Shown here: one piece after another, positions 1 to 64,000 of the stretch | Layout: each line of letters opens with the position of its first letter | Numbering within the stretch: the stretch's first letter is position 1 | NCBI RefSeq assembly: GCF_001865995.1 | Contig: NZ_MLQQ01000001.1 | Coordinates: forward strand, 310,001-374,000 | DNA: 64,000 bases | Direction: 5' to 3' | Source: Anaerobacillus arseniciselenatis | GTDB lineage: Bacteria; Bacillota; Bacilli; Bacillales; Anaerobacillaceae | Program-made: the position numbers and the translations under genes | The notes under the pieces: generated by a model | Database searches by the model: none | What the model saw: only the letters and a program-made list of their open reading frames with translations | What the model was told of the DNA's origin: nothing

Positions 1-203
1 ATAAATTAGGTTGGTAAATGACTTGTTTTCATGGAATTATTGTTGTTACAGAAAAAACGAAAAGATGCCAACTCTAGAAATCACTTGGGATAATGGTTAA
101 TTTGAAAAGCAATAATTAATACGAAAATAGCGGTTTCAAAAAAGAACTCTAATAAGCAAAAATGTTCACGAATTCACGAAAATAACCTTCTATAAAAACA
201 AAA

Positions 204-238
204 AACTCTACCTGGTTATTTAAGCTCCAGATAGAGTT
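204..238 (-). terminator. Intrinsic terminator after the Rossmann oxidoreductase
   Basis: ACTCTACCTGG pairs with CCAGATAGAGT around an 11-nt loop. On the minus strand it is followed by a T-rich tract (positions 190-204). It lies just past the stop of the minus-strand gene at 254. Positions 1-190 are AT-rich and I see no gene in them. Confidence 0.75.
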
Positions 239-253
239 TCTTTATATGCGCTA

Positions 254-934
254 TTATTCATAAGCGTTATGATTTTTTTTATGTTTTTCTATAAGTGAAG
301 AATCAACAACAAACGTACCGACGTCATCTTTTAATGCCAAGTTAATCATTGCTTTTGCAACATCTTGCGCACGATTCGGTTGGTATTTTTTCAATAATCC
401 TTTAAATAAAAATGGGAAAGCTTTTGTGATTTTTTGCCCGAGATCTTCTCCAAAACGCTGTTCGTTTCGCTCGCCTAATATAAGTGAAGGACGAATAATA
501 AAAAGTGCTGGAAGATCGACTTCTCTAATAGCTGCCTCAACATTCCCTTTTACTTGATTATAAAAAAAGCGTGAATGTTGGTTTGCTCCCATCGCTGTAA
601 CAATAAAAAATTGCTGAACACCATTTTGCTTTGCTAATTTGGCCACCTTTAATGGATATTCAAAATCAATTTTAACAAACTGTTCTTTTGTTTTCGCTTT
701 TTTCATTGTTGTTCCTAACGTACAAAAAACATCATCAACATCATTAAAAAGAAGTTGATACTGATCTAACTGATCAAAGTCTACAATATGTTGCTGCACC
801 TTTTCATCTGCGAGAGGTAAAGGGCGTCTTGAAAGCAAAACTATTTTATTATAATTTTCACATTTTATTAATAGCTCAAGTAAATGTCCACCGACAAGAC
901 CTGTTGCACCGATAATTAATGCGGTTTTTGACAA
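254..934 (-). CDS. NAD(P)-binding Rossmann-fold oxidoreductase (epimerase/HTATIP2-like)
   Basis: A 226-residue short-chain-type protein. A dinucleotide-binding loop GATGLVGGHL follows the first beta strand at the N-terminus, and IIRPSLILGER lies near residues 145-155, as in atypical SDR/NAD(P)H-binding proteins related to HTATIP2. The substrate is unknown. I choose a TTG start at 934: it is preceded by GAGGAAGGTG at a good distance and puts the glycine-rich loop near residue 10. A longer frame reaches 997, but its first codons lie inside a TGTCTGACAC-type terminator repeat. The gene appears to be a single transcription unit, with a terminator at 204-238. Family placement is firm; function is not. 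Confidence 0.8.
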   Translation of the reverse strand: MSKTALIIGATGLVGGHLLELLIKCENYNKIVLLSRRPLPLADEKVQQHIVDFDQLDQYQLLFNDVDDVFCTLGTTMKKAKTKEQFVKIDFEYPLKVAKLAKQNGVQQFFIVTAMGANQHSRFFYNQVKGNVEAAIREVDLPALFIIRPSLILGERNEQRFGEDLGQKITKAFPFLFKGLLKKYQPNRAQDVAKAMINLALKDDVGTFVVDSSLIEKHKKNHNAYE

Positions 935-967
935 AAACACTTCACCTTCCTCTTTTAGAATCATAGA

Positions 968-1022
968 AAGGAGCTGTCCCATAAGTGTCTCTGACACTTT
1001 GTTCTAGGATAGCCCCTTCATT
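968..1022. terminator. Family D palindromic repeat acting as terminator
   Basis: An imperfect palindrome whose arms start GGAGCTGTCC and end GGATAGCCCC, with TGTC/GACA at the tip. It sits downstream of the minus-strand gene 1045-1245. Same family as 5533-5580, 22031-22083 and 44788-44911. Confidence 0.6.
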
Positions 1023-1044
1023 AAGGAACCGTAACGTTACGTGT

Positions 1045-1245
1045 TTACAACTCGAAATAATCTTTGTAATAACCGCCGACTTTTCCAGTGTTATCAATCA
1101 CAAAAATAAATTCTTCGGTTTCATTCTTTACTTCGTACATTTTGCCAGCTGTTAATGCGGTATTCACTTTATATTTTTCTGCATTTGTATGTACACATTT
1201 CACCGTTTTAACTGTCGGGCTTGTTTGCCATTTGTTATGTAGCAT
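1045..1245 (-). CDS. Small conserved Bacillaceae protein (DUF6501-like)
   Basis: A 66-residue soluble protein with no signal peptide or membrane segment. It is rich in beta-forming stretches and ends GGYYKDYFEL. The pattern KCVHTNAEKY...YEVKNETEEF...DNTGKVGG resembles a small family conserved across Bacillus, which I recall as DUF6501; this is from memory and function is unknown. A start at 1245 follows a GGAGTG-like site on the minus strand. It is transcribed toward the terminator at 968-1022 and stands alone. Confidence 0.65.
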   Translation of the reverse strand: MLHNKWQTSPTVKTVKCVHTNAEKYKVNTALTAGKMYEVKNETEEFIFVIDNTGKVGGYYKDYFEL

Positions 1246-1426
1246 CGTATCACTCCTACGTGGATATAATTATTCATTTACTATACCATATAGAAAAACT
1301 TGTCTACAAGCGATTTTGGCTTACCAACAAACCAACAGTCCACTAACCATCTACCTATCCATTGCGTATAAAAGCTAATTTCTGTATGATGATAAGGCTA
1401 TACTAAGAAAAAACGGAGTTGAGAAT

Positions 1427-2611
1427 GTGACGAAAGTTATTTTAAACAAACAGCGCAGGAAACGTTTAGAACAAGGTCACCCTTGGGTTTATCAAAGTGA
1501 AGTGGCCAAAATCAAAGGTGAATATGAGGCCGGTGACATTGTTGATGTTTTCAATCATCAAAATCATTTTTTAGGAAAAGGGTACATAAATCCACAATCA
1601 CAAATGATTGTGCGAATTTTAACTCACAATGATGAAGAAATTAATCAACAATTTTTTATTCGCAAAATTGAAAAAGCATGGCAACATCGGGAGCGCTTTA
1701 TACCAGGTGTTCGTTCTTGCCGGGCGATTTATGGAGAGGCTGATTTTTTACCTGGCCTTGTCGTTGATAAATATGAAGATGTTCTTGTCGTACAAATCGT
1801 TTCATTAGGGATGGAAGTTCGTAAAGACTGGATTTTAAAAGGGCTCCTTGAAGTTTTTAAACCTCAAGCGATTTACTTAAGAAACGATGTTTACGTTCGT
1901 GAATTAGAAGGGTTAGAGCAAGAAAAAGGCTTCTGGTACGGAGAGTCTCCAACTGAAATTGAAATTGAGGAAAATGGAGTTAAGTACATCGTTGATATTG
2001 AAGATGGCCAAAAGACAGGCTTTTTCTTTGATCAACGCGAAAACCGTGCTGCTATTAAACCTTTAATTACAAATGACTCTACTGTTTTAGATTGTTTTAC
2101 ACATACAGGTTCGTTTATGTTAAATGCTTACCTTTACGGCGCTCAACACGTTACGGCGGTTGATATTTCTGAGCACGCCATCGAAACGGCGAAACGAAAT
2201 GCTGCACTTAATGAGTTTAATGAAAATATTGATTTTGTTGTTGCCAATGCATTTGATTATTTAAGAGACGCTGTTCAACAAGGAAAACAATGGGACGTCG
2301 TTATTGTTGACCCACCAGCCTTCGCTAAATCGAGGCACGCTGTGAAAAAAGCATATCGAGGATATAAAGATGTTAACTTAAATGGTTTAAAGCTAGTAAA
2401 AGAAGGTGGTTACTTCGTTACTGCCAGTTGTTCTTATCACGTTGACCCTCATATGTTTAGCGAAATGGTTCAAGACGCAGCTTTTGACGCCCATAAAGTT
2501 TTAAGAAAAATTCACTGGAGTGGTGCAGGGTATGATCATCCAGAAATACTCGGGGTCGATGAAGGCAACTATTTAAAGTTTGCCATTTATGAAGTGACTT
2601 CTCGTAAATAA
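1427..2611 (+). CDS. Class I SAM-dependent rRNA methyltransferase, RlmI type (PUA + methyltransferase)
   Basis: A 394-residue protein. An N-terminal PUA-like RNA-binding region (about residues 1-75, LNKQRRKRLEQGHPWVYQSE) precedes a Rossmann methyltransferase core: SAM-binding VLDCFTHTGSF, the motif IV loop VDPPAFAKS, and a cysteine in TASCSYHV, typical of 23S rRNA m5C methyltransferases such as RlmI (C1962). B. subtilis YwbD is the likely counterpart. The GTG start at 1427 is preceded by GGAG at 1416-1419. It probably modifies 23S rRNA; the exact target base is inferred from the family. No operon partner is visible. Confidence 0.88.
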   Translation: MTKVILNKQRRKRLEQGHPWVYQSEVAKIKGEYEAGDIVDVFNHQNHFLGKGYINPQSQMIVRILTHNDEEINQQFFIRKIEKAWQHRERFIPGVRSCRAIYGEADFLPGLVVDKYEDVLVVQIVSLGMEVRKDWILKGLLEVFKPQAIYLRNDVYVRELEGLEQEKGFWYGESPTEIEIEENGVKYIVDIEDGQKTGFFFDQRENRAAIKPLITNDSTVLDCFTHTGSFMLNAYLYGAQHVTAVDISEHAIETAKRNAALNEFNENIDFVVANAFDYLRDAVQQGKQWDVVIVDPPAFAKSRHAVKKAYRGYKDVNLNGLKLVKEGGYFVTASCSYHVDPHMFSEMVQDAAFDAHKVLRKIHWSGAGYDHPEILGVDEGNYLKFAIYEVTSRK

Positions 2612-2752
2612 TTGAGCGGTCACCTTTGTACCCTTGTACTACTCATCCTTTGACCGTGGGAGGGCGTTTGTTCTTTCCCCGGTCAATTAATACTTTTCCT
2701 TCATAATAACACTATTATCTTAATATCATTTTAAATTTTCAAAATTAAATGA

Positions 2753-2781
2753 TTGACAGTACAAATTTTCTTCCTTATAAT
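2753..2781 (+). promoter_or_regulatory. Perfect SigA-type promoter ahead of the MpsC/SbtA locus
   Basis: TTGACA (2753-2758), 17-nt spacer, TATAAT (2776-2781). Transcription should start near 2788, giving a leader of about 280 nt before the TTG start at 3067. Confidence 0.8.
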
Positions 2782-2787
2782 CAACTT

Positions 2788-3066
2788 AAATAAATTTTAC
2801 CGAGTAATAAATACATGCACAGAACACATAGATTAGCCTTAGATCAATGTTATAAAATGACAGTGGTAAAAGGAAAATCTAATTCATAACTTGCATAGAT
2901 TTAAAGTAACCGGTATATTCCGTCTTTATATGTTAAAGACTTAGAGGAATATACTTTTATTTTTACCTATCGAAATAAGTTACCATGTAAGTTACTAATT
3001 CTTATTGTGTAAAACGAGAAAACTAAATTACTTTGTGCGCTTTTTTGAACATAAGGAGGTAACATC
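2788..3066 (+). promoter_or_regulatory. Long leader with attenuator-like terminator
   Basis: Within the leader an intrinsic terminator forms at 2913-2964: GTATATTCC pairs with GGAATATAC, an inner GTCTTT pairs with AAAGAC, and TTTTATTTTT follows. Upstream, AATCTA (2876-2881) can pair either with TAGATT at 2829-2834 or with TAGATTT at 2896-2902, so two mutually exclusive folds are possible. I recognise no known riboswitch class. The arrangement suggests transcription attenuation (inference). Confidence 0.5.
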
Positions 3067-3444
3067 TTGGAAACTACATTACAAAAAAAAGGACAATTAG
3101 AAGCGGATATAAGTAAAGCTATTACGAAGTGGGAAAAAGAATTTCTAGGTAGAGGCCCTCTCCAAGTGAAAACGGACATTTTAAGAAACATGGTTATTGT
3201 TCACTTGAAAGGTATTTTAACTCCTGCTGAAAAAGAGCTTGCGAAAACGGAAGCAGGAATGATTTCAATAAAAAAAAATCGCGCTGACTTAATTGAAGCC
3301 GGAAATCATCATTTAAGAGAGATTATCCTTACCGCAACTGGCGTCACTGTCGATAGTTTTCATACTGATATTAGTACTAGAAATGCTGAACGTATTATTG
3401 TCTTTATCTTAAAAGAAAATTTAGAAAAACAATTAAATGAATAA
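3067..3444 (+). CDS. MpsC-family protein (DUF2294)
   Basis: A 125-residue soluble protein. The conserved core GRGPLQVKTDILRNM...VHLKGILTPAEKELA and the C-terminal HTDISTRNAERIIVF are the DUF2294 signature, later named MpsC after the third gene of the staphylococcal mpsABC cation/bicarbonate system. Biochemical function is not established in that family. The TTG start at 3067 has an ideal AAGGAGG at 3053-3059. It is preceded by a strong promoter and an attenuator-like leader, ends in a terminator at 3485-3523, and lies upstream of an SbtA-type bicarbonate transporter. No mpsA/mpsB-like genes are in the window, so its link here is to SbtA. Family call firm, role inferred. Confidence 0.82.
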   Translation: METTLQKKGQLEADISKAITKWEKEFLGRGPLQVKTDILRNMVIVHLKGILTPAEKELAKTEAGMISIKKNRADLIEAGNHHLREIILTATGVTVDSFHTDISTRNAERIIVFILKENLEKQLNE

Positions 3445-3484
3445 AGGTTGCTGTAGTAAGCACTAACTTTAGTGAGTACACCAG

Positions 3485-3523
3485 AGGCCAACGTTGATTT
3501 CTCAATCTACGTTGGCCTTTTTT
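3485..3523 (+). terminator. Intrinsic terminator after the MpsC-family gene
   Basis: AGGCCAACGT pairs with ACGTTGGCCT and is followed by TTTTTT. Strong plus-strand terminator, 40 bp past the stop at 3444. Confidence 0.88.
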
Positions 3524-3587
3524 CTTTGATTAGCAAACTGTTGGTTAGTTGGTTTGTGGTTCGTTGGTTAGGACCCTCGCCCTACTT

Positions 3588-3768
3588 TCATGTTAGATGG
3601 TGGTGGCAGGCATGCCGTCATGAGGGTTTTGTATGAAAAAAAGGTGGATGATTTCGTGAACGAGCCTCTGAGATTCATTAGAAGGTCACAGCGAAGAGAG
3701 GGAAATCATCCGCCTTTTCCATAGTAGATAGTGACGGAATGCCGTCATGACTGCTTTGTATGTAAAAG
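3588..3768 (-). repeat. Family B structured repeat, copy 1 (reverse orientation)
   Basis: Contains the conserved core (GAACGAGCCTCT...TACAGCGAAGAGA type) between arms AAAAGGTGGATGATTTC and GAAATCATCCGCCTTTT, flanked by ATGCCGTCATGA-type hairpins on both sides. It fills most of the 342-bp gap between the MpsC-family gene and sbtA; no gene is seen in this gap. Confidence 0.7.
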
Positions 3769-3786
3769 TAAAGGAGGTCTTTATAA

Positions 3787-4806
3787 ATGCTAGACATGGT
3801 TTTGCAAAATTTACTTTCACCTGCTGTGCTTTTCTTCGTTCTAGGAATAATTGCTGCAATCGTAAGTACGGACTTTCATTTCCCTAAAGGGTTCGGAGAA
3901 GCATTAAGTATTTATTTACTTGTAGCTATCGGTTTAAAAGGGGGTATTGAACTTTCAAATTACACTCTTGCAACTGTTTCAATGCCAATTGTCGGTACAC
4001 TATTTTTAGGTTCCCTTATCCCTATCATTACGATTTATATTCTTCGACATTTTATGAAGATGGATTTAAATAACGCCGTTGGCTTGGCTGCAACTTATGG
4101 TTCAGTAAGTATTGTCACCTATGGCGCCGCAATTTCATTTTTGGAAAATCTAACAGTTCCTTATGAAAGCTTTATGAATGCTATGGTCGTATTAATGGAA
4201 ATTCCAGGAATATTAGTGGCGTTACTAATATTTGGTTTAATGCAAATGAAAGATTCGGAGCACATGCCAACGATGTCTTCGAGAAACGTCGGAATTATAG
4301 CCAATAGTCCGCTTGCTAATATTAATAAAGAGGTCTTAAAAGAAAGCTTTTTCGGTAAAAGTATTCTTTTACTCGTTGGTAGTTTACTAGTCGGACTTAT
4401 TGTAGGTACTAATGGGTTACCGTTGATTGAACCTCTTTTTATAGATTTATATCAAAGTGTGCTCATTTTATTTTTACTTAACATGGGCTTAATGGCCGGC
4501 AAACGCCTAGCAGTAGTTCGCCGTCATGGTATAAAGCTTTTATTATTTGCAACAATAATGCCATTACTATACGGTGTGTTAGGAATTTTCGTTGGAGCTC
4601 TTGTAGGATTATCTTTAGGTGGCGCGACATTGATGGGAGTTTTAGCAGCGAGTGCCTCTTATATTGCGGCTCCTGCAGCTTTGAAAACATCGGTTCCAGA
4701 GGCAGATCCATCGATTTATTTAGGTTTAGCATTAGGAATTACCTTTCCATTAAACTTAACGATTGGTATTCCACTCTACTATTCAATTGCAACTTGGTTA
4801 TTTTAA
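3787..4806 (+). CDS. sbtA: SbtA-type sodium-dependent bicarbonate transporter
   Basis: A 339-residue integral membrane protein with about ten hydrophobic helices in two similar halves. Stretches such as LLVAIGLKGGIELS, AATYGSVSIVTYGAA and AAPAALKTSVPEADPS match the SbtA family, which takes up bicarbonate with sodium. SbtA is best known in cyanobacteria; Firmicute homologues are common but less studied. The ATG at 3787 follows AAGGAGG. Neighbours are an MpsC-family protein upstream and a carbonic-anhydrase-like protein downstream, a coherent inorganic-carbon context. No SbtB-type PII-like regulator is adjacent. A family C repeat separates it from the next gene. Confidence 0.88.
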   Translation: MLDMVLQNLLSPAVLFFVLGIIAAIVSTDFHFPKGFGEALSIYLLVAIGLKGGIELSNYTLATVSMPIVGTLFLGSLIPIITIYILRHFMKMDLNNAVGLAATYGSVSIVTYGAAISFLENLTVPYESFMNAMVVLMEIPGILVALLIFGLMQMKDSEHMPTMSSRNVGIIANSPLANINKEVLKESFFGKSILLLVGSLLVGLIVGTNGLPLIEPLFIDLYQSVLILFLLNMGLMAGKRLAVVRRHGIKLLLFATIMPLLYGVLGIFVGALVGLSLGGATLMGVLAASASYIAAPAALKTSVPEADPSIYLGLALGITFPLNLTIGIPLYYSIATWLF

Positions 4807-4808
4807 GA

Positions 4809-5020
4809 AAAGCCTGAGCGCCTTGGTAGCTTCGACAAGCGTTGGAGGGCCATCAACGTTTTGCCTCCTCTTTGATTTCCCTTCATGAATAGGCAAACCT
4901 TGATGGACCGAAACGCTCGATAGAAGCTAGGCACTGCTCCTGCGATTACTCGTCGCAAAACTTGCTCTGTAGCAATTTCAGTGAAGTGTGTGTCTTGGAG
5001 CTAGACAGCTTTTCGAATTC
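4809..5020 (+). repeat. Family C Bacillaceae-type intergenic repeat
   Basis: Begins GAAAAGCCTGAGCGCCTTGG and ends GGAGCTAGACAGCTTTTC. The internal text (CTTCGACAAGCGTTGGAGGGC, CTTGATGGACCGAAACGCTCG) recurs almost unchanged at 50641-50780. Confidence 0.7.
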
Positions 5021-5054
5021 AATAAATTACTATTTTATAAGGGGATGAAAACAA

Positions 5055-5525
5055 ATGAAAACAATGAATAAAACTTTAGTTTATGTTTGTGGTGATGTGC
5101 AATTAAAAGACCGTGCTTTAAACTATTTAAGTACAACTCGAGAAGAAGTGATTACTATCCAAAGCAATATCCAAACTGACTTACAGCCTTTCGGAAGCGT
5201 CGTTAAATCGATATTAGTTTCTGCCTACAAAGAGTACGTTAGTGACATTTATATCGTAGTCTCTAAAGTCGAACAAATTGAAATAAATGAGTCTGACGTC
5301 CGTGAATGGTTAGAGAGCGAAGGAATAGAAAAGGAGAAGTTCGAGATTTTTGACTATTTAGATCAGTTTAGCAAAAACACTTTACATGATTGGTTAGCGG
5401 TAAACTCTGTCGAGAAAACTTTGAGTAAAAACCTCGATATGTTAAAAACACACCCGTTTCTACCAAAGAAACTTAACTTTAAAGGTTTACTTTTGGAGGA
5501 AAACGGTGAGTTTAAGCTCGTATAA
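5055..5525 (+). CDS. Degenerate beta-carbonic-anhydrase-like protein next to sbtA
   Basis: A 156-residue soluble protein. Its first half follows the beta-carbonic-anhydrase topology: LVYVCGDVQLKDRAL aligns with the family's CxDxR strand-loop, and SVVKSILVSAYKEYVSDIYIVVS aligns with the helix-strand leading to the HxxC zinc ligands. The first Cys and Asp are kept (CGD), the catalytic Arg is Gln, and the His-x2-Cys pair is replaced by KVEQ. An intact zinc site is therefore unlikely. The C-terminal half has no hallmark I recognise. Position after sbtA suggests a bicarbonate-sensing or transporter-partner pseudoenzyme (inference). An AAGGGG site precedes ATG 5055, and a palindromic terminator follows. 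Confidence 0.55.
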   Translation: MKTMNKTLVYVCGDVQLKDRALNYLSTTREEVITIQSNIQTDLQPFGSVVKSILVSAYKEYVSDIYIVVSKVEQIEINESDVREWLESEGIEKEKFEIFDYLDQFSKNTLHDWLAVNSVEKTLSKNLDMLKTHPFLPKKLNFKGLLLEENGEFKLV

Positions 5526-5532
5526 AAAGTTT

Positions 5533-5580
5533 AAGGGACTGCCCCATAAGTGTCTGACACTTATGGGGGCAGCCCCTTAA
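5533..5580. terminator. Bidirectional terminator, family D palindrome
   Basis: A near-perfect 20-bp stem (GGGACTGCCCCATAAGTGTC against its complement) flanked by TTAA on both sides. It lies between the convergent carbonic-anhydrase-like gene and cotJC. Confidence 0.85.
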
Positions 5581-5638
5581 ATATAGCTCAACACTATTTT
5601 TACTCGTAAGGTCCTGATGCCCCAACATTTATTCTATA

Positions 5639-6208
5639 TCAATAAAACTGTTTCTTTCCTTGTTCTTCCTTCAATATTTCAACGGCTTCTCTAAAGCGCA
5701 AAGAATGAACGATTTCACGTTCTCTTAAGAAGCGTAAGCTATCATTAATATCTGGATCGTCAGACATGTCAATTAACCATTGGTACGTTGCTCTCGCTTT
5801 TTCTTCAGCGGCTATATCTTCATAAAGGTCAGCGATTGGATCACCTTTAGCTTGAATATAAGCTGCCGTCCACGGCACACCTGAAGCATCATGATAATGT
5901 AATGCTTTATCGTGAACGGCATAATGGTCACCAAGACCAGCCTGTTTCATCTGCTCTGGTGTCGCATCTTTCGTTAGTTTGTATATCATCGTAGCGATCA
6001 TTTCTAAATGAGCGAACTCTTCTGTACCGATATCTGTTAATAACCCAATTACTTTATCAGGTATTGTGTATCGTTGATTTAAGTAACGAAGAGCTGCAGC
6101 TAGCTCACCATCTGCACCCCCGTATTGCTCAACTAAAAATTTCGCAAGCATCGGATTACATTGACTTACTTTAACTGGATATTGTAACTTTTTTTCATAA
6201 ATCCACAT
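5639..6208 (-). CDS. cotJC: Spore coat protein CotJC (manganese-catalase fold)
   Basis: A 189-residue CotJC protein of the Mn-catalase/ferritin-like family. Diiron/dimanganese-type glutamates are visible in DIGTEEFAHLEMIATMIY, and EEKARATYQWL and REREIVHSLRF provide the later helices. It is an inner spore-coat component made in the mother cell. Last gene of cotJABC, 19 bp after cotJB. Length is normal for the family. Confidence 0.95.
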   Translation of the reverse strand: MWIYEKKLQYPVKVSQCNPMLAKFLVEQYGGADGELAAALRYLNQRYTIPDKVIGLLTDIGTEEFAHLEMIATMIYKLTKDATPEQMKQAGLGDHYAVHDKALHYHDASGVPWTAAYIQAKGDPIADLYEDIAAEEKARATYQWLIDMSDDPDINDSLRFLREREIVHSLRFREAVEILKEEQGKKQFY

Positions 6209-6227
6209 TTAGATTAGCCCTCCTCCG

Positions 6228-6494
6228 CTATATTTGCCATGGCCACGGTCCGTCGTTCCAATTCCAAGGGTAGCCACTGAAGCTATTTCCGTACTGCTGA
6301 AGTGGTCCATAAATTTGCTCAACTTGCTGTTTTAACTGTTTACTAACTTGAACACACTGATTGAATTGTTGGATTGCCTCTTGATCATTCGGATGTGTAT
6401 CTAAATATAGCGTAAGTTCTAATAGGACAAAGTCGACCGCTTGAAGCTCTTGCATTAACGGATAAAATTCCTTCGGCAGTTGTTTATGCATCAT
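6228..6494 (-). CDS. cotJB: Spore coat protein CotJB
   Basis: An 88-residue protein with FYPLMQELQAVDFVLLELTLYLDTHPNDQEA and the CotJB ending rich in Trp, Pro and Gly. It is needed with CotJA and CotJC for coat deposition in B. subtilis. Its ATG overlaps the cotJA stop (ATGA), indicating translational coupling. ATGATG doublet at the start leaves a one-codon ambiguity. Confidence 0.92.
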   Translation of the reverse strand: MMHKQLPKEFYPLMQELQAVDFVLLELTLYLDTHPNDQEAIQQFNQCVQVSKQLKQQVEQIYGPLQQYGNSFSGYPWNWNDGPWPWQI

Positions 6495-6727
6495 TGATCA
6501 TCCTGCCTTTCGTGTTTTTTATAGGGGCTATAATATGGATCATACAACGCAGGCCAAAGCGTTCCCGCACAAAGTGCTTCTTGTGGCGAAAACTGTGGTA
6601 GTCCATACGGCTGGAAAGTCATATATAAATGAGGTGGTGTTTCATATGACTTAACGGTCATCGGTGGACAAGGATCAAATGGACTTACGTAAGGGTGATA
6701 AAATTTTCTCGGTGTGAAATTTTGCAT
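6491..6727 (-). CDS. cotJA: Spore coat associated protein CotJA
   Basis: A short Pro/Tyr-rich coat protein with PRKFYHPYVSPFDPCPP and EALCAGTLWPALYDPY, characteristic of CotJA. I place the start at 6727, with GGGAGG eight bases upstream; an in-frame upstream ATG at 6751 lacks such a site. First gene of cotJABC. The operon is SigE-dependent in B. subtilis. A CATATGAT stretch near 6771-6778 (minus strand) could be its -10, but I could not settle a -35. Confidence 0.9.
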   Translation of the reverse strand: MQNFTPRKFYHPYVSPFDPCPPMTVKSYETPPHLYMTFQPYGLPQFSPQEALCAGTLWPALYDPYYSPYKKHERQDDQ

Positions 6728-6807
6728 GAAGTCGTTCCTCCCTTTACCCATTTTTTTTTACACCATTAAATCATATGATGAAAATGCGGAAATAGTACCA
6801 AAAAAGG

Positions 6808-6935
6808 CGTCCCCCAAAAAAAGTGTCCGACACCGTTACACACCAAATATAGACGAATAATAAATTTATTATCCGTCTATATTTGGTAAGCTCTGCATGG
6901 TGTCAGACACTTATGGGATAGCCCCTTCGTAGATA
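6808..6935. repeat. Family D long palindromic repeat / terminator
   Basis: About 120-bp palindrome. Outer arms carry AGTGTCCGACACC and GGTGTCAGACACTT, and an inner perfect hairpin is built on CCAAATATAGACG and its complement around TAATAAATTTATTA. Near-identical inner sequence recurs at 44788-44911. It lies between cotJA (upstream side) and the sirB stop, so it can terminate the siroheme operon. Confidence 0.7.
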
Positions 6936-6942
6936 TATGCAA

Positions 6943-7665
6943 TTACAATGCCTGATTAATGAGTCGTGCTACTAATTCGACCATTCTTTGATCAGAGCCG
7001 ATCGTCTCGCTAACAATAAAACGCTGATCATTAATTTCCGAAACAGATTTTTGAATTCTTTTGAATAAGATGCCATTAAATAGTAAGTAGGGCAAAATAT
7101 AAATATGTTGATATGAAGACTGCCTAGCACTTTTGATCTCGTCTTCAAAAGTTGCTTCACCACCTACTAAAAAGCAACACTGTACATCTGCAGGGAGAAG
7201 CTTTTCACCTAGGTGATCACTAATTCTCGTAAACTCAGCGATCGCTTCTTTATCAAAGCTCCCTCTACCGACGAAAATGACGAGTGAGTTACGCTCAATT
7301 TGAAACTGTTTTTCAACAAGCCGTTCTTGTAAAATATTAAAGATAGCGTTTTGCCTACCTAGTGGATTTTCTAACTGAAACTTTATGTTCGGATACAACT
7401 TTTTCGCTTTTTTTAGAACTTCTGGTATATCATGCTTTGCATGACCAGCTGACAAAAGAAGCAGTGGAAAAACAACAATTTCTTTCGCACCTTTTTCAAC
7501 ACAAATCTTTACTTCATCGAGAATAGAAGGTACTGCCAATTCTAAAAACGCATATCGAAACAACTTTGTTTCACACTTTTGACCGACAATGTGAGCAAAA
7601 TTTACGAATTGCTCATTAGATGTTTTTTTTCGACTACCATGCCCAACTAAAAGAACCGCCTTCAT
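6943..7665 (-). CDS. sirB: Sirohydrochlorin ferrochelatase (CbiX/SirB family)
   Basis: A 240-residue two-domain chelatase. The first half has LLVGHGSRKK with the catalytic-type histidine, and LLLLSAGHAKHDIP with the second histidine. The second half repeats the fold with VIFVGRGSFDKEA, where the histidine is absent, as in SirB. It inserts iron into sirohydrochlorin in the last step of siroheme synthesis. It follows cobA-hemD by 16 bp and is the last gene of the reductase operon. It supplies cofactor to the reductase two genes upstream. Confidence 0.88.
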   Translation of the reverse strand: MKAVLLVGHGSRKKTSNEQFVNFAHIVGQKCETKLFRYAFLELAVPSILDEVKICVEKGAKEIVVFPLLLLSAGHAKHDIPEVLKKAKKLYPNIKFQLENPLGRQNAIFNILQERLVEKQFQIERNSLVIFVGRGSFDKEAIAEFTRISDHLGEKLLPADVQCCFLVGGEATFEDEIKSARQSSYQHIYILPYLLFNGILFKRIQKSVSEINDQRFIVSETIGSDQRMVELVARLINQAL

Positions 7666-7681
7666 TATTTTAAACTCCTCA

Positions 7682-9139
7682 TTAAATCACTTTTTCATGT
7701 TGCATCAAAAGTTGCTCAAAATCCTCGAAAGCGTTTCGATCAGTATACAGATCAACAACTACCTTATTTTTCTTAGCCTCAAGTAGAGTATTCTCACCAA
7801 AACAAATAACTTGACAGTTACGAATTAATTCATAAGGGTCGTAACCATCTTTTTTCACATTCTCAATAAAAACTTTTACAGATTTCGGTGATGAAAAAAT
7901 AATCGTATTAAACCCGCCTTCTTCAACCGCTCGTTGAAAAGCAATTGTTGCAGGATGACTTGTTTGAAAGTCATGAGTTATTAAATAATCATGTTTATTT
8001 TTATCATTATTAAATTCCTCTAAAGATCCAACAATTAAACTCGAATTACATAATGAAGTTACAGTTGCTTGTTCAGCAAATAAACCTTTATTTTTTAAGG
8101 CCTCGACCGTTTCCGAATCTTTTGCCAAAAGCTGAGCTGTTAAAGAACGAATATCAATCCCATTATTTAATAAACTATCAAAAAATAACGGCACACTTTC
8201 CTTGGAGGAAAAGAAGACTTCGTTATAGTTCTTTAAATTTTTAAGCTTTTCGAGATACGTTTGATTTTCAGTCTCCGATTGAACGACGAGCTTCGGATAT
8301 TCAAGCACTTCTGCACCATTGTTCAACAGCTCTTCTCTTTGACTAGCATCACTGTCTGGAAAAATAATTTTCTTACCGAATAATAATTTATTTTCGAACC
8401 ATTGCAGTTTCTTTCTGAGAGAGGCGATGTTTCCTACAAGAGTGATTGCTGGGTTACTAATGTTATGTTTAGCTACTTCGCTTTCAATTGACGTCAGTGA
8501 CCCTTCAACTACTTTTTGTTTTCCTGTTGTTCCCCATTGAATAACAGCCACTTTCGCTTCAGGAGAACGACCATTAGAAATCAACTGCTCACAAATGTAC
8601 GGTAAGTTTTTAATACCCATATAAAAGGCTATTGTATCAATTCCCGTCGCTAACGCTGGCCAATTAATCAACGGCTTTCCGTCTGCCGATTTATCATGAC
8701 CCGTTACTACCGTAAAGCTCGTACCGTACTCGCGGTGGGTGACAGGTATTCCTGCATAACTAGCTGTCGCTATTCCTGAGGTGATCCCTGGAACAATTTC
8801 ATAACGAATGTTTTCTTTTTTCAAAGCTTCTGCTTCTTCTCCAACTCTTCCGAAAACACTAGGATCACCACCTTTTAAGCGAACAACCACTTTTCCAAGT
8901 TTTGCTTTTTCGACAAGCAAGTCATTGATCGCTTCTTGTCTTAATATGTGACGGTCTGGTAGTTTTCCACAATAAATCAATTCAGCGTCCGGTTTAGCTT
9001 CTTGTAATAAAAGCGGATTAACTAGTCGGTCATATAAAATGACCTCTGCTTTTTTTAGTGCACTGAGCCCTTTTACAGTGATTAACCTTTGGTCACCAGG
9101 ACCTGCACCAACTAAATAGACGACTCCTTCTTTAAGCAT
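7682..9139 (-). CDS. cobA-hemD: Fused uroporphyrinogen-III C-methyltransferase / uroporphyrinogen-III synthase-like protein
   Basis: A 485-residue fusion. Residues 1-245 are a SUMT/CobA tetrapyrrole methylase (LVGAGPGDQRLITVKG, RLKGGDPSVFGR, VPGITSG, SNPAITLVG), which makes precorrin-2 from uroporphyrinogen III. Residues 255-485 match the HemD fold weakly (ILFPDS-type strand, EVFFSSKESV, IIFSSPKSVKVF), as in NasF-like proteins of Bacillus. Whether the HemD half is active is open. Operon order is reductase, DUF3906, cobA-hemD, sirB. A precorrin-2 dehydrogenase (sirC) is not in the operon. Confidence 0.9.
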   Translation of the reverse strand: MLKEGVVYLVGAGPGDQRLITVKGLSALKKAEVILYDRLVNPLLLQEAKPDAELIYCGKLPDRHILRQEAINDLLVEKAKLGKVVVRLKGGDPSVFGRVGEEAEALKKENIRYEIVPGITSGIATASYAGIPVTHREYGTSFTVVTGHDKSADGKPLINWPALATGIDTIAFYMGIKNLPYICEQLISNGRSPEAKVAVIQWGTTGKQKVVEGSLTSIESEVAKHNISNPAITLVGNIASLRKKLQWFENKLLFGKKIIFPDSDASQREELLNNGAEVLEYPKLVVQSETENQTYLEKLKNLKNYNEVFFSSKESVPLFFDSLLNNGIDIRSLTAQLLAKDSETVEALKNKGLFAEQATVTSLCNSSLIVGSLEEFNNDKNKHDYLITHDFQTSHPATIAFQRAVEEGGFNTIIFSSPKSVKVFIENVKKDGYDPYELIRNCQVICFGENTLLEAKKNKVVVDLYTDRNAFEDFEQLLMQHEKVI

Positions 9140-9186
9140 CCTGTCACCTCCCTTTACTTTTTTGCTATGAGAAAATTGAGCTTTTA

Positions 9187-9396
9187 CTATAACTTCTCAG
9201 TTATGACAAAAGCGGTTCCGCTGTTCGTAACCTTCTTACGCTCTAATAGAACAACTTCTTTAATGTCTGGAAACTTCAAAAAACTTTTCTCTACTTCAAT
9301 TTCTGCACGCTTAAATGCTTGTTCATCACTTTCAGCTGCAACGACGACCGGTATTTCTTTGCTGTCTACTAACACAGTAAAATGATAGAGTTTCAT
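9187..9396 (-). CDS. DUF3906-family small protein
   Basis: A 69-residue soluble protein starting MKLYHFTVLVDSKEIPVVVA and continuing EQAFKRAEIEVEKSF. The pattern fits DUF3906, a small family often found beside siroheme/sulfite reductase genes in Bacillaceae (recalled, not searched). Only 5 bp separate it from the reductase stop, and 47 bp from cobA-hemD, so it is cotranscribed. Function unknown. Confidence 0.72.
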   Translation of the reverse strand: MKLYHFTVLVDSKEIPVVVAAESDEQAFKRAEIEVEKSFLKFPDIKEVVLLERKKVTNSGTAFVITEKL

Positions 9397-9401
9397 ACTT
9401 T

Positions 9402-11024
9402 TTACTCTCCTGCGAGTATTTCGTCTAACTCTGCTTGTAATGTTTCCACACCTACACGTTGGACAAAGTCGTAGAAATTTTCAGCTGCTACTTTTTCTTC
9501 TTTAAAGAACGTGAATAGTTGTTTTAAAACTTCTGGTAAGTCATCAGAAGCAATTCGCCCTTTTAACTTTTGATTAAATGTAGCACTCTCTTTCTCGAGC
9601 GTACCACCGACGTAAATTTCAAATGCTTCGATCATCCCTTTATCCTTCGTTTTCATTAATACGCCTTGAAGGCCGAGATCAGCAATTTGCCGTTGGCCAC
9701 ATGAGTTCGGACAACCGACCATATGAATTCTAACAGGCACATCTAATTCAAGTTGCTCATCTAAATATTCAGCAAGTTTACGAGTCGCTTCTTTCGTTTC
9801 TACTAACGCTAAATTACAGTATTCAATCCCAGTACATGCTACTGAATACCCAATAAAACTTTTGGGTTTAACGGTAATAGTTTCAAAGACTGGTTCAGCT
9901 AATAAGTCAGCAACTTTTTCGTCTGGAACGTTTGGAATTACGATATTTTGTGAGTTACACGTTCTAATCTCACCATTTCCATATGTTTTCGCGACATCTG
10001 CTAGAGCTAATAATTGCTCTGAATTCATTCTCCCAACAGGAACGTTAAAACCAGCATAACTTAAGCCTTCTTGCTTCTGCTTATGAACTCCGTAAAAATA
10101 CCCAGCGTTCCAATTCTCAACTTTATCTTCACCTTTAGTAGGTAATTCTTTGCCATATACTTCAACTAATTTCCCAAGGAATTTCTCAGGACCCCAGTCT
10201 GCCATTAAAAACTTAAGGCGTGCACGGTGGCGTTTTTCACGATAACCATAGTCACGGTAAATTGACGTAATCGCGATCGCTACGTCTTTTACCTCTTCAG
10301 GGCGTACAAATGCATCTAATTCTTCAGCTAAGTATGGCTTTGAAGAAAGACCACCACCAACTTTCACATGAAACCCAACGACTTCTTCGCCGTCTATTTC
10401 CTTCGTCGCTGGCGTAAACGCTAAACAGTTAATACGATCATGCCCTGCATTATGAACATTAGATGAAATCGACATTTTAAATTTTCGTGGTAAGTTTGAA
10501 AAATCTTCATTTCTTTGGAAAAAATGATATACATCATTAACAATTTCACGCGTATCTATTAGTTCATTTCGGTCAATACCTGCTAACGGATTCCCGATAA
10601 TCGTTCTCGGGATATCACCACAAGCTCCTACCGACGACAAACCAACTTCATTTAAACGCTTGTAAATGTCAGGAAGTTGTTCGATCGTCAACCAGTGATA
10701 TTGAATCGCTTGACGCGTAGTAATATCAATCACGTCTCGCCCGTAATCTTTTCCGATATTTGCTAAAGTTACAGCTTGTTCATTACTAATAATTCCTGTT
10801 GGAATGTTAACGCGCATCATGAAGTAACCAGCTTCTTTTGGTTTTTGTAAGTAAAGGCCAGCCCATTTAAAGTGCCCCCACAATTCTTGAGGTATGGATT
10901 CAAACCCTTCTTTTGCATAATGGTCAATATCATTTAAAATATCTAACCCGTCTTTTTCAAGTTTATGAAGCTCCTCTTTACTTAACTTTGTACCATCACT
11001 TGCCCATGTTTTTTCGTATGCCAT
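9402..11024 (-). CDS. Siroheme nitrite/sulfite reductase (ferredoxin-type), copy 1
   Basis: A 540-residue assimilatory siroheme/4Fe-4S reductase. Two ferredoxin-like half domains precede the cluster motifs ACTGIEYC and GCPNSC, which give the four cysteines binding the 4Fe-4S-siroheme unit. It reduces nitrite to ammonium or sulfite to sulfide with six electrons; sequence alone does not decide. The siroheme genes and YezD (a small protein usually near sulfur-assimilation genes) favour sulfite. The second of two ATGs (11024) gives the better spacing to AGGAGG. Operon head is yezD; promoter at 11287-11315. Confidence 0.88.
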   Translation of the reverse strand: MAYEKTWASDGTKLSKEELHKLEKDGLDILNDIDHYAKEGFESIPQELWGHFKWAGLYLQKPKEAGYFMMRVNIPTGIISNEQAVTLANIGKDYGRDVIDITTRQAIQYHWLTIEQLPDIYKRLNEVGLSSVGACGDIPRTIIGNPLAGIDRNELIDTREIVNDVYHFFQRNEDFSNLPRKFKMSISSNVHNAGHDRINCLAFTPATKEIDGEEVVGFHVKVGGGLSSKPYLAEELDAFVRPEEVKDVAIAITSIYRDYGYREKRHRARLKFLMADWGPEKFLGKLVEVYGKELPTKGEDKVENWNAGYFYGVHKQKQEGLSYAGFNVPVGRMNSEQLLALADVAKTYGNGEIRTCNSQNIVIPNVPDEKVADLLAEPVFETITVKPKSFIGYSVACTGIEYCNLALVETKEATRKLAEYLDEQLELDVPVRIHMVGCPNSCGQRQIADLGLQGVLMKTKDKGMIEAFEIYVGGTLEKESATFNQKLKGRIASDDLPEVLKQLFTFFKEEKVAAENFYDFVQRVGVETLQAELDEILAGE

Positions 11025-11064
11025 CATTTTCCTCCTATAATCTTTTTACAATTTAAAATTAAAG

Positions 11065-11214
11065 CTATTTCAAACGATGCTTCTCATTTTTTTCAATTTG
11101 AATCACTTTTCCATCTTGAACAATTAATGTAATCGAACCGAACTTAATATCCTTTAACATTTCTTGTAGTTTTAAAAAAGCTTTTTCATGCTCTTTCTCA
11201 AATTTATTAACCAC
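11065..11214 (-). CDS. yezD: YezD-family small protein (DUF2292)
   Basis: About 49 residues from a GTG at 11214. The core LKDIKFGSITLIVQDGKVIQIEKNEK is the DUF2292/YezD signature. A GGGGGAG site lies at 11221-11227; a longer frame to 11253 has no better site. It is the first gene of the reductase/siroheme operon, 37 bp before the reductase. Function unknown; family members often sit beside sulfur-assimilation genes. Confidence 0.75.
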   Translation of the reverse strand: MVNKFEKEHEKAFLKLQEMLKDIKFGSITLIVQDGKVIQIEKNEKHRLK

Positions 11215-11286
11215 CTCTACTCCCCCTTTTTTGCATGAGAATATGTAGCTCATTAAATCCCTAGTTATTTTATATGATTAATTGAT

Positions 11287-11315
11287 ATTTTAAGACTGTT
11301 CTTCATGAAAGTCAA
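11287..11315 (-). promoter_or_regulatory. Promoter of the yezD-reductase-siroheme operon with shared motif
   Basis: On the minus strand: TTGACT (11310-11315), 17-nt spacer, TAAAAT (11287-11292). Plus-strand positions 11271-11293 read TATATGATTAATTGATATTT followed by TAA. This matches positions 13304-13326, at the second reductase promoter, at 21 of 23 bases. Confidence 0.65.
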
Positions 11316-11321
11316 TGAAAA

Positions 11322-11375
11322 AGTATAAGGATGCTCTCAACAGTTCTTTAATCTGAAGAAGAGCATCCTTATACT
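11322..11375 (-). terminator. Intrinsic terminator of the second reductase gene
   Basis: AGTATAAGGATGCTCT and AGAGCATCCTTATACT form a 16-bp perfect stem. On the minus strand a TTTTT tract follows. It separates the two reductase transcription units. Confidence 0.88.
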
Positions 11376-11396
11376 ATGTTAATGTTGTTACAGCTA

Positions 11397-11462
11397 AGAA
11401 AAGCGCATGTGCTACGAGCGAAAGGACTGAAGTGGCCGAGTTCGTAGCGCTGGAGCTAGACA
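11397..11462 (+). repeat. Family C repeat, short copy
   Basis: Starts GAAAAGCGCATGTGCTACGA and ends GCGCTGGAGCTAGACATCTT, a shortened member of the GGAGCTAGACAG family. It lies between the second reductase stop and its terminator. Confidence 0.6.
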
Positions 11463-11517
11463 TCTTACCAACTTCAAAAAGAAATGAATTTTCTTATCTT
11501 TTAAAATAGGCATTCAC

Positions 11518-13149
11518 TTATAAAGTCCGATTATAAATTAAAGCCTCGTCAAGCTTTTCTTGTAAAGTATCTACCCCAACCCTATGTGTGAAATGATAAA
11601 AGTTTTCGCCTATTTTTTTCTCTTCTTTAAAGAAAAACAATAACTCTTTCAACACTTCTTGAACATAAGTTACCGGGATTCTCCCAGTTAGTTTTTGATT
11701 AAAACATGCTTCGTCTCTTTCTAGTGTTCCACCGACGTATAATTCAAAAGCTTCGACCATTTTCGAATCTTTCGTTTTTAATTTACTTCCTTGAAGGCCG
11801 ATATCAGCGATATGCCTTTGGCCACAGGAACTTGGGCAGCCTACTGCATTAATTCGAACTGGCACGTCCAATTCAATTTGCTCATCTAAATATGCTGTAA
11901 TTTCCTGTATTCTTGTTTTTGTCTCAACTAAAGCGAAATTACAATATTCACTTCCTGTACACGAAACAGCATAGCCAATAAAACTTTTCGGCTGTGGAGA
12001 AAAAGTTTTAAAAATTTCTTCCATTAACATTTCATCGATTTTCTCATGCTGGACATTTGGAATAATGATATTTTGGGTCGTACACGTCCTCAGTTCACCG
12101 TTTCCATATTTTTTGGCAACCCGAGCAAGTTCGATAAATTCTCCAGAGTTGATTCTACCTACTGGAACATTTAACCCTATATAGCTAAACCCTTCTTGCT
12201 TCTGTTGGTGAACACCGTAGAAATAACCTCCATTCCATTCTTCTATCCGGTCTTTGCCTTTTGATAAAAGTTCGCTCCCGTAAATTTCAATTAGTTTTTC
12301 ACGAAACTTCTCTGGCCCCAAATCTGCCATTAAAAATTTCAACCGTGCTCGATGTCTCTTTTGACGGTAACCATAATCACGATATATTGTTGTAACTGCA
12401 ACAGCGACGTCTTTGACTTCATCTGGTCGTACAAAGACGTCTAACTCCTCAGCTAAGTGAGGAGTCGCGGATAATCCACCACCTACTTTAACATGGAAGC
12501 CAGTGACTTCAATACCATCAATTACTTTAGTAGCAGGAGTAAAAGCTAGACAATTAATTCGATCTTGACTGGAATTGTTTATATTGGAAGAAATTGATAT
12601 TTTAAATTTTCTTGGTAAGTTCGAAAAATCCTTATTGTTTTGGAAAAACTGAAACAATTCATCTACTATTCCTCTCGTATCGATTAATTCATTTCGGTCG
12701 ATCCCTGCTAATGGATTTCCTGAAATATTTCTCGGAATATCTCCTGCAGCTCCGACAGAAGACAAACCAACATTATCTAACCTTTTAAATATATCCGGCA
12801 GCTGTTCTACTGTAAGCCAATGAAACTGAATTGCTTGCCTGGTTGTAATATCAATAACATCTCTACCGTAATCCTTGCCAATACTTGCTAGTGCAATAGC
12901 TTGGTCATAAGTTAATATTCCTGAAGGTACATTAACTCGCATCATAAAGTATCCAGCTTCTCTAGGTTTCTGCAAATACATTCCAACCCATTTAAAATGT
13001 CCCCACTCTTCTTTCGGTATTGCTGCAAAACCTTGCTTAGCATAAGTTTCAATGTCTCCAATAATATCTAAGCCATCTTTTTTTAATTTAGCCTTCTCCT
13101 CTTTACTTAAATTCTGTTCATCTTTAGCCCACTGTTTTAAATATGCCAT
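11518..13149 (-). CDS. Siroheme nitrite/sulfite reductase, paralogue 2
   Basis: A 543-residue paralogue of the protein at 9402-11024, collinear over the full length. The cluster motifs are SCTGSEYC and GCPSSC. Differences are spread throughout, so this is an old duplication, not a recent copy. The start at 13149 has GGGAGG upstream; an in-frame upstream codon at 13206 does not. It is monocistronic, with its own promoter (13320-13349) and terminator (11322-11375). One copy may handle nitrite and the other sulfite (inference). Both need siroheme from the adjacent operon. Confidence 0.87.
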   Translation of the reverse strand: MAYLKQWAKDEQNLSKEEKAKLKKDGLDIIGDIETYAKQGFAAIPKEEWGHFKWVGMYLQKPREAGYFMMRVNVPSGILTYDQAIALASIGKDYGRDVIDITTRQAIQFHWLTVEQLPDIFKRLDNVGLSSVGAAGDIPRNISGNPLAGIDRNELIDTRGIVDELFQFFQNNKDFSNLPRKFKISISSNINNSSQDRINCLAFTPATKVIDGIEVTGFHVKVGGGLSATPHLAEELDVFVRPDEVKDVAVAVTTIYRDYGYRQKRHRARLKFLMADLGPEKFREKLIEIYGSELLSKGKDRIEEWNGGYFYGVHQQKQEGFSYIGLNVPVGRINSGEFIELARVAKKYGNGELRTCTTQNIIIPNVQHEKIDEMLMEEIFKTFSPQPKSFIGYAVSCTGSEYCNFALVETKTRIQEITAYLDEQIELDVPVRINAVGCPSSCGQRHIADIGLQGSKLKTKDSKMVEAFELYVGGTLERDEACFNQKLTGRIPVTYVQEVLKELLFFFKEEKKIGENFYHFTHRVGVDTLQEKLDEALIYNRTL

Positions 13150-13319
13150 TGTTTCCTCCCCAAATTTAAAGATATATACTAAAAAAAACCAAAAGCAACG
13201 CCTCAATAGAGATTTCCTCTAGTGAAAAGTCGCCTTTAGTTTGTCTAGTCAATGTGTGTAATTCAACGTCCTTTTACGTATTTACTTAAATTCATACTTT
13301 TTCTATATGTTTTATTGAT

Positions 13320-13349
13320 ATTTTAAATATTGTTACTATGAATTGTCAA
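13320..13349 (-). promoter_or_regulatory. Promoter of reductase paralogue 2 with shared motif
   Basis: On the minus strand: TTGACA (13344-13349), 18-nt spacer, TAAAAT (13320-13325). The motif shared with 11271-11293 spans 13304-13326 and covers the -10 and the start region, where a repressor could bind. Confidence 0.65.
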
Positions 13350-13423
13350 TATAAATTTTCTGATTATTATTTTCTCATACAAAAACGGGGACAGCACCCG
13401 TTAAATAACATAATTACAGCATA

Positions 13424-14587
13424 TTAACCTAGTTCGAGCTCATTAATAAATTTCTCGATGCGATCACAGCCTTCTTCAAGAATTTCTATGCTGTAAGCGT
13501 AAGATAACCTTAAATAACCTTCGCCATAGTCAGAAAAAGCAGTTCCTGGTACACAGGCAACTCTTCCTTCTTCAAGCAGTTTTGTTGCAAACTCATTTGA
13601 AGTCATACCGAATTTGGCTATTGATGGGAATAAATAAAATGCGCCTTCTGGTTTAACAACCTCGATTCCCATACTTAATAAACGATCATAAACATAAGCA
13701 CGGCGTTTTTCATATTCGGATCGCATCGAGAGTGCATCATCTATTCCAACCGTCAACGCTTCAAGGGCTGCATGTTGTGATACTGAACTAGCGCAGCTCA
13801 CATTATACTGGTGAACTTTAAGAATATGTTTACTTATATTCGCAGGTGCAAAAACAAAACCGATGCGCCAACCAGTCATTGAGTGTGACTTTGACAATCC
13901 GTTAATAATGATCGTTTTTTCTTTCATTCCTGGAAATGAAGCGATTGATTGGTGCTCTTGACCGTACACTAATTCACTATAAATTTCATCCGAGACAACA
14001 AAAATTTCACGCTCTCTTAAAACTCCAGCAATATCCGCTAATTCTTCCTCCGTTAAAATACACCCTGTTGGGTTTGATGGATAAGGTAAAAATACACATC
14101 TTGTTTTATCAGTGATTGCAGCTTCAATTTGAGCCGCTGTTAATTTGAAGTTCGTCCCTCGAGTATCAATGTAGACAGGAGTAGCACCACACATTTTGAT
14201 AATCGGTTCGTAGGCAGGATACACAGGCCCAGGTAAAATTACTTCCGCCCCTTCTTCTAAAATCGTACGTAATGTAATGTCAATCCCTTGGCTCGCACCA
14301 ATCGTCGTTATGACTTCTGTTTTTGGGTCATAGGCTAATTGATATTTTTTTTCGAGAAATTGACTTGCGGCAATACATAATTCATCTAAACCGGCATTTT
14401 TCGTATAGTTTGTCCTATTATTATCAATGGCTTTTTTGCCTGCTTCTTTAATATGATCAGGTGTCGGAAAATCCGGTTGACCAATCGTAAGTTGAATCGC
14501 ATCAGGGTAATTGGCAACCATATTAAAAAATTGGCGAATTCCTGAAATTTGAATGTTTTTCACTTCGTTATTAATTAAATGCTCCAT
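13424..14587 (-). CDS. patA: Aminotransferase PatA (N-acetyl-LL-diaminopimelate aminotransferase type)
   Basis: A 387-residue fold-type I PLP aminotransferase, close in sequence to B. subtilis PatA by recall (MEHLIN start, QISGIRQFF, LTIGQPDFPTP, VHQYNVSCASSVSQHAALEA). The PLP lysine lies in INGLSKSHSMTGWRIGF near residue 232. It acts in the acetylated diaminopimelate branch of lysine biosynthesis. Monocistronic; a minus-strand AGGAAG-type site precedes the ATG. Confidence 0.9.
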   Translation of the reverse strand: MEHLINNEVKNIQISGIRQFFNMVANYPDAIQLTIGQPDFPTPDHIKEAGKKAIDNNRTNYTKNAGLDELCIAASQFLEKKYQLAYDPKTEVITTIGASQGIDITLRTILEEGAEVILPGPVYPAYEPIIKMCGATPVYIDTRGTNFKLTAAQIEAAITDKTRCVFLPYPSNPTGCILTEEELADIAGVLREREIFVVSDEIYSELVYGQEHQSIASFPGMKEKTIIINGLSKSHSMTGWRIGFVFAPANISKHILKVHQYNVSCASSVSQHAALEALTVGIDDALSMRSEYEKRRAYVYDRLLSMGIEVVKPEGAFYLFPSIAKFGMTSNEFATKLLEEGRVACVPGTAFSDYGEGYLRLSYAYSIEILEEGCDRIEKFINELELG

Positions 14588-14683
14588 CTTTCACTGCTTC
14601 CTTTCATACGTAGCTTTTCCAATTTGACAATACAAGTATTGTAGCAAAAAACAGTTCTAAACAGAACAATTATGATAAGTTTT

Positions 14684-15568
14684 CTACTGCGTCTCTTTTA
14701 GATCTGATTTTATTTTTAAAACTGCTAACTCTTTTTTCTTCGCTTCAAACATTAAATCAATATTACGTCCTGATAATAAATCTATAAATGCATCAAAATC
14801 TCCCTTTAAAATATAGTCGTGATGAGCAGTATCTGTTTTTGAATTTCTCCCTGAACTAATATGCATTTTCGGTAAACGAACACCTTCCCAACTATGTACA
14901 ACACGATCTAACAGTTTAGCAATTTCAATTTCCTCAAAGCGATTACAATTATGGTGGTGAATATCAAAACAAATTGGTACCCCTGTTTCACTATGAATGT
15001 CGAGAACATCTTGGACATGAAATGATTTATGATCATTTTCTAAAATTAGTTTCTTTTTGATGTCATTGCTTAGTTGACGATAATTGTTCACCCAACGGTT
15101 TTTCGCTTTAGTTTTATCACCATATACTCCACCAACATGGATGACCATGTCAGTACCACCCATTAAATTAAGTAATTTATTATGATACTCAATGTCACGT
15201 AACGCATTTTTAACCACTTTTTCATTAGGTGAGTTAATGATCGTGTATTGTCCTGGGTGAACACTTAATCTCATATGACTAGTTTGCTGTAACTGTTTAA
15301 TTTCCTCGGTAATTGTTAGGACATCTTCATCCCGCCACCAATCCCAAGCTAAAATTTCATGACTCCCGAAAGGAACGATGTCACTGCTAACACGGAAAAA
15401 GTTTATTCCATGCTCTTGATTCCATTCCAATATTGTTTTAACAGAATGTAAATTTAATAAAGTTAGTTCTTTTATTTTTTTCATTCCTTCAATTTCTACT
15501 GTACGAATGCGGCACGTTCTCATTTTTAAACCTAATGTCACATTTAAACATGCATAGCCTAATTTCAT
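14684..15568 (-). CDS. uvsE: UV DNA damage endonuclease UvsE/UvdE
   Basis: A 294-residue TIM-barrel endonuclease. Hallmarks are LGYACLNVTLG at the N-terminus, RLSVHPGQYTIINSP, MVIHVGGVYGDK, FDIHHHNCN and HISSGR, which carry metal-binding His/Asp/Glu residues. It nicks 5' to UV photoproducts in the alternative excision pathway common in sporulating Bacilli. GAGGCGGATGA precedes the ATG. It is divergent from the MATE pump at 15675. Confidence 0.9.
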   Translation of the reverse strand: MKLGYACLNVTLGLKMRTCRIRTVEIEGMKKIKELTLLNLHSVKTILEWNQEHGINFFRVSSDIVPFGSHEILAWDWWRDEDVLTITEEIKQLQQTSHMRLSVHPGQYTIINSPNEKVVKNALRDIEYHNKLLNLMGGTDMVIHVGGVYGDKTKAKNRWVNNYRQLSNDIKKKLILENDHKSFHVQDVLDIHSETGVPICFDIHHHNCNRFEEIEIAKLLDRVVHSWEGVRLPKMHISSGRNSKTDTAHHDYILKGDFDAFIDLLSGRNIDLMFEAKKKELAVLKIKSDLKETQ

Positions 15569-15674
15569 TCATCCGCCTCTTTCCTTGTTTAATGGCTTAA
15601 TTTGGGGCTGTCCCATTTAGTAGTTTTCTGATATACTTTCGTTCGTATGACTTATTTTAAGGGTGGTGACAACA

Positions 15675-17048
15675 ATGAAAGAGACAACAACTTTAAGACA
15701 AAAAATATCCCAATTTTTATATGTATTAGTTCCTATTTTAGTCACCCAAATTGCCCTATATTCAATGAACCTTTTTGATACAATGATGAGTGGAAACGTA
15801 AGTTCCAATGACTTAGCGGGTGTTGCGATAGGCTCAAGCCTTTGGGTTCCTATTTTCACTGGAATTTCCGGAATTTTAATGGCCATTACTCCTATTGTTG
15901 CCCAACACCTTGGAGCAAATAATAAAAAAGAAGTTCCATATGCTGTTGTCCAAGGAATCTACTTATCTATCGCATTGGCGATCATTGTTATTATATTGGG
16001 TTTCCTATTCTTAAATCCAATATTAAGCTTAATGAACCTCGATCCAGTCGTTGAGAAAATCGCTAGAGAGTATTTAATCGCTTTAGCTATTGGGGTCATT
16101 CCGCTTTTTGCTTATACAGTGCTACGTTCATTTATGGATGCGTTAGGACATACTCGAGTAACGATGATTATTACACTGTTATCATTACCAATAAATATCT
16201 TTTTCAACTATATTCTTATTTTTGGAAAACTTGGCTTCCCCCAATTAGGTGGTGTAGGCGCAGGATATGCCTCAACAATTACGTACATCTGTATTACTTT
16301 GATGGCCGTTTATTTTATTCATCGAGTGACGCCATTTGCAGAATATCAAGTTTTCTTAAATTGGTTTAAAGTTTCTTTTCAGTCTTGGAAAGAAATATTA
16401 AAAATCGGCGTACCGAGTGGATTAGCTATCTTTTGTGAGACAAGTATTTTCGCAGCGGTCACATTACTCATGGCTAAATTTAGTACGATTACAATCGCCG
16501 CCCACCAGGCTGCTCTGAATTTTGCATCGCTTTTATATATGATGCCATTAAGTATCTCGATCGCCTTAACGATTACGGTTGGCTTTGAAGTCGGGGCAAA
16601 ACGGTTTAAAGATGCGCGAAGCTATAGTTATTTAGGGATAAGTTCGGGGCTTATTTTAGGAGTTTTAGCATCAGTTATTTTATTTGTATTTAATAAACAA
16701 GTTGGAATGCTCTATACGACAGAGCCGGAAGTGTTAGATTTAATCCAGCAATTTTTAATTTATGCAATCTTTTTCCAACTTTCTGACGCTATTGGTGCGC
16801 CAATTCAAGGGGCACTTCGAGGATATAAAGATGTCAATGTTACATTTCTTTTAGCCGTCGTCTCTTTCTGGGTAATCGGCTTACCGTTAGGATATGTATT
16901 AGCTAAGTTTACAGAATTTGGTCCGTTCGGTTATTGGTTAGGGTTAATTATAGGCCTTGCATCAGGAGCAGTTTTTCTATTTTTACGCCTTCGGGTCATC
17001 CAAAAAAGAACGATTTCTAGTAAAACTAATCTAAAAATAGCTGGATAA
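15675..17048 (+). CDS. MATE-family multidrug efflux transporter
   Basis: About 457 residues with twelve predicted membrane helices. N-terminal LVTQIALYSMNLFDTMMSGN and the mid-protein duplication are typical of NorM-like Na+ or H+ driven MATE exporters. Closing segment RGYKDVNVTFLLAVVSFWVIGLPLGY also fits. I use ATG 15675, eight bases after AAGGGTGGTG; an in-frame GTG at 15663 is less likely. Substrate unknown. Convergent with yitT across the 52-bp repeat array. Confidence 0.88.
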   Translation: MKETTTLRQKISQFLYVLVPILVTQIALYSMNLFDTMMSGNVSSNDLAGVAIGSSLWVPIFTGISGILMAITPIVAQHLGANNKKEVPYAVVQGIYLSIALAIIVIILGFLFLNPILSLMNLDPVVEKIAREYLIALAIGVIPLFAYTVLRSFMDALGHTRVTMIITLLSLPINIFFNYILIFGKLGFPQLGGVGAGYASTITYICITLMAVYFIHRVTPFAEYQVFLNWFKVSFQSWKEILKIGVPSGLAIFCETSIFAAVTLLMAKFSTITIAAHQAALNFASLLYMMPLSISIALTITVGFEVGAKRFKDARSYSYLGISSGLILGVLASVILFVFNKQVGMLYTTEPEVLDLIQQFLIYAIFFQLSDAIGAPIQGALRGYKDVNVTFLLAVVSFWVIGLPLGYVLAKFTEFGPFGYWLGLIIGLASGAVFLFLRLRVIQKRTISSKTNLKIAG

Positions 17049-17062
17049 GGATAATGGTTCAT

Positions 17063-17582
17063 GCGAGAAGATCTTGCGTTACCTTTTGGGTGATGCGACA
17101 CTTTGTTCGGGCGCGCGAGAAGGTCTCGCGTTACCTTTTGGGTGATGCGACACTTTGTTCGGGCGCGCGAGAAGGTCTCGCGTTACCTTTTGGGTGATGT
17201 GACGCTTCGTTCGGGCACGCGAGAAGGTCTCGCGTTACCTTTTGGGTGATGTGACGCTTCGTTCAGGCACGGAAGAAGATCTTGCGTTACCTTTTGAGTT
17301 ATGTGACGCTTTGTTCGGGCACGCGAGAAGGTCTCGCGTTACCTTTTGGGTGATGTGACGCTTCGTTCGGGCACGCGAGAAGGTCTTGCGTTACCTTTTG
17401 GGTGATGTGACGCTTCGTTCGGGCACGCGAGAAGGTCTTGCGTTACCTTTTGGGTGATGTGACGCTTCGTTCGGGCACGCGAGAAGGTCTCGCGTTACCT
17501 TTTGGGTGATGTGACGCTTCGTTCGGGCACGCGAGAAGGTCTTGCGTTACCTTTTAGTTGATGTGAAACTCGGTTAGGTCAC
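17063..17582. repeat. Tandem array 'a', ten units of 52 bp
   Basis: Units begin at 17063 and recur every 52 bp through 17531. Each carries the dyad GCGAGAAGGTCTCGC, then TTACCTTTTGGGTGATGTGA and CGCTTCGTTCGGGCAC. A degenerate unit and the linker CTGTAACCGTCAAATCATCC follow to 17650. No start or stop pattern suggests coding. The same array and linker lie in reverse orientation at 39478-39840. Confidence 0.95.
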
Positions 17583-17666
17583 GCGAAAATTTCTTACGTG
17601 CACTTTATCTGTAACCGTCAAATCATCCACACCTTCTAAAGATAATCTGTTTATGCAAAAAAAACT

Positions 17667-17704
17667 GATTACTCTTCCTAACTTAAAACTAGAGAAGAGT
17701 AATC
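17667..17704. repeat. Single unit of hairpin repeat 'b'
   Basis: GATTACTCTTCC and GAAGAGTAATC arms around AACTTAAAACTAGA. The same unit is tandemly repeated with a 51-bp period at 39169-39466. 17705-17836 shows nothing further. Confidence 0.8.
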
Positions 17705-17836
17705 CCACAATATTGTACCCCCACAAATTACGCCGCACGAAATTTATTCACTTTTTCCAACAAGTGAAAAGTGAAAATCTTCCGTTAATGGAACATTTTA
17801 GAAATGACACAATCGCATACGATCCCACATATTCTC

Positions 17837-18661
17837 TTACAGCTTCCTTTTCACCCCTGCTGTTTCTGCTACCAAAGATGCTTCCAAAATCGCCGATGGA
17901 TCAACTGACAAGACGATGTCCCTTAACTTCGGATACATAAGCCTATCAGTAATACAATAGATTAGTTGAACTTGCTCTCCTGTATAACCACCTGTTCCAT
18001 CTAGGTATGTAATTGAAATGCCTAATTCATCAATTAACGTCTCTCCGATTTCTACTGGTTTACTTGAGATGATCATCACTGATTTACCTTGGTTAATACC
18101 ATCTAAAATAAAGTCGATTGCCTTTGTTACAATAAAAAATATCGCAATCGAAAACATCGCTTTTTCCAATGAAAATACAAATGCCGCCATCGAGAGAATA
18201 ACTGCGTTAATTGCTAATAAAAATTTACTAATACTGATATTATATTTTTTATTAATCCAAATCGCGATCATTTCAGAGCCGTCAATAGCGCCCCCAGCTT
18301 TAACGACTAAACCAATTCCTAATCCGAGTAATAGACCACCGTAAAGAACAATTAATACTTCAGAAGATGTGATCGCTGGAAATGGTTCAAAATATATTAA
18401 AGCGATTGTCGTTACTACATTGGCATAAAAAGTTCGAAAAACAAATTTCTTCCCCATGTACTTACCGGCAATAATTAATGACGGGATATTTAATAAAATA
18501 AAAACAAGCCAAATTGGAATACTCCATAAACGATGTGCCATAATTGCAATTGCTGTAACTCCACCATCAACTAGCCCATTAGGCGCAAGAATTAACTCAA
18601 GTCCAACTGCAACAATGATGGAACCAATCGTTAACAATAAATAATTAAATAGTTTGTCCAT
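17837..18661 (-). CDS. YitT-family membrane protein
   Basis: A 274-residue protein with five to six N-terminal membrane helices (GLELILAPNGLVDGGVTAIAI, GGLLLGLGIGLVVKAGGAIDGSEM) and a cytosolic C-terminal DUF2179 domain (IDELGISITYLDGTGGYTGE). This is the YitT/DUF161 architecture; transport function is not established. It lies just upstream, in transcription, of the 52-bp array. The small recombinase gene precedes it by 23 bp and may be cotranscribed. Confidence 0.88.
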   Translation of the reverse strand: MDKLFNYLLLTIGSIIVAVGLELILAPNGLVDGGVTAIAIMAHRLWSIPIWLVFILLNIPSLIIAGKYMGKKFVFRTFYANVVTTIALIYFEPFPAITSSEVLIVLYGGLLLGLGIGLVVKAGGAIDGSEMIAIWINKKYNISISKFLLAINAVILSMAAFVFSLEKAMFSIAIFFIVTKAIDFILDGINQGKSVMIISSKPVEIGETLIDELGISITYLDGTGGYTGEQVQLIYCITDRLMYPKLRDIVLSVDPSAILEASLVAETAGVKRKL

Positions 18662-18684
18662 AAATCATAAGCCTTTCCTCTCCC

Positions 18685-19242
18685 TTACAAATTTACATCG
18701 ATTTTTGGGTATGTTTCTTCATCTTTTGAGATGCCGATGTATTTCATTGTTTCTCCTCGCGATGAATGGTGAAAGATTTTTTGCAACAACGAGATCGCAA
18801 CTCCCCCTCGATAGGCATGATATCCAAACGTTTTCCGTAATGTATGTGTACCAATTTTTGAATCAATCCCTACTTCTCTAGCGACTGAATTAATAATTCG
18901 ATATGCTTGTTGTCTCGTAATCGGCAAATCGCCTTTTTTTGATTTAAATAAATAATTGTCAGAAGAAAGGGAGGGTACTGTTGGGATGTAGATATCTATC
19001 GCTTCTTTCACTTGTTCATTTAAGAAAATTTTTGTTTCTTCGGTTCCTTCAATGACTAGAAATTCCCTAATGATATCGTCCTCTACAAGTTCTCCCTTTT
19101 TTATATTTAAGATTTCACTAATTTTTAAGCCTGTATTAATGCCTAAAGTAAATAAAAGATAATCTCTTTTAGACCGCTTAAATAATATCTCTTTAATCTC
19201 TCTTATTTTTTGCCGGTCTTTAATTGCCTCGACGAACTCCAT
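18685..19242 (-). CDS. Small tyrosine recombinase with Lys at the first catalytic Arg
   Basis: A 185-residue catalytic-domain-only integrase of the Firmicute type (starting FVEAIKDRQKI). The box II residues HTLRKTFGYH (His/Arg), the histidine in HHSSRGETM and the tyrosine in KYIGIS are present. Box I reads GINTGLKISEIL, where the family has GLRIS: codon AAA instead of an Arg codon. Such a change normally cripples strand cleavage, though Lys could be tolerated. The N-terminal core-binding domain is short. No attachment site, excisionase or prophage genes are adjacent. It ends 23 bp before yitT. Confidence 0.8.
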   Translation of the reverse strand: MEFVEAIKDRQKIREIKEILFKRSKRDYLLFTLGINTGLKISEILNIKKGELVEDDIIREFLVIEGTEETKIFLNEQVKEAIDIYIPTVPSLSSDNYLFKSKKGDLPITRQQAYRIINSVAREVGIDSKIGTHTLRKTFGYHAYRGGVAISLLQKIFHHSSRGETMKYIGISKDEETYPKIDVNL

Positions 19243-19378
19243 TTTTTACACCTTCTTCACTTATGTTACATAACAACATTATAACACAGTTATAAGTAAC
19301 GTTTTATATGAATATTTTAACGGTGACCGCTTTTTATGCCATCGGTTTTATTGTTAGTTGTCCGATTCAATCATTGAT

Positions 19379-20530
19379 TTAATTAAGCAAATCTTGAACA
19401 ATTAAAAACGCAGCAATTGCATACGATTCTAAATATTCTCTTACCCCTTCTTTACCTTTAGGTGGAGAGACCATTTCTTTTACTAACGTTTGCTGAACTT
19501 CTTCCCCTTCAAACATGTTTTTTAAATAAGAAACTGTTTCTCGTAAGCCATGGTTACCTAAATTCATCACTTCATAAAAAGAAATAAAACCGTGCATAAC
19601 CCCTTCATAATGTAAATGCTTTACAGGCACTCCAGAGTTTGCAAGTCTTTCCCCATATTGTTCGCCTTCATCTTTTAACGGGTCGAATTCAGCTGTAATA
19701 ATTAGCGTCGGTGGTAAGTCCTCAAGACTTTCTGCATTCAAAGGCGAGTTATATGGGCTTAGCCACATCTCTTCTTCCGGTGTGTACAAATCTCTCGCAC
19801 GATACATGACGCTTCTTGCTAATAAATAATAACCACTATCATAAATAATCCTCGATTGTAAAGGTAAGTCTTGAAACGTCGTTAATGGATAAAGGAGTGC
19901 TTGTGCCACGAGCTCGGGACCTTGAAAATCTCTAGTCATTAATGCAACAGCCGTCGCTAAATTGCCTCCAGCACTATCTCCTGCAACTGCAATGCGATCT
20001 GAATCACCATTAAATCTTTCAGCATGCTCATATGCCCACAAGAGTGCTTCATAACTATCCTCTACCGCTGTTGGAAATACATATTGTGGTGCGACACGAT
20101 AGCCTACAGCAATGACAACACTTTGCGTTCGTGCCGATAATGCCCGAATAATATTATCATGGGTTTCAATGTTCCCATACCCCTCTAAAAAAGCCCCACC
20201 GTGATAATATAATATGACCGGATGTGGGCCCTCACGCTTCGGGTAGTATACTCTAATCGGGATCTCACCTTCTTCTACCGGCATTAAAAGATCCTCTCTA
20301 GCAATTGTCGCTGGCCTCTGTTGTATTAAAAAACGGGGCGGCTGCATATCTGGTGTCACAATGTTATTATTAATCGCATAAAGAAGGACTGCTGTTTTCG
20401 GTGGCAGTCGCCCTTCATCTGTTATTGACCAATAATGAACAGATACGATGACATAACCAACAAATAAAAGAAAAAAAGCAAGTATGATTGCGACAGTTCT
20501 TTTGACTATTTTAAAAATTTTATGTTTCAC
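19379..20530 (-). CDS. Membrane-anchored alpha/beta hydrolase (HSL-family esterase)
   Basis: A 383-residue protein with an N-terminal anchor (VAIILAFFLLFVGYVIVSV, residues 12-32) and an extracytoplasmic hormone-sensitive-lipase-type domain. Oxyanion motif YHGGAF, nucleophile GDSAGGN, acid in AEFDPLKDE and histidine in EGVMHGF are all present. It likely hydrolyses short-chain esters; physiological substrate unknown. The C-terminal 40 residues extend past the usual fold. Single gene, divergent from the aminopeptidase. Confidence 0.88.
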   Translation of the reverse strand: MKHKIFKIVKRTVAIILAFFLLFVGYVIVSVHYWSITDEGRLPPKTAVLLYAINNNIVTPDMQPPRFLIQQRPATIAREDLLMPVEEGEIPIRVYYPKREGPHPVILYYHGGAFLEGYGNIETHDNIIRALSARTQSVVIAVGYRVAPQYVFPTAVEDSYEALLWAYEHAERFNGDSDRIAVAGDSAGGNLATAVALMTRDFQGPELVAQALLYPLTTFQDLPLQSRIIYDSGYYLLARSVMYRARDLYTPEEEMWLSPYNSPLNAESLEDLPPTLIITAEFDPLKDEGEQYGERLANSGVPVKHLHYEGVMHGFISFYEVMNLGNHGLRETVSYLKNMFEGEEVQQTLVKEMVSPPKGKEGVREYLESYAIAAFLIVQDLLN

Positions 20531-20769
20531 GAAGGACGCTCCTTTCCCCTTTTATTTTATCAATCCAAGCCTATTAATAACAGTAAAGTAACCTTCCGTT
20601 TTATTGTGTTCATGACTTCTATTTCTGAAAAAAGAAATTGTTGGAAATAAATATAGATTATGAAATGATTGAAGACTTAGGATTTGAAATTGAATAAATT
20701 GTTCATCGCTCCTTATGTTTGTTAAAATAGACAAATGAATGAAAATATTACATAGTGAGGAGCATAATG

Positions 20770-22002
20770 ATGAGTACATTCGAACAAAATTTAGAAAAAT
20801 ATGCAGAACTTGCAGTCAAAGTCGGAATTAATATTCAAAAAGGACAAACGTTAGTGATTAACGGTCCAACCAATAATATGGAATTTGTACGTCTCGTTGC
20901 TAAAAAGGCGTATGAAGCAGGAGCTAAAAACGTTCATGTTGAATGGAATGATGAACAACTTTCTTTATTAAAGTATCAACTTGCCCCTGATGAAGCTTTT
21001 ACAGAGTTTCCTATGTGGAAGGCGAAAGGCTTTGAAGAAATGGCTGAAAACGGTGCAGCTTTTATGAGCATTGTCGCTTCTAACCCTGATTTACTGAAAG
21101 AAGTAGATCCTGAAAGAATTGCAAATGCTAATAAAACAGCTGGTAAAGCGATGGAAAAGTATCGTAGTTATGTTCAAGCAGATAAAGTAAGTTGGTGTGT
21201 CATTGCCGCGCCTTCAAAAGAGTGGGCGAAAAAAGTATTCCCGAATACGTCTGATGACGAAAGCGTAGAAAAGCTTTGGGAAGCAATTTTAATGGCAACA
21301 CGTGCCGATTTAGAAGATCCAGTTTCTGCTTGGAGAGAACATAATCGTAAATTACTAAGTAAAGTAGATTACTTAAACAATAAAAAATACGCTAAACTTC
21401 ATTACAAAGCACCAGGAACTGATTTAACGATCGAACTTCCTGAAAAACATTTATGGGTTGGGGGCGGTGGTCCTAACGAATCTGGCGTCGAGTTCGTTGC
21501 AAACATGCCAACAGAAGAAGTCTTTACGCTTCCGAAAAAAGATGGCGTAAATGGTGTTGTATCAAGTACAAAACCACTAAACTACAGCGGAAATATTATC
21601 GATAACTTTAGCTTAACTTTCGAAAACGGAAAGGTTGTTGATTTTACAGCTGAAGAAGGATATGAAACATTAAAAAGGTTAATCGAAACGGATGAAGGCT
21701 CACATTTCTTAGGCGAAGTTGCCTTAGTCCCTCACGATTCACCAATTTCAAACTCTAACATTCTTTTTTACAACACACTGTTTGATGAAAATGCATCTAG
21801 CCATTTAGCGATTGGGAATGCCTACTCCTTCAACCTTGATGGTGGAAAAACAATGTCTAAAGAAGAATTACAACAAAATGGCGCTAACACAAGTATCACT
21901 CACGTTGACTTCATGATCGGTTCAGGTGAAATGAATATCGAAGCCGAAACGAAGGATGGCAAACGTGAACCATTATTTAAAGACGGTAATTGGGCGTTTT
22001 AA
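20770..22002 (+). CDS. ampS: M29-family aminopeptidase (AmpS-like)
   Basis: About 410 residues, the usual length. Metal-binding residues lie in FLGEVALVPHDSP, SSHLAIGNAYSF and ITHVDFMIGS, as in AmpS/AmpT/PepS metallo-aminopeptidases. It removes N-terminal residues from peptides in the cytosol. AGGAG at 20758-20762 fits ATG 20770 (an ATG at 20767 is also possible). Terminated by a family D palindrome at 22031-22083. Confidence 0.9.
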   Translation: MSTFEQNLEKYAELAVKVGINIQKGQTLVINGPTNNMEFVRLVAKKAYEAGAKNVHVEWNDEQLSLLKYQLAPDEAFTEFPMWKAKGFEEMAENGAAFMSIVASNPDLLKEVDPERIANANKTAGKAMEKYRSYVQADKVSWCVIAAPSKEWAKKVFPNTSDDESVEKLWEAILMATRADLEDPVSAWREHNRKLLSKVDYLNNKKYAKLHYKAPGTDLTIELPEKHLWVGGGGPNESGVEFVANMPTEEVFTLPKKDGVNGVVSSTKPLNYSGNIIDNFSLTFENGKVVDFTAEEGYETLKRLIETDEGSHFLGEVALVPHDSPISNSNILFYNTLFDENASSHLAIGNAYSFNLDGGKTMSKEELQQNGANTSITHVDFMIGSGEMNIEAETKDGKREPLFKDGNWAF

Positions 22003-22030
22003 AATATAAAAATCTCAACACAAAATTCAT

Positions 22031-22083
22031 AAAGGGGCTGTCCGATAAGAGTCTGACAACACTTATCGGAATGGCCCCTTTCT
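22031..22083. terminator. Family D palindromic terminator
   Basis: AAAGGGGCTGTCCGATAAG pairs with CTTATCGGAATGGCCCCTTT. It serves the plus-strand aminopeptidase and the minus-strand yozQ-like gene. Confidence 0.8.
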
Positions 22084-22167
22084 TATTAAGACTAACAATG
22101 TGGTCATTAGATGAGAATAGTTTTTTTATCCAAGCTTAGTGAGGAACCTCCCCACTTAATCTCGACA

Positions 22168-22365
22168 TCACTTTTTCGGAAATTGTTTTTCTTTTTCTTC
22201 TAGGTTGTCGATTTTCCCGTCAATTGTGCCTTCAGTTAACGTATCACTTACTTGTTCATGTGTAATTGCAAGGCCTTTATCAATTTCTTCGGAACTATTG
22301 TAATCAGACGGATCAAAAGAATTTTCAGCTACTTGAGAGCTTTTGTTATTATTTTTCTTACCCAA
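22168..22365 (-). CDS. YozQ-like small protein (DUF4025)
   Basis: A 65-residue hydrophilic protein. The core FDPSDYNSSEEIDKGLAITH followed by EQVSDTLTEGTIDGKID matches the B. subtilis YozQ family. No membrane segment. A minus-strand AAGGAGGTG site precedes the ATG. Function unknown; highly charged, probably disordered. Confidence 0.75.
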   Translation of the reverse strand: MGKKNNNKSSQVAENSFDPSDYNSSEEIDKGLAITHEQVSDTLTEGTIDGKIDNLEEKEKQFPKK

Positions 22366-22478
22366 AGTTGAAACACCTCCTTACTTGTAGTATGACCTCT
22401 TTCACCATAACGTATTGACTTAGGAAAAAAGAAACTTGCAATTACATTTAACAAAATCATACAATTGGTATTATTTAA

Positions 22479-22586
22479 TGAATTTCATAATTCAATATTA
22501 TTGCCATTAAGTATCTATATGGAGTTGCGTCAAGTCGCTTACAACTACATATAGTCTTGATATGGCTCAATTTTTATGAAATTCAC
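22479..22586. mobile_element. Family A MITE-like element, copy 1
   Basis: Terminal inverted repeats TGAATTTCATAATT and TTTTTATGAAATTCACT enclose an inner palindrome (GGAGTTGCG...ACAACTACATATAG) and GATATGGCTCA. It ends about 20 bp before the ribosome binding site of the HAD gene. No ORF inside. Confidence 0.8.
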
Positions 22587-22618
22587 TCTATTAAGAAACA
22601 GATAGGAAGGTGCATCAA

Positions 22619-23278
22619 TTGAAAGTAGCTATTTTTGATTTTGATGGAACTCTATTTCCAGAAGAAACATTTCCTTTAATGATGAATCATTTAAAGCAAC
22701 ATCCAAAATATAAAAATAAATACCGTCGTTTTATTACAAAAATTTTACCTATTTATGTCGCTTATAAAACGAACTTTTATCCTGAGCAAAAAATGAAAGA
22801 GTATTCAATGCGAACTTACATTTCATCTTTCAAAAAAGCTTCCGCAAAGGAAATCAATCAATTTTTCTTTGAAATAGGTTCAGATATGCGTAAAAACTTA
22901 AACGCCTCTGTGTTAGAAAGGATTGATTTACATCGCAAAAATGGGTATTATATTATGCTTGTTTCAGGTGCCTTTTTACCTTTATTACAAGCAGTAACTA
23001 AAGACATTCCTTTTGATAGCATCATTGGCACAAGTGTTCCTTTAAAGAACGACTTATTCGATAAAAACACACCGATCATTCACATACACGGTGCAAGAAA
23101 GAAGGATAAAATTTTTGCCCAACTAGCAAATGACTCGATTGATTGGGAAAACAGCTTTGCATATGGAGATAGTTATTCAGATTTAGATGTACTAGAACTC
23201 GTTGGAAATCCAGTAGCTGTGAAACCTGAACCTCGACTTTTACAAATAGCAGAGCAGCGGCAGTGGGAAGTCATTTAA
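22619..23278 (+). CDS. HAD-superfamily phosphatase (HAD-IB / SerB-like)
   Basis: About 219 residues. Motif I is FDFDGTLFP with the nucleophilic Asp, motif II is LVSGAF, and motif IV is YGDSYSDLDVL. The helical cap and length resemble HAD-IB phosphatases related to SerB. Substrate unknown. TTG 22619 is spaced well from AGGAAGG; a GTG at 22610 is close to that site. Directly downstream of a family A MITE, so its promoter may be MITE-derived or displaced. Confidence 0.82.
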   Translation: MKVAIFDFDGTLFPEETFPLMMNHLKQHPKYKNKYRRFITKILPIYVAYKTNFYPEQKMKEYSMRTYISSFKKASAKEINQFFFEIGSDMRKNLNASVLERIDLHRKNGYYIMLVSGAFLPLLQAVTKDIPFDSIIGTSVPLKNDLFDKNTPIIHIHGARKKDKIFAQLANDSIDWENSFAYGDSYSDLDVLELVGNPVAVKPEPRLLQIAEQRQWEVI

Positions 23279-23282
23279 ATAA

Positions 23283-23325
23283 GTGCTGTCAAAAAAAAAT
23301 GTCTGACAATTGTTTTTGACAGCAC
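23283..23325. terminator. Intrinsic terminator after the HAD gene
   Basis: GTGCTGTCAAAAA pairs with TTTTTGACAGCAC, with TGTCTGACA at the loop. It lies 5 bp past the HAD stop. A shortened family D palindrome. Confidence 0.75.
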
Positions 23326-23363
23326 AATAAGTAAATAGTAACAAACTTTTAAGAGCATAAAAA

Positions 23364-23402
23364 AGAAGGCTTTAAGCATTCTTTCACTTTAAGCCTTCTT
23401 CT
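23364..23402. terminator. Second hairpin terminator facing bshB2
   Basis: AAGAAGGCTT and AAGCCTTCTT with TTT tracts on the plus strand and A-rich sequence on the left. It can terminate from either side between HAD and bshB2. Confidence 0.7.
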
Positions 23403-23506
23403 TTATACAATAACAAATCGTATTACTGAGCCTCACCCACATAATTTTAAATATTGCATTTTACATTACAACGGTTTTACTTCGAAGCTTTACTAAATTC
23501 AACTAT

Positions 23507-24166
23507 TTAAATCGACTGAAATTGATACAGCCAGAAAATCTCTTCTTTTAACCATTTCTTTATGCGATTATTTTCATCAATCGGTTTTTGAAACATCGCT
23601 TCTGTTTGTGAACGATGAGCGCGAATTGCTTCGACCTTTATACTCATTGTGTCTTCAACGTCATTAACAATGTCAGGATTTCCAAGAACAGTTTCGCGAT
23701 TTTTCGTAATAGCGATACAATATAACTTCGGTCGTTTTCCCTTTGCTAGTTGGCGAACCGCTTCAACCGTTGCTCTTCCAGTGGCATCATGATCTGGATG
23801 AACTCCGTGTTCTGGGTAATGGGTAATAATTAACGATGGATTAAGTTCATTAATAAGAGCCTTAATTTCGTTTACGATTTTTTCTTCTTCTTCAAATTCA
23901 ACCGTTTTATCACGATATCCTAATAATCGTAAGTCTTTAATCCCTAAAACTTCACAAGCATCTTTCAATTCTTTTTTCCTTAGATTCGGTATCGATTCCC
24001 GTGTAGCAAATGGGGGCTTCCCCATATTACGACCCATTTCACCTAATGTTAAACAAGCATAGGTCACTGGAACTCCAGCTTTTGTAAATTGAGCAATCGT
24101 TCCTCCAGCGCCAAACGATTCATCATCTGGATGGGGAAATACAACTAATACATGCTTTTCTTCCAA
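23507..24166 (-). CDS. bshB2: Bacillithiol biosynthesis deacetylase BshB2
   Basis: A 219-residue PIG-L/LmbE-type zinc deacetylase. Zinc motif FPHPDDESFGAGG at residues 10-22 and HPDHDATGRATVEAV provide His/Asp ligands. It removes acetate from GlcNAc-malate in bacillithiol synthesis. It follows yojF by 14 bp, the same pairing as yojF-yojG in B. subtilis. Confidence 0.92.
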   Translation of the reverse strand: MEEKHVLVVFPHPDDESFGAGGTIAQFTKAGVPVTYACLTLGEMGRNMGKPPFATRESIPNLRKKELKDACEVLGIKDLRLLGYRDKTVEFEEEEKIVNEIKALINELNPSLIITHYPEHGVHPDHDATGRATVEAVRQLAKGKRPKLYCIAITKNRETVLGNPDIVNDVEDTMSIKVEAIRAHRSQTEAMFQKPIDENNRIKKWLKEEIFWLYQFQSI

Positions 24167-24180
24167 TTTAATAATCCCCC

Positions 24181-24528
24181 TTATGTAAATGGCTTTTCAC
24201 TTAGATGTAAAGCAACTGCTATTCTACCTTCTGTATCATGCCCTGCTAAAAGAAGCCGCTCTTCGGTGTCAATTTCCCAGTCTGTCAGTCCTTGTGCATA
24301 AACCCAACCATCGTCCATTTTTAACCCAACACGGTAAGGGTTATCACCTGTTATTTTCCCTTGAGAAAATACAATTTTCCCATTTCTAATAAAAGCGCTA
24401 ACTGCCATTGCCGCATCATTGCGGTGCGCTGCATAAGCACCATTGGTCGTTTCTAAATGTATATATATAGTTTTATTTTTATAGTTATTTAAAGCATCTT
24501 GAACCTTTTTATCGTCTATCGGCTGCAT
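24181..24528 (-). CDS. yojF: YojF-family protein (DUF1806)
   Basis: About 115 residues. The core YIHLETTNGAYAAHRNDAAM...SAFIRNGKIVFSQG is the YojF signature. Function unknown, but always paired with bshB2. Start is uncertain: ATG 24528 lies 12 bases from AGGAGG, and an upstream TTG at 24537 lies only 3 bases from it. Confidence 0.85.
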   Translation of the reverse strand: MQPIDDKKVQDALNNYKNKTIYIHLETTNGAYAAHRNDAAMAVSAFIRNGKIVFSQGKITGDNPYRVGLKMDDGWVYAQGLTDWEIDTEERLLLAGHDTEGRIAVALHLSEKPFT

Positions 24529-24639
24529 TTTTTGCAATTTCCTCCTCTAATAGCTTGTAAAACATATTATACGCTAAAAAGCAGCTCAATCATAAACATT
24601 CAAACTGAACCGCGTAATTAGTTTACCATATTTTAAAAT

Positions 24640-24875
24640 TCATTTAAAAAGAATCCCCCGAAGCGTGAGCAGACGTATGAGCATCTCCTTCTAAGTGAAA
24701 AAAACGTGCGATTTTTTTCATACAAAACGCTCATGACGATAATTCGTCACCATCTAGAATGAAAATTGGAGGTGGATTTTCTTTCACTTCACTGTAAACT
24801 TCTATCGAATTTTAGAGGCTCGTGAAAGAAAATCCACCTCCAAGTACCTATTTTCATACAAAATCAGCATGAAGA
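24640..24875 (+). repeat. Family B structured repeat, copy 2
   Basis: Core CTTCACTGTAAACTTCTATC...TTTTAGAGGCTCGTG between 22-bp perfectly complementary arms (TTGGAGGTGGATTTTCTTTC and complement). Flanked on both sides by CATACAAAA and GACGxxxxCGTC hairpins. It occupies most of the 415-bp gap 24538-24952; I see no gene there. Confidence 0.8.
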
Positions 24876-24952
24876 CGTGCCATCACTATTTAACATATAA
24901 AATTCAGGGTTTTCCTTTCCAGCTTTCAGCTTTCCAACTAACCAACGAAACG

Positions 24953-25522
24953 TTATTCGCTTGCTATGCTACGATTTAATTGAACTTGTTTTTCATACTG
25001 AGCTTTTAAAATCCCGTAATAGACGACATCTTCATATTTTCCCCATTTTAAAACGTGTTCAGTGAATGTTCCTTCTTGTTGAAGACCAAGTTTTTTCATT
25101 ACTTCAATTGAAGGGATGTTCTTTTTCATCACTGCAGCCCAAACACGATTTAATTGTAATTTCTCAAACGCAAACTCCATCATTTTTCTAGAAGCCTCAG
25201 TCGCAAACCCATTGTCCCAATAGTCTTTACCGATCCAGTACGCTAACTCGCCTCGTTTATGGTTTAAGGCAACGTATAACATCACACAACCTACTAGCTC
25301 CATCGTTCCCTTTAAAATAATCGCAAAGCAGTAACTACTTCCTTTATTTATTTTTTCATTATATCGCTCAATCCAAAGTTCAGCTAATCCTTCTGGAAAA
25401 GGGTGCGGAATATGCATTGTCGTTCTAGCTAACTCTTTATCTTTTGCCAAATTTTCAACGGCTTGCGCATCTTTTAGCTCAAATGGTCTTAATATTAGGC
25501 GATCCGTTTCAAAAAACAGCAT
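24953..25522 (-). CDS. GNAT-family N-acetyltransferase (RimJ/RimL type)
   Basis: A 189-residue acetyltransferase. N-terminal FETDRLILRPFELKDA, acetyl-CoA-binding region ELAYWIGKDYWDNGFATEA and ending GLQQEGTFTEHVLKWGKYED are typical of the Acetyltransf_3 group that modifies ribosomal proteins or small molecules. Substrate unknown. Monocistronic. Confidence 0.85.
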   Translation of the reverse strand: MLFFETDRLILRPFELKDAQAVENLAKDKELARTTMHIPHPFPEGLAELWIERYNEKINKGSSYCFAIILKGTMELVGCVMLYVALNHKRGELAYWIGKDYWDNGFATEASRKMMEFAFEKLQLNRVWAAVMKKNIPSIEVMKKLGLQQEGTFTEHVLKWGKYEDVVYYGILKAQYEKQVQLNRSIASE

Positions 25523-25669
25523 AACTCATTCCTCCCCTCGTATGATAAACCTCTATCGTTTAATTAGACAAAACCATTCTATCTCCTGCCTAAAACGAAT
25601 TTTTTGTGAATGTTAAAAAATACCATTGTTTATTCTCAACAAATATAATAATATATAAGTATAGAAATA

Positions 25670-25863
25670 CACGCGATACTTACCTGCGATGAACGTGGGC
25701 TTAAGATGTCTCAAACCGATGCATTGTTTACGGGAATTCAAATTGTTACTCGGACAACAAGCCAAGTAAGCTAATTGGAAGTTGAAAAAGTAACTGCGAA
25801 TACCCACCTGCTTGAGAGCGGGTTTTGAGGCACAACAAGCTACGTCAGAGCGGGGGAACAAAA
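25670..25863 (+). ncRNA. Probable 6S RNA
   Basis: About 190-nt transcript region with no good ORF. The 5' side CCTGCGATGAACGTGGGCTT pairs with the 3' side AAGCTACGTCAGAGCGGG through CCTGC/GCGGG, ACGT/ACGT and GCTT/AAGC, with internal loops, as a 6S closing stem does. Internal blocks CTCAAACCGATG and AACTGCGAA...CACCTG resemble, by eye, E. coli 6S (CCTGAGCCGAT; AACTGCGACGACACATTCACC). 6S RNA binds and sequesters the housekeeping RNA polymerase. A strong terminator follows. Strand follows the terminator. Identification is from memory of the consensus. Confidence 0.68.
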
Positions 25864-25872
25864 TTATTATTT

Positions 25873-25904
25873 AAAGCCAGCTTTCATTTGAAAGCTGGCT
25901 TTTT
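25873..25904 (+). terminator. Intrinsic terminator of the 6S-like RNA
   Basis: AAAGCCAGCTTTC pairs with GAAAGCTGGCTTT around a 4-nt loop, followed by TTTTT. Confidence 0.9.
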
Positions 25905-25964
25905 GTGTGTTGCTAATTATTAATGTTAAAGCCTCACAGTCAACCAAGGCCAAAGATATAGTTA

Positions 25965-26093
25965 CTAATCATTACTTTCTTTACGAATTACTTTTGCTCT
26001 TGCGTAGCTAAGTTCCTCTTTTTGTAATCGCTCTTTTCTAACATCTCGTAAAACCATTCTAACCGTTTTTCTAATTCGCTTCCTATTTTCCAT
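25965..26093 (-). CDS. Small basic protein, 42 residues, unknown
   Basis: From ATG 26093 (TGGAGTG nine bases upstream): a highly basic, helical peptide starting MENRKRIRKTVRMVL and ending VIRKESND. I recognise no family. A longer frame to 26147 takes its first codons from the end of a MITE, so it is not used. A nucleic-acid-binding or ribosome-associated role would fit its charge, but this is a guess. Confidence 0.4.
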   Translation of the reverse strand: MENRKRIRKTVRMVLRDVRKERLQKEELSYARAKVIRKESND

Positions 26094-26136
26094 GAATAAC
26101 AACACTCCATTTTCTTTAGATTTTGTTTTCATGTGA

Positions 26137-26246
26137 GTGAATTTCATTACCTAAATTGAGCCATATCAAACTAGATGTAGTTGCGAGAGGTTTAATGCAA
26201 CTGTATTTAAATACTTAATGGCGATCATTAAATGATGAAATTCATT
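26137..26246. mobile_element. Family A MITE-like element, copy 2
   Basis: GTGAATTTCATTACC at one end and GATGAAATTCATT at the other; inside, GAGCCATATCAAACT and an arm pair GATGTAGTTGCG / TGCAACTGTAT, partly decayed. Lies just upstream of the small basic gene. Confidence 0.78.
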
Positions 26247-26309
26247 AATACGTTTATAGAAAAACCTTCACTGTAAGAAGTGAAAAGTTTTTTTATACGT
26301 TAAGAAACT

Positions 26310-26442
26310 TTTGTATGAAAAAAGGTGGGTGATTTTCTGAACGAGCCTCTAAAACTCGTTAGAGGTTTACAGCGAAGAGAAGGAAATCGCCCTCCTTTTA
26401 CATTTTAGATGGTGACGGATATGCCGTCATGAACGTTTTGTA
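26310..26442 (-). repeat. Family B structured repeat, copy 3 (reverse orientation)
   Basis: Arms AAAAGGTGGGTGATTTTC and GGAAATCGCCCTCCTTTT enclose GAACGAGCCTCT...TTACAGCGAAGAGA. One arm difference is a G-U compatible change. Confidence 0.78.
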
Positions 26443-26551
26443 ATAACGATAGGTTTAGAAAAAGCTTATGTGTCAAAAGTAACGTTTATGACAGCGCATC
26501 ATTAATAAACGACCATCAGGGAACAATATCTTCAATATGTTCACAAACGAG

Positions 26552-26665
26552 AGAATTTCATAATTACCTAAATTGAGCTATATCAAACTATATGTAATTG
26601 CGAGCGACTTAACGCAACTACATATAGATATTTAATGGCGATAATATTGAATGCTGAAATTCAAT
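26552..26665. mobile_element. Family A MITE-like element, copy 3
   Basis: GAGAATTTCATAATTACC to GCTGAAATTCAAT. Inner arms CTATATGTAATTGCG and CGCAACTACATATAG. Together with copy 2, the family B repeat and the family D hairpin, it makes the 26.1-26.9 kb gap almost entirely repeat DNA. Confidence 0.78.
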
Positions 26666-26702
26666 AAATCCTAATGTACATTAAAGATTTAGGAGATAAA
26701 AA

Positions 26703-26783
26703 ATGAGATCAATACCTATATCAACAATGATTTGGGAAGAATACAAAGCGATATCGGGATCATTTGTTCTTTTGGTCGCCTAA
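26703..26783 (+). CDS. Possible 26-residue peptide (weak)
   Basis: ATG at 26703 with TTAGGAGAT upstream, reading MRSIPISTMIWEEYKAISGS and six more residues to a TAA. The ribosome binding site is good. No family, no promoter seen, and it is boxed in by repeats. It may be a relic. Confidence 0.22.
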   Translation: MRSIPISTMIWEEYKAISGSFVLLVA

Positions 26784-26784
26784 A

Positions 26785-26886
26785 AAAGTGCATCCAAAAA
26801 AAGTGTCAGCACCGGCAGCCACTAAACATAGTCGTTCTCACGTCTATACGTAGTAGCCACCTTGATGAACTGACACTTTTTGTGAA
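26785..26886. repeat. Family D palindrome, diverged copy
   Basis: AAAAAAGTGTCAGCACC on the left matches GAACTGACACTTTTTGTG on the right, with an inner ACGTCTATACGT. Follows sbcC in the minus direction and could terminate it. Confidence 0.55.
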
Positions 26887-26917
26887 ACTGAAATTTTCAA
26901 CACTCTAACATTCGTAT

Positions 26918-29900
26918 TTACCCCGAGATCGTATCTCCATAGTACTCCACAATACTTCCTGCTTGTGTAGATAGCACTTCAAATCGGGCATCGATACGTT
27001 CTTTTAGTTCTGGAACGTGTGAAATAATCCCTACAAGTCGACCGGTACTTTGAATCTCAACTAATGTTTCAATCGCATTTTCTAAAGACTCAGCATCTAA
27101 AGTTCCAAAACCTTCGTCGATAAACATCGTTTCCATCGATACTCCTCCAGAAAAGCTTTGTACTATATCAGCTAGCCCTAATGCTAAAGAAAGAGAAGCT
27201 TTAAAGCTTTCCCCGCCAGATAAAGTTTTCACGTGACGGGTCTTTCCTGTATATTGATCAAAAACAAGTAGCTCAAGACCACTTTGAGCAGTTCCTTTTG
27301 AACGTTCTGTTTTTCTTTGTAGCTCATAGCGTCCACTTGTCATTTTATTAAGTCGAGCGTTCGCTGCAACTAAAATTTCGTCTAAAAATGCCGCTAAAAC
27401 ATATCGTTCAAATGTTACTCGATACGTATTTTTACCTGTGGCAATATTGGCAAGTTCTCCTACCGTTTTATACTGCTCTTCAACAGAAGCGATCTCACTA
27501 TTGATTTTTTCAATCGCAACGATAATGCTACTATTCGTTTTGACTTTATGGTATAGAATGTTTCTATTTTCTTGAAGTTGTTCAATTTCAGTATTAATTG
27601 CGTTCAATTGCTCATACAGTTTCTCAAGATCAGGCTTTTCTACACCCTCTAGACGTGTAACTAATTCGTTATAACGATCTGTTACAGAACGAACCTCTTC
27701 GCGATAAGCTTGTACACTTGCTTCTAATTTACGAATTTCAATTTCTGGTAACTTCGCTTGACTATATTCAATAAGCGAATTAAACCCCACTTCTTGTAAT
27801 TTCTCATTAAATGCCTTCTTTAATTGTTTTTGTCTATTCGCTAGTTCAGAAACGACCTTTTGTAGTGAAGATATTGTTCCTTCCGCCGAAGCAATCTGCT
27901 GCAGTGATTCATTGACAGCTTTTTGAGCGTTATGTAATGCAGATTGTAATGCATTCATTCGATCTTGTTCACCCGTTAACTTCTTTTTAAACTCTTCCAC
28001 ATTTCTCAAGCTTTCTGGAATTGTTTCAGACAGTCGATCAAGATCCCTTCGCTTCTCAACATAGGATGTATATTGACCTTCATATTGTTCAACCACTTTA
28101 CTTAATTGAGCTTTCAAACTATGTCTTTTTTCATTAATGGTATGAATGTCACTCTCTACTTGTTCAGCTTTTTTCGTTTTTGCTTCAAGTTCATTTAATT
28201 TATTTTTAAACGCTAAACATTGATGATCACACTGCTCTTCTAGTTCTTCTAAAGCATAAGAGCGCAATTGATATGGGAGCTGTTCACTTACTTCATCTGC
28301 AAGTGCAATTACTAAATCCATTTGCGTCTCAAACTGAGACTTAGCTTCATAGTAAGACGCATCTAATTTTTGCTTTTTTTGTTCTAACTGTTTAACAGAT
28401 TTTTGTACTTCTTTAATTTCTTCATCTGTAGGCATACCTTCATGTAAATTTGCTTTATCTGGATGGTGCTTTGAGCCACAAACAGGACAAGGGTCCTCTT
28501 CCGTTAATTTTTGTGCTAATAACGAAGCCTGCCCTTTATTCCAAGCATCAAAAAGTTCTTGTAAGCGTTCATTTTCTTCCTCTAACTCGTCTTCGAGATC
28601 TTCTCTATCATCTTCACAAGCGGAGAAATGCTTTTCAAAACTAATTAACTTCGCTTTGTTTTTTAATAATTCACGAATTTTTTCGAGCATCGTCGTTTCT
28701 TTGACTAATTTCATTGAAAGGTCTGATTTTTCGAGCTTTGCTTCATTGATACTATCTTTTTCTTGTAAAAGAGCTTCCGACCTCTCTTCAATCGTTACAA
28801 GTTGTTCTTCTAACGTTTCCTTCTCGGAACTCATCTTACTTAATTGCTTACCTAAAAGGTTTACATCTTTTTCAACCGTCGAAAAGGAAAGAATATCTTT
28901 CTCTAGTGCTTGTAACTCATTAATCCCTTTTTGGCAAGCTTCACGTTCACTAACTTTATCTTCCTCAACTTTTAACTTCGATTCCTTATGTTGCAATTCA
29001 CTTTTTAATTTATCTAAAAGGTTGTTAGCATTTTTTAATTCTTGGTCTTTCGTCACTACTTGACGATCGATTTCAAGACACTGCTCTTCTAGCTGAGCAA
29101 TAACTAGTGCTTTGTTCGCTAATTGAATCTTTTCTTTTACGTGTTCAAATTCCTGTTCTTGTGATTGCAATTGCTCTTTTTGCGAAAGAATACGTTCTTT
29201 CGCTTCTAATTGTTCGATCAAATGATTTCCATGGTGAATTTCTTTTTCAATAAACTGACGCTTTTCTTCTCTACTAGTGATCTCATTACTGAAGCCTTTT
29301 AGCTTTGCCTCATCATCTTTAACTAAGATTGATAAATGCTCCAACAATTGCTCTATATTTATATGATCTTCTTTTAATAAATGCTGTAAATGATCATTTC
29401 CTTCAGCTTGAATACGGCTTATATAGGTGCTGCGTTCATGGACGCTCTTCTCTACTTCTTTTCTCAATTGACCAGCTTTTTCTTTAAGTGCATCTTCAAT
29501 ACGCTTATAGTGCTCAGTATGAAAAAGCTTTTGTAATATTTTCTCTTTATCTTTACTATCAGAAACTAATAACTTGCGAAATTCGCCTTGAGGGATCATC
29601 ATAATCTGGCGAAACTGATGGCAATCAATTTTCATAATTTCATTGATTTTTTCTTCAACATCACGAACATTCGCCGCAAGTAATGTCTCTTCGTCACCTA
29701 ACTCATAAAGTTCGGCTTTTGCTCCTTGGGTTGTTGTTCCTTCGCCTCTTGACTTTTTCTTTTCTTGCTGTGGACTTCTTTTGATGAAATACCTTTTTTC
29801 CCTTAATTGAAATTCAAGTGTAACCTCTGTCAATGTTTCGTCATCAGCAAATTGACTACGAAGGTCACTACCGCCCCGGTCGTCACCACTTGCTCTACCA

Positions 29901-30058
29901 TAAATAGCAAAACTGATTCCATCAAAAATTGTCGTTTTCCCGGCCCCTGTAGCGCCTGAAACAACAAACATTGTTTTTTCTCCTAGTTGTGTAAAGTCCA
30001 CTTCCTGCTTATTAGCATACGGCCCAAACGCTTGCATCGTTAATTTTAATGGTCTCAC
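26918..30058 (-). CDS. sbcC: DNA repair exonuclease subunit SbcC
   Basis: A 1046-residue SMC/Rad50-type ATPase. Walker A GATGAGKTT at residues 35-43; long coiled coils from about 180 to 870 interrupted by a zinc hook CPVCG near 524; ABC signature LSGGESF near 946; Walker B METMFIDEGFGTLD near 975. With SbcD it cleaves hairpins and protein-blocked ends. GTG start overlaps the sbcD stop (GTGA), so the two are translationally coupled. The abundance of palindromes around it is notable because SbcCD cuts hairpin DNA. Confidence 0.95.
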   Translation of the reverse strand: MRPLKLTMQAFGPYANKQEVDFTQLGEKTMFVVSGATGAGKTTIFDGISFAIYGRASGDDRGGSDLRSQFADDETLTEVTLEFQLREKRYFIKRSPQQEKKKSRGEGTTTQGAKAELYELGDEETLLAANVRDVEEKINEIMKIDCHQFRQIMMIPQGEFRKLLVSDSKDKEKILQKLFHTEHYKRIEDALKEKAGQLRKEVEKSVHERSTYISRIQAEGNDHLQHLLKEDHINIEQLLEHLSILVKDDEAKLKGFSNEITSREEKRQFIEKEIHHGNHLIEQLEAKERILSQKEQLQSQEQEFEHVKEKIQLANKALVIAQLEEQCLEIDRQVVTKDQELKNANNLLDKLKSELQHKESKLKVEEDKVSEREACQKGINELQALEKDILSFSTVEKDVNLLGKQLSKMSSEKETLEEQLVTIEERSEALLQEKDSINEAKLEKSDLSMKLVKETTMLEKIRELLKNKAKLISFEKHFSACEDDREDLEDELEEENERLQELFDAWNKGQASLLAQKLTEEDPCPVCGSKHHPDKANLHEGMPTDEEIKEVQKSVKQLEQKKQKLDASYYEAKSQFETQMDLVIALADEVSEQLPYQLRSYALEELEEQCDHQCLAFKNKLNELEAKTKKAEQVESDIHTINEKRHSLKAQLSKVVEQYEGQYTSYVEKRRDLDRLSETIPESLRNVEEFKKKLTGEQDRMNALQSALHNAQKAVNESLQQIASAEGTISSLQKVVSELANRQKQLKKAFNEKLQEVGFNSLIEYSQAKLPEIEIRKLEASVQAYREEVRSVTDRYNELVTRLEGVEKPDLEKLYEQLNAINTEIEQLQENRNILYHKVKTNSSIIVAIEKINSEIASVEEQYKTVGELANIATGKNTYRVTFERYVLAAFLDEILVAANARLNKMTSGRYELQRKTERSKGTAQSGLELLVFDQYTGKTRHVKTLSGGESFKASLSLALGLADIVQSFSGGVSMETMFIDEGFGTLDAESLENAIETLVEIQSTGRLVGIISHVPELKERIDARFEVLSTQAGSIVEYYGDTISG

Positions 30059-31206
30059 TTACAACCACCACCCTTGTTTGCACCAACATTATTAATGATG
30101 GCGGATATGACTTCTTTCTTTTCATCTGTAAAACTATTAGTTGTCATTTCTTGATAAAAATCATTAAATAAATGGATTGTGTCACGCCCGTTATTCGTAT
30201 CTATATGGAACTGACTCGTTTTTTTGGCATCTTTTTGTTCTATCTTCCGCTCTAAATGAAGAACATTCGGATAAACTGAACGTAGTTTGCCGATCGGGTC
30301 AATGAGTGCCCCTTCATCAAGTAATGATATTTTTAAGTAGTCTTCTACTTGTTGACTTTGGTAAAAGCTAACATCTAACAATTCATCTAAATGTCCTTCG
30401 ACAATTCTCATATCGCGCTCAGGAACTAGACTTTTATACTCTACATTGAATTGACCGTTTTCTTCCATCGTAACGATCGATATCGACTTATTTTGCTTCG
30501 CTTCAGAAAAAGAGTACTTCATTAAAGAACCTGAATAATGAACTGTCGGATGATTAATTGCACTTGGACTATGAAGATGTCCTAACGCTGTATAATCGAA
30601 CGGCGAAAAAACATCGGCATTTACACATTCCGAACCCCCAACGGACAAAGTTCGCTCTGAATCGGATTGCATTCCCCCTAAGACGAAAGCATGTCCAACG
30701 AAAACGTTCGCTTCATTTGGATTCATCGACTCCTCGAGTGAAGCAACAATTCGTTTCATCGCTTCCTCATGGTTTACAATCGAATCGTCATCGTACAAGT
30801 AACGGATCGTTCCAGGATCAGAATACGGGATTAAGTGAAAGTTAACTCCCTTTATTTGCACTGCCTTTGGATTTAGTGTCGGTTTCCCTTCAATATACAA
30901 ATCACTCTTTCGAAAAAGTTGGTTCCCAAAATGAATCCGCTCCGCACTATCATGGTTCCCGGAAATCGCTAAAACCGGCGTGTTAAGCTCCGTCGTTATG
31001 GTATAAAGTACATCGTGTAATAAGTCGACAGCTTTTGTAGGTGGGACCGAACGATCATATAAATCCCCAGCAATAATCACTGCATCAGGCTTTTCTTCTT
31101 CAACCACTTTAATAAACTGCTGTAACATACTTTTTTGGTCATCTGTCATATGAATTCCGTGAACGAGTTTACCTAAATGCCAATCGGCTGTATGAATAAA
31201 CTTCAT
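30055..31206 (-). CDS. sbcD: Exonuclease subunit SbcD
   Basis: About 383 residues, Mre11-type calcineurin-like phosphoesterase. Metal motifs TADWHLGK, GDLYDR, SGNHDS, VGHAF and LGHLHSP are in order. Start at 31206 follows GGGGAAG; an in-frame upstream codon (31266) lies inside the preceding gene. Forms the SbcCD nuclease with the next gene. Confidence 0.95.
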   Translation of the reverse strand: MKFIHTADWHLGKLVHGIHMTDDQKSMLQQFIKVVEEEKPDAVIIAGDLYDRSVPPTKAVDLLHDVLYTITTELNTPVLAISGNHDSAERIHFGNQLFRKSDLYIEGKPTLNPKAVQIKGVNFHLIPYSDPGTIRYLYDDDSIVNHEEAMKRIVASLEESMNPNEANVFVGHAFVLGGMQSDSERTLSVGGSECVNADVFSPFDYTALGHLHSPSAINHPTVHYSGSLMKYSFSEAKQNKSISIVTMEENGQFNVEYKSLVPERDMRIVEGHLDELLDVSFYQSQQVEDYLKISLLDEGALIDPIGKLRSVYPNVLHLERKIEQKDAKKTSQFHIDTNNGRDTIHLFNDFYQEMTTNSFTDEKKEVISAIINNVGANKGGGCK

Positions 31207-31225
31207 AGTATCTTCCCCCGTTTTT

Positions 31226-32197
31226 TTATCGATAATCTCTCCCCTTTCCAGAGTCACTAATTTCAATTAGCTTTTCTGGATACGGCTCAAAATACGATTG
31301 TTTTAGTAAATATGGATTATCAAAGCGAATTGCCCACGATTTTAATAGACTTGTTACACTACTAAGTGGGACTTTCTTTTTTTGATATTTATCAATCATT
31401 TGTATAAAAAATTGTTTTTCTTTTGTTGATAATTCTTTCGAAAAATAGCCAAATAAATGCTGACTAACACTAATATTTGATGTGTATTTCGGGAATTTTG
31501 CAAATAAGTTATATAAATACTTTTCATATAAAGTAAAGATTTCTTGTAAAGGGTTCTTATCATGATTGCCAACAATATTTCCGAGTTTTTTTAAAACGGC
31601 TGGCTGATAAGCCATGAATAAGTATTTATTACGAGCATGATACTCTACGAGGTCGGCTAACAGACCCTCGCTTTTTAACTTTTTAAACTGGGCGATCGCA
31701 AATAGTTTCGTAAAAAAATGTTCACGTATCATAAAATTTTTTAATCTTCCTTCATCCTCAATGGCTAAATGTGAAAACTCTTCAAGTACTTTTTTGCCGA
31801 ATAATCCACTACTAGTGCGCACAACCGGGGACTTTTCTATACCACTATATACTTTCACATCATTAATACCACAACTCGGTGAGCGGTTTTTTAAAATAAA
31901 ACCGTCAATATCACCAACTTCACTTAAAAACTGGTCGGAAAATTGGTTCATTTTATGAGTAAAGTCTAGATTATTTGCTGGCTGGACGAGAGTATCTAAG
32001 CCGTGATCATCAACTACGCGAATTACATCGCGAGGCGTTCCTAATCCTATTTCCACCTCTGGGCATACAGGAATAAACTGTACGTAAGGCATTAAATTAC
32101 GAACGGTTTGATCTCGAATGATTTCGCCATCGTAACGACACTCTTGAAATTCTAAACATTTGCTTACTACAACCTTTGGTTTAACGAACTCGCTCAT
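31226..32197 (-). CDS. DUF523 + DUF1722 protein (YbgA/TudS-like)
   Basis: About 323 residues in two domains. Residues 1-150 are DUF523 (VVSKCLEFQECRYDGE, FIPVCPEVEIGLGTPRDVIR, LKNRSPSCGINDVKVY) with conserved cysteines; DUF523 includes the Fe-S thiouracil desulfidase TudS. Residues 175-320 are DUF1722 (YbgA type: LVEYHARNKYLFMAYQP). Substrate of the fusion is unknown. Start at 32197 with GGAGG just upstream. It ends 19 bp before sbcD and is probably cotranscribed. Confidence 0.85.
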   Translation of the reverse strand: MSEFVKPKVVVSKCLEFQECRYDGEIIRDQTVRNLMPYVQFIPVCPEVEIGLGTPRDVIRVVDDHGLDTLVQPANNLDFTHKMNQFSDQFLSEVGDIDGFILKNRSPSCGINDVKVYSGIEKSPVVRTSSGLFGKKVLEEFSHLAIEDEGRLKNFMIREHFFTKLFAIAQFKKLKSEGLLADLVEYHARNKYLFMAYQPAVLKKLGNIVGNHDKNPLQEIFTLYEKYLYNLFAKFPKYTSNISVSQHLFGYFSKELSTKEKQFFIQMIDKYQKKKVPLSSVTSLLKSWAIRFDNPYLLKQSYFEPYPEKLIEISDSGKGRDYR

Positions 32198-32218
32198 TTG
32201 CTCCTCCATTTACATTCA

Positions 32219-32345
32219 AATTATGAAATTCACTCAGTTAAATACTTTTTCATTATTTCCTGTAACGGTGGATTATATAAAAAACATCGATCAGCGCTTT
32301 CTTTTTCCATACAAACCCCCATGGCGATGCAACGTCACCGTCTAA
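32219..32345. repeat. Fragments of families A and B
   Basis: TTATGAAATTCACTCA at 32221 is a lone MITE end. 32300-32345 carries CATACAAA and a partial GTCACCGTCTAAGA flank of family B. The rest of 32210-32436 holds CAAC-rich text and no gene. Confidence 0.5.
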
Positions 32346-32436
32346 GACGAAAAAGCCACCATGCCTGAATTCCCATCATTACCTTGTATGTAAATATCAT
32401 GCGCTTCCCTAACCAACAAACTAACTAACCAACTAC

Positions 32437-32640
32437 CTAACTCTTTATCTTTTTATTAATTTCATCCAAAAGCTTAATGATTTCTGAAAAGCCGATAACG
32501 AAAACGCCACTGACAACTGCACTAATAAAAAATAGTAAGCCAGTGAAATCTGAAAGCATTAAGAAAACACCCACGGCACCACCGAAAATAATTGTCAATA
32601 CACCGATAACAAATAAAACTCTTGCAACTTTATTGTTCAT
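32437..32640 (-). CDS. Small two-helix membrane protein, unknown
   Basis: A 67-residue protein: helix 1 VARVLFVIGVLTIIFGGAVGVF, helix 2 LLFFISAVVSGVFVIGF, then a charged tail IIKLLDEINKKIKS. No family recognised beyond small Bacillus membrane proteins. It follows the nitroreductase gene by 2 bp, so cotranscription is likely. Confidence 0.65.
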   Translation of the reverse strand: MNNKVARVLFVIGVLTIIFGGAVGVFLMLSDFTGLLFFISAVVSGVFVIGFSEIIKLLDEINKKIKS

Positions 32641-32642
32641 AA

Positions 32643-33446
32643 TTACTGCTCCTCAACTTTTTTAAAAATGACTTCTCTTTTGCTGTCGCAATAGTGCCAT
32701 TCTCCATTGATGTTGTGGTGCTTTAATGCGAGATCAATATGAAGCATCGCTATACCGCGATCGATTTCTTTCGGTACATTTGTTTCTTCGTCTGGTTTGT
32801 CTAACTTTACAGTAATAGAATAATCCTCTCCGATAACGAAACGCACAGGTTGACGATTATAAGCGGATGGAGAAAGCCGAGCTGCTTGAAGAGCGGCTTC
32901 AATCCATGTAGGCCACTTATCTGCTTCCATACCTTCAACTAACTCGGAAAGAGGCTTTCGTTGTTGGTAGTCACCGACTCGACTCATCATTTTTTCTGTA
33001 AAACTATAGTTTTTTCTAGCATAGCCGATCGGCAGAACTGAAATTATCTTCTCATTCTTTTTAAGTTTTACTTCTTTAGAGCTCTTTTCATTAAAAACTC
33101 CCCCTACCCAACAACTTGCCAAGCCTTGTACAGTAACTTCTAAAGCAAGAGCTTGTCCCATATATCCACCTTTTTCCATACTGAACGGATCGATATTTTG
33201 TACAACTACAGCAATATAAGTAGGTGCTCCGGTAATTTTCCCGTAAGGACCTACTACATCTTTCAAAATTTGATCGGGAGCACTGTCTACTAATTTCAAG
33301 CTAACATCTTTATGTAGTTTATTTAATTGACTTATTACTTTTTTCAATGTTTCAATAACTTCATCTTCAATTGGTTTTGAAATAAATGTTCTTCTCGAAC
33401 GTCGACTCTCAATTACTTTAAACCAACTTTCAAACGGTAACGTCAA
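32643..33446 (-). CDS. Nitroreductase-family protein (TM1586 type)
   Basis: A 267-residue pseudo-symmetric nitroreductase. First half SRRSRRTF...GYMGQALALEVTVQGLASCWVGG, second half AALQAARLSPSAYNRQPVRF; both halves together make one FMN site in the TM1586-type subfamily. Substrate unknown. Followed by the small membrane protein. Confidence 0.85.
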   Translation of the reverse strand: MTLPFESWFKVIESRRSRRTFISKPIEDEVIETLKKVISQLNKLHKDVSLKLVDSAPDQILKDVVGPYGKITGAPTYIAVVVQNIDPFSMEKGGYMGQALALEVTVQGLASCWVGGVFNEKSSKEVKLKKNEKIISVLPIGYARKNYSFTEKMMSRVGDYQQRKPLSELVEGMEADKWPTWIEAALQAARLSPSAYNRQPVRFVIGEDYSITVKLDKPDEETNVPKEIDRGIAMLHIDLALKHHNINGEWHYCDSKREVIFKKVEEQ

Positions 33447-33562
33447 CGTTAACCACCACCTAAATCTCGATACAATTCCATAAATATTATAGCATATCTA
33501 AAAGAGAGCTGAAATTTTTAAGCATACAAAACGTTCATGACATTACACCATGTTTAATATGG

Positions 33563-33616
33563 AAAAGGTCTGTTCCAAAACAATGTGTCTAACACTGATG
33601 GAACAGACCTTTTTAA
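33563..33616 (+). terminator. Hairpin terminator (family D related)
   Basis: AAAAGGTCTGTTCCA pairs with TGGAACAGACCTTTTT; TGTCTAACAC in the loop. It lies in the gap between the nitroreductase start and the dipeptidase stop and can terminate the minus-strand dipeptidase. Confidence 0.7.
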
Positions 33617-33693
33617 TTATATTAATAGTTTTGTGTAAGGAATTAATGAACGCGTTATTTGATACGATTAAGTATTCATTGTCATTTTCATTA

Positions 33694-34617
33694 TTATTTT
33701 GGAATAAAGTTCATGAAGTTTTGATAGCAAAAGCCCGCTACTTGTTCTTCTGTGTAATGCTTTAATAATTCCTGAACTAATTTTGGATATTTAGAAGAGT
33801 TTTCCAACCCTTTCACATATTTAGTGATGCCATCAAAATCAGAGCCAAGACAAATATGTTTTTCGCCCCCTAGTGAACAAAAGTGCTCGATGTGACGAAT
33901 CACATCTGCTATTGTTGCTTCCCCCGTTTCACTAATAAATGGTGGGGTAAAAACAATACCGATTAATCCGTTATTGGCAAACATTGCTTTTGCTTGATCA
34001 TCGTTTAAATTCCGACGATGGTTACACAATGTAATTGAGTTTGAATGAGTAGCGATCGGGTATTTCGATAATTCCATCACATCCCAAAATCCTTTTATAC
34101 TTAGATGTGAAACGTCTGTAAGTACTTGATGAGCATTATTTAGCTGAACTACTTCTTTACCGAAGTCCGATAAACCAGCACCACGGCTTTCGCCAACACC
34201 ATCTGCTACTAAGTTAGCATTGTTCCACGTTAACCCGAGCGATTTAACCCCTAAATCGTAAAGGTGTTTTAACTTATTAATATCGTTTCCGAAGGCATCT
34301 GCACCCTCTAATGTTAACACGGCTCCAATTTCTCCATCTTGCAACGTGTTAAAATCAGACCAATTTTCAATTTTTTTAATTTGCTCGTGCTTACCAACGA
34401 CTTCACGGTGGAAAATGTCAATTTGCTCTAAGGCTAGTTTGTATTTTTCATCAGAAGGAGTTTCTGGTTCGATAAAAATCGCAAACAGCTGCCCTTTGAC
34501 ATTTCCTTGTTGCAGTCTTTCTACATTTGTATCTACTTCTGGACTATTTGTAAAAGATCGTTCTTTATTTTCCCAAAGCTTTAATAATGCATCGCAATGT
34601 GTATCAATAATTTTCAC
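33694..34617 (-). CDS. Membrane dipeptidase-like protein (peptidase M19)
   Basis: A 307-residue amidohydrolase-fold dipeptidase. N-terminal DTHCDA (HxD zinc pair), metal-bridging Glu in VLTLEGADAF, His in IATHSNS and NHRRNL, and Asp in GSDFDG are present. Hydrolyses dipeptides, including D-containing ones in some relatives. It follows the metallopeptidase by 23 bp in one operon. Confidence 0.88.
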   Translation of the reverse strand: MKIIDTHCDALLKLWENKERSFTNSPEVDTNVERLQQGNVKGQLFAIFIEPETPSDEKYKLALEQIDIFHREVVGKHEQIKKIENWSDFNTLQDGEIGAVLTLEGADAFGNDINKLKHLYDLGVKSLGLTWNNANLVADGVGESRGAGLSDFGKEVVQLNNAHQVLTDVSHLSIKGFWDVMELSKYPIATHSNSITLCNHRRNLNDDQAKAMFANNGLIGIVFTPPFISETGEATIADVIRHIEHFCSLGGEKHICLGSDFDGITKYVKGLENSSKYPKLVQELLKHYTEEQVAGFCYQNFMNFIPK

Positions 34618-34640
34618 CGTAGCACTCTCCCCTAACTATT

Positions 34641-36212
34641 TTACATAAACTGCTCAACAAAATATCGTGGATTTAATTTCTCACCTGTTACTTTTTCGAT
34701 TTTTTCATTCCAATGATAGCGACCACCGTGGATAAAATATTGATCCTTTAAAAATGTACCTACATCATGAGTGAAAAAGTCTTCGGTTACATTTTTTTCA
34801 ATATAATGATGAAGTTGAGAAGCTGTTAATTCTCCTAGTAAATAATTTTGGTAATAAACAGGTGCGATCGTAAAGTGAATTTTCGCTGCCCAATCAGGTT
34901 CATCTCGACCTTCAGGCGGGTTCACAAACTGGACTTCCTTTACTATTTTCCACCAAAGTGCATTTAAATCTTGATCTGGGTTTTCATAGAGTTCCCTTTC
35001 GAAAAATACGAACGTTATAATCCAACGACCTGCTATGAGCATTTGTCTTTGCAAGGCTTTTTTTAGTTTTGGAGTAATTTCTTCTGCTTCATTTTTAGGA
35101 ACGCCTGCGAACTGTTCAAGCCAGTTTGGATTTTTTGACATTCTTCCGTAAAACATCGCAATAGCTTCAGTACTTAAAATGTGAGAGTAACCTCTCAACA
35201 TAAACGGTAAGTTTTGATCAACGTACTTGTCATAAACAGCATGACCAAATTCATGTAGCATTGTAGCCATCCAATAATCCGACTGATTAATATTACAAAG
35301 CACGCGAATATCACCGTCACGATTGATGTTAGACATAAACGCATGCTGATTTTTCTTGTCACGTGGGTATAAATCACTTTTCTCCAATAAATCTGTTATG
35401 TCAAGTCCCATCGCTGTAAACGTATCGACAGTGATTTGCTCAATATCTTTGCCTTCATAATATTGGTCTAAATTTAAATCTTTGGCCGGAGGCGCCTCTT
35501 GGAAAAAAGGATCGGCATAATGCCATGGGCGTAATTCTGAAACCGTAATTCCAAACCTTTCTGCTAACTCTTCATCTAATTCACCCTTCACTTTTGCAAA
35601 AGATTCATCAGACTGGTCTTTTAATGATTGAAACATTGAAAAAATCTCGTCTCGATCTAATTCTTTTAGTTTGAACGCCATCTCATGATGGTTTTTAAAA
35701 CCTAGCTTTAGAGCTGCTTCGTTACGTATCTTTACTAATGAAATCACTTTTTCGGCAACTTCATTTCCTATTTGCTTACTTGCTTCCCATGCTTTTTTCC
35801 TTTCATCTAAATCATTACTATTGATTAAAATTTGACGAATTTCATTTTCAGAAACTTTATTTCCATCTAATGTAGCTCGAAATAAGTTAAAGGTACTGCT
35901 AAGTTCCGTTGAAGTTTCTACCATTTTTCGTAAAACTTCTTCAGGGAGTTGGTTTTCTACAAGGTTTGAGTAAAGGGATTGTAACTGCCTTTTATGTAAT
36001 GAATCAATTTCCGTTTCTTGCAAATACTGTTTTACCTTCTCAAATAATTCTTTATTACTGTAGTAAGATTTTATTGCAACACCACGATCAACAGTAAGCT
36101 TTTGCCACTCAGGATCTCCAGTGGTCGCTGTTTTCCAGCTTGCTTCTGAGTATTCTGTATAAAGCTTTGCTAAGTTTTTGTTTTGTTCTTCTAAAAATTG
36201 CTGTAAAGACAC
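34641..36212 (-). CDS. Zinc metallopeptidase of the M2/M3-like gluzincin group
   Basis: A 523-residue soluble mostly helical protein with zinc motif MLHEFGHAVYD near residue 305 and a downstream glutamate in LSTEAIAMFYGR. Overall layout resembles Bacillus M2/M3 peptidases of this size; I cannot separate the two families by eye. Probably degrades oligopeptides in the cytosol, feeding the dipeptidase downstream. Confidence 0.8.
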   Translation of the reverse strand: MSLQQFLEEQNKNLAKLYTEYSEASWKTATTGDPEWQKLTVDRGVAIKSYYSNKELFEKVKQYLQETEIDSLHKRQLQSLYSNLVENQLPEEVLRKMVETSTELSSTFNLFRATLDGNKVSENEIRQILINSNDLDERKKAWEASKQIGNEVAEKVISLVKIRNEAALKLGFKNHHEMAFKLKELDRDEIFSMFQSLKDQSDESFAKVKGELDEELAERFGITVSELRPWHYADPFFQEAPPAKDLNLDQYYEGKDIEQITVDTFTAMGLDITDLLEKSDLYPRDKKNQHAFMSNINRDGDIRVLCNINQSDYWMATMLHEFGHAVYDKYVDQNLPFMLRGYSHILSTEAIAMFYGRMSKNPNWLEQFAGVPKNEAEEITPKLKKALQRQMLIAGRWIITFVFFERELYENPDQDLNALWWKIVKEVQFVNPPEGRDEPDWAAKIHFTIAPVYYQNYLLGELTASQLHHYIEKNVTEDFFTHDVGTFLKDQYFIHGGRYHWNEKIEKVTGEKLNPRYFVEQFM

Positions 36213-36268
36213 CTTTATTCTCCCTCCATTTTTCGTTCTCTAGATTATTGTACAATTATTTCGCCTTA

Positions 36269-37657
36269 CTAAAAATCCGGGGTCACCATTTTTTTCGGAT
36301 CAACAATTTGATCATATTGTACTTCGGTTAAGTGGCCACTTTTTATAGCTGCCTCTTTTAAGGTTAACCCCTCTTGATGAGCTTTTTTAGCAATTGATGC
36401 CGCATTATCGTAACCGATATGTGGATTAAGCGCAGTAACAAGCATTAATGAATTTTTCAAATGATTATCGATCTCATCCAGATTTGCTTCAATCCCGATC
36501 GCACAGTTTTCATCGAATGAACGAATAGCGTCAGCAAGTAGTGTTGCTGATTGAAGGAAATTATATATAGTCACCGGCTTAAAAACATTTAGTTCAAAAT
36601 TACCTTGGCTTGCAGCAAAGCCGATCGTCGCATCGTTGCCTATTACTTGTGAAGCGACCATCATTAACGCTTCACTTTGAGTAGGATTCACTTTTCCTGG
36701 CATTATTGAGCTTCCAGGTTCGTTAGCCGGTATCGAAATTTCACCAATCCCACAACGTGGACCACTAGCAAGCCAGCGAATGTCGTTAGCAATTTTCATT
36801 ACATCGGCCGCTAACGCTTTTAAGGAGCCGTGTAAATAAACTAACTCATCATGACTTGTTAAAGCATGGAATTTATTCTTAGCTGTCATAAACGACTTAT
36901 TTGTTGAACGATTTATTTCTTCAGCGACATATTGACCAAAATTAGGGTGTGCATTAATGCCTGTCCCAACTGCAGTTCCGCCTATAGCTAATTCTTTTAT
37001 ATGTTGTACTCCCTCTTTAATCATCACTTCGCACTTTTCGACCATCCGGTGCCAGCCACTAATTTCTTGACCTAAAGTTAATGGTGTTGCATCTTGAAGA
37101 TGGGTACGCCCTATTTTAATAATTTCTGCAAATTCCTCACTTTTTTTTGCCAATGTTCTTTTGAAGCTTTGTACACTCGGTAGTAGCTCGTCTTCGACTT
37201 TAATTAGTGCAGCAATATGCATCGCTGTCGGAAATGTATCGTTTGAACTTTGCGATCGGTTCACATCATCATTCGGATGAATTGCAACTGTTGAATTCTT
37301 TTTTTTCAAAATTTCATTTGCTTTATATGCAACAACTTCATTTACATTCATATTCGATTGTGTACCACTACCTGTTTGCCAAACGACGAGAGGGAAATGT
37401 TCAAAGTTTGCACTCCTTCTTAACTCATCAATGGCCATAACAATTGCTTCAGCTTTTTCATTTTCCAAGTTCCCTAACCTTTGATTGGCGACTGCTGCAG
37501 CTTTTTTTAATACTAAAAAAGCATCAATCATTTCGATTGGCATTTTTTCAGTTCCAATTTTAAAGTTTTGGCGACTTCTTTCCGTTTGTGCGCCCCACCA
37601 ACGGTCTGATGGAACTTGAATTTCTCCTAGGGTATCCTTTTCAATTCGATAAGACAA
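36269..37657 (-). CDS. fumC: Class II fumarate hydratase FumC
   Basis: A 462-residue fumarase. Substrate loop QTGSGTQSNMN, histidine motif IGRTHLQDATP, and the superfamily signature GSSIMPGKVNPTQSE near residue 318 are all intact. It converts fumarate to malate in the TCA cycle. Standard length; monocistronic. Confidence 0.95.
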   Translation of the reverse strand: MSYRIEKDTLGEIQVPSDRWWGAQTERSRQNFKIGTEKMPIEMIDAFLVLKKAAAVANQRLGNLENEKAEAIVMAIDELRRSANFEHFPLVVWQTGSGTQSNMNVNEVVAYKANEILKKKNSTVAIHPNDDVNRSQSSNDTFPTAMHIAALIKVEDELLPSVQSFKRTLAKKSEEFAEIIKIGRTHLQDATPLTLGQEISGWHRMVEKCEVMIKEGVQHIKELAIGGTAVGTGINAHPNFGQYVAEEINRSTNKSFMTAKNKFHALTSHDELVYLHGSLKALAADVMKIANDIRWLASGPRCGIGEISIPANEPGSSIMPGKVNPTQSEALMMVASQVIGNDATIGFAASQGNFELNVFKPVTIYNFLQSATLLADAIRSFDENCAIGIEANLDEIDNHLKNSLMLVTALNPHIGYDNAASIAKKAHQEGLTLKEAAIKSGHLTEVQYDQIVDPKKMVTPDF

Positions 37658-37710
37658 AACTACCCCTCCAATTTTTCGTTAATTGTTCATCTTTTTTACA
37701 TTTCCCCTTC

Positions 37711-37866
37711 TTATAAAAACATAATCATTGCTAAATCTAATGACAGAAAAAAATAGACGATAGCTGCAAGTATTCCTACACCAATAAGAATTCTAACTAA
37801 TTTACTAATTACTTTTATAAATAAGAAAATCGCTAAAATTACAATTATAATAATCGGCCAATCCAA
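37711..37866 (-). CDS. Small two-helix membrane peptide, unknown
   Basis: About 51 residues from a TTG at 37866 with GGAGG nine bases upstream: helix 1 WPIIIIVILAIFLFIKVI, helix 2 ILIGVGILAAIVYFFLSL. A longer frame begins at 37905 without a ribosome binding site. Function unknown. Confidence 0.55.
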   Translation of the reverse strand: MDWPIIIIVILAIFLFIKVISKLVRILIGVGILAAIVYFFLSLDLAMIMFL

Positions 37867-38031
37867 TCCATTCACCTCCAAATAAAACCAATAGTTTTGT
37901 AACATTAATTAACAAAAAACGTCTAAAATAAAGAAGGTCATAAGAAAAAAGCAAGCCTTGGTAAGCCCTGAAAAGCGCTTACTAACATAGCACACAACAT
38001 ATTAAAAAGCAGCGGGGAAAGGAGCTATGTT

Positions 38032-39090
38032 ATGAAAAATAAATGGTTGTATGCGATCATCATTTTATGTATTGTCCTGTTTACTTTTTTAGCTTATTTG
38101 ATCGGTTTTACGCAAAGCTCGAGCGAACTTAAATATAGTAACGAAAAACTCAAAGCTACAGAAAAACAACTTCAAATTGTAGAAAAACAATATGAAGAAC
38201 TTAATAAAGAACTTAAAGAAAATGAGCAACAGTTAGAACAGAATGAACGTGAAGATACGAGTAAAATAAAACAACAATTAAAGATCATCAATGAAAAGAA
38301 ACAAACGATTGACAAGCAAGAAATAGAAATAGAACAGTTACAAGAAAAGATCAACAATTTAAACACACAATTAAAGGATTTGAAAGATGAGATTCAAGCC
38401 AAACACCCAAAAGATGAAAACGATAAAAAAGTATTCCTCACCTTTGATGACGGACCAACAACGCTAACGAACGAAATATTAGACATTTTAGCAGACCATG
38501 AAGTCAAAGCTACTTTTTTTACGATCGGCAAACGAATGGAACAGTATCCTGAAATCGTCAACAATACGTACGAAAATGGACATATGGTACTACCACATTC
38601 ATATTCGCATGACTATGCTATATATACCACTTTTGATACGTTTTATAAAGACTTTTATAAAACTGAAGATGTGTATAAATCCATATTAGGATTTGAAGCA
38701 CCGCCATTTTTCCGCTTTCCAGGGGGCTCTTCCAATCATAGTTCGTTTCAATATGGCGGAAAACAGTTTATGCCTAACTTAACTGCCGATGTTCGAGATA
38801 AGGGATACCATTATATTGATTGGAACGTATCCTCCGGAGATGCAAGCCCGATCGCAAATGAACCGAAAAAAATGATAGAGCAAATAAAAAAAGGGTCAAG
38901 AAACAAAGATCTTGTCGTAACGTTATTTCATGATGTCGTCCCTAATAAGGCGACTGCTAAAATTTTACCTGACGTTATTGAGTTTTATAAAAAAAACGGA
39001 TATACATTTCGCACTTTTCGTGATATTACAGACGATGAACTACAAAAGATGAAAAGCAAAGGAATAGCCAACAAAACAATTATTCGCTAA
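38032..39090 (+). CDS. Membrane-anchored polysaccharide deacetylase with coiled coil
   Basis: A 352-residue protein. Signal anchor at residues 5-27, a Lys/Glu/Gln-rich coiled coil from about 35 to 125, then a NodB domain with FLTFDDGPTT, the metal pair in HSYSHD, FRFPGGSS and TLFHDV. It likely deacetylates peptidoglycan or a wall polymer outside the membrane. AAAGGAG precedes the ATG. The coiled coil may place the enzyme deep in the wall. Followed by the tandem-repeat region. Confidence 0.9.
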   Translation: MKNKWLYAIIILCIVLFTFLAYLIGFTQSSSELKYSNEKLKATEKQLQIVEKQYEELNKELKENEQQLEQNEREDTSKIKQQLKIINEKKQTIDKQEIEIEQLQEKINNLNTQLKDLKDEIQAKHPKDENDKKVFLTFDDGPTTLTNEILDILADHEVKATFFTIGKRMEQYPEIVNNTYENGHMVLPHSYSHDYAIYTTFDTFYKDFYKTEDVYKSILGFEAPPFFRFPGGSSNHSSFQYGGKQFMPNLTADVRDKGYHYIDWNVSSGDASPIANEPKKMIEQIKKGSRNKDLVVTLFHDVVPNKATAKILPDVIEFYKKNGYTFRTFRDITDDELQKMKSKGIANKTIIR

Positions 39091-39121
39091 CTACTGTAAA
39101 AAACTTCTAATTATTTCGTGA

Positions 39122-39140
39122 TATGGGGGGAGTGTGCAGT
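39122..39140 (-). repeat. Array boundary motif, copy 1
   Basis: TATGGGGGGAGTGTGCAGT, the reverse complement of ACTGC(G)CACTCCCCCCATA seen at 39884, 39921, 58891, 59306 and 59349. It marks the left edge of the 39-kb array block. Confidence 0.7.
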
Positions 39141-39168
39141 AAAAGCGAGTGCAGAATGCTCAATTTGA

Positions 39169-39466
39169 TGCTTTGGATTACTCATCTCTTTTTTTGAGCT
39201 AGGAAGAGAAATCATTCACGCGCTCATCTCTTGGTTTGAACTAAGAAAGAGTCATCATTCGAGCGTTGGATTACTCTTCTCTGATTTTGAACTCAGAAGA
39301 GTAATCATTCCGGAGTTTGGATTACTCTTCTCTGATTTTGAACTCAGAAGAGTAATCATTCGGGCGTTTCGATTACTCTTCTTTGGTTTTAAGTCGAGAA
39401 GAGTAATCAGTTCGGCGTTTCGATTTCTCTTCTCTAGTTTTAAGTTAGGAAGAGTAATCAGTTTCT
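39169..39466. repeat. Tandem array 'b', about six units of 51 bp
   Basis: Units with GATTACTCTTCT and AGAAGAGTAATC arms start at 39269, 39320, 39371 and 39422 (51-bp steps), with more diverged units to the left. Between hairpins lies ATTCGGGCGTTT-type spacer text. Each unit can form a 12-bp hairpin. Confidence 0.92.
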
Positions 39467-39477
39467 TTCGCAGAAAA

Positions 39478-39840
39478 AGATTATCTTTAGAAGGTGTGGA
39501 TGATTTGACGGTTACAGATAAAGGGCACGTAAGAATTTTTCACTTGACCTAACCGAGTTTCACATCAACTAAAAGGGAACGCAAGAAGATCTCGCGTGCC
39601 CGAACGAAGCGTGACATCCCCAAAAAGGTAACGCGAGACCTTCTCGCGTGCCCGAACGAAGCGTGACATCCCCCAAAAGGTAACGCGAGACCTTCTCGTG
39701 TTCCCGAACGAAGCCGTCACATCACCCAAAAGGTAACGCAAGACCTTCTCGTGTTACCTAACGAAGCGTTACACTCACCAAAAGGTAACGCGAGAGCTTC
39801 TTGCGTGACCCAACCGAGTGCCACACCCATCAAAAAGTAA
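39478..39840. repeat. Inverted copy of the 17-kb array (linker + array 'a')
   Basis: 39481-39575 is the reverse complement of the linker at about 17555-17650, with few differences. From 39576, five units of 52-53 bp (ACGCGAG at 39631, 39683, 39736, 39788) repeat the array 'a' sequence in reverse. The gap 39091-40094 has no gene. Confidence 0.93.
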
Positions 39841-39883
39841 CTCAAAATCATCATCATACCCCACAGTACATGTCCGCCCAACT

Positions 39884-39940
39884 GCTGCGCACTCCCCCCA
39901 TAATACGAAGCAACACGATACTGCGCACTCCCCCCATAAT
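39884..39940 (+). repeat. Array boundary motif, two tandem copies
   Basis: CTGCGCACTCCCCCCATAAT occurs at 39884 and again at 39921. It marks the right edge of the 39-kb block. Confidence 0.75.
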
Positions 39941-40094
39941 GTGCACACGCCCCTCCCACCAGCACAACAATTCATAGTCCAATGATCCATGTTATGATAA
40001 TGTTATAATGAATTAAGAAATTTTTAAATAAGCTAATTATAAATAGATTTTTAAATGTTTAATAGATTTCTAATCTAATTAAGGGGGCAAATAT

Positions 40095-41501
40095 TTGATG
40101 ATTTACAATCGTTCTGAAACAACAGGAATGCTCGAAGCAATTTTAGATAGTATCGATGAGGCCATTCATGTTGTTGATGAGAACGGCGTCACCATTTATT
40201 ACAATAAAGTTGCGGCCAGTCACGACGGGCTTGCGATGGGTGAAGTTGTCGGAAAACATTTACTAGAGGTTTTTCCATCATTATGCGAACAAACAAGCAC
40301 ACTATTAAAAGTGATAAGTATTAAAAAACCGATTTATAACCAACATCAAACATATCAAAATTTACGCGGCGAAGTTGTCGATACAGTAAACACAACGATT
40401 CCTATTTTTTCTGACGAAAAGATTATCGGTGCTGTAGAAATTGCGAGGAATCTAACAAAAGTAAAAAAATTGTCAGAAAAATTATTAGACTTAGAAGCAA
40501 GAATTCATACGAACAAAAAACAAAAATTGCAATTACATAACGAAAACGCCAAATTTCAACTTACTGATATCATCACAGCAAATAAACATATGGAACAATT
40601 AAAAGAAGCTGCATTAAAAGTTGCTGCAACTCCATCTCCTATCTTAGTTTGTGGTGAAACAGGAACAGGAAAAGAATTGTTTGTTCAAGCCATCCATAAC
40701 AGTTCACCTAGACGTGAGGAACCTTTTATCGCGCAAAACTGTGCAGCGATCCCCTCTTCACTATTAGAAGGAATATTGTTTGGAACTACAAAAGGTAGCT
40801 TCACTGGAGCTGTTGACCGTGCAGGTTTATTCGAATTAGCGCATGGTGGTACGTTATTTTTAGACGAAATAAACTCGATGCCTTTAGACTTGCAAGCAAA
40901 ACTATTAAGAGCCCTTGAAGATGGCGTTATCCGCCGTGTCGGTAATACGAATGGATATTCTGTTAATACACGGGTTATCGTTGCTATGAATGAAGATCCA
41001 CTACATTGTGTGAAAGAAGAAGTTCTTCGTGAAGATCTCTATTATCGAATAAACGTCGTCTCTTTCCACCTACCTCCTTTAAGAGACCGAAAAGAAGACA
41101 TTGCACTTTTAACCTCCCATTTTATAAAAAAATATAACTATAAGTTCCAAAAACTTGTAACTACCATTAATGATGATGTCAGTGAACTTTTTCATTCGTA
41201 CCATTGGCCAGGGAATGTTAGAGAGTTGGAACATATTATTGAAGCAGCTATGAACATGGTTGATAATGATACAATCACATATAACCATTTGCCTGATTAT
41301 TTTTTAAAAAGAGTCAACACGAAGGCTTCAAACAAAATACAACCTCTTAAAGAGACGATGGAAAAGACAGAAATTCGGCTCATTCAATCAGCTTTATCAG
41401 AAACCAATTGGAACATAAAGGAAGCAGCTAAATTACTATGTATCCCCCGACAAACGTTACAATATAAAATTTCAAAATATAATCTTAAAGGTGCCGAATA
41501 A
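40095..41501 (+). CDS. kamR: Sigma-54-dependent activator, KamR-like
   Basis: A 468-residue enhancer-binding protein. PAS domain at about residues 10-120 (LDSIDEAIHVVDENGVTIYYN), AAA+ domain at 155-395 with Walker A GETGTGKE, sigma-54 loop GSFTGA (usual GAFTGA), Walker B GGTLFLDEINSM and arginine finger region REDLYYRINV, then a Fis-type helix-turn-helix (WNIKEAAKLLCIPRQTLQYKI). TTG 40095 is 7 bases from AAGGGGG; ATG 40098 is the alternative. Directly upstream of kamA with a -24/-12 promoter, matching the Bacillus thuringiensis kam arrangement as I recall it. The PAS ligand is unknown. Confidence 0.88.
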   Translation: MMIYNRSETTGMLEAILDSIDEAIHVVDENGVTIYYNKVAASHDGLAMGEVVGKHLLEVFPSLCEQTSTLLKVISIKKPIYNQHQTYQNLRGEVVDTVNTTIPIFSDEKIIGAVEIARNLTKVKKLSEKLLDLEARIHTNKKQKLQLHNENAKFQLTDIITANKHMEQLKEAALKVAATPSPILVCGETGTGKELFVQAIHNSSPRREEPFIAQNCAAIPSSLLEGILFGTTKGSFTGAVDRAGLFELAHGGTLFLDEINSMPLDLQAKLLRALEDGVIRRVGNTNGYSVNTRVIVAMNEDPLHCVKEEVLREDLYYRINVVSFHLPPLRDRKEDIALLTSHFIKKYNYKFQKLVTTINDDVSELFHSYHWPGNVRELEHIIEAAMNMVDNDTITYNHLPDYFLKRVNTKASNKIQPLKETMEKTEIRLIQSALSETNWNIKEAAKLLCIPRQTLQYKISKYNLKGAE

Positions 41502-41541
41502 TCGGCATCTATTCTTTTGTCCTCATGCCGAAAATTCAGCA
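41492..41541 (+). promoter_or_regulatory. Paired dyads, probable KamR upstream activating sites
   Basis: TGCCGAATAATCGGCA at 41492-41507 and TGCCGAAAATTCAGCA at 41526-41541, 34 bp apart start to start and about 125-170 bp before the -24 element. Spacing and symmetry suit an enhancer-binding protein dimer pair. The first dyad overlaps the kamR stop codon. Confidence 0.55.
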
Positions 41542-41663
41542 CAAAACAAGCCGTTCGTTCAAAATGAGTTTTTTTTAATAGTGTCGGGCTCTATTTAAGC
41601 TTACTGAGACCTAATTCAGCGCTCTATCCAGTGATTATTTTTTACAAAAACTCAAAAAGCAAC

Positions 41664-41681
41664 TTGGCACACTTATTGCAT
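41664..41681 (+). promoter_or_regulatory. Sigma-54 -24/-12 promoter of kamA
   Basis: TTGGCACACTTATTGCAT matches the consensus TTGGCACNNNNNTTGCW with GG and GC exactly ten bases apart. It lies 44 bp before the kamA start. Confidence 0.92.
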
Positions 41682-41724
41682 TATATTTAAGTGTACATTA
41701 CAAAGAATGTAGGAGGTCATTTGT

Positions 41725-43131
41725 TTGAAATACGATTTATACAAACCGAAAAGGCATTGGAAAGAGATTGAATTATGGAAAGATGTTACAGATGAACAGT
41801 GGAATGATTGGATTTGGCAACTAACGAATACGATAAAAACGGTGGAAGATTTAAAGAAAGTCGTTAACCTTACGGAAGATGAAGAAGAAGGCGTTCAAAT
41901 ATCAACAAGGACGATACCGTTAAACATAACACCTTATTACGCTTCATTAATGGACCCAGACGATCCGCGCTGTCCGATTAGGATGCAATCTGTTCCTATT
42001 TCAGCTGAAATCGAAAAAGAAAAATACGATAAAGAAGATCCATTATCAGAAGATGAGGATTCACCAGTACCAGGCCTTACTCACCGCTACCCTGATCGCG
42101 TGTTATTTTTAGTCACTAACCAATGTTCTATGTATTGTCGTTACTGTACGAGAAGACGTTTTTCCGGGCAAATTGGGATGGGGGTTCCTAAAAAACAATT
42201 AGATGCTGTCATTAACTATATTCAAGAACACGAAGAGATCCGTGACGTTTTGATCTCTGGCGGAGACGGACTACTCATTAATGATCAAATCTTAGAGTAT
42301 ATTTTGAAAAATTTACGCAACATTCCTCATGTTGAAATTATTAGAATTGGTACAAGAGCGCCTGTCGTCTTTCCACAAAGAATTACCGAAGATTTATGTA
42401 ACATGTTAAAAAAGTATCACCCAGTTTGGATTAATACTCACTTTAACACATCATTAGAAATTACCGAAGAATCGAAAAAAGCTTGTGAAATGTTAGCGAA
42501 TGCTGGAATACCTTTAGGAAATCAATCTGTTATTTTAAAAGGAATTAATGATAGTACGTCCATCATGAAAAAATTAATGCATGACCTCGTAAAAATACGA
42601 GTACGTCCGTACTATATTTATCAGTGTGATTTATCAGAAGGGATCGGCCACTTTAGAGCTCCTATTTCTAAAGGATTAGAAATAATTGAAGGACTACGTG
42701 GTCATACCTCTGGATATGCTGTCCCTACTTTTGTAGTTGACGCTCCAGGAGGCGGGGGTAAAATTTCTGTCCAGCCTAACTACATCATTTCTCAAAGTGC
42801 TGAAAAAGTGATATTGCGAAACTTTGAAGGTGTGATAACATCCTATCCGGAACCAAATAATTACGAAAGCGGAACAGCGGATGAATATTTTAATGAATAC
42901 TATAATATTCAAGAAGAAGAAACAACAACTGGAGTTCATGCTTTAATGAAGGAGCAAAAGTCGACGTTAGTTCCTAATGGAACACAGAGGATCAATAAAC
43001 GTAAAAACTATGAAACTGATAATAGCCATGCTTCATTAAAGGATAAACGCCAAAAGAGAGATTTATTGAAAGAGAAAAAGTGGAAATCAAAAACAGAAAA
43101 AGAACGAGGTACCTTGAAGGAAAAAGCTTAA
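41725..43131 (+). CDS. kamA: Lysine 2,3-aminomutase (radical SAM)
   Basis: A 468-residue radical-SAM, PLP-dependent aminomutase. Cluster motif CSMYCRYC begins near residue 134; the PLP lysine is in SVILKGIND near 272; APGGGGKI lies near 345. It converts L-lysine to L-beta-lysine. The last 50 residues are very charged and low in complexity. TTG start with AGGAGG eight bases upstream. Under sigma-54 control by KamR. The product could feed lysine fermentation, or N-epsilon-acetyl-beta-lysine synthesis through the convergent ablB. No other lysine-fermentation genes are in the window. Confidence 0.93.
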   Translation: MKYDLYKPKRHWKEIELWKDVTDEQWNDWIWQLTNTIKTVEDLKKVVNLTEDEEEGVQISTRTIPLNITPYYASLMDPDDPRCPIRMQSVPISAEIEKEKYDKEDPLSEDEDSPVPGLTHRYPDRVLFLVTNQCSMYCRYCTRRRFSGQIGMGVPKKQLDAVINYIQEHEEIRDVLISGGDGLLINDQILEYILKNLRNIPHVEIIRIGTRAPVVFPQRITEDLCNMLKKYHPVWINTHFNTSLEITEESKKACEMLANAGIPLGNQSVILKGINDSTSIMKKLMHDLVKIRVRPYYIYQCDLSEGIGHFRAPISKGLEIIEGLRGHTSGYAVPTFVVDAPGGGGKISVQPNYIISQSAEKVILRNFEGVITSYPEPNNYESGTADEYFNEYYNIQEEETTTGVHALMKEQKSTLVPNGTQRINKRKNYETDNSHASLKDKRQKRDLLKEKKWKSKTEKERGTLKEKA

Positions 43132-43133
43132 AT

Positions 43134-43256
43134 AGAGGGAGTTCCTAAAGTGTCTGACACCACACATAACTAGGTGATATAGACAGATAGATTTAACATC
43201 TGTCTATATTTCGGTGACTAACGGTGTCTGACACTTTGTTTTGGAACACCCTTCTC
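43134..43256. terminator. Family D long palindrome between kamA and ablB
   Basis: Arms GGAGTTCCTAAAGTGTCTGA and GTCTGACACTTTGTTTTGGA; inner hairpin ATAGACAGAT / ATCTGTCTAT. It fills the 125 bp between the two convergent genes and should terminate both. Confidence 0.75.
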
Positions 43257-44072
43257 TTATTTTTTTACATTTTTCGTCCATACGTTCATGTCTTCCAAAC
43301 CAGAAGATATGACACAGTTTTTAATAAGAGTTCCTTCGAAATGATAACCAAGTCGCTTTACTGTCATATTCATGCCAACGGAAACGGATCTTGTAATCGA
43401 ATAAAACATGTATACACTACGAGATATAAGAACTTTTTCTAATTCAATAATGATATGGGTTAATAATTGCTGTCCCCGATAAGCTGGGTCTGTAGCACAG
43501 TCGGTAATTTCTGCGCCACCATAAGGTGTTAACATTGCTGAAGCTACTGCAACTACTTTCCCATCGATTTTTGCAATAACAAAAATATATTTTTCAGCCT
43601 CAATCACTTCTTTTAAATAGTTTACATCAAAAATGTTCGTTGGATATTGATCAAAAACTTTTTTATATAATTCTGTTAACCCTTGTAAGTCATCTTCACA
43701 TAACCTTTCAATCGTTACATCGTTTGGTTTTATGATGTCTTCAAAATTTTTTGTATCGTTACTTACGATTTGTAATACTTCTTTATTTTTTTCGTCAGAA
43801 TTCGATCGACTTCTTTCATTATTAAAAAACTTTGACACTAAAACTGCATCTTCACCATCAAAAAAACGTGCCATCGTTCCTTCAATTTTATAATTTGCTT
43901 CTGCAAAAAAAATCAAATATTGCTTTTTCAAATAAATAAAATTTTTACTTAAATGTTCTTTTTCCTCTAACTTATTTAATTGTTCCAAAACGTCTTTCGG
44001 TTCAGTCACTACATAGGCGACAATACGATCGCTATCCTTATCGACTTCAATAATGTTTTGATTATTTTTCAC
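43257..44072 (-). CDS. ablB: Putative beta-lysine N-acetyltransferase AblB
   Basis: A 271-residue protein with an N-terminal domain (about 1-110) and a C-terminal GNAT domain (VTIERLCEDDLQGLTELY, ITDCATDPAYRGQQLLTHII). This matches AblB/YodP, which acetylates beta-lysine to the osmolyte N-epsilon-acetyl-beta-lysine. In most genomes ablB follows ablA on the same strand; here it is convergent with kamA and has its own upstream region. A family B repeat lies just upstream. Confidence 0.87.
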   Translation of the reverse strand: MKNNQNIIEVDKDSDRIVAYVVTEPKDVLEQLNKLEEKEHLSKNFIYLKKQYLIFFAEANYKIEGTMARFFDGEDAVLVSKFFNNERSRSNSDEKNKEVLQIVSNDTKNFEDIIKPNDVTIERLCEDDLQGLTELYKKVFDQYPTNIFDVNYLKEVIEAEKYIFVIAKIDGKVVAVASAMLTPYGGAEITDCATDPAYRGQQLLTHIIIELEKVLISRSVYMFYSITRSVSVGMNMTVKRLGYHFEGTLIKNCVISSGLEDMNVWTKNVKK

Positions 44073-44189
44073 ATTTCCACCTCAACTAATAAGCATTTTT
44101 TTTCCTACATTCAAATATAATATTATGGATAAAATACTCCACCATTAACTTAATACGTCAAAACTAGTAAAAATACCTTTAATAAACAT

Positions 44190-44350
44190 CACTTTTCATA
44201 CAACACCATCATGACGGCATATCCGTCACCATCTAAGATGTAAATGCCGGACGATTTCTTTCGCTTCGCTGTAAACCTCTGGCGAATTTTAGAGGCTCAC
44301 TCAAGAAATCGTCCGGACATTCTTCATACAAAAACGACAATTCATCGTCA
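44190..44350 (+). repeat. Family B structured repeat, copy 4
   Basis: Core CTTCGCTGTAAACCTCTGGC...TTTTAGAGGCTCACTCA between arms ATGCCGGACGATTTC and GAAATCGTCCGGACAT. Flanks TCATGACGG and CCGTCACCATCTAAGATG. The gap 44073-44547 holds this repeat and no gene. Confidence 0.8.
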
Positions 44351-44547
44351 CCATTTAGCATGTAAAAATTAAAGTCGGGCAAGTTACACCATTAATATTT
44401 AGTTTGTCGATAAAACTTGCGGAAATAAACTATATATGTAAAAAAATGTCTGAAGTTAAAAAATTCTAAAATAAAAAGATCGCTATCATCTCGTGTTAAG
44501 ATGAAACAAGAAAAGTATTTTCAAAGTTTTGGAGGAGGTTCATTATT

Positions 44548-44760
44548 ATGGTAGTAAAATTACTTATTGAACAATTTATTTTAGAAAAGGAAGCTAAGCC
44601 CTCAAACGTCAATGAACTATTAGATTTCGCTTCTTTATGCTATTTAAATAATACATATTCGATTTCAGAATATCGTATGCTTTTCCGTGAATTAATGTTA
44701 AGAGGAGCAACCAAACCTGAATACTACATTGACGAAGAGCTTTGCGAACAAATCGTTTAA
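44548..44760 (+). CDS. YppF-like small protein
   Basis: A 70-residue soluble protein. LLIEQFILEKEAKPSNVNEL and NTYSISEYRMLFRELMLRGA resemble the B. subtilis YppF family. Function unknown. GGAGGAGG-type ribosome binding site just before the ATG. Monocistronic, followed by a family D palindrome. Confidence 0.65.
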   Translation: MVVKLLIEQFILEKEAKPSNVNELLDFASLCYLNNTYSISEYRMLFRELMLRGATKPEYYIDEELCEQIV

Positions 44761-44787
44761 AATGATTGAATAATGTTTTAATAATAA

Positions 44788-44911
44788 AGGGGCTATCCCA
44801 AACAAAGTGTCAGACACCGTCAGGCACCAAATATAGACGGATAATAAATTTATACGTCTATATTTAGTGATTTTTGCCTGGTGTCAGACACTTATGGGAC
44901 AGTCCCTTTTT
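44788..44911. terminator. Family D long palindrome between yppF-like gene and GH65
   Basis: Arms AAAGGGGCTATCCCA and TGGGACAGTCCCTTT, each with a TGTCAGACAC dyad; inner CCAAATATAGACGGATAATA matches 6808-6935. Should terminate both convergent units. Confidence 0.8.
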
Positions 44912-44917
44912 AATTCA

Positions 44918-47224
44918 TTAATACTGAATGGATAATGTATCGTTACCTTTCACTTCATATTTAGTGCCGTGAACGATAAGCGGAGTAGTTACATCTGCTT
45001 CATTCGTAATTTGAATAGTTTCATCGGTAACATTTATATTTAATAATGCACCTCTAAAGACGATTTTAAATGAAAATGACTTCCACTCTCCTGGAATAAA
45101 CGGATTTAAAATTAATTGGTTGTTTCTAACCTTTAAACCACCGAACCCTTGGACAACACTCATCCACGTTCCAGCCATACTTGTTGTGTGACAACCATCT
45201 TCTGTGTCGTTGTTATAATTATCTAAATCAAGACGCGCTGTACGTAAATACATTTCATACGCTTTGTCTTTATAACCTAGTTCACAAGCTAAAATCGAAT
45301 GTACACACGGTGATAATGATGATTCATGAACGGTCATTGGTTCATAAAAATCAAAGTTTTTCTTTTTTGTTTCCATATCAAATTCATCATTTAAAAAATA
45401 CATTCCTTGAAGTACATCTGCCTGTTTAATAAAGCATGAGCGTAAGATGCGATCCCATGACCAATTTTGATTTAACGGGAGATGCTTTTCATCTAAGTCT
45501 TTTACGTGTATTAACTCTTTATCAAGGAAACCGTCTTGCTGTAAAAATACTCCTAATTCTTCATCAAATGGGTAATACATCTTTTCTATAATCTCTACCC
45601 ATTTTGATGTTTCATCACCTTTGATGTTTAGCTTTTTCTGTAACGCTTCATAGCGGTTAGCATCTGTTTCTTTAAGATAATCCATCACAGAAAGCGTATA
45701 TTCTAACGTCCAAGCAGCAATACGATTCGTATACCAGTTGTTATTGACATTGTTTTCGTATTCATTTGGTCCTGTAACACCTAGCATCATATATTGGTCT
45801 TTTGCCGCTACGTAATTGACACGTTGTGCCCAGAAGCGAGAAATTCCGACTAAAACATCTAATCCATATTCACCTAAATACGACTTGTCGTCCGTATAGT
45901 TTACATAGTTATAAATCGCATAGGCGATCGCACCGTTTCGATGAATTTCTTCAAAAGTAATTTCCCATTCGTTATGAGATTCTTCGCCGTTCATCGTTAC
46001 CATCGGGTACAGGGCTGCACCATCAGAGAAACCAAGTTTTTCAGCATTTTCTATCGCCTTCTCTAAATGCTTATAGCGATACACAAGTAAATTTCTCGCG
46101 ATTTTGGGATCAGCTGTACTTAAATAAAACGGTAGGCAATAAGCTTCAGTATCCCAATACGTACTGCCACCATACTTTTCACCGGTAAAGCCTTTAGGAC
46201 CAATGTTTAAGCGATCATCTTCTCCTGTGTACGTTTGATTTAATTGGAAAATGTTAAAGCGAATCCCTTGTTGTGCGGCAACATCACCTTCAATCACGAT
46301 GTCACTTTCTTTCCACTTATCAGCCCACGCTTGGCGCTGTTCTTCCTCCATCTTTTCAAAGCCTTTATTTAAAGCAGCTTGTAAACTCTCCATTCCGACT
46401 TTAATTAACTGTGAAGCGTCATGATCTCTTGATGTAACATTTGAAGCATATTTATAAATAACCGTTTCTTTTCCTTGTTCAAGATTTTGTGCAAACGCAT
46501 GTCCAACGAATTTTTCTTTTTCAATTAGCTCAGGTGCAAACGACACTTTCGTTCCATTATGAACGAGTTCTGTTTTCTTTGTCGAACATAGCACAAACTC
46601 GGTCTTTTTCGTTTTAACAGTCACAGATCCATAATCGTTTGTTACTTCGGTAGCAACATGGTCCCAAAACTTTTCATCATAATTGGCATCTTGGTTTATT
46701 ACATCACCATCAAGATATGAAGTTACTTTTAACTCTCCGTTAAAGTTTAATGGTGTAACCGAGTAACGAATTGTACCTACTTCTTTATCAACAATGCTAA
46801 CAAATCTTTTCGTATTAATCTTTACTTCTTTTCCTTCTTTTAACGTTGCAATAAACGTTCGCTCTAAATAACCTTCTTTCATATTTAACTCACGAACAAA
46901 TTCTTTTACATTTACGTTATGCAGGTCTAAGTTTTCGCCATCAATTTCGATTTTCAAACCAATCCAGTTCGTTGAATTCAATACTTTCGCAAAATATTCT
47001 GGATAGCCATTCTTCCACCACCCAACACGAGTTTTGTCTGGGTAATAAACCCCTGCCATATAGCTTCCTTGAAGTGTTTTCCCTGTATAGTCTTCTTCAA
47101 AGTTTGCCCTTTGCCCCATGTGACCATTTCCGATACTAAATACACTTTCCGACACTTCGTGGTTTTCTGGATCGAAACCTTCTTCAATAATTGACCATTC
47201 ATCTAGCTTTAAATATTGTTTCAT
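44918..47224 (-). CDS. GH65 family alpha-glucoside phosphorylase (kojibiose/maltose type)
   Basis: About 768 residues. N-terminal beta-sandwich (SVFSIGNGHMGQRANFEEDY), (alpha/alpha)6 barrel with YWDTEAYCLPFYLS, and the general-acid region NEWEITFEEIHRNGAIAYA near residue 425; C-terminal beta-sheet. It phosphorolyses an alpha-linked glucobiose to beta-glucose-1-phosphate and glucose. Length is close to that of kojibiose phosphorylases, but linkage specificity cannot be read from sequence. Start at 47224 (a TTG at 47236 abuts the SD). Operon with pgmB, 62 bp upstream. Confidence 0.88.
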   Translation of the reverse strand: MKQYLKLDEWSIIEEGFDPENHEVSESVFSIGNGHMGQRANFEEDYTGKTLQGSYMAGVYYPDKTRVGWWKNGYPEYFAKVLNSTNWIGLKIEIDGENLDLHNVNVKEFVRELNMKEGYLERTFIATLKEGKEVKINTKRFVSIVDKEVGTIRYSVTPLNFNGELKVTSYLDGDVINQDANYDEKFWDHVATEVTNDYGSVTVKTKKTEFVLCSTKKTELVHNGTKVSFAPELIEKEKFVGHAFAQNLEQGKETVIYKYASNVTSRDHDASQLIKVGMESLQAALNKGFEKMEEEQRQAWADKWKESDIVIEGDVAAQQGIRFNIFQLNQTYTGEDDRLNIGPKGFTGEKYGGSTYWDTEAYCLPFYLSTADPKIARNLLVYRYKHLEKAIENAEKLGFSDGAALYPMVTMNGEESHNEWEITFEEIHRNGAIAYAIYNYVNYTDDKSYLGEYGLDVLVGISRFWAQRVNYVAAKDQYMMLGVTGPNEYENNVNNNWYTNRIAAWTLEYTLSVMDYLKETDANRYEALQKKLNIKGDETSKWVEIIEKMYYPFDEELGVFLQQDGFLDKELIHVKDLDEKHLPLNQNWSWDRILRSCFIKQADVLQGMYFLNDEFDMETKKKNFDFYEPMTVHESSLSPCVHSILACELGYKDKAYEMYLRTARLDLDNYNNDTEDGCHTTSMAGTWMSVVQGFGGLKVRNNQLILNPFIPGEWKSFSFKIVFRGALLNINVTDETIQITNEADVTTPLIVHGTKYEVKGNDTLSIQY

Positions 47225-47298
47225 AGTTTTTAACAACCCCTTCTATTAAACTATTAAAAGGCAACCGTTTGCACACTTTTTGTTAAAATAAAGGCTAG

Positions 47299-47946
47299 TT
47301 ATTTTTCTAACCTATCTAGCGTCATTTCTGCTAACGAACTAACAACATCATTTGCCTTATAAAGCGTTTCCTTAGAACCAACACCAACAACACGCATACC
47401 GGCACTCAATGCCGCCTCTACCCCAGACACTGCATCTTCAAAAACAACGCAAGCACTTGGTTCTACTTTTAAAGCTTCTGCTCCTAATAAGAAAACTTCG
47501 GGATCCGGTTTTGCTTTAGAAATATCTGTTCCATCAATAATAACATCAAACATTTCCATTAAACCTATTCGCTTTAGTATTGTTTTTGCATTTTTACTAG
47601 CTGAACCTAAGGCGATTTTCACACCTACTTTTTGAAGTTCTGTTAAAAATTGTGTTGTTCCTGCTAATATTTCTTTATCATCCATATGAGCAATGAGTTC
47701 AACGTACCACTCATTCTTCTTTTTAGCTAATTCTTCTTTACGGGCTTCATCTAATTGTACTCCACCGATTTCAAGTAAAATATTAAGTGAATCCATCCGA
47801 CTAACGCCTTTTAGCCTTTCGTTGTCCTCTTCACTAAAATCAAACCCTAACTCGTTAGCTAACCGCCTCCAAGCTAAATAATGATACTTCGCAGTGTCGA
47901 CAATCACACCATCTAAGTCAAAAATACAAGCTTTAACTGGTAACAA
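47299..47946 (-). CDS. pgmB: Beta-phosphoglucomutase
   Basis: A 215-residue HAD-superfamily mutase. Nucleophile and acid/base in FDLDGVIVD, GVSRMDSLN cap motif, GSASKNA, and KPDPEVFLLGAE are all standard. It converts the beta-glucose-1-phosphate made by the adjacent GH65 enzyme to glucose-6-phosphate. First gene of the two-gene operon. No sugar transporter is adjacent. Confidence 0.93.
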   Translation of the reverse strand: MLPVKACIFDLDGVIVDTAKYHYLAWRRLANELGFDFSEEDNERLKGVSRMDSLNILLEIGGVQLDEARKEELAKKKNEWYVELIAHMDDKEILAGTTQFLTELQKVGVKIALGSASKNAKTILKRIGLMEMFDVIIDGTDISKAKPDPEVFLLGAEALKVEPSACVVFEDAVSGVEAALSAGMRVVGVGSKETLYKANDVVSSLAEMTLDRLEK

Positions 47947-48198
47947 TATAATCCCCCTTTATAAAATATGTAATTTCCATCTACATTTTACTCCACAACG
48001 GTAAAAAAAGAAAGCGTTACATATGAGTTTTCTATTCTGTAACAATATTCCCTCGTATCTCTAAAATATTTACCATTTTACAATGTTGAGGGCCTCAGGG
48101 CTATCCATTTCTATTGAAGTTGTAAAAACAGGACTGATTTAAAAACACGTCTTTGCTTATTTTAAACCAGTCCAAAAAAACATTATTTATCACTTTTT
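47947..48198. other. Upstream region of pgmB, no gene
   Basis: AT-rich. AGAAAGCGTTACAT at about 48010-48023 resembles a catabolite-repression site but misses consensus by one base of spacing, so I do not call it. Nothing else is seen up to the MITE at 48199. Confidence 0.4.
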
Positions 48199-48269
48199 TG
48201 AATTTCATAACCATTCGCAAACTATATATTGCGTGATATGGCTCATTTTTGGTAATTATGAAATTCACT
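48199..48269. mobile_element. Family A MITE-like element, deleted copy 4
   Basis: 71 bp: TGAATTTCATAA joined to CCATTCGCAAACTATATATT and ending ATTATGAAATTCACT. Compared with copy 6 (53603-53717) about 45 bp are missing near one end. Its right end contains the TGA stop of the sigma-like fusion gene. Inverted with respect to copy 5 at the other end of that gene. Confidence 0.78.
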
Positions 48270-50274
48270 CACTTAAGTTTATTTTTATTTCTTCATCAAT
48301 TATTTTAGAAGTTGTATAACCGTGAATCATAAATTTATTTGGGAAATTTAGATCTTCTATTTCATCAATATTAAAATCTTCAAAATAAAACTCCATCCGT
48401 TGTTCAGTAGTAATATAGCGCATATTATAAAAGTCATATATGTTAGCACTTTTGAGGACTTCTTCATAATCACTAAAACGATTACCTTCACTATCGACAT
48501 AAATACCTTCAGAAGACATTCCCCACCGAGATATTCCATCCCAACTAAAACTATAATAGTCTGGATGTAAATCAAAATGGAAACTATCATAGCCGCGATT
48601 TTCGTCTTCTTCCTCTTTGAGAACGATCGCAAATGGGTTTTCTAGCTTAACGTCCGCAAAAGTAATTTTCGTATCGAGAAAATCAATTTCCATCGGTAAA
48701 CTTTCAATGTCAATTTCGACCTCTTCATTAACATTATGTTGAACGACAAGTCGCCCTAAAAACAATTGAAGCTCATTCGGTTGATCATAATAAATCGATT
48801 CAAAAGGAAACGTGCGTACCCACCGATTTGGGCTAACACTTTCGTAACGCCACCTGTCTAGAAAATAATCTGGTTGATACCTTTTTCCGTCGCCTTCAAT
48901 CTTAGTAAAATGTAAATCTTGATAGTGGTACTCATCTTCGGTGCCATTTAAAGGCTCAAGCTCATATACTAAATAAGTTCCGGTTGGTCTCACTTCTAAA
49001 ACATCGAAGTATACTTTATGATCTTCTACCTTAATGGTTTGATCTACATTTATCGTCTTTGCTTCATATTTTTTTATCGGTACTTCTAAAACCCATTCAC
49101 CTGAAATAAGTTCTCGATCTTGAAAGTGTCTTGCTTCACGATCCCATAAGTCTAACCCTTTGTTCATTTGTTCTAGCTGGTGAAATCGAATTGTGATCGT
49201 TTCTTGATCGTTTTTAATAGGTGGTAAAAATAGGCGACCTTCACTTATTTCATCTTCAGATAAATACCTTAGAAATGTTCGAGGCTGACTGTGAATGTCA
49301 CGGGCATTACCGTCCCATATATCTGTTTCAAGAACTTCAAACCTATCTGAATGAAATTCAGTGACGTAGTGGTACTTATCATCAATATCACTAACTTCAT
49401 AAAAAATGATCGTTTGCATATCATCTGCTGCAACTTGTGTGACGGTAATCTCAATATCTTGATCTATCGCAGTTACATAAACATTTTCTCCATACCCGAC
49501 TGTTTCCGCTGTCCAAACTTTCCACCTCATACCTAACTCGCCCACACCAATGGAACTTATTAAAATACCGACCAAAAAAATAAAACTAACTACCGATGTA
49601 AAAAAAAGTTGTTTCCGTTTCTTTCCCTTTATTTGTTTTTCCGTCAATGGTTTGTTTGGCTCTAAAAAATAGGGTGAAGGCATTAAATCGTTCCCTAATA
49701 GTTGTAATTCATTCATAACACCGATCAGTTTTTCTAATAGCTCTCTATACCATTCGTTCTGTGATAGTTTATCATTCACAAGCTTATATTGGTCAAAACT
49801 TAGTTTTCCTTCATGATAGTATAAGAGATTATGTATCGGAATTTTACTATTTTGTTCGGATGAGTTGATAACAAGCTGTTCGAATCCTCCAACTAAATGA
49901 TCTATCACAGAATCCTCCCGTAAATTTAAAAACTGGGCGACCTCGTCATTACGAAAGTTAAGGATATATTTTAAATAAACACAATATCTTTCTGTTGCTT
50001 TTAACTTAAATAGTTGTTTTAAACTATCATTTCCAACAATTAATTCGGCTGATTTTGTCTCTTGTGATAAACATTCCTTTATAAAAGTATTGATGAATCT
50101 TTCTTGAAATCGGCCATCGATGGTTTGAAACTCATCTTGCAATAATTTAATTGTTGTAAAAACAGCATTTTCAACCTTCTCTTCATTAACCAAAAAAACA
50201 TACCCTAGCTTGTACAAGAAAACTTTTTCTTGTTTAGCCCAATCAAAGATGAGTTCTTTACTATTATCAGCCAC
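48265..50274 (-). CDS. ECF sigma-like / anti-sigma-like fusion with membrane and extracellular domains
   Basis: About 669 residues. Residues 1-95 look like ECF sigma region 2 (ELIFDWAKQEKVFLYKLGYV), 100-150 like region 4 (LKATERYCVYLKYILNFRND then EVAQFLNLREDSVIDHL), and 165-215 like a ZAS-type anti-sigma segment lacking the His/Cys zinc ligands (LLYYHEGKLSFDQY). A membrane helix follows at about 222-246 (FFTSVVSFIFLVGILISSI), then an extracellular beta-rich region of over 400 residues; its start (ITVTQVAADDMQTIIFYEV) resembles DUF4179. GTG 50274 has AGGAG upstream; the longer ATG frame to 50304 is MITE sequence. Sigma and anti-sigma parts are inferred and degenerate. Confidence 0.6.
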   Translation of the reverse strand: MADNSKELIFDWAKQEKVFLYKLGYVFLVNEEKVENAVFTTIKLLQDEFQTIDGRFQERFINTFIKECLSQETKSAELIVGNDSLKQLFKLKATERYCVYLKYILNFRNDEVAQFLNLREDSVIDHLVGGFEQLVINSSEQNSKIPIHNLLYYHEGKLSFDQYKLVNDKLSQNEWYRELLEKLIGVMNELQLLGNDLMPSPYFLEPNKPLTEKQIKGKKRKQLFFTSVVSFIFLVGILISSIGVGELGMRWKVWTAETVGYGENVYVTAIDQDIEITVTQVAADDMQTIIFYEVSDIDDKYHYVTEFHSDRFEVLETDIWDGNARDIHSQPRTFLRYLSEDEISEGRLFLPPIKNDQETITIRFHQLEQMNKGLDLWDREARHFQDRELISGEWVLEVPIKKYEAKTINVDQTIKVEDHKVYFDVLEVRPTGTYLVYELEPLNGTEDEYHYQDLHFTKIEGDGKRYQPDYFLDRWRYESVSPNRWVRTFPFESIYYDQPNELQLFLGRLVVQHNVNEEVEIDIESLPMEIDFLDTKITFADVKLENPFAIVLKEEEDENRGYDSFHFDLHPDYYSFSWDGISRWGMSSEGIYVDSEGNRFSDYEEVLKSANIYDFYNMRYITTEQRMEFYFEDFNIDEIEDLNFPNKFMIHGYTTSKIIDEEIKINLSE

Positions 50275-50293
50275 TGCATACTCTCCTATCTGA

Positions 50294-50409
50294 GTGAATT
50301 TCATAAATACCTAAAAAGAGCCTTATCAAACTATAAGTAGTTGCGAACGACTTAACGCAACTACTTATAGTTACTTAATGGCGATAATATTGAATTATGA
50401 AATTCATTA
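50294..50409. mobile_element. Family A MITE-like element, copy 5
   Basis: 116 bp from GTGAATTTCATAAATACC to GAATTATGAAATTCATT, with the long inner dyad CTATAAGTAGTTGCG / CGCAACTACTTATAG. It lies 20 bp upstream of the sigma-like fusion gene. Confidence 0.82.
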
Positions 50410-50496
50410 AATAATATAAAATGTCGATTTTACAACATGAAAATTTAAAGAAAGGAAATAATATGGAATATCATAACATAAAAGAGGTGTTAAAAA

Positions 50497-50640
50497 TTGA
50501 AAGAAATCAAAAAAGAAAATATTAATGTAAACGAAAAACAGCGAACTGACGAAGAACCCGACGTCAAAATCAAATACGATGTTCATACCCCTGATGAACG
50601 CGACCCCCAACCAAAATCATACGACGAAATCGAATATTAG
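50497..50640 (+). CDS. Small hydrophilic protein, 47 residues, unknown
   Basis: TTG start at 50497 with AAAGAGGTG upstream. Sequence begins MKEIKKENINVNEKQRTDEE and ends with a Pro/Asp/Tyr-rich tail DPQPKSYDEIEY. Highly charged, probably disordered. Codon use is ordinary. No family recognised. It is followed directly by a family C repeat. Confidence 0.5.
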   Translation: MKEIKKENINVNEKQRTDEEPDVKIKYDVHTPDERDPQPKSYDEIEY

Positions 50641-50800
50641 TAGAAAAGCTCAAGCACCTTGGGAGCTTCGACAAGCGTTGGAGGGCAAGCAACGTTTTGC
50701 CTCCTCATTGATTTACATCATGTATAGGCAAAATCTTGATGGACCGAAACGCTCGAGAAGCTAGGTGCTTGAGCTGGACATAGAAAAGCTCAAGCACCTT
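50641..50800 (+). repeat. Family C repeat, full copy plus start of a second
   Basis: GAAAAGCTCAAGCACCTTGG opens the repeat at 50643 and AAAAGCTCAAGCACCTTGG appears again at 50781, so a second copy begins and is cut short. Inner text matches 4809-5020. Confidence 0.72.
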
Positions 50801-50974
50801 GGTTTACCTTGTTGATCATTGTCGATTCTAATAATCATTTGACGAACTCGTACTATAAATAGGGGTTTATGACTAGTTTTAGCGAAACTGTTTAATTTTC
50901 TTGGATTTTGTTGAATAATAATGAAAGAAATAAAAGCTTGTTTCACAGCAGTTTTAAGGAGTGACCGAAAGGCA

Positions 50975-51121
50975 ATGTTAAAATTAGTCATTGAAAAAAA
51001 ACGAATGCAAATGATTTATTTAGCTAACATCACAGGACTAACTTCAAAGAAAACGGTAAAGTGTAGTCAAGAGTTAGACGATCTACTTAATTTAGTACAA
51101 AACGTCAGTCAAGCACAATAA
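50975..51121 (+). CDS. Spo0E-like sporulation regulatory peptide
   Basis: A 48-residue helical peptide with the Spo0E-family signature GLTSKKTVKCSQELDDLLN. Members dephosphorylate Spo0A~P and delay sporulation. ATG 50975 lies about 13 bases after AAGGAG; a longer frame begins at 50921. Single gene. Confidence 0.78.
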   Translation: MLKLVIEKKRMQMIYLANITGLTSKKTVKCSQELDDLLNLVQNVSQAQ

Positions 51122-51201
51122 TTTGCTGTGAATTTAGGCGCTTTCTTCTTACAAACGTTCATAAAAATTGTGACAAATTCATCAAGTTTACTATTTTATT
51201 G

Positions 51202-51230
51202 TTGATAAATAATGATTAAAAGAATATAAT
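51202..51230 (+). promoter_or_regulatory. SigA-type promoter of the riboswitch transcript
   Basis: TTGATA (51202-51207), 17-nt spacer, TATAAT (51225-51230). Predicted start near 51237, at the 5' edge of the aptamer. Confidence 0.82.
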
Positions 51231-51243
51231 TTATCTAACATAA

Positions 51244-51340
51244 ATCGTACGAAAGGGCAAAACCATTGAAAAATGGTGACGCAAAGCTACAGGGGCTTCA
51301 TTGAATAAATTTAATATGCCAGCCAGTTTCCGAACACGAA
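51244..51340 (+). promoter_or_regulatory. Cyclic-di-GMP-I (GEMM) riboswitch aptamer
   Basis: Shows the GEMM-I landmarks in order: AAAGGGCAAA, hairpin ACCATT-GAAA-AATGGT with the GNRA tetraloop, the invariant GACGCAAAGC, then a second arm ending in the receptor-like TATGCCAGC. TCGT (51244) and ACGA (about 51336) can close P1. The expression platform is the hairpin at 51341-51377. Confidence 0.85.
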
Positions 51341-51377
51341 CCTCCGTCGATTTATGTATTTTTATTATCGAAGGAGG
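51341..51377 (+). promoter_or_regulatory. SD-sequestering hairpin (expression platform)
   Basis: CCTCCGTCGAT (from about 51341) pairs with ATCGAAGGAGG (51367-51377), burying the AAGGAGG ribosome binding site of the 55-residue ORF. This implies translational control. Confidence 0.7.
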
Positions 51378-51384
51378 AAACATA

Positions 51385-51552
51385 ATGATGCAACAATTTA
51401 ATGACATGCCCAATTTTGACCTAGGTTATGAATTAATGGTCAGGCAAATGGAAGGAAACACCTTAACTGAAAACGAAATGAAACTTTTACAACATGTAAC
51501 ATCAGTTGTCGACAGTCAAATTGAAGAACTACTACAAACCATCCAAATATAA
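51385..51552 (+). CDS. 55-residue protein under cyclic-di-GMP riboswitch control
   Basis: ATG 51385, seven bases after AAGGAGG (a second ATG at 51388). An acidic, mostly helical, cytosolic protein: MMQQFNDMPNFDLGYELMVR at the start, then EGNTLTENEMKLLQHVTSVV and a final EELLQTIQI. No signal peptide or membrane helix. I do not recognise a family. It is the only gene between the riboswitch and a terminator at 51590-51624, so it must be what the riboswitch controls. A small regulator of motility, adhesion or sporulation would fit c-di-GMP biology, but this is inference. Confidence 0.72.
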   Translation: MMQQFNDMPNFDLGYELMVRQMEGNTLTENEMKLLQHVTSVVDSQIEELLQTIQI

Positions 51553-51589
51553 AGAAAACTCGCCAATTGGCGAGACTATAATGAAGATT

Positions 51590-51624
51590 GAGACCGACTT
51601 TTGCCGGTCTCCTTTTCTTTTTTT
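51590..51624 (+). terminator. Intrinsic terminator of the riboswitch transcript
   Basis: GAGACCG and CGGTCTC arms with a long T tract (TTTTCTTTTTTT). A perfect 16-bp palindrome CTCGCCAATTGGCGAG lies just before it at 51560-51575. Confidence 0.88.
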
Positions 51625-51706
51625 GCGAGAAACCATTGCAAGAGCATGTCGCTATTAAGCGCACACAAGCGCTTCTTTAATTATTGTTAATCTACAATTA
51701 TTTTTC

Positions 51707-53479
51707 TTAATTATTTTGTAGCGTTTGAAGAGCTCTTAACACATTAATTTCACCATATCCATAGTAAGGGTCCAAACCTTCAGGCCCTATATCATTAGCG
51801 GTTGAACGAATGATGTCAGCTACTTCATCATTTGATAATTCTGGACGTATTGAACGAATTAGCCCCGCTAAACCAGCAACATGAGGAGCAGCCATTGATG
51901 TACCGGACATCATTACGTACGAGTTATCAAGAAATGTACTCGGGATATGTTCTCCTGGAGCAGTTACCTCTATATGGTTTCCAAAATTTGAAAAAATGGC
52001 TTTATGACGCTGATTGTCAACCGCTGAAACAGCAATGACTTCATCGTAGGCTGCTGGATACATCGGAGTTTCGACATTGTCATTACCAGCTGCAGCGATT
52101 AATACAACATCATTTTTATATGCATAGCGGATCGCATCATGCATAATCCTTGAGTTAAAAGTATCACCTAAGCTCATATTAATAACTTTTGCCCCATTGT
52201 CCGTCGCCCACCGAATTCCATTTGCAACTTCAAATGCCGTACCCTCTGCATCTTCATTTAACACTTTTACAGGTAAAATTGGGTTGAACCAAGAAACTCC
52301 AGCAATCCCAATATCATTATTTGTCATTGCAGCCGTAATACCAGCAACATGCGTCCCATGACCATGTTCATCATAAAACTCACCATCGTCTTTAAATGCG
52401 TTATACCCCTTTATGATGCGTTCTTTTAAATCTTCATGCTCTGGGTCTGCACCACTATCCAATATTGCTATCGGTATATCTTCTGAACCACTAGTAATGT
52501 CCCATCCAATTTCAGCAAAAATTTGCGTCAAATTCCATTGATAAGGTTCAAAAAACTCATCATTAGGAAACTCTCCGTCTCTTCTTACAAACGGTTCCTG
52601 TTGTTGCTTTGTGTAAAAGTAATTTGGTTCTACCGCCTCTATTTCTTCCAACAAGCTTAGTTCATATACTAATTGCTCTGTTGGTCTTGTCTCATCACAA
52701 ACAACATAGTAAGGTCCTCCATTTTTGACGAGAGCTAAAGGAGAATGCTTAATCCATTCATCACCATTAACCCCATCTACGAAGCTTAATACAACTTCAT
52801 GATCTACGTAATCTGGTTCTACCTGCTTTTCTTCATCTGATGAAACTACAATTTTCCAACCTAATTCAGGGACACTTTCAACTGCACCAGCTGGTCGAAT
52901 ACCATCTCCTTCAAAATCTACATCAACCTCATCCCCGCCAATAAATAAATTTCCGTTTGCATCTGCTACATGTGCTAAATCACGTACATATTTTTTGACA
53001 AACGATAAATCAATTTCACCTACAACTTCTTTTCCCTCGTCAATTGAACAACTCATTAGCATATACTCATTTCCTGATTTCGTGTACGGATCAGAGCTTT
53101 TAATTTCTTCAAAAGAATGGACGATTTTTTCCACATCAATTTCATCCATCTCCCCAGCGATAATTTCAACTTTCCCATTATCGACTAGGGCAAATGATTC
53201 AAAATGATGGTGTTCAATTAACTCTTCGTTGAAATTTTCTAATAGTTCTTCATTTGAAAGATCTTTTTTACTCCAACGAATTAATTGATTTTTCAGCTGA
53301 TCAATAAACATTGACGTTGTATATGAAAGATCTTCTGCCATGATTTTGTCGAATGCTTGCATTTGTATCGGTGACATTTCTGTTTGACCATAATACTCTT
53401 CTTGGCCATGGTCATTTACATACCAAATTGAGATTATACCTATCAATACTATGCTAAAAAGTGTTGCTAAACGACGCAT
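51707..53479 (-). CDS. Secreted/anchored subtilisin-family serine protease with N-terminal sensor-like domain
   Basis: A 590-residue protein. Signal or anchor segment at residues 1-20 (LATLFSIVLIGIISIWYV). Residues 30-215 look like a Cache-type extracellular domain (FESFALVDNGKVEIIAG, EIDLSFVKKYVRDLAHVADA), then an inhibitor-like segment (VVLSFVDGVNGDEW...EEIEAVEPNYFY) and an S8 catalytic domain: ILDSGAD (Asp, near 340), HGTHVAG (His, near 376), GTSMAAPHVAG (Ser, near 525). It should act outside the cell. The Cache-like call is by eye only. Monocistronic. Confidence 0.85.
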   Translation of the reverse strand: MRRLATLFSIVLIGIISIWYVNDHGQEEYYGQTEMSPIQMQAFDKIMAEDLSYTTSMFIDQLKNQLIRWSKKDLSNEELLENFNEELIEHHHFESFALVDNGKVEIIAGEMDEIDVEKIVHSFEEIKSSDPYTKSGNEYMLMSCSIDEGKEVVGEIDLSFVKKYVRDLAHVADANGNLFIGGDEVDVDFEGDGIRPAGAVESVPELGWKIVVSSDEEKQVEPDYVDHEVVLSFVDGVNGDEWIKHSPLALVKNGGPYYVVCDETRPTEQLVYELSLLEEIEAVEPNYFYTKQQQEPFVRRDGEFPNDEFFEPYQWNLTQIFAEIGWDITSGSEDIPIAILDSGADPEHEDLKERIIKGYNAFKDDGEFYDEHGHGTHVAGITAAMTNNDIGIAGVSWFNPILPVKVLNEDAEGTAFEVANGIRWATDNGAKVINMSLGDTFNSRIMHDAIRYAYKNDVVLIAAAGNDNVETPMYPAAYDEVIAVSAVDNQRHKAIFSNFGNHIEVTAPGEHIPSTFLDNSYVMMSGTSMAAPHVAGLAGLIRSIRPELSNDEVADIIRSTANDIGPEGLDPYYGYGEINVLRALQTLQNN

Positions 53480-53602
53480 ATGAGTACCCCCTAACGTTAA
53501 TCATACATATCGTTAGGATGCCACTTTTGTATTGTAAAATGTAAAATTGACGAATGTAAAATTATTGAAGTTGCCTCCGAAAGTATCTTTTTTATAAATC
53601 AA

Positions 53603-53717
53603 TGAATTTCATAATTCATTATTCTCGCCACTAAGATCAATATATAGTTGCGTCAAAACCATTCGCAAACTATATATTGCGTGATATGGCTCATTTTTGC
53701 TAATTATGAAATTCACT
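53603..53717. mobile_element. Family A MITE-like element, copy 6
   Basis: 115 bp from TGAATTTCATAATTC to TTATGAAATTCACT, with ATATATAGTTGCG and CGCAAACTATATAT arms. It lies between the protease start and the stop of the next gene. Confidence 0.82.
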
Positions 53718-53769
53718 CAAATAACAATTTTTTGATATTTATTTTCTATTTTAAATTTTACATTCTAAA

Positions 53770-55008
53770 TTAACCTACACACGCTTTCCCTTCTGCTTTT
53801 ATCTCTCTTAATCTTCCTGATCCGATACCGTTTATTCTCGTTAACTCATTTATGGATGAAAATGGCCTTAATTCAATAAGTTGCTTAGCCCTTTCTTCAC
53901 CTATTTGAGTTATATTTTGTAACTGTTCTAATGAGGCATTGTTTATGTCAATACATTCTCCTGAAGTAAGAGGTGACTTTTCTTCTTCATCTTCGCTGTT
54001 AGTCACATGATCATTTTCTTCTTTTGGTAAAGTTACAGCTTCGGGATCGACAGTATACGTTTTTCCATCCGTTGTGATAATAATCGTGCCGTTACTTACC
54101 GTACCGTAAACAGGAATATCCATCATATATAACCTTTCAATGACTTCTCGGTGAGGGTGTCCGTATGAATTGTCTGCCCCTGCAGAATAAATTGTTATGT
54201 CAGGATCGACTGCTCGCAAAAATTTTTCAATATTTGATGTGCTTGATCCATGGTGCCCTAACTGGAAAATATCAGCTTCAACCAGTTCATTTCTTTGCAA
54301 CATCGCTTCTTCAGTTTGCTTTTCAGCATCACCCGTAAATAAAAACGACACTTCACCGAAAGTGGCCACTAAACTAATACTATCTTCATGCAAATCACCA
54401 CTAAGTGTTACAGGGTTAATAACATTAATGAACAGAGAGCCAATTTGAAACTCATCTCCAGACCTTGGCTCATAATAATCAACCTCATGTTCAATAATTG
54501 CATTTATCACACGTTCAAACGTTCTCGTCGTATGAGTACTTCCTGACATCCATACTTCTTGAACTGGGAATGCCTCTAGTACTTTATCTAATTGCCCGAT
54601 ATGATCAGCGTGCGGGTGTGTTCCAACCACCAAGTCGAATTTAGTAATACCAATATTTTGTAAATAAGGCACAACATCATTACGATCATGACGACCTGCA
54701 TCGATAAGAATCGTAAAATCAGGACCTTGTAACAGAGTAGCATCGCCTTGACCAACATCAATAAAGTGAATATATGCCCCGCCATCTATTGTTTCATTTC
54801 TACTTGTTTCTTTTTTGCCATTAGATTCTTCTTTTTCCGATTTGTTTTCACTAATCGTTTCATCACGTTGTTGATTTTTTTCTTCATTTACACTCGTCCC
54901 AACACCTTCGTCAATTATTTGTGCTTCATCGTGAGATTCTTCCACACAACCACTTAATAAAAATAATATAGATACGAGTGAAACGATAATGTAACGACTA
55001 TAGTTCAC
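53770..55008 (-). CDS. ComEC/Rec2-like metallo-beta-lactamase lipoprotein with helix-hairpin-helix domain
   Basis: About 412 residues. A lipoprotein signal peptide ends in FLLSGC; a low-complexity Glu/Lys/Asn linker of 60 residues follows; then a metallo-beta-lactamase domain like that of ComEC (IHFIDVGQGDATLLQ, THPHADHIGQLD, FLFTGDAE, LGHHGSSTS) and a ComEA-type double helix-hairpin-helix (INNASLEQLQNITQIGEERA). Probably an extracellular DNA-acting hydrolase. GTG 55008 gives a normal signal peptide; an upstream ATG at 55056 would add 16 residues. Competence genes are not adjacent. Confidence 0.85.
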   Translation of the reverse strand: MNYSRYIIVSLVSILFLLSGCVEESHDEAQIIDEGVGTSVNEEKNQQRDETISENKSEKEESNGKKETSRNETIDGGAYIHFIDVGQGDATLLQGPDFTILIDAGRHDRNDVVPYLQNIGITKFDLVVGTHPHADHIGQLDKVLEAFPVQEVWMSGSTHTTRTFERVINAIIEHEVDYYEPRSGDEFQIGSLFINVINPVTLSGDLHEDSISLVATFGEVSFLFTGDAEKQTEEAMLQRNELVEADIFQLGHHGSSTSNIEKFLRAVDPDITIYSAGADNSYGHPHREVIERLYMMDIPVYGTVSNGTIIITTDGKTYTVDPEAVTLPKEENDHVTNSEDEEEKSPLTSGECIDINNASLEQLQNITQIGEERAKQLIELRPFSSINELTRINGIGSGRLREIKAEGKACVG

Positions 55009-55111
55009 ATTTTTGAACCTAGCCGCTACGGCTGACATTATAAAAAAACTTAACATAAAAAATAAAATAATGATCTCCCCTTTAGTCTAAGCTGTTTCCT
55101 ACCATTCATAT

Positions 55112-55175
55112 TGTTCTCGAATCTCAGAGGCTCGTTCACGAAAGTATCCACCTTTTTCCATACAAAACCTCAAGG
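55112..55175. repeat. Partial family B repeat
   Basis: CTCGAATCTCAGAGGCTCGT through CCATACAAAACC: the right half of a family B unit. It is followed by CAAC-rich text (CCAACTAACCACTAACCAAC) seen also near 3540, 24930 and 32410. Confidence 0.55.
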
Positions 55176-55224
55176 TCCTAACCAACTAACCACTAACCAA
55201 CAAACCAACTTTCCCACACAAAAT

Positions 55225-55302
55225 GGCTATCCATAAATGTCAAACCACCTCACCATATAAAGATGTGAGGTGGCTGACACTATTATAGGATAGCCATATT
55301 TT
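55225..55302. terminator. Family D palindrome terminating ppsA
   Basis: AAAATGGCTATCC and GGATAGCCATATTTT arms; inner CCACCTCACC / TGTGAGGTGG. Just past the ppsA stop on the minus strand. Confidence 0.72.
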
Positions 55303-57649
55303 ATAGTTTACGCAATTTATTTAAAATAAGTTTTTGTTCTACTGAGGCGATTAACCTTCTTGTATAGGCAATCGTATCAGGGTTGACACTAATACTATCT
55401 ATTCCAGCTTCTACTAAAAACTCTGTAAGTTCAGGATAAAGTGATGGCCCTTGCCCACAAATCGAAACCGTTTTACCATGCTTATGAGCTGCTTCGATTA
55501 ACATTTGAATCGCCCGTTTCACTGAAGGACTTCTTTCATCAAAGTAACCCATACTATTTAATATGCCAGAATCGCGATCTGCCCCCATAATTAACTGTGT
55601 TAAATCATTACTTCCGATACTAAAACCGTCTACAAGTTCTGCAAACTGTTCTGCGTCAAAAATGACAGAAGGTACTTCAGCCATAATCCAAATTTTAAAT
55701 TGATTGTTTTGAACTAATCCTTCTTCAGCCATGATCTGCTTTACTTTTACAACTTCCCAAGGGGTACGTACAAATGGAAGCATAACATTAACATTTGTTA
55801 AGCCATATTCTTCACGAACTTTTTTGATTGCTTGACATTCAAGCCTAAATCCGGCTTCGTAATCTGGTGAAATGTACCGAGAAACACCTCTCCAACCGAT
55901 CATTGGGTTGGCCTCATCTGGCTCAACTTCTTCTCCACCTGTAAGTCCACGGAATTCATTAGAACGAAAATCGCTTAGTCGAACGACTAAAGGTTTTGGA
56001 TATAGTACTTCAGCTGCAGTTGTAATAGCATCAGACATACCGTCAATTAATTTTTCCTCTTGTCCTGTTCTAACTAAATACATCGGGTGAACACCAATAT
56101 TCGTAAATATAAATTCAGTTCTCATTAACCCTATACCATCAAACGGAAGGTTCTTATATTTATGAATTAATTCTGCTTCTCCTAAGTTCATATAAACTTT
56201 TGTTCCAGTAACTGGGGCAAGTTGTGCAAGCAAAGCTTCATCAATAGCCGTTTGAGTACTCGTTGCTGCAACTTCTTGCTTCGTTTCTTGTACTAAATTG
56301 CCACTATATACAACTCCACGAGTTGCATCTACAGTGATTTCCATTTCATCTTCTAACGATTGTGTAGCCGTATTAGCACCGACAATACAAGGAATCCCTA
56401 ACTCTCTTGAAACGATAGCTGCATGGCACGTACGTCCACCTTCATCCGTGACGACAGCTGCAGCTTTCTTTAGCGCAGGAATCATATCTGGATTTGTCAT
56501 CACCGTTACTAAAATATCTCCTTTTTGAACACGAGTAATTTCACTAATATCTTTTATTTTTCTTACTATGCCACTTACCATACCCGGTGAAGCCGCTAAT
56601 CCACGTACAAGTGGTCGACGATCTACTTTAGTATCTTTCACTTCTCCATCTTCCTCCTTTAATGTAGTAATCGGCCGAGCTTGTAATATATATAATTCTT
56701 TCGTATCACTATCAAGCGCCCACTCAATATCCTGGGGAGCATTATAAATTTCTTCGATCCTTAAACTGCTAGTACACAAATGACTAATCTCTTCATCTAC
56801 TAAACATTGAGATGTTACTTGTTCATATCCTAAATAATCTTTCACGGCAACTTCAACTGCACCAACGGCTTCTTTATTTTTAACGATAAGGACGTTTTTC
56901 GTCGCAATTTGCTTTTCATTAACAGTTAGCGTTTTTTTATCAACTAAATATTCATCAGGGGTAACTATGCCTGATACTACAGCTTCTCCTAAGCCCCATG
57001 ATGCATTAATCATAATTTCATTACGATTATTTGTTACAGGGTTTGCTGTAAATAACACACCTGCCTTTTCGCTATTTACCATCTTTTGAACCACTGCACT
57101 TAAGGAAACCTCAAAGTGATCGAAACCTTGATTTTCACGATAATAAATGGCTCGTGCCGTCCATAAAGAAGCCCAACATTTTTTGACATGTTTAATGACT
57201 TCATTAACGCCACAAATTTCTAAATACGTGTCTTGTTGCCCAGCAAAAGATGCTTCTGGTAAATCTTCAGCAGTAGCCGAACTGCGAATAGCTACATCAG
57301 GATCATCAACACCTACCAATTCACTAAACTGACTGTATGCTTCACGAATTTCTTTTTCAATGGACTCTAGCATGTCTGTTTTCTCAATTAAGCTTCTTAT
57401 TTGCTGAGACCTCATTTGTAACTCTGCTGTATTTTCATAATCAATGCAATTAGTGATACTATTTATCTTTTTATTTAAATCTCTTTTTTCAATAAAGTCA
57501 CTGTATGCGGTTGCCGTCACACAAAAACCAGGAGGAACATTAACACCTTTTTGCGTTAACTCACCTAAATTTGCCCCTTTACCACCTACTAATGAAATGT
57601 CCTTTTTATCTATCTCTTCAAATAAGCGAATGTACTGAAATTGTGTCAA
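55301..57649 (-). CDS. ppsA: Phosphoenolpyruvate synthase
   Basis: A 782-residue pyruvate, water dikinase. ATP-grasp N-terminal domain (GGKGANLGELTQKG, FAGQQDTYL, DIEWALD), phosphohistidine domain with the catalytic His in EGGRTCHAAIVSRELG, and a PEP-utilising C-terminal barrel (IGSNDLTQLIMGADRDS, SICGQGPS). It makes PEP from pyruvate for gluconeogenesis. TTG start with AAAGGGGAG upstream. Length is typical. Monocistronic. Confidence 0.93.
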   Translation of the reverse strand: MTQFQYIRLFEEIDKKDISLVGGKGANLGELTQKGVNVPPGFCVTATAYSDFIEKRDLNKKINSITNCIDYENTAELQMRSQQIRSLIEKTDMLESIEKEIREAYSQFSELVGVDDPDVAIRSSATAEDLPEASFAGQQDTYLEICGVNEVIKHVKKCWASLWTARAIYYRENQGFDHFEVSLSAVVQKMVNSEKAGVLFTANPVTNNRNEIMINASWGLGEAVVSGIVTPDEYLVDKKTLTVNEKQIATKNVLIVKNKEAVGAVEVAVKDYLGYEQVTSQCLVDEEISHLCTSSLRIEEIYNAPQDIEWALDSDTKELYILQARPITTLKEEDGEVKDTKVDRRPLVRGLAASPGMVSGIVRKIKDISEITRVQKGDILVTVMTNPDMIPALKKAAAVVTDEGGRTCHAAIVSRELGIPCIVGANTATQSLEDEMEITVDATRGVVYSGNLVQETKQEVAATSTQTAIDEALLAQLAPVTGTKVYMNLGEAELIHKYKNLPFDGIGLMRTEFIFTNIGVHPMYLVRTGQEEKLIDGMSDAITTAAEVLYPKPLVVRLSDFRSNEFRGLTGGEEVEPDEANPMIGWRGVSRYISPDYEAGFRLECQAIKKVREEYGLTNVNVMLPFVRTPWEVVKVKQIMAEEGLVQNNQFKIWIMAEVPSVIFDAEQFAELVDGFSIGSNDLTQLIMGADRDSGILNSMGYFDERSPSVKRAIQMLIEAAHKHGKTVSICGQGPSLYPELTEFLVEAGIDSISVNPDTIAYTRRLIASVEQKLILNKLRKL

Positions 57650-58220
57650 GTTGTTTCTCCCCTTTAACGATTAATTAATATTAGTATATCATAATCATTT
57701 AATTAGTACATACTAATTAAATTGTTTTCATAAATATGTTACATTATATAAAAATACATGAAATTATGATCACAATTTTTGTACAAATATACATTTGATG
57801 GTTTGTTAGTTTGTAAATTAAAATCATTAATAATTTAAACTCGCTTATTTTATTATTTCCTTGTTGTCTTATAATGGTTATAAAGTTGATTACAGTAAAA
57901 ACATTTTCGTCAATGTCTTTAATTGTGAGGAAGATACTGTCAATTCAATAATCTCTTTACTCTAGCACCTAATAGAAAAATAGTTTTCTATAGGAAAGGC
58001 GCAAGCGCCTTGATCAGCGAAGCAACTTCTTCGAATTACTCCTTGAGCTTTGCAGCGAGGAAGTTGATTCAAGTAGAAGCCTCGCTGGAGCTAGACAGCT
58101 TTCCAAGTTTTAATGCTTTCTTACCTTTTATAAAAATAGGAACTCACATCTTACTATCGCTTCTCCCTTTTTTGAGAAAAAAATAAGTTAGCTAAAACAA
58201 TTAAAAAAAAACTAAAAAAA
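57650..58220. other. 571-bp intergenic region, mostly unassigned
   Basis: AT-rich with no convincing ORF. It holds the family C repeat at 57992-58104. Nothing else recognisable before the ECF promoter at 58221. Confidence 0.5.
57992..58104 (+). repeat. Family C repeat
   Basis: AGGAAAGGCGCAAGCGCCTT at the start and GCTGGAGCTAGACAGCTTTC at the end. The most canonical Bacillaceae-like member of the family in this window. Confidence 0.75.
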
Positions 58221-58249
58221 TGTAACTTTTTTTCACGTCATTTCGTCTA
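58221..58249 (+). promoter_or_regulatory. ECF-sigma-type promoter ahead of the truncated sigma gene
   Basis: TGTAAC (58221-58226), 17-nt spacer, CGTC (58244-58247). This is the classic form of autoregulated B. subtilis ECF promoters. Confidence 0.68.
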
Positions 58250-58288
58250 AATATCGAATTTTTTACAGTACGGAAGGTGGTGGTTCAT

Positions 58289-58648
58289 TTGACCGAAAAA
58301 AATAGTAGAAACGGAGAATTGGAAGAGTGGTATAACCTTTACAGCGATGCCGTCTTTAAATATATTTGCGTGATGACTCGGGATTACCAACAGGCTGAGG
58401 ATTTGACCCATGAGACCTTTATTAAGGCCTATAACAACTATGAAACGTTCCAGCGCCAGGCAGAAACGAAAACGTGGCTGTTCCGAATTGCTCATAATGT
58501 GACCATTGATTTTCTCAGGAAGCGTAAGCCACTACGGATCATAGAAAACCTCCTGCAAAATAAGAAGGACTCTACCCCTCTTCCGGAAGACATGCTTCAA
58601 ATGAAGGAAGAGGCGAGGGCACGCTGGTCAAAACCACTGATAAACTAG
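58289..58648 (+). pseudogene. Truncated ECF sigma factor (SigX-like), region 4 lost
   Basis: About 119 residues from TTG 58289 (GGAAGG upstream). Region 2 is intact: WYNLYSDAVFKYICVMTRDY, QQAEDLTHETFIKAY and TWLFRIAHNVTIDFLRKRK, close to SigX-type ECF factors. After LPEDMLQMKEEARARW the reading frame runs into a 52-bp tandem repeat (from 58621) and stops at 58648, so region 4, which binds the -35, is missing. No anti-sigma gene follows. GC content looks higher than in neighbouring genes. Most likely a pseudogene, though region 2 alone could bind core polymerase. Confidence 0.7.
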
Positions 58649-58800
58649 CGTGAATTCCAGTATCTGTTAAACGCGTTGGTCAAAAGCATAGATAAACGAG
58701 TATAAATTCCAGTATCTGTTAAATACACTGACCAAAACCACTGATAAGCGAGTGTGAATTCCAGTATTTGTTAAACGCGCTCGTCAAATCAACTGTATGG
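58621..58800. repeat. Tandem array 'd', 52-bp period
   Basis: AATTCCAGTAT starts at 58653, 58705 and 58757, exactly 52 bp apart. Each unit includes CACTGATAAACGAGTGTG-type text. It begins inside the sigma reading frame. Confidence 0.9.
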
Positions 58801-58817
58801 TATAGGGTGACGCCAAA

Positions 58818-58910
58818 TAACTTCTCTTCTCAGCTCAAACAAAAGAAGAGAAATCCAAAGCTTCAAAATGAGCATTCTGTTCTCTCTTTTACTGCGCATA
58901 ATCCCCATAT
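58818..58910. repeat. Array 'b' unit plus boundary motif
   Basis: CTTCTCTTCT and AGAAGAGAAATCC with AAAATGAGCATTCTG, the reverse of 39141-39200, then ACTGCGCATAATCCCCATAT at 58891. This ties the 58.6-kb locus to the 39-kb locus. Confidence 0.8.
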
Positions 58911-59260
58911 TGCACACTATATCCGTGCACCAATCGACTTATTGATACGTAGATTTTCACATAAACTGTAATATCTGTGCATCAATCGGCATTTTGTTGC
59001 GTGAGTTTTACAGAATCTGTAATTTCTGTGCATCAATCGGCTTATTGATACGTGCATTTTACAGAAACTGTAATATCCGTGCATCAACCGGCTTATTGAT
59101 ACGTAATTTTTACAGAAACTGTAATATCCATGCATCAATCGGCTTATTGATACGTAATTTTTACAGAAACTGTAATATCCATGCATCAATCCGTGTTTTG
59201 ATACGTACATTTTACAAAAATTGTAATACCCATACTTCAATCCATGTTTTTACTGTGTGA
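58911..59260. repeat. Tandem array 'c', seven units of 51-52 bp
   Basis: Unit starts at 58925, 58977, 59028, 59079, 59130, 59181 and 59232. Each has two dyads: ATCAATCGGCTTATTGAT and TTACAGAAACTGTAA. Because 51 is a multiple of three, both strands stay open in some frames; I regard this as non-coding. Confidence 0.93.
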
Positions 59261-59305
59261 ATTTTAAAATAGTGTAATCCAGGTGCATCCATCACAACTT
59301 TATTA

Positions 59306-59366
59306 CACAGTCCCCCCATAATACGTACTACCTAGAGAATACAAACTACTGCACAATCCCCCAGAC
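59306..59366 (+). repeat. Array boundary motif, two copies
   Basis: CACAGTCCCCCCATAATACG at 59306 and CTGCACAATCCCCCAGA at 59349 close the 58.6-kb array block. Confidence 0.68.
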
Positions 59367-59391
59367 TGTTCACTTTGTGATCTATAATAAT

Positions 59392-59430
59392 AAACGCATG
59401 CGATAACTTTGTGAAATCGCATGCGTTTTA
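59392..59430 (+). terminator. Hairpin terminator beyond array 'c'
   Basis: AAACGCATGCGAT pairs with ATCGCATGCGTTT (13 bp), followed by TTTT. It may be the original terminator of the lost sigma/anti-sigma operon. Confidence 0.65.
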
Positions 59431-59587
59431 ATTGCGAATAGCCTGTTTGCACCTCTGAGGTAAACCTGATAATATATGATCAAGGCATTTCCTCTGTTAG
59501 ATATACTTTACATACAATACGCTAATGCGGTTACCGCAACCATCTAGGATAAAAAGTACTAAAACAAGTCACATCATATTAATATTT

Positions 59588-59758
59588 TTATAATCTTGAA
59601 TTTTTCATTTCGTTCATTTTTTCATTTCTAGTATTTTGCTGAAACTTTTCTAATAGCTCTTCAGCCATTTGCCTTTCTTCTTTAGAGTTCCAAAAACTTC
59701 TTTTTTGTTTAGCTAGCACTTTAATGAGAAACTTTTTCTCTTTTAACGTAAGAAGCAT
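59588..59758 (-). CDS. Small helical protein, 56 residues, unknown
   Basis: From ATG 59758 with AAAGGAAG upstream. MLLTLKEKKFLIKVLAKQKR followed by MAEELLEKFQQNTRNEKMNE: one long charged helix. I believe similar proteins exist in other Bacillaceae but cannot name a family. A longer frame starts at 59827. Confidence 0.55.
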   Translation of the reverse strand: MLLTLKEKKFLIKVLAKQKRSFWNSKEERQMAEELLEKFQQNTRNEKMNEMKNSRL

Positions 59759-59946
59759 GATTTCATCTTCCTTTCGTAATAGTAAATCATAGGTTTTCAA
59801 TTTTATTCTTATATAAAATTGTAGCAAAAATTTTTTTCTTTGTCTTAACTTAAGACCTCTAAATCAATAATGTTACGAAAACTGGGGAACAAAAAAAACC
59901 AAGCATCCGCTTGGCTACCATCCTAAAAATATATATTCTCAATTCA

Positions 59947-61155
59947 TTAAAAACCTTTCACTTTCTCTAATGTATGTTCTTCCTCAACTTTTGTGAGTTT
60001 ATCAGCTTTTAAGGAATAGAATAAAATTGTAATACCTGCAATAAATAATACCGCTCCAAAATAAAAGACGAACGAAATGCCGAAATAGCCCGAAAGTACT
60101 CCTCCTAAAACTGGACCTGCTACATTCCCTAAAAAGCGAAAACTTTGGTTATAACCTAACATCTCACCTTGTATTGATAATGGCGCTAACTGTCTAATGT
60201 ATGCAGTCATACATGGAATTAAACCACCAATCGTAATCCCATATAAAAAACGTAGAAATATTAATTGCCAAATACTTGTTACAAACGCTTGCGGGATAAA
60301 ACATACAATGGCAAGGCCTAGGCAAATCATTAACACTTTATCATGACCGATCCTATCACCCAAATTACCCCAACTTCTTGTAGAAACTAAGTTTCCTAAT
60401 CCGGTAATCGAAAAAGCTAAACCGGCTAAAAAAGCTAGATTAGCAGCACTCGTTAATTCATCAACATACAATGCCAGTAACGGCTGCACACTAAAGTTGG
60501 CCGTTTGAATCAAAAACGATAAAAGCATAACTGCTAGTAAAAGCTTACTTTTAAAGACAAGTTGAAAAACTTCTTTTCTACTATAGTTCTTCTTGCTTGT
60601 TCCTTCCTCTTCTTTATTCATTACTTCTTTAATACCGACTGCAACAATCACAGTCGCAAAAGCAATCACAGACGATGTTAAAATAAAAGTATATTGAAAA
60701 CCGACTGCATCTACTAAACTACCACCGATTAATGGACCGAATAAACCACCTGAAACTGTGCCAGTTTGGACCGTTGCTAGCACTTTTCCGGCTCTTTTTT
60801 TATCTGTTTGAGCAGAAATTAGTGCAATTGAAGTTGGAATAAAACCTGTTACAACACCCATAAACATTCTTAAAATAAATAGCTCCGTAACTGACGAAGC
60901 ATAACCCATTAAAAACGTACTTAAAGCAATTCCGAAGCCGGTAATGATTAAGATTTTCTTTCGGCCGTGCTTGTCGCCAAACCTTCCCCATAAAGGTGAT
61001 ATTAAAAACGCCGTTAAAAACGTAATTCCAAACACGAATCCTGACCATTTTTGAACGTAGGCACTTGAATACTCACCAAATGTCCCGATATATAATGATA
61101 AAAATGGCAAAATCATCGTCGCGCTGGCTGCAACTAAAAAGTTACAAATCCACAT
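59947..61155 (-). CDS. MFS multidrug efflux transporter
   Basis: At least 402 residues, twelve helices. MFS loop 2-3 motif GRFGDKHGRKKILI, helix-5 motif C-like VQTGTVSGGLFGPLIGGSLVD, and repeated GNLGDRIGHDKVL after helix 8 place it with drug/H+ antiporters. The first ATG (61155) has no ribosome binding site. An in-frame ATT at 61185, six bases from GAGGTG, would add KVQSRNLLI after Met, so an AUU start is possible. Substrate unknown. Confidence 0.87.
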   Translation of the reverse strand: MWICNFLVAASATMILPFLSLYIGTFGEYSSAYVQKWSGFVFGITFLTAFLISPLWGRFGDKHGRKKILIITGFGIALSTFLMGYASSVTELFILRMFMGVVTGFIPTSIALISAQTDKKRAGKVLATVQTGTVSGGLFGPLIGGSLVDAVGFQYTFILTSSVIAFATVIVAVGIKEVMNKEEEGTSKKNYSRKEVFQLVFKSKLLLAVMLLSFLIQTANFSVQPLLALYVDELTSAANLAFLAGLAFSITGLGNLVSTRSWGNLGDRIGHDKVLMICLGLAIVCFIPQAFVTSIWQLIFLRFLYGITIGGLIPCMTAYIRQLAPLSIQGEMLGYNQSFRFLGNVAGPVLGGVLSGYFGISFVFYFGAVLFIAGITILFYSLKADKLTKVEEEHTLEKVKGF

Positions 61156-61297
61156 TATTAATAAATTTCTACTTTGAACCTTAATAATTAAACACCTCTG
61201 CTCCGCTAGTCCTTCGTGTGCCTAAATATATTATACACGTAATTGTTTGAAAATTGAAGCGAAAATAAAAAAGAACACACTTTAAAGGTGCTCTAAT

Positions 61298-61792
61298 TCA
61301 TCGAATTTTTTGTCCACAGCTATGGCAATATAAATGATTTCCGTTATTTCCGGCTTTACATTGTTGACATATGATTACATTTTGTTTTACAACAAGCGAT
61401 TCACGAATTATAAAAAATAGACTAGTTAAAGTGACACCAGCCCCGATAGTCGTAAGAGAAATGGCCGTCATCACCTGTTCTGGCAATGGCACGTATTGAT
61501 GAAAAATAGTATTTTCAGTAAAGTAAAGTGAACCATACCCTAACAGAAGAGCACCAATAACAACTGCTACCCATAAAAAACTACTTAAACGTCTATTTTG
61601 AACTTCAATTATTTCTGTCTGTTTTTTTTCATTTCCATCAGATTTGAGTTTCTTGTTACTACTTAGTAAAAAGATAATCATCGTTGCAATCGCCACTGAT
61701 AGCACAAGGTATATAATAGACCTGGAAATTAAACTGATAAAAATAAAAAAAAGAGCGACAATTAACATTCGATAAGCTTTACGCGTGTTCAT
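61298..61792 (-). CDS. Membrane protein with C-terminal zinc ribbon
   Basis: About 164 residues: helices near 8-40 (two), 70-90 and 110-130, then a cytosolic C-terminal zinc ribbon CQQC...CHSCGQKIR. Hydrophilic Lys/Glu linker between helices 2 and 3. ATG 61792 follows AGGTGG. No family recognised; zinc-ribbon membrane proteins of this size are common in Bacilli and of unknown role. Confidence 0.68.
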   Translation of the reverse strand: MNTRKAYRMLIVALFFIFISLISRSIIYLVLSVAIATMIIFLLSSNKKLKSDGNEKKQTEIIEVQNRRLSSFLWVAVVIGALLLGYGSLYFTENTIFHQYVPLPEQVMTAISLTTIGAGVTLTSLFFIIRESLVVKQNVIICQQCKAGNNGNHLYCHSCGQKIR

Positions 61793-61868
61793 CACAATTC
61801 CACCTCACAGCGTTCCAATAAAAACTAAACTTATCATAACATAAAATACACATTATATTTGTAGAAAC

Positions 61869-62155
61869 CTTCATGACGATATTCCGTCACCATCTAATAT
61901 TTAAAAGAACGAGCGATTTCCTTCTCTTCGCTGTAAACTTCTAACGAATTTTAGAGGCTCATACAGGATATCACTCTTTCTTTTTTTCATACAAAACGCT
62001 CATGACGGTAACCGTCACCAGTTAATATGGAAAAGAACGAGCAATTTCCTTCTCTTCGCTGTAATCTTCTAGCGAATTTTAGAGGCTCGTTCACGAAATT
62101 ACTCGTTCTTTTTTTATACAAAACTGTAATGACGAAGCACCCGTCACCATATAAG
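61869..62155 (+). repeat. Family B structured repeat, copies 5 and 6 in tandem
   Basis: Two consecutive units share a central CATACAAAACGCTCATGACGG. Unit 6 arms are AAAAGAACGAGCAATTTC and GAAATTACTCGTTCTTTT; unit 5 arms are related but have three mismatches. Core CTTCTCTTCGCTGTAA...GAATTTTAGAGGCTC in both. It occupies the first part of the 800-bp gap before fdhF. Confidence 0.82.
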
Positions 62156-62227
62156 AAGTAAATGCCGACCGAAATCTATTCCAACTTTCTGCTAACCTAC
62201 AAACCCCTAAACAACTTTTACAAAAAA

Positions 62228-62276
62228 AAAGCTATATTTTCGAGAACTATATTAAGTCCTAGAAAATATAGCTTTA
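62228..62276. terminator. AT-rich hairpin terminator
   Basis: AAAGCTATATTTTC pairs with GAAAATATAGCTTT, flanked by A-rich sequence on the left. It acts on the minus strand best. 62280-62580 is AT-rich and must hold the fdhF promoter, which I could not define. Confidence 0.6.
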
Positions 62277-62598
62277 AAATGTTTATTTTATTGATGCTTA
62301 TCTACTTAATAAACGCTAATTTTTCATTTTTAAACTTATTTATTAATTTACCACATTTTTTCGTTTCACGAAATAATTTCATCTTAATACTCTACGCAAT
62401 AAACCCTTTTGTTATTATTCACAAAAACTCCTTAATTTCTATTGTAGAAGTTTGTGATTTTTGTACTTATTATATTTTTGAAATTTTGATACAATTAGTA
62501 GTGTATTATTATTCCTAATCTTTATATTAGTATATTTCTTTGGAATTAATACATTTTCTAAGTAGTTTGATAGAAAAATGAGAGGGGAGTTTTTTAAA

Positions 62599-64000
62599 AT
62601 GGGGAAACAAGAAGTCAAAATGATATGCAGTTATTGTGGTACAGGCTGCGGTCTTATAGTAGAAGTAGAGGATAATAAAATTGTAAAAGTAAGAGGGGAT
62701 AAAGAAAGTGCGGTTAACAAAGGACAAACTTGTATAAAAGGTTCATTTGCCTACAATTATGTCCATGCTAAAGAACGGTTAACAACACCTCTTATCCGCA
62801 AAAATGGCGAACTCCAACCTGCGACTTGGAAAGAAGCTTTATCATTTATTGCTGAAAAACTTACATCATTTAAAAAAGATTTTGGGCCAGATAGCATGTC
62901 TATTTTTGCGTGTGCTCGTGCTACGAATGAAACGAACTATGTGACGCAAAAATTTGCTAGAGCTGTACTCGGAATGAATAATATTGACGGTTGTAACCGA
63001 ACATGACACGCTCCTAGCGTTGCCGGTCTGGCAACTGTGTTTGGTGATGGTGCTCCGACAAACCGTTTTGAAGATTTCGATAAAGCCGAAGTATTACTGT
63101 TGATTGGTTCGAATACTACTGATGCTCACCCGGTTGTTGCTAATCGTATCAAAAAAGCGGTAAAAAATGGCGTGAAGCTAATTGTCATTGATCCTAGAAA
63201 GATTGATATGACGAAATCTGCAGAGAAACATTTACAACTTAAAGTTGGAAGTGATATCGCGCTTTTAAATGCAATGATGCACGTGATCATTGAAGAAGGT
63301 TTATACGATAAAGATTATATTGCAAGAGTTTCAGAAGGATTTGATGAACTAAAGGAAAAAGTAAGTATGTATACCCCTGAATACGCTTCAGAAATTACTA
63401 GAGTTGCTGCTGATGATATTCGTGAAGTGGCACGCATGTATGCTTCTGCAGATCATGGAATGATCGCCTATACTTTAGGTATTACAGAGCATCATTTTGG
63501 TGTTAACAACGTATTCGATATTGCTAACATTGCACTTCTTACTGGGAATATTGGTAAAGAAGGTACAGGGATCATGCCACTACGTGGACAAAACAACGTG
63601 CAAGGTGCTGGAGACATGGGCTGCTTACCAAATCAGCTTACAGGTGGCTTGAAAGTGGTTAATGAAGCTGATCGCAAAATTTTTGAAGATGCCTGGGGGG
63701 CCGAACTGCCTGCGGAAGTCGGTCATACACAAACAGCGATGCTTGAAAAAATGACTGCTGGCAAAATGAAAGCATTATATGTCATTGGTGAAAACCCAAT
63801 CTTAGCCGATGTTAATATGCATCACACTACACAAGCTATTCGTAACGTTGACTTACTCATAGTTCAAGACTTATTTTTACATGAAACTGCTAAAATTGCT
63901 GATGTTGTATTACCAGCAAGATCTTGGGCAGAAGTTGATGGTACTTATACGAACGCTGACCGTCGTGTACAAAGAACTCGTCAAGGAATCGAGGCTCATC
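62599..64000 (+). CDS. fdhF: Selenocysteine-containing formate dehydrogenase alpha subunit (partial, continues past window)
   Basis: Reading from ATG 62599 (AGAGGGGAG nine bases upstream), an N-terminal 4Fe-4S motif CSYCGTGC...TCIKG opens a molybdopterin/tungstopterin oxidoreductase. At 63004-63006 an in-frame TGA lies in CNRT-U-HAPSVAGL, which aligns with the Sec site of E. coli FdhH (ARV-U-HGPSVAGL). Beyond it the frame stays open to 64000 and encodes family text (LLLIGSNTTDAHP, GMIAYTLGITEHHFG, PLRGQNNVQGAGDMG, YVIGENPILADV). Sec is residue 136. It oxidises formate to CO2. There is no N-terminal 2Fe-2S domain, as in FdhH-like forms. Partial at the 3' end only because of the window. Confidence 0.92.
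63004..63040 (+). promoter_or_regulatory. UGA selenocysteine codon and SECIS hairpin
   Basis: TGA at 63004-63006. GTTGCC (63019-63024) pairs perfectly with GGCAAC (63030-63035) around the loop GGTCT, the same apical sequence as the E. coli fdhF SECIS that binds SelB. Confidence 0.9.

Follow-up and report, generated by a model that had tools for sequence, protein, structure and literature searches.

Riboswitches of the c-di-GMP-I class (GEMM-I, RF01051) are the closest described counterparts of an element that we analyzed in a 64,000-nucleotide stretch of Anaerobacillus arseniciselenatis DNA (hereafter the window). In the accessible part of one report, c-di-GMP riboswitches of Bacillus methanolicus precede sinI and genes of unknown function (PMC4342826). 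The available portion of a survey predicts riboswitches that act in antisense, with c-di-GMP as the most enriched family, and regards small ORFs that lack orthologues and lie beside riboswitches as likely annotation errors (PMC9943018). A third report, again as far as its text was accessible, gives SxxxD as the signature of Spo0E-like phosphatases and describes C. difficile Spo0E as acting on sporulation, toxin and motility, with no mention of riboswitches in that part (PMC11115286).

With the c-di-GMP-I class, the window element shares the aptamer sequence and structure, the leader position and, as its platform, a mutually exclusive hairpin over the ribosome site; it differs in that its product, 55 aa long, belongs to no known family and in that three sister loci keep the aptamer without this ORF. 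The B. methanolicus sinI riboswitch, in the part of PMC4342826 available, is alike in that a very small regulatory gene comes directly behind the aptamer, but the 55-aa protein of the window has no SinI match. The antisense riboswitches, as portrayed in the accessible text of PMC9943018, resemble the ORF-less copies, which point towards the 3′ end of a convergent gene at most 500 nt away; here, in contrast, the aptamer directly follows a same-strand spo0E-like gene, its non-coding surroundings are conserved and an ORF lies behind it in two species. The orthologue-less ORFs of the same partly available survey differ from the 55-aa ORF, which has homologues and a coding pattern. The Spo0E-like phosphatases (PF09388) are represented by the upstream gene, and the 55-aa protein is likewise a short predicted helical hairpin, but it has neither a PF09388 match nor a conserved SxxxD. 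We regard the window element as a c-di-GMP-I leader of ordinary design that serves a small, lineage-restricted gene, and its locus is an unusual variant, the surprise being that sister species keep the aptamer without the ORF.

The aptamer was identified by cmscan against Rfam at 51246-51334 (all features are on the + strand unless noted), with a score of 74.7 bits and an E-value of 8.2e-13; the match spans all 87 positions of the RF01051 model, and standard pairs are found at 21/21 of its mappable pairs. The score is well over the curated gathering score of 35 bits and so places the element in RF01051. The initial annotation had recognized a GEMM-I aptamer by its tetraloop and core, and the covariance model bears this out; the element has a GAAA loop and carries GACGCAAAGC as its core. 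By eye, the letters at positions that we provisionally take to match G20, A47 and C92 of Vc2 are G, A and C. The aptamer is predicted to bind c-di-GMP. The genome of the window (G000; 3.95 Mb in 58 contigs, 80% complete, with the window on contig C1) contains six c-di-GMP-I aptamers including this copy; behind the other five, genes identified by eye are of EAL type (one), chemoreceptor type (two) and Flp-pilin type (two). An ordinary feature of the window is a 6S RNA at 25678-25860 (RF00013, 84.1 bits).

Directly before the aptamer is a promoter-like site, TTGATA-17-TATAAT (51202-51230), that agrees with the consensus at 11/12 positions and is thus a good site, although not the "perfect" one initially described. 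A scan of the region found 3 promoter-like sites against a mean of 3.2 in shuffled sequences, so the match by itself is weak evidence; better support for a promoter here is offered by its position directly before the aptamer and by a counterpart (10/12) at the equivalent place in a sister species, G004. As the site ends at 51230, transcription would be expected to begin near 51237, where the helix that closes the aptamer has its 5′ strand, and the element would be expressed from there.

That helix, P0, consists of 10 standard pairs between ACATAAATCG (51238-51247) and CGATTTATGT (51348-51357), which match letter for letter. A second helix, formed by the anti-ribosome-site strand CCTCCGTCGAT (51341-51351) and ATCGAAGGAGG (51367-51377), includes the ribosome site AAGGAGG (51371-51377); minimum-energy folding of the window sequence produces this hairpin, in keeping with the earlier proposal that a hairpin buries the ribosome binding site. 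The two helices overlap at 51348-51351 and are mutually exclusive, because the CGAT of the P0 3′ strand is needed by both. When the aptamer was imposed, their computed ensemble energies were nearly equal, at -34.0 kcal/mol for the P0 state and -33.8 kcal/mol for the hairpin state, with the ribosome site 0.81 unpaired in the former and 0.17 in the latter. Because the helices exclude each other at near-equal energy and the ligand would tip the balance to P0, translation is predicted to be ON with c-di-GMP. With no ligand, CCTCC would pair with the GGAGG of the ribosome site; with c-di-GMP present, the aptamer would stabilize P0, whose 3′ strand would withdraw CGAT from the hairpin and free the ribosome site.

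We consider it probable that the window element is a 5′ leader in which a c-di-GMP-I riboswitch acts on translation of the 55-aa protein; an ON switch is its likeliest mode. In favor of this, the aptamer, both P0 strands, the hairpin, the promoter and the ORF are all found in G004 too. Against it, the free fold of G004 (aptamer not imposed) already prefers P0 and leaves the ribosome site 0.79 unpaired with no ligand, so that the G004 copy may be leaky or always on. The promoter match taken alone, at chance level for the region, and the small number of homologues of the protein, two in the sequences searched, also weigh against it, and GGG of the aptamer pairs with part of CCTCC in the P0 fold of the window element. 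As a part of the anti-ribosome strand is thus paired with the aptamer in the P0 state, the ribosome site may not be accessible in that state, and c-di-GMP could turn the 55-aa gene OFF; this outcome seems quite improbable, given that the same letters serve both P0 and the ribosome-site hairpin, so that only one of them can form, and that it is the aptamer side that the ligand stabilizes. Kinetics instead of energies may also decide the outcome of the switch.

The 55-aa ORF (51385-51552, ATG at 51385) is followed by a terminator-like hairpin identified by a terminator scan at 51590-51611; the tiny gene would thus be terminated as first suggested, with the hairpin just beyond the segment to which the suggestion referred. 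An ORF encoding a protein of 75% identity lies behind the same aptamer in G004 (an 'Anaerobacillus sp.' MAG, contig SKSA01000386.1), and a homologue with 44% identity occurs in G003 at another locus of 3.1 kb that gave no Rfam match, so that the protein is present in three of the seven Anaerobacillus genomes compared (G000-G006). Differences between the G000 and G004 ORFs number 8, 3 and 13 at codon positions 1, 2 and 3, with dN of 0.13 and dS of 0.35; because this is the pattern expected of a coding gene and homologues exist, the ORF is a real gene. Among 397 genomes of the order, including the seven of the genus, G000, G003 and G004 alone gave convincing matches; five weak matches (G120, G136, G226, G344 and G352; E 0.004 to 0.01) were dropped, since four were segments of longer open frames (260 to 439 aa) and stops interrupted the fifth. 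Among 398 genomes drawn from the class, G000 alone matched at E<=0.001, with G003 and G004 not among the matches, and no match was found in plasmid and phage collections. In Pfam and NCBIfam no family came near its cut-off. The product is therefore, as the initial annotation had it, a small protein without a recognized family, and these comparisons mark the ORF as a genuine but lineage-restricted gene.

An AlphaFold prediction, made with an alignment of two sequences, gave a helical hairpin, with its helices at 11-22 and at 29-53 and a mean pLDDT of 85. Foldseek returned nothing at E<=0.001 for this model, and in a second structural comparison (15 chains) the best Z-score was 5.5, which is in the chance range for helical hairpins; the predicted hairpin is too plain for naming a fold. 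SinI and Spo0E structures were absent from the chains listed, so the comparison excludes nothing. By eye, the protein had seemed akin to SinI or Spo0E; by sequence profile, it was rejected as SinI (PF08671; no match at E<=1, and 0.2% probability in a profile comparison with three SinI-like proteins) and as Spo0E-like (PF09388; no match at E<=1, and 0.8% probability against seven orthologues of the neighboring spo0E-like gene). The SxxxD signature is not found in it: D43 is invariant, and the residue four positions before is T, T and Y in the three homologues.

SinI-like genes do lie directly behind 3/50 c-di-GMP aptamers of the seven Anaerobacillus genomes, at L035 (G002:C1:248961-249047), L062 (G005:C8:13188-13276) and L034 (G006:C1:1893263-1893355), and in G002 and G005 the spo0E-aptamer locus is some 4 kb away. 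SinI exceeds the Pfam cut-off in 4/7 genomes, those without it being G000 (80% complete), G001 and G004. Other aptamers of the genus also precede small genes. By eye, a protein family of roughly 105-110 aa is found behind L037 (G003:C1:121946), L030 (G004:C110:4497) and L066 (G003:C1:2193933); the first two had been candidate orphan aptamers and were rejected as such, an ORF of about 105 aa being behind each, and at L066 a spo0E-like gene lies about 570 nt after the aptamer. A family of 44-52 aa with the motif LMNYNYxLYxDC is found behind L040 (G001:C8:3792), L079 (G002:C32:26632) and L070 (G005:C3:173021), with no Pfam match at E<=1 for the 2/3 members scanned. At L080 (G002:C32:50995-51083) an aptamer precedes a 41-aa protein with, by eye, a single membrane span, and at L022/L033 (G001:C45:11407-11851) two aptamers about 360 nt apart each precede a nearly identical gene of the Flp-pilin type.

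In all seven genomes the locus of the window is flanked by a spo0E-like gene (50975-51121; PF09388, E 1.1e-14), which has 48 aa when read from the ATG that aligns in all seven although a longer frame in the window starts at 50921, and by a convergent S8 family protease (51707-53479, - strand; PF00082, E 1.4e-59). Further upstream, the window has a 47-aa ORF (50497-50640) with a conserved KIKYDV...DEIEY end that is also present in G002, G003 and G004 and for which neither Pfam nor NCBIfam gave a match at E<=1; between it and the spo0E-like gene (50642-50815), direct and inverted copies of AAGCTCAAGCACCTTGG, identified by eye, perhaps form a small repeat element. The aptamer lies between the spo0E-like gene and the protease in five genomes (G000, G002, G003, G004 and G005), and the corresponding 601-base stretches of G001 and G006 contain no c-di-GMP match or remnant even at E<=10. 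Only in G000 and G004 is it followed by the 55-aa ORF. After the aptamers of G002, G003 and G005 we found four frames of at least 8 codons, none of them preceded by a ribosome-site-like motif. These ORF-less aptamers have scores of 70.4 to 76.0 bits and share 88-89% identity, as against 36-40% at the four-fold sites of the adjacent protease gene. Their non-coding surroundings are also alike: from the spo0E stop to the aptamer, 0/300 shuffles were as good in each of the three ORF-less pairs, and from the aptamer to the terminator the figure was 0/300 for G003-G005 and G003-G002 and 251/300 for G005-G002. G000 and G004 have a promoter-like site directly before the aptamer, G002 has a weak one (9/12) and G003 and G005 have none, and among the ORF-less copies P0 appears in the fold of G003 only. 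An unrooted tree of the protease gene (7 taxa) separates G000 and G004 from the other genomes with full support.

The riboswitch had initially been presented as the switch of the 55-aa protein. Conservation of the ORF behind the aptamer extends to G004, but three of the five aptamers at the locus stand without it, and the outcome named at the outset as refuting the proposal, an ORF not conserved behind the riboswitch elsewhere, is half borne out; because of this, and because the G003 homologue has no aptamer at its locus, the riboswitch is not tied to the 55-aa protein. As three sister species keep the aptamer without the ORF, the ORF was either gained by or dropped from a riboswitch with a further role, and since the tree is unrooted, gain and loss are not distinguishable. 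Where the ORF is lacking, the aptamer has the look of a conserved non-coding element situated at the 3′ end of the spo0E-like gene. Given the conservation of these aptamers and their surroundings, and the absent or weak promoter, its probable carrier is the spo0E-like mRNA, in whose 3′ UTR it would lie, or an RNA facing the protease.

What this other role may be can be read in several ways. We tentatively propose, as a possible though somewhat unlikely history, that the aptamer in origin was, and in the ORF-less species still is, a 3′-UTR c-di-GMP riboswitch of the spo0E-like gene, and that the lineage of the window added a promoter and captured the 55-aa ORF, making it an ordinary leader. The stretch directly after the spo0E stop (TTTGCTGTGAA..., 51122-51140) would pair with the region of the spo0E ribosome site, its partner by duplex calculation being TTCACAGCAG in the 5′ UTR (50942-50951), and c-di-GMP on the adjacent aptamer would alter the output of the Spo0E-like protein. 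Besides the retention of the aptamer and of the sequence leading to it in all three ORF-less pairs, and the lack of a strong promoter there, the complementarity itself favors this account in G005 (0/1000 shuffles as good) and G002 (10/1000), in which the pairing extends to the spo0E ribosome site. A compensatory change points the same way, the pair beside a shared CACAGCA/TGCTGTG core being T-A in G000 and G004 and A-T in G002, G003 and G005, although it is one evolutionary event. The complementarity taken by itself is, however, not significant in G004 (55/1000), G000 (174/1000) and G003 (185/1000); G006 gave 250/1000, computed with the stop codon set 3 nt early. It is also strong in G001 (0/1000), which uses other letters and has no aptamer, so that the 5′/3′ complementarity is independent of the aptamer. 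P0 folds in G003 but not in G005 or G002, and a helix closing the whole aptamer domain, present in the minimum-energy folds of all three ORF-less species, was dropped because it was no better than shuffles (110, 112 and 287 of 500 as good). Such complementarity (<=3 of 300 shuffles as good) appeared in no gene among 22 of the spo0E-like type taken from outside the genus, the best having 4, in a control set of which three genes (L114, L117 and L118) were read from a wrong start and nine (L112 and L124 to L131), closely related to each other, start at a doubtful TTG. A 5′/3′ contact within the spo0E-like mRNA is plausible from these patterns. Among 20 of 23 spo0E-like loci outside the genus, none had a c-di-GMP aptamer and 8 had a lysine riboswitch. 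In the aptamer-less spo0E mRNA of G001 (L054; G001:C16:7991-8365), the part of the 5′ UTR around the ribosome site pairs with a 3′ stretch that could also belong to a local hairpin.

The ORF-less copies are also compatible with the rule in the accessible text of PMC9943018 (opposite orientation to the neighboring gene within 500 nt), their aptamer ends lying 128, 178 and 260 nt from the end of the protease match in G002, G003 and G005. They could then drive an antisense RNA that opposes the convergent protease, as would suit the family most enriched in antisense orientation in that portion of the survey (152 antisense, 2,554 sense). We judge this to be very doubtful: the aptamer is separated from the protease by a terminator-like repeat, found by scan in G005 and by eye only in G002 and G003, where the scan listed none; two of the three ORF-less species have no promoter before the aptamer; and the protease is kept in the aptamer-less G001 and G006. 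Alternatively, the 55-aa gene may have been the original target, lost in the ancestor of G002, G003 and G005, with the ORF-less aptamers being leftovers of a lost leader or feeders of small RNAs. The unrooted 7-taxon tree accommodates such a loss, and G003 retains a 55-aa homologue at another locus. Leftovers would be expected to drift, yet these aptamers keep scores of 70.4 to 76.0 bits beside near-saturated four-fold sites; a plain relic is for this reason unlikely, a free small RNA being still conceivable, and the loss account as a whole appears unlikely to us. In a literature search that covered few subscription papers, we recognized no paper on a c-di-GMP riboswitch with spo0E and none combining Anaerobacillus with a riboswitch.

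As the identical site has an ORF in two species and none in three, the role of an ORF-less c-di-GMP aptamer can be asked directly at this locus. If the aptamer does belong to the 3′ UTR of the spo0E-like gene, the sporulation phosphorelay would come under the influence of c-di-GMP sensed at the far end of an mRNA, and a riboswitch that controls the preceding gene and changes its job through capture of an ORF would be new. Should that proposal fail, the window would still add a small helical-hairpin protein to the genes controlled by c-di-GMP.
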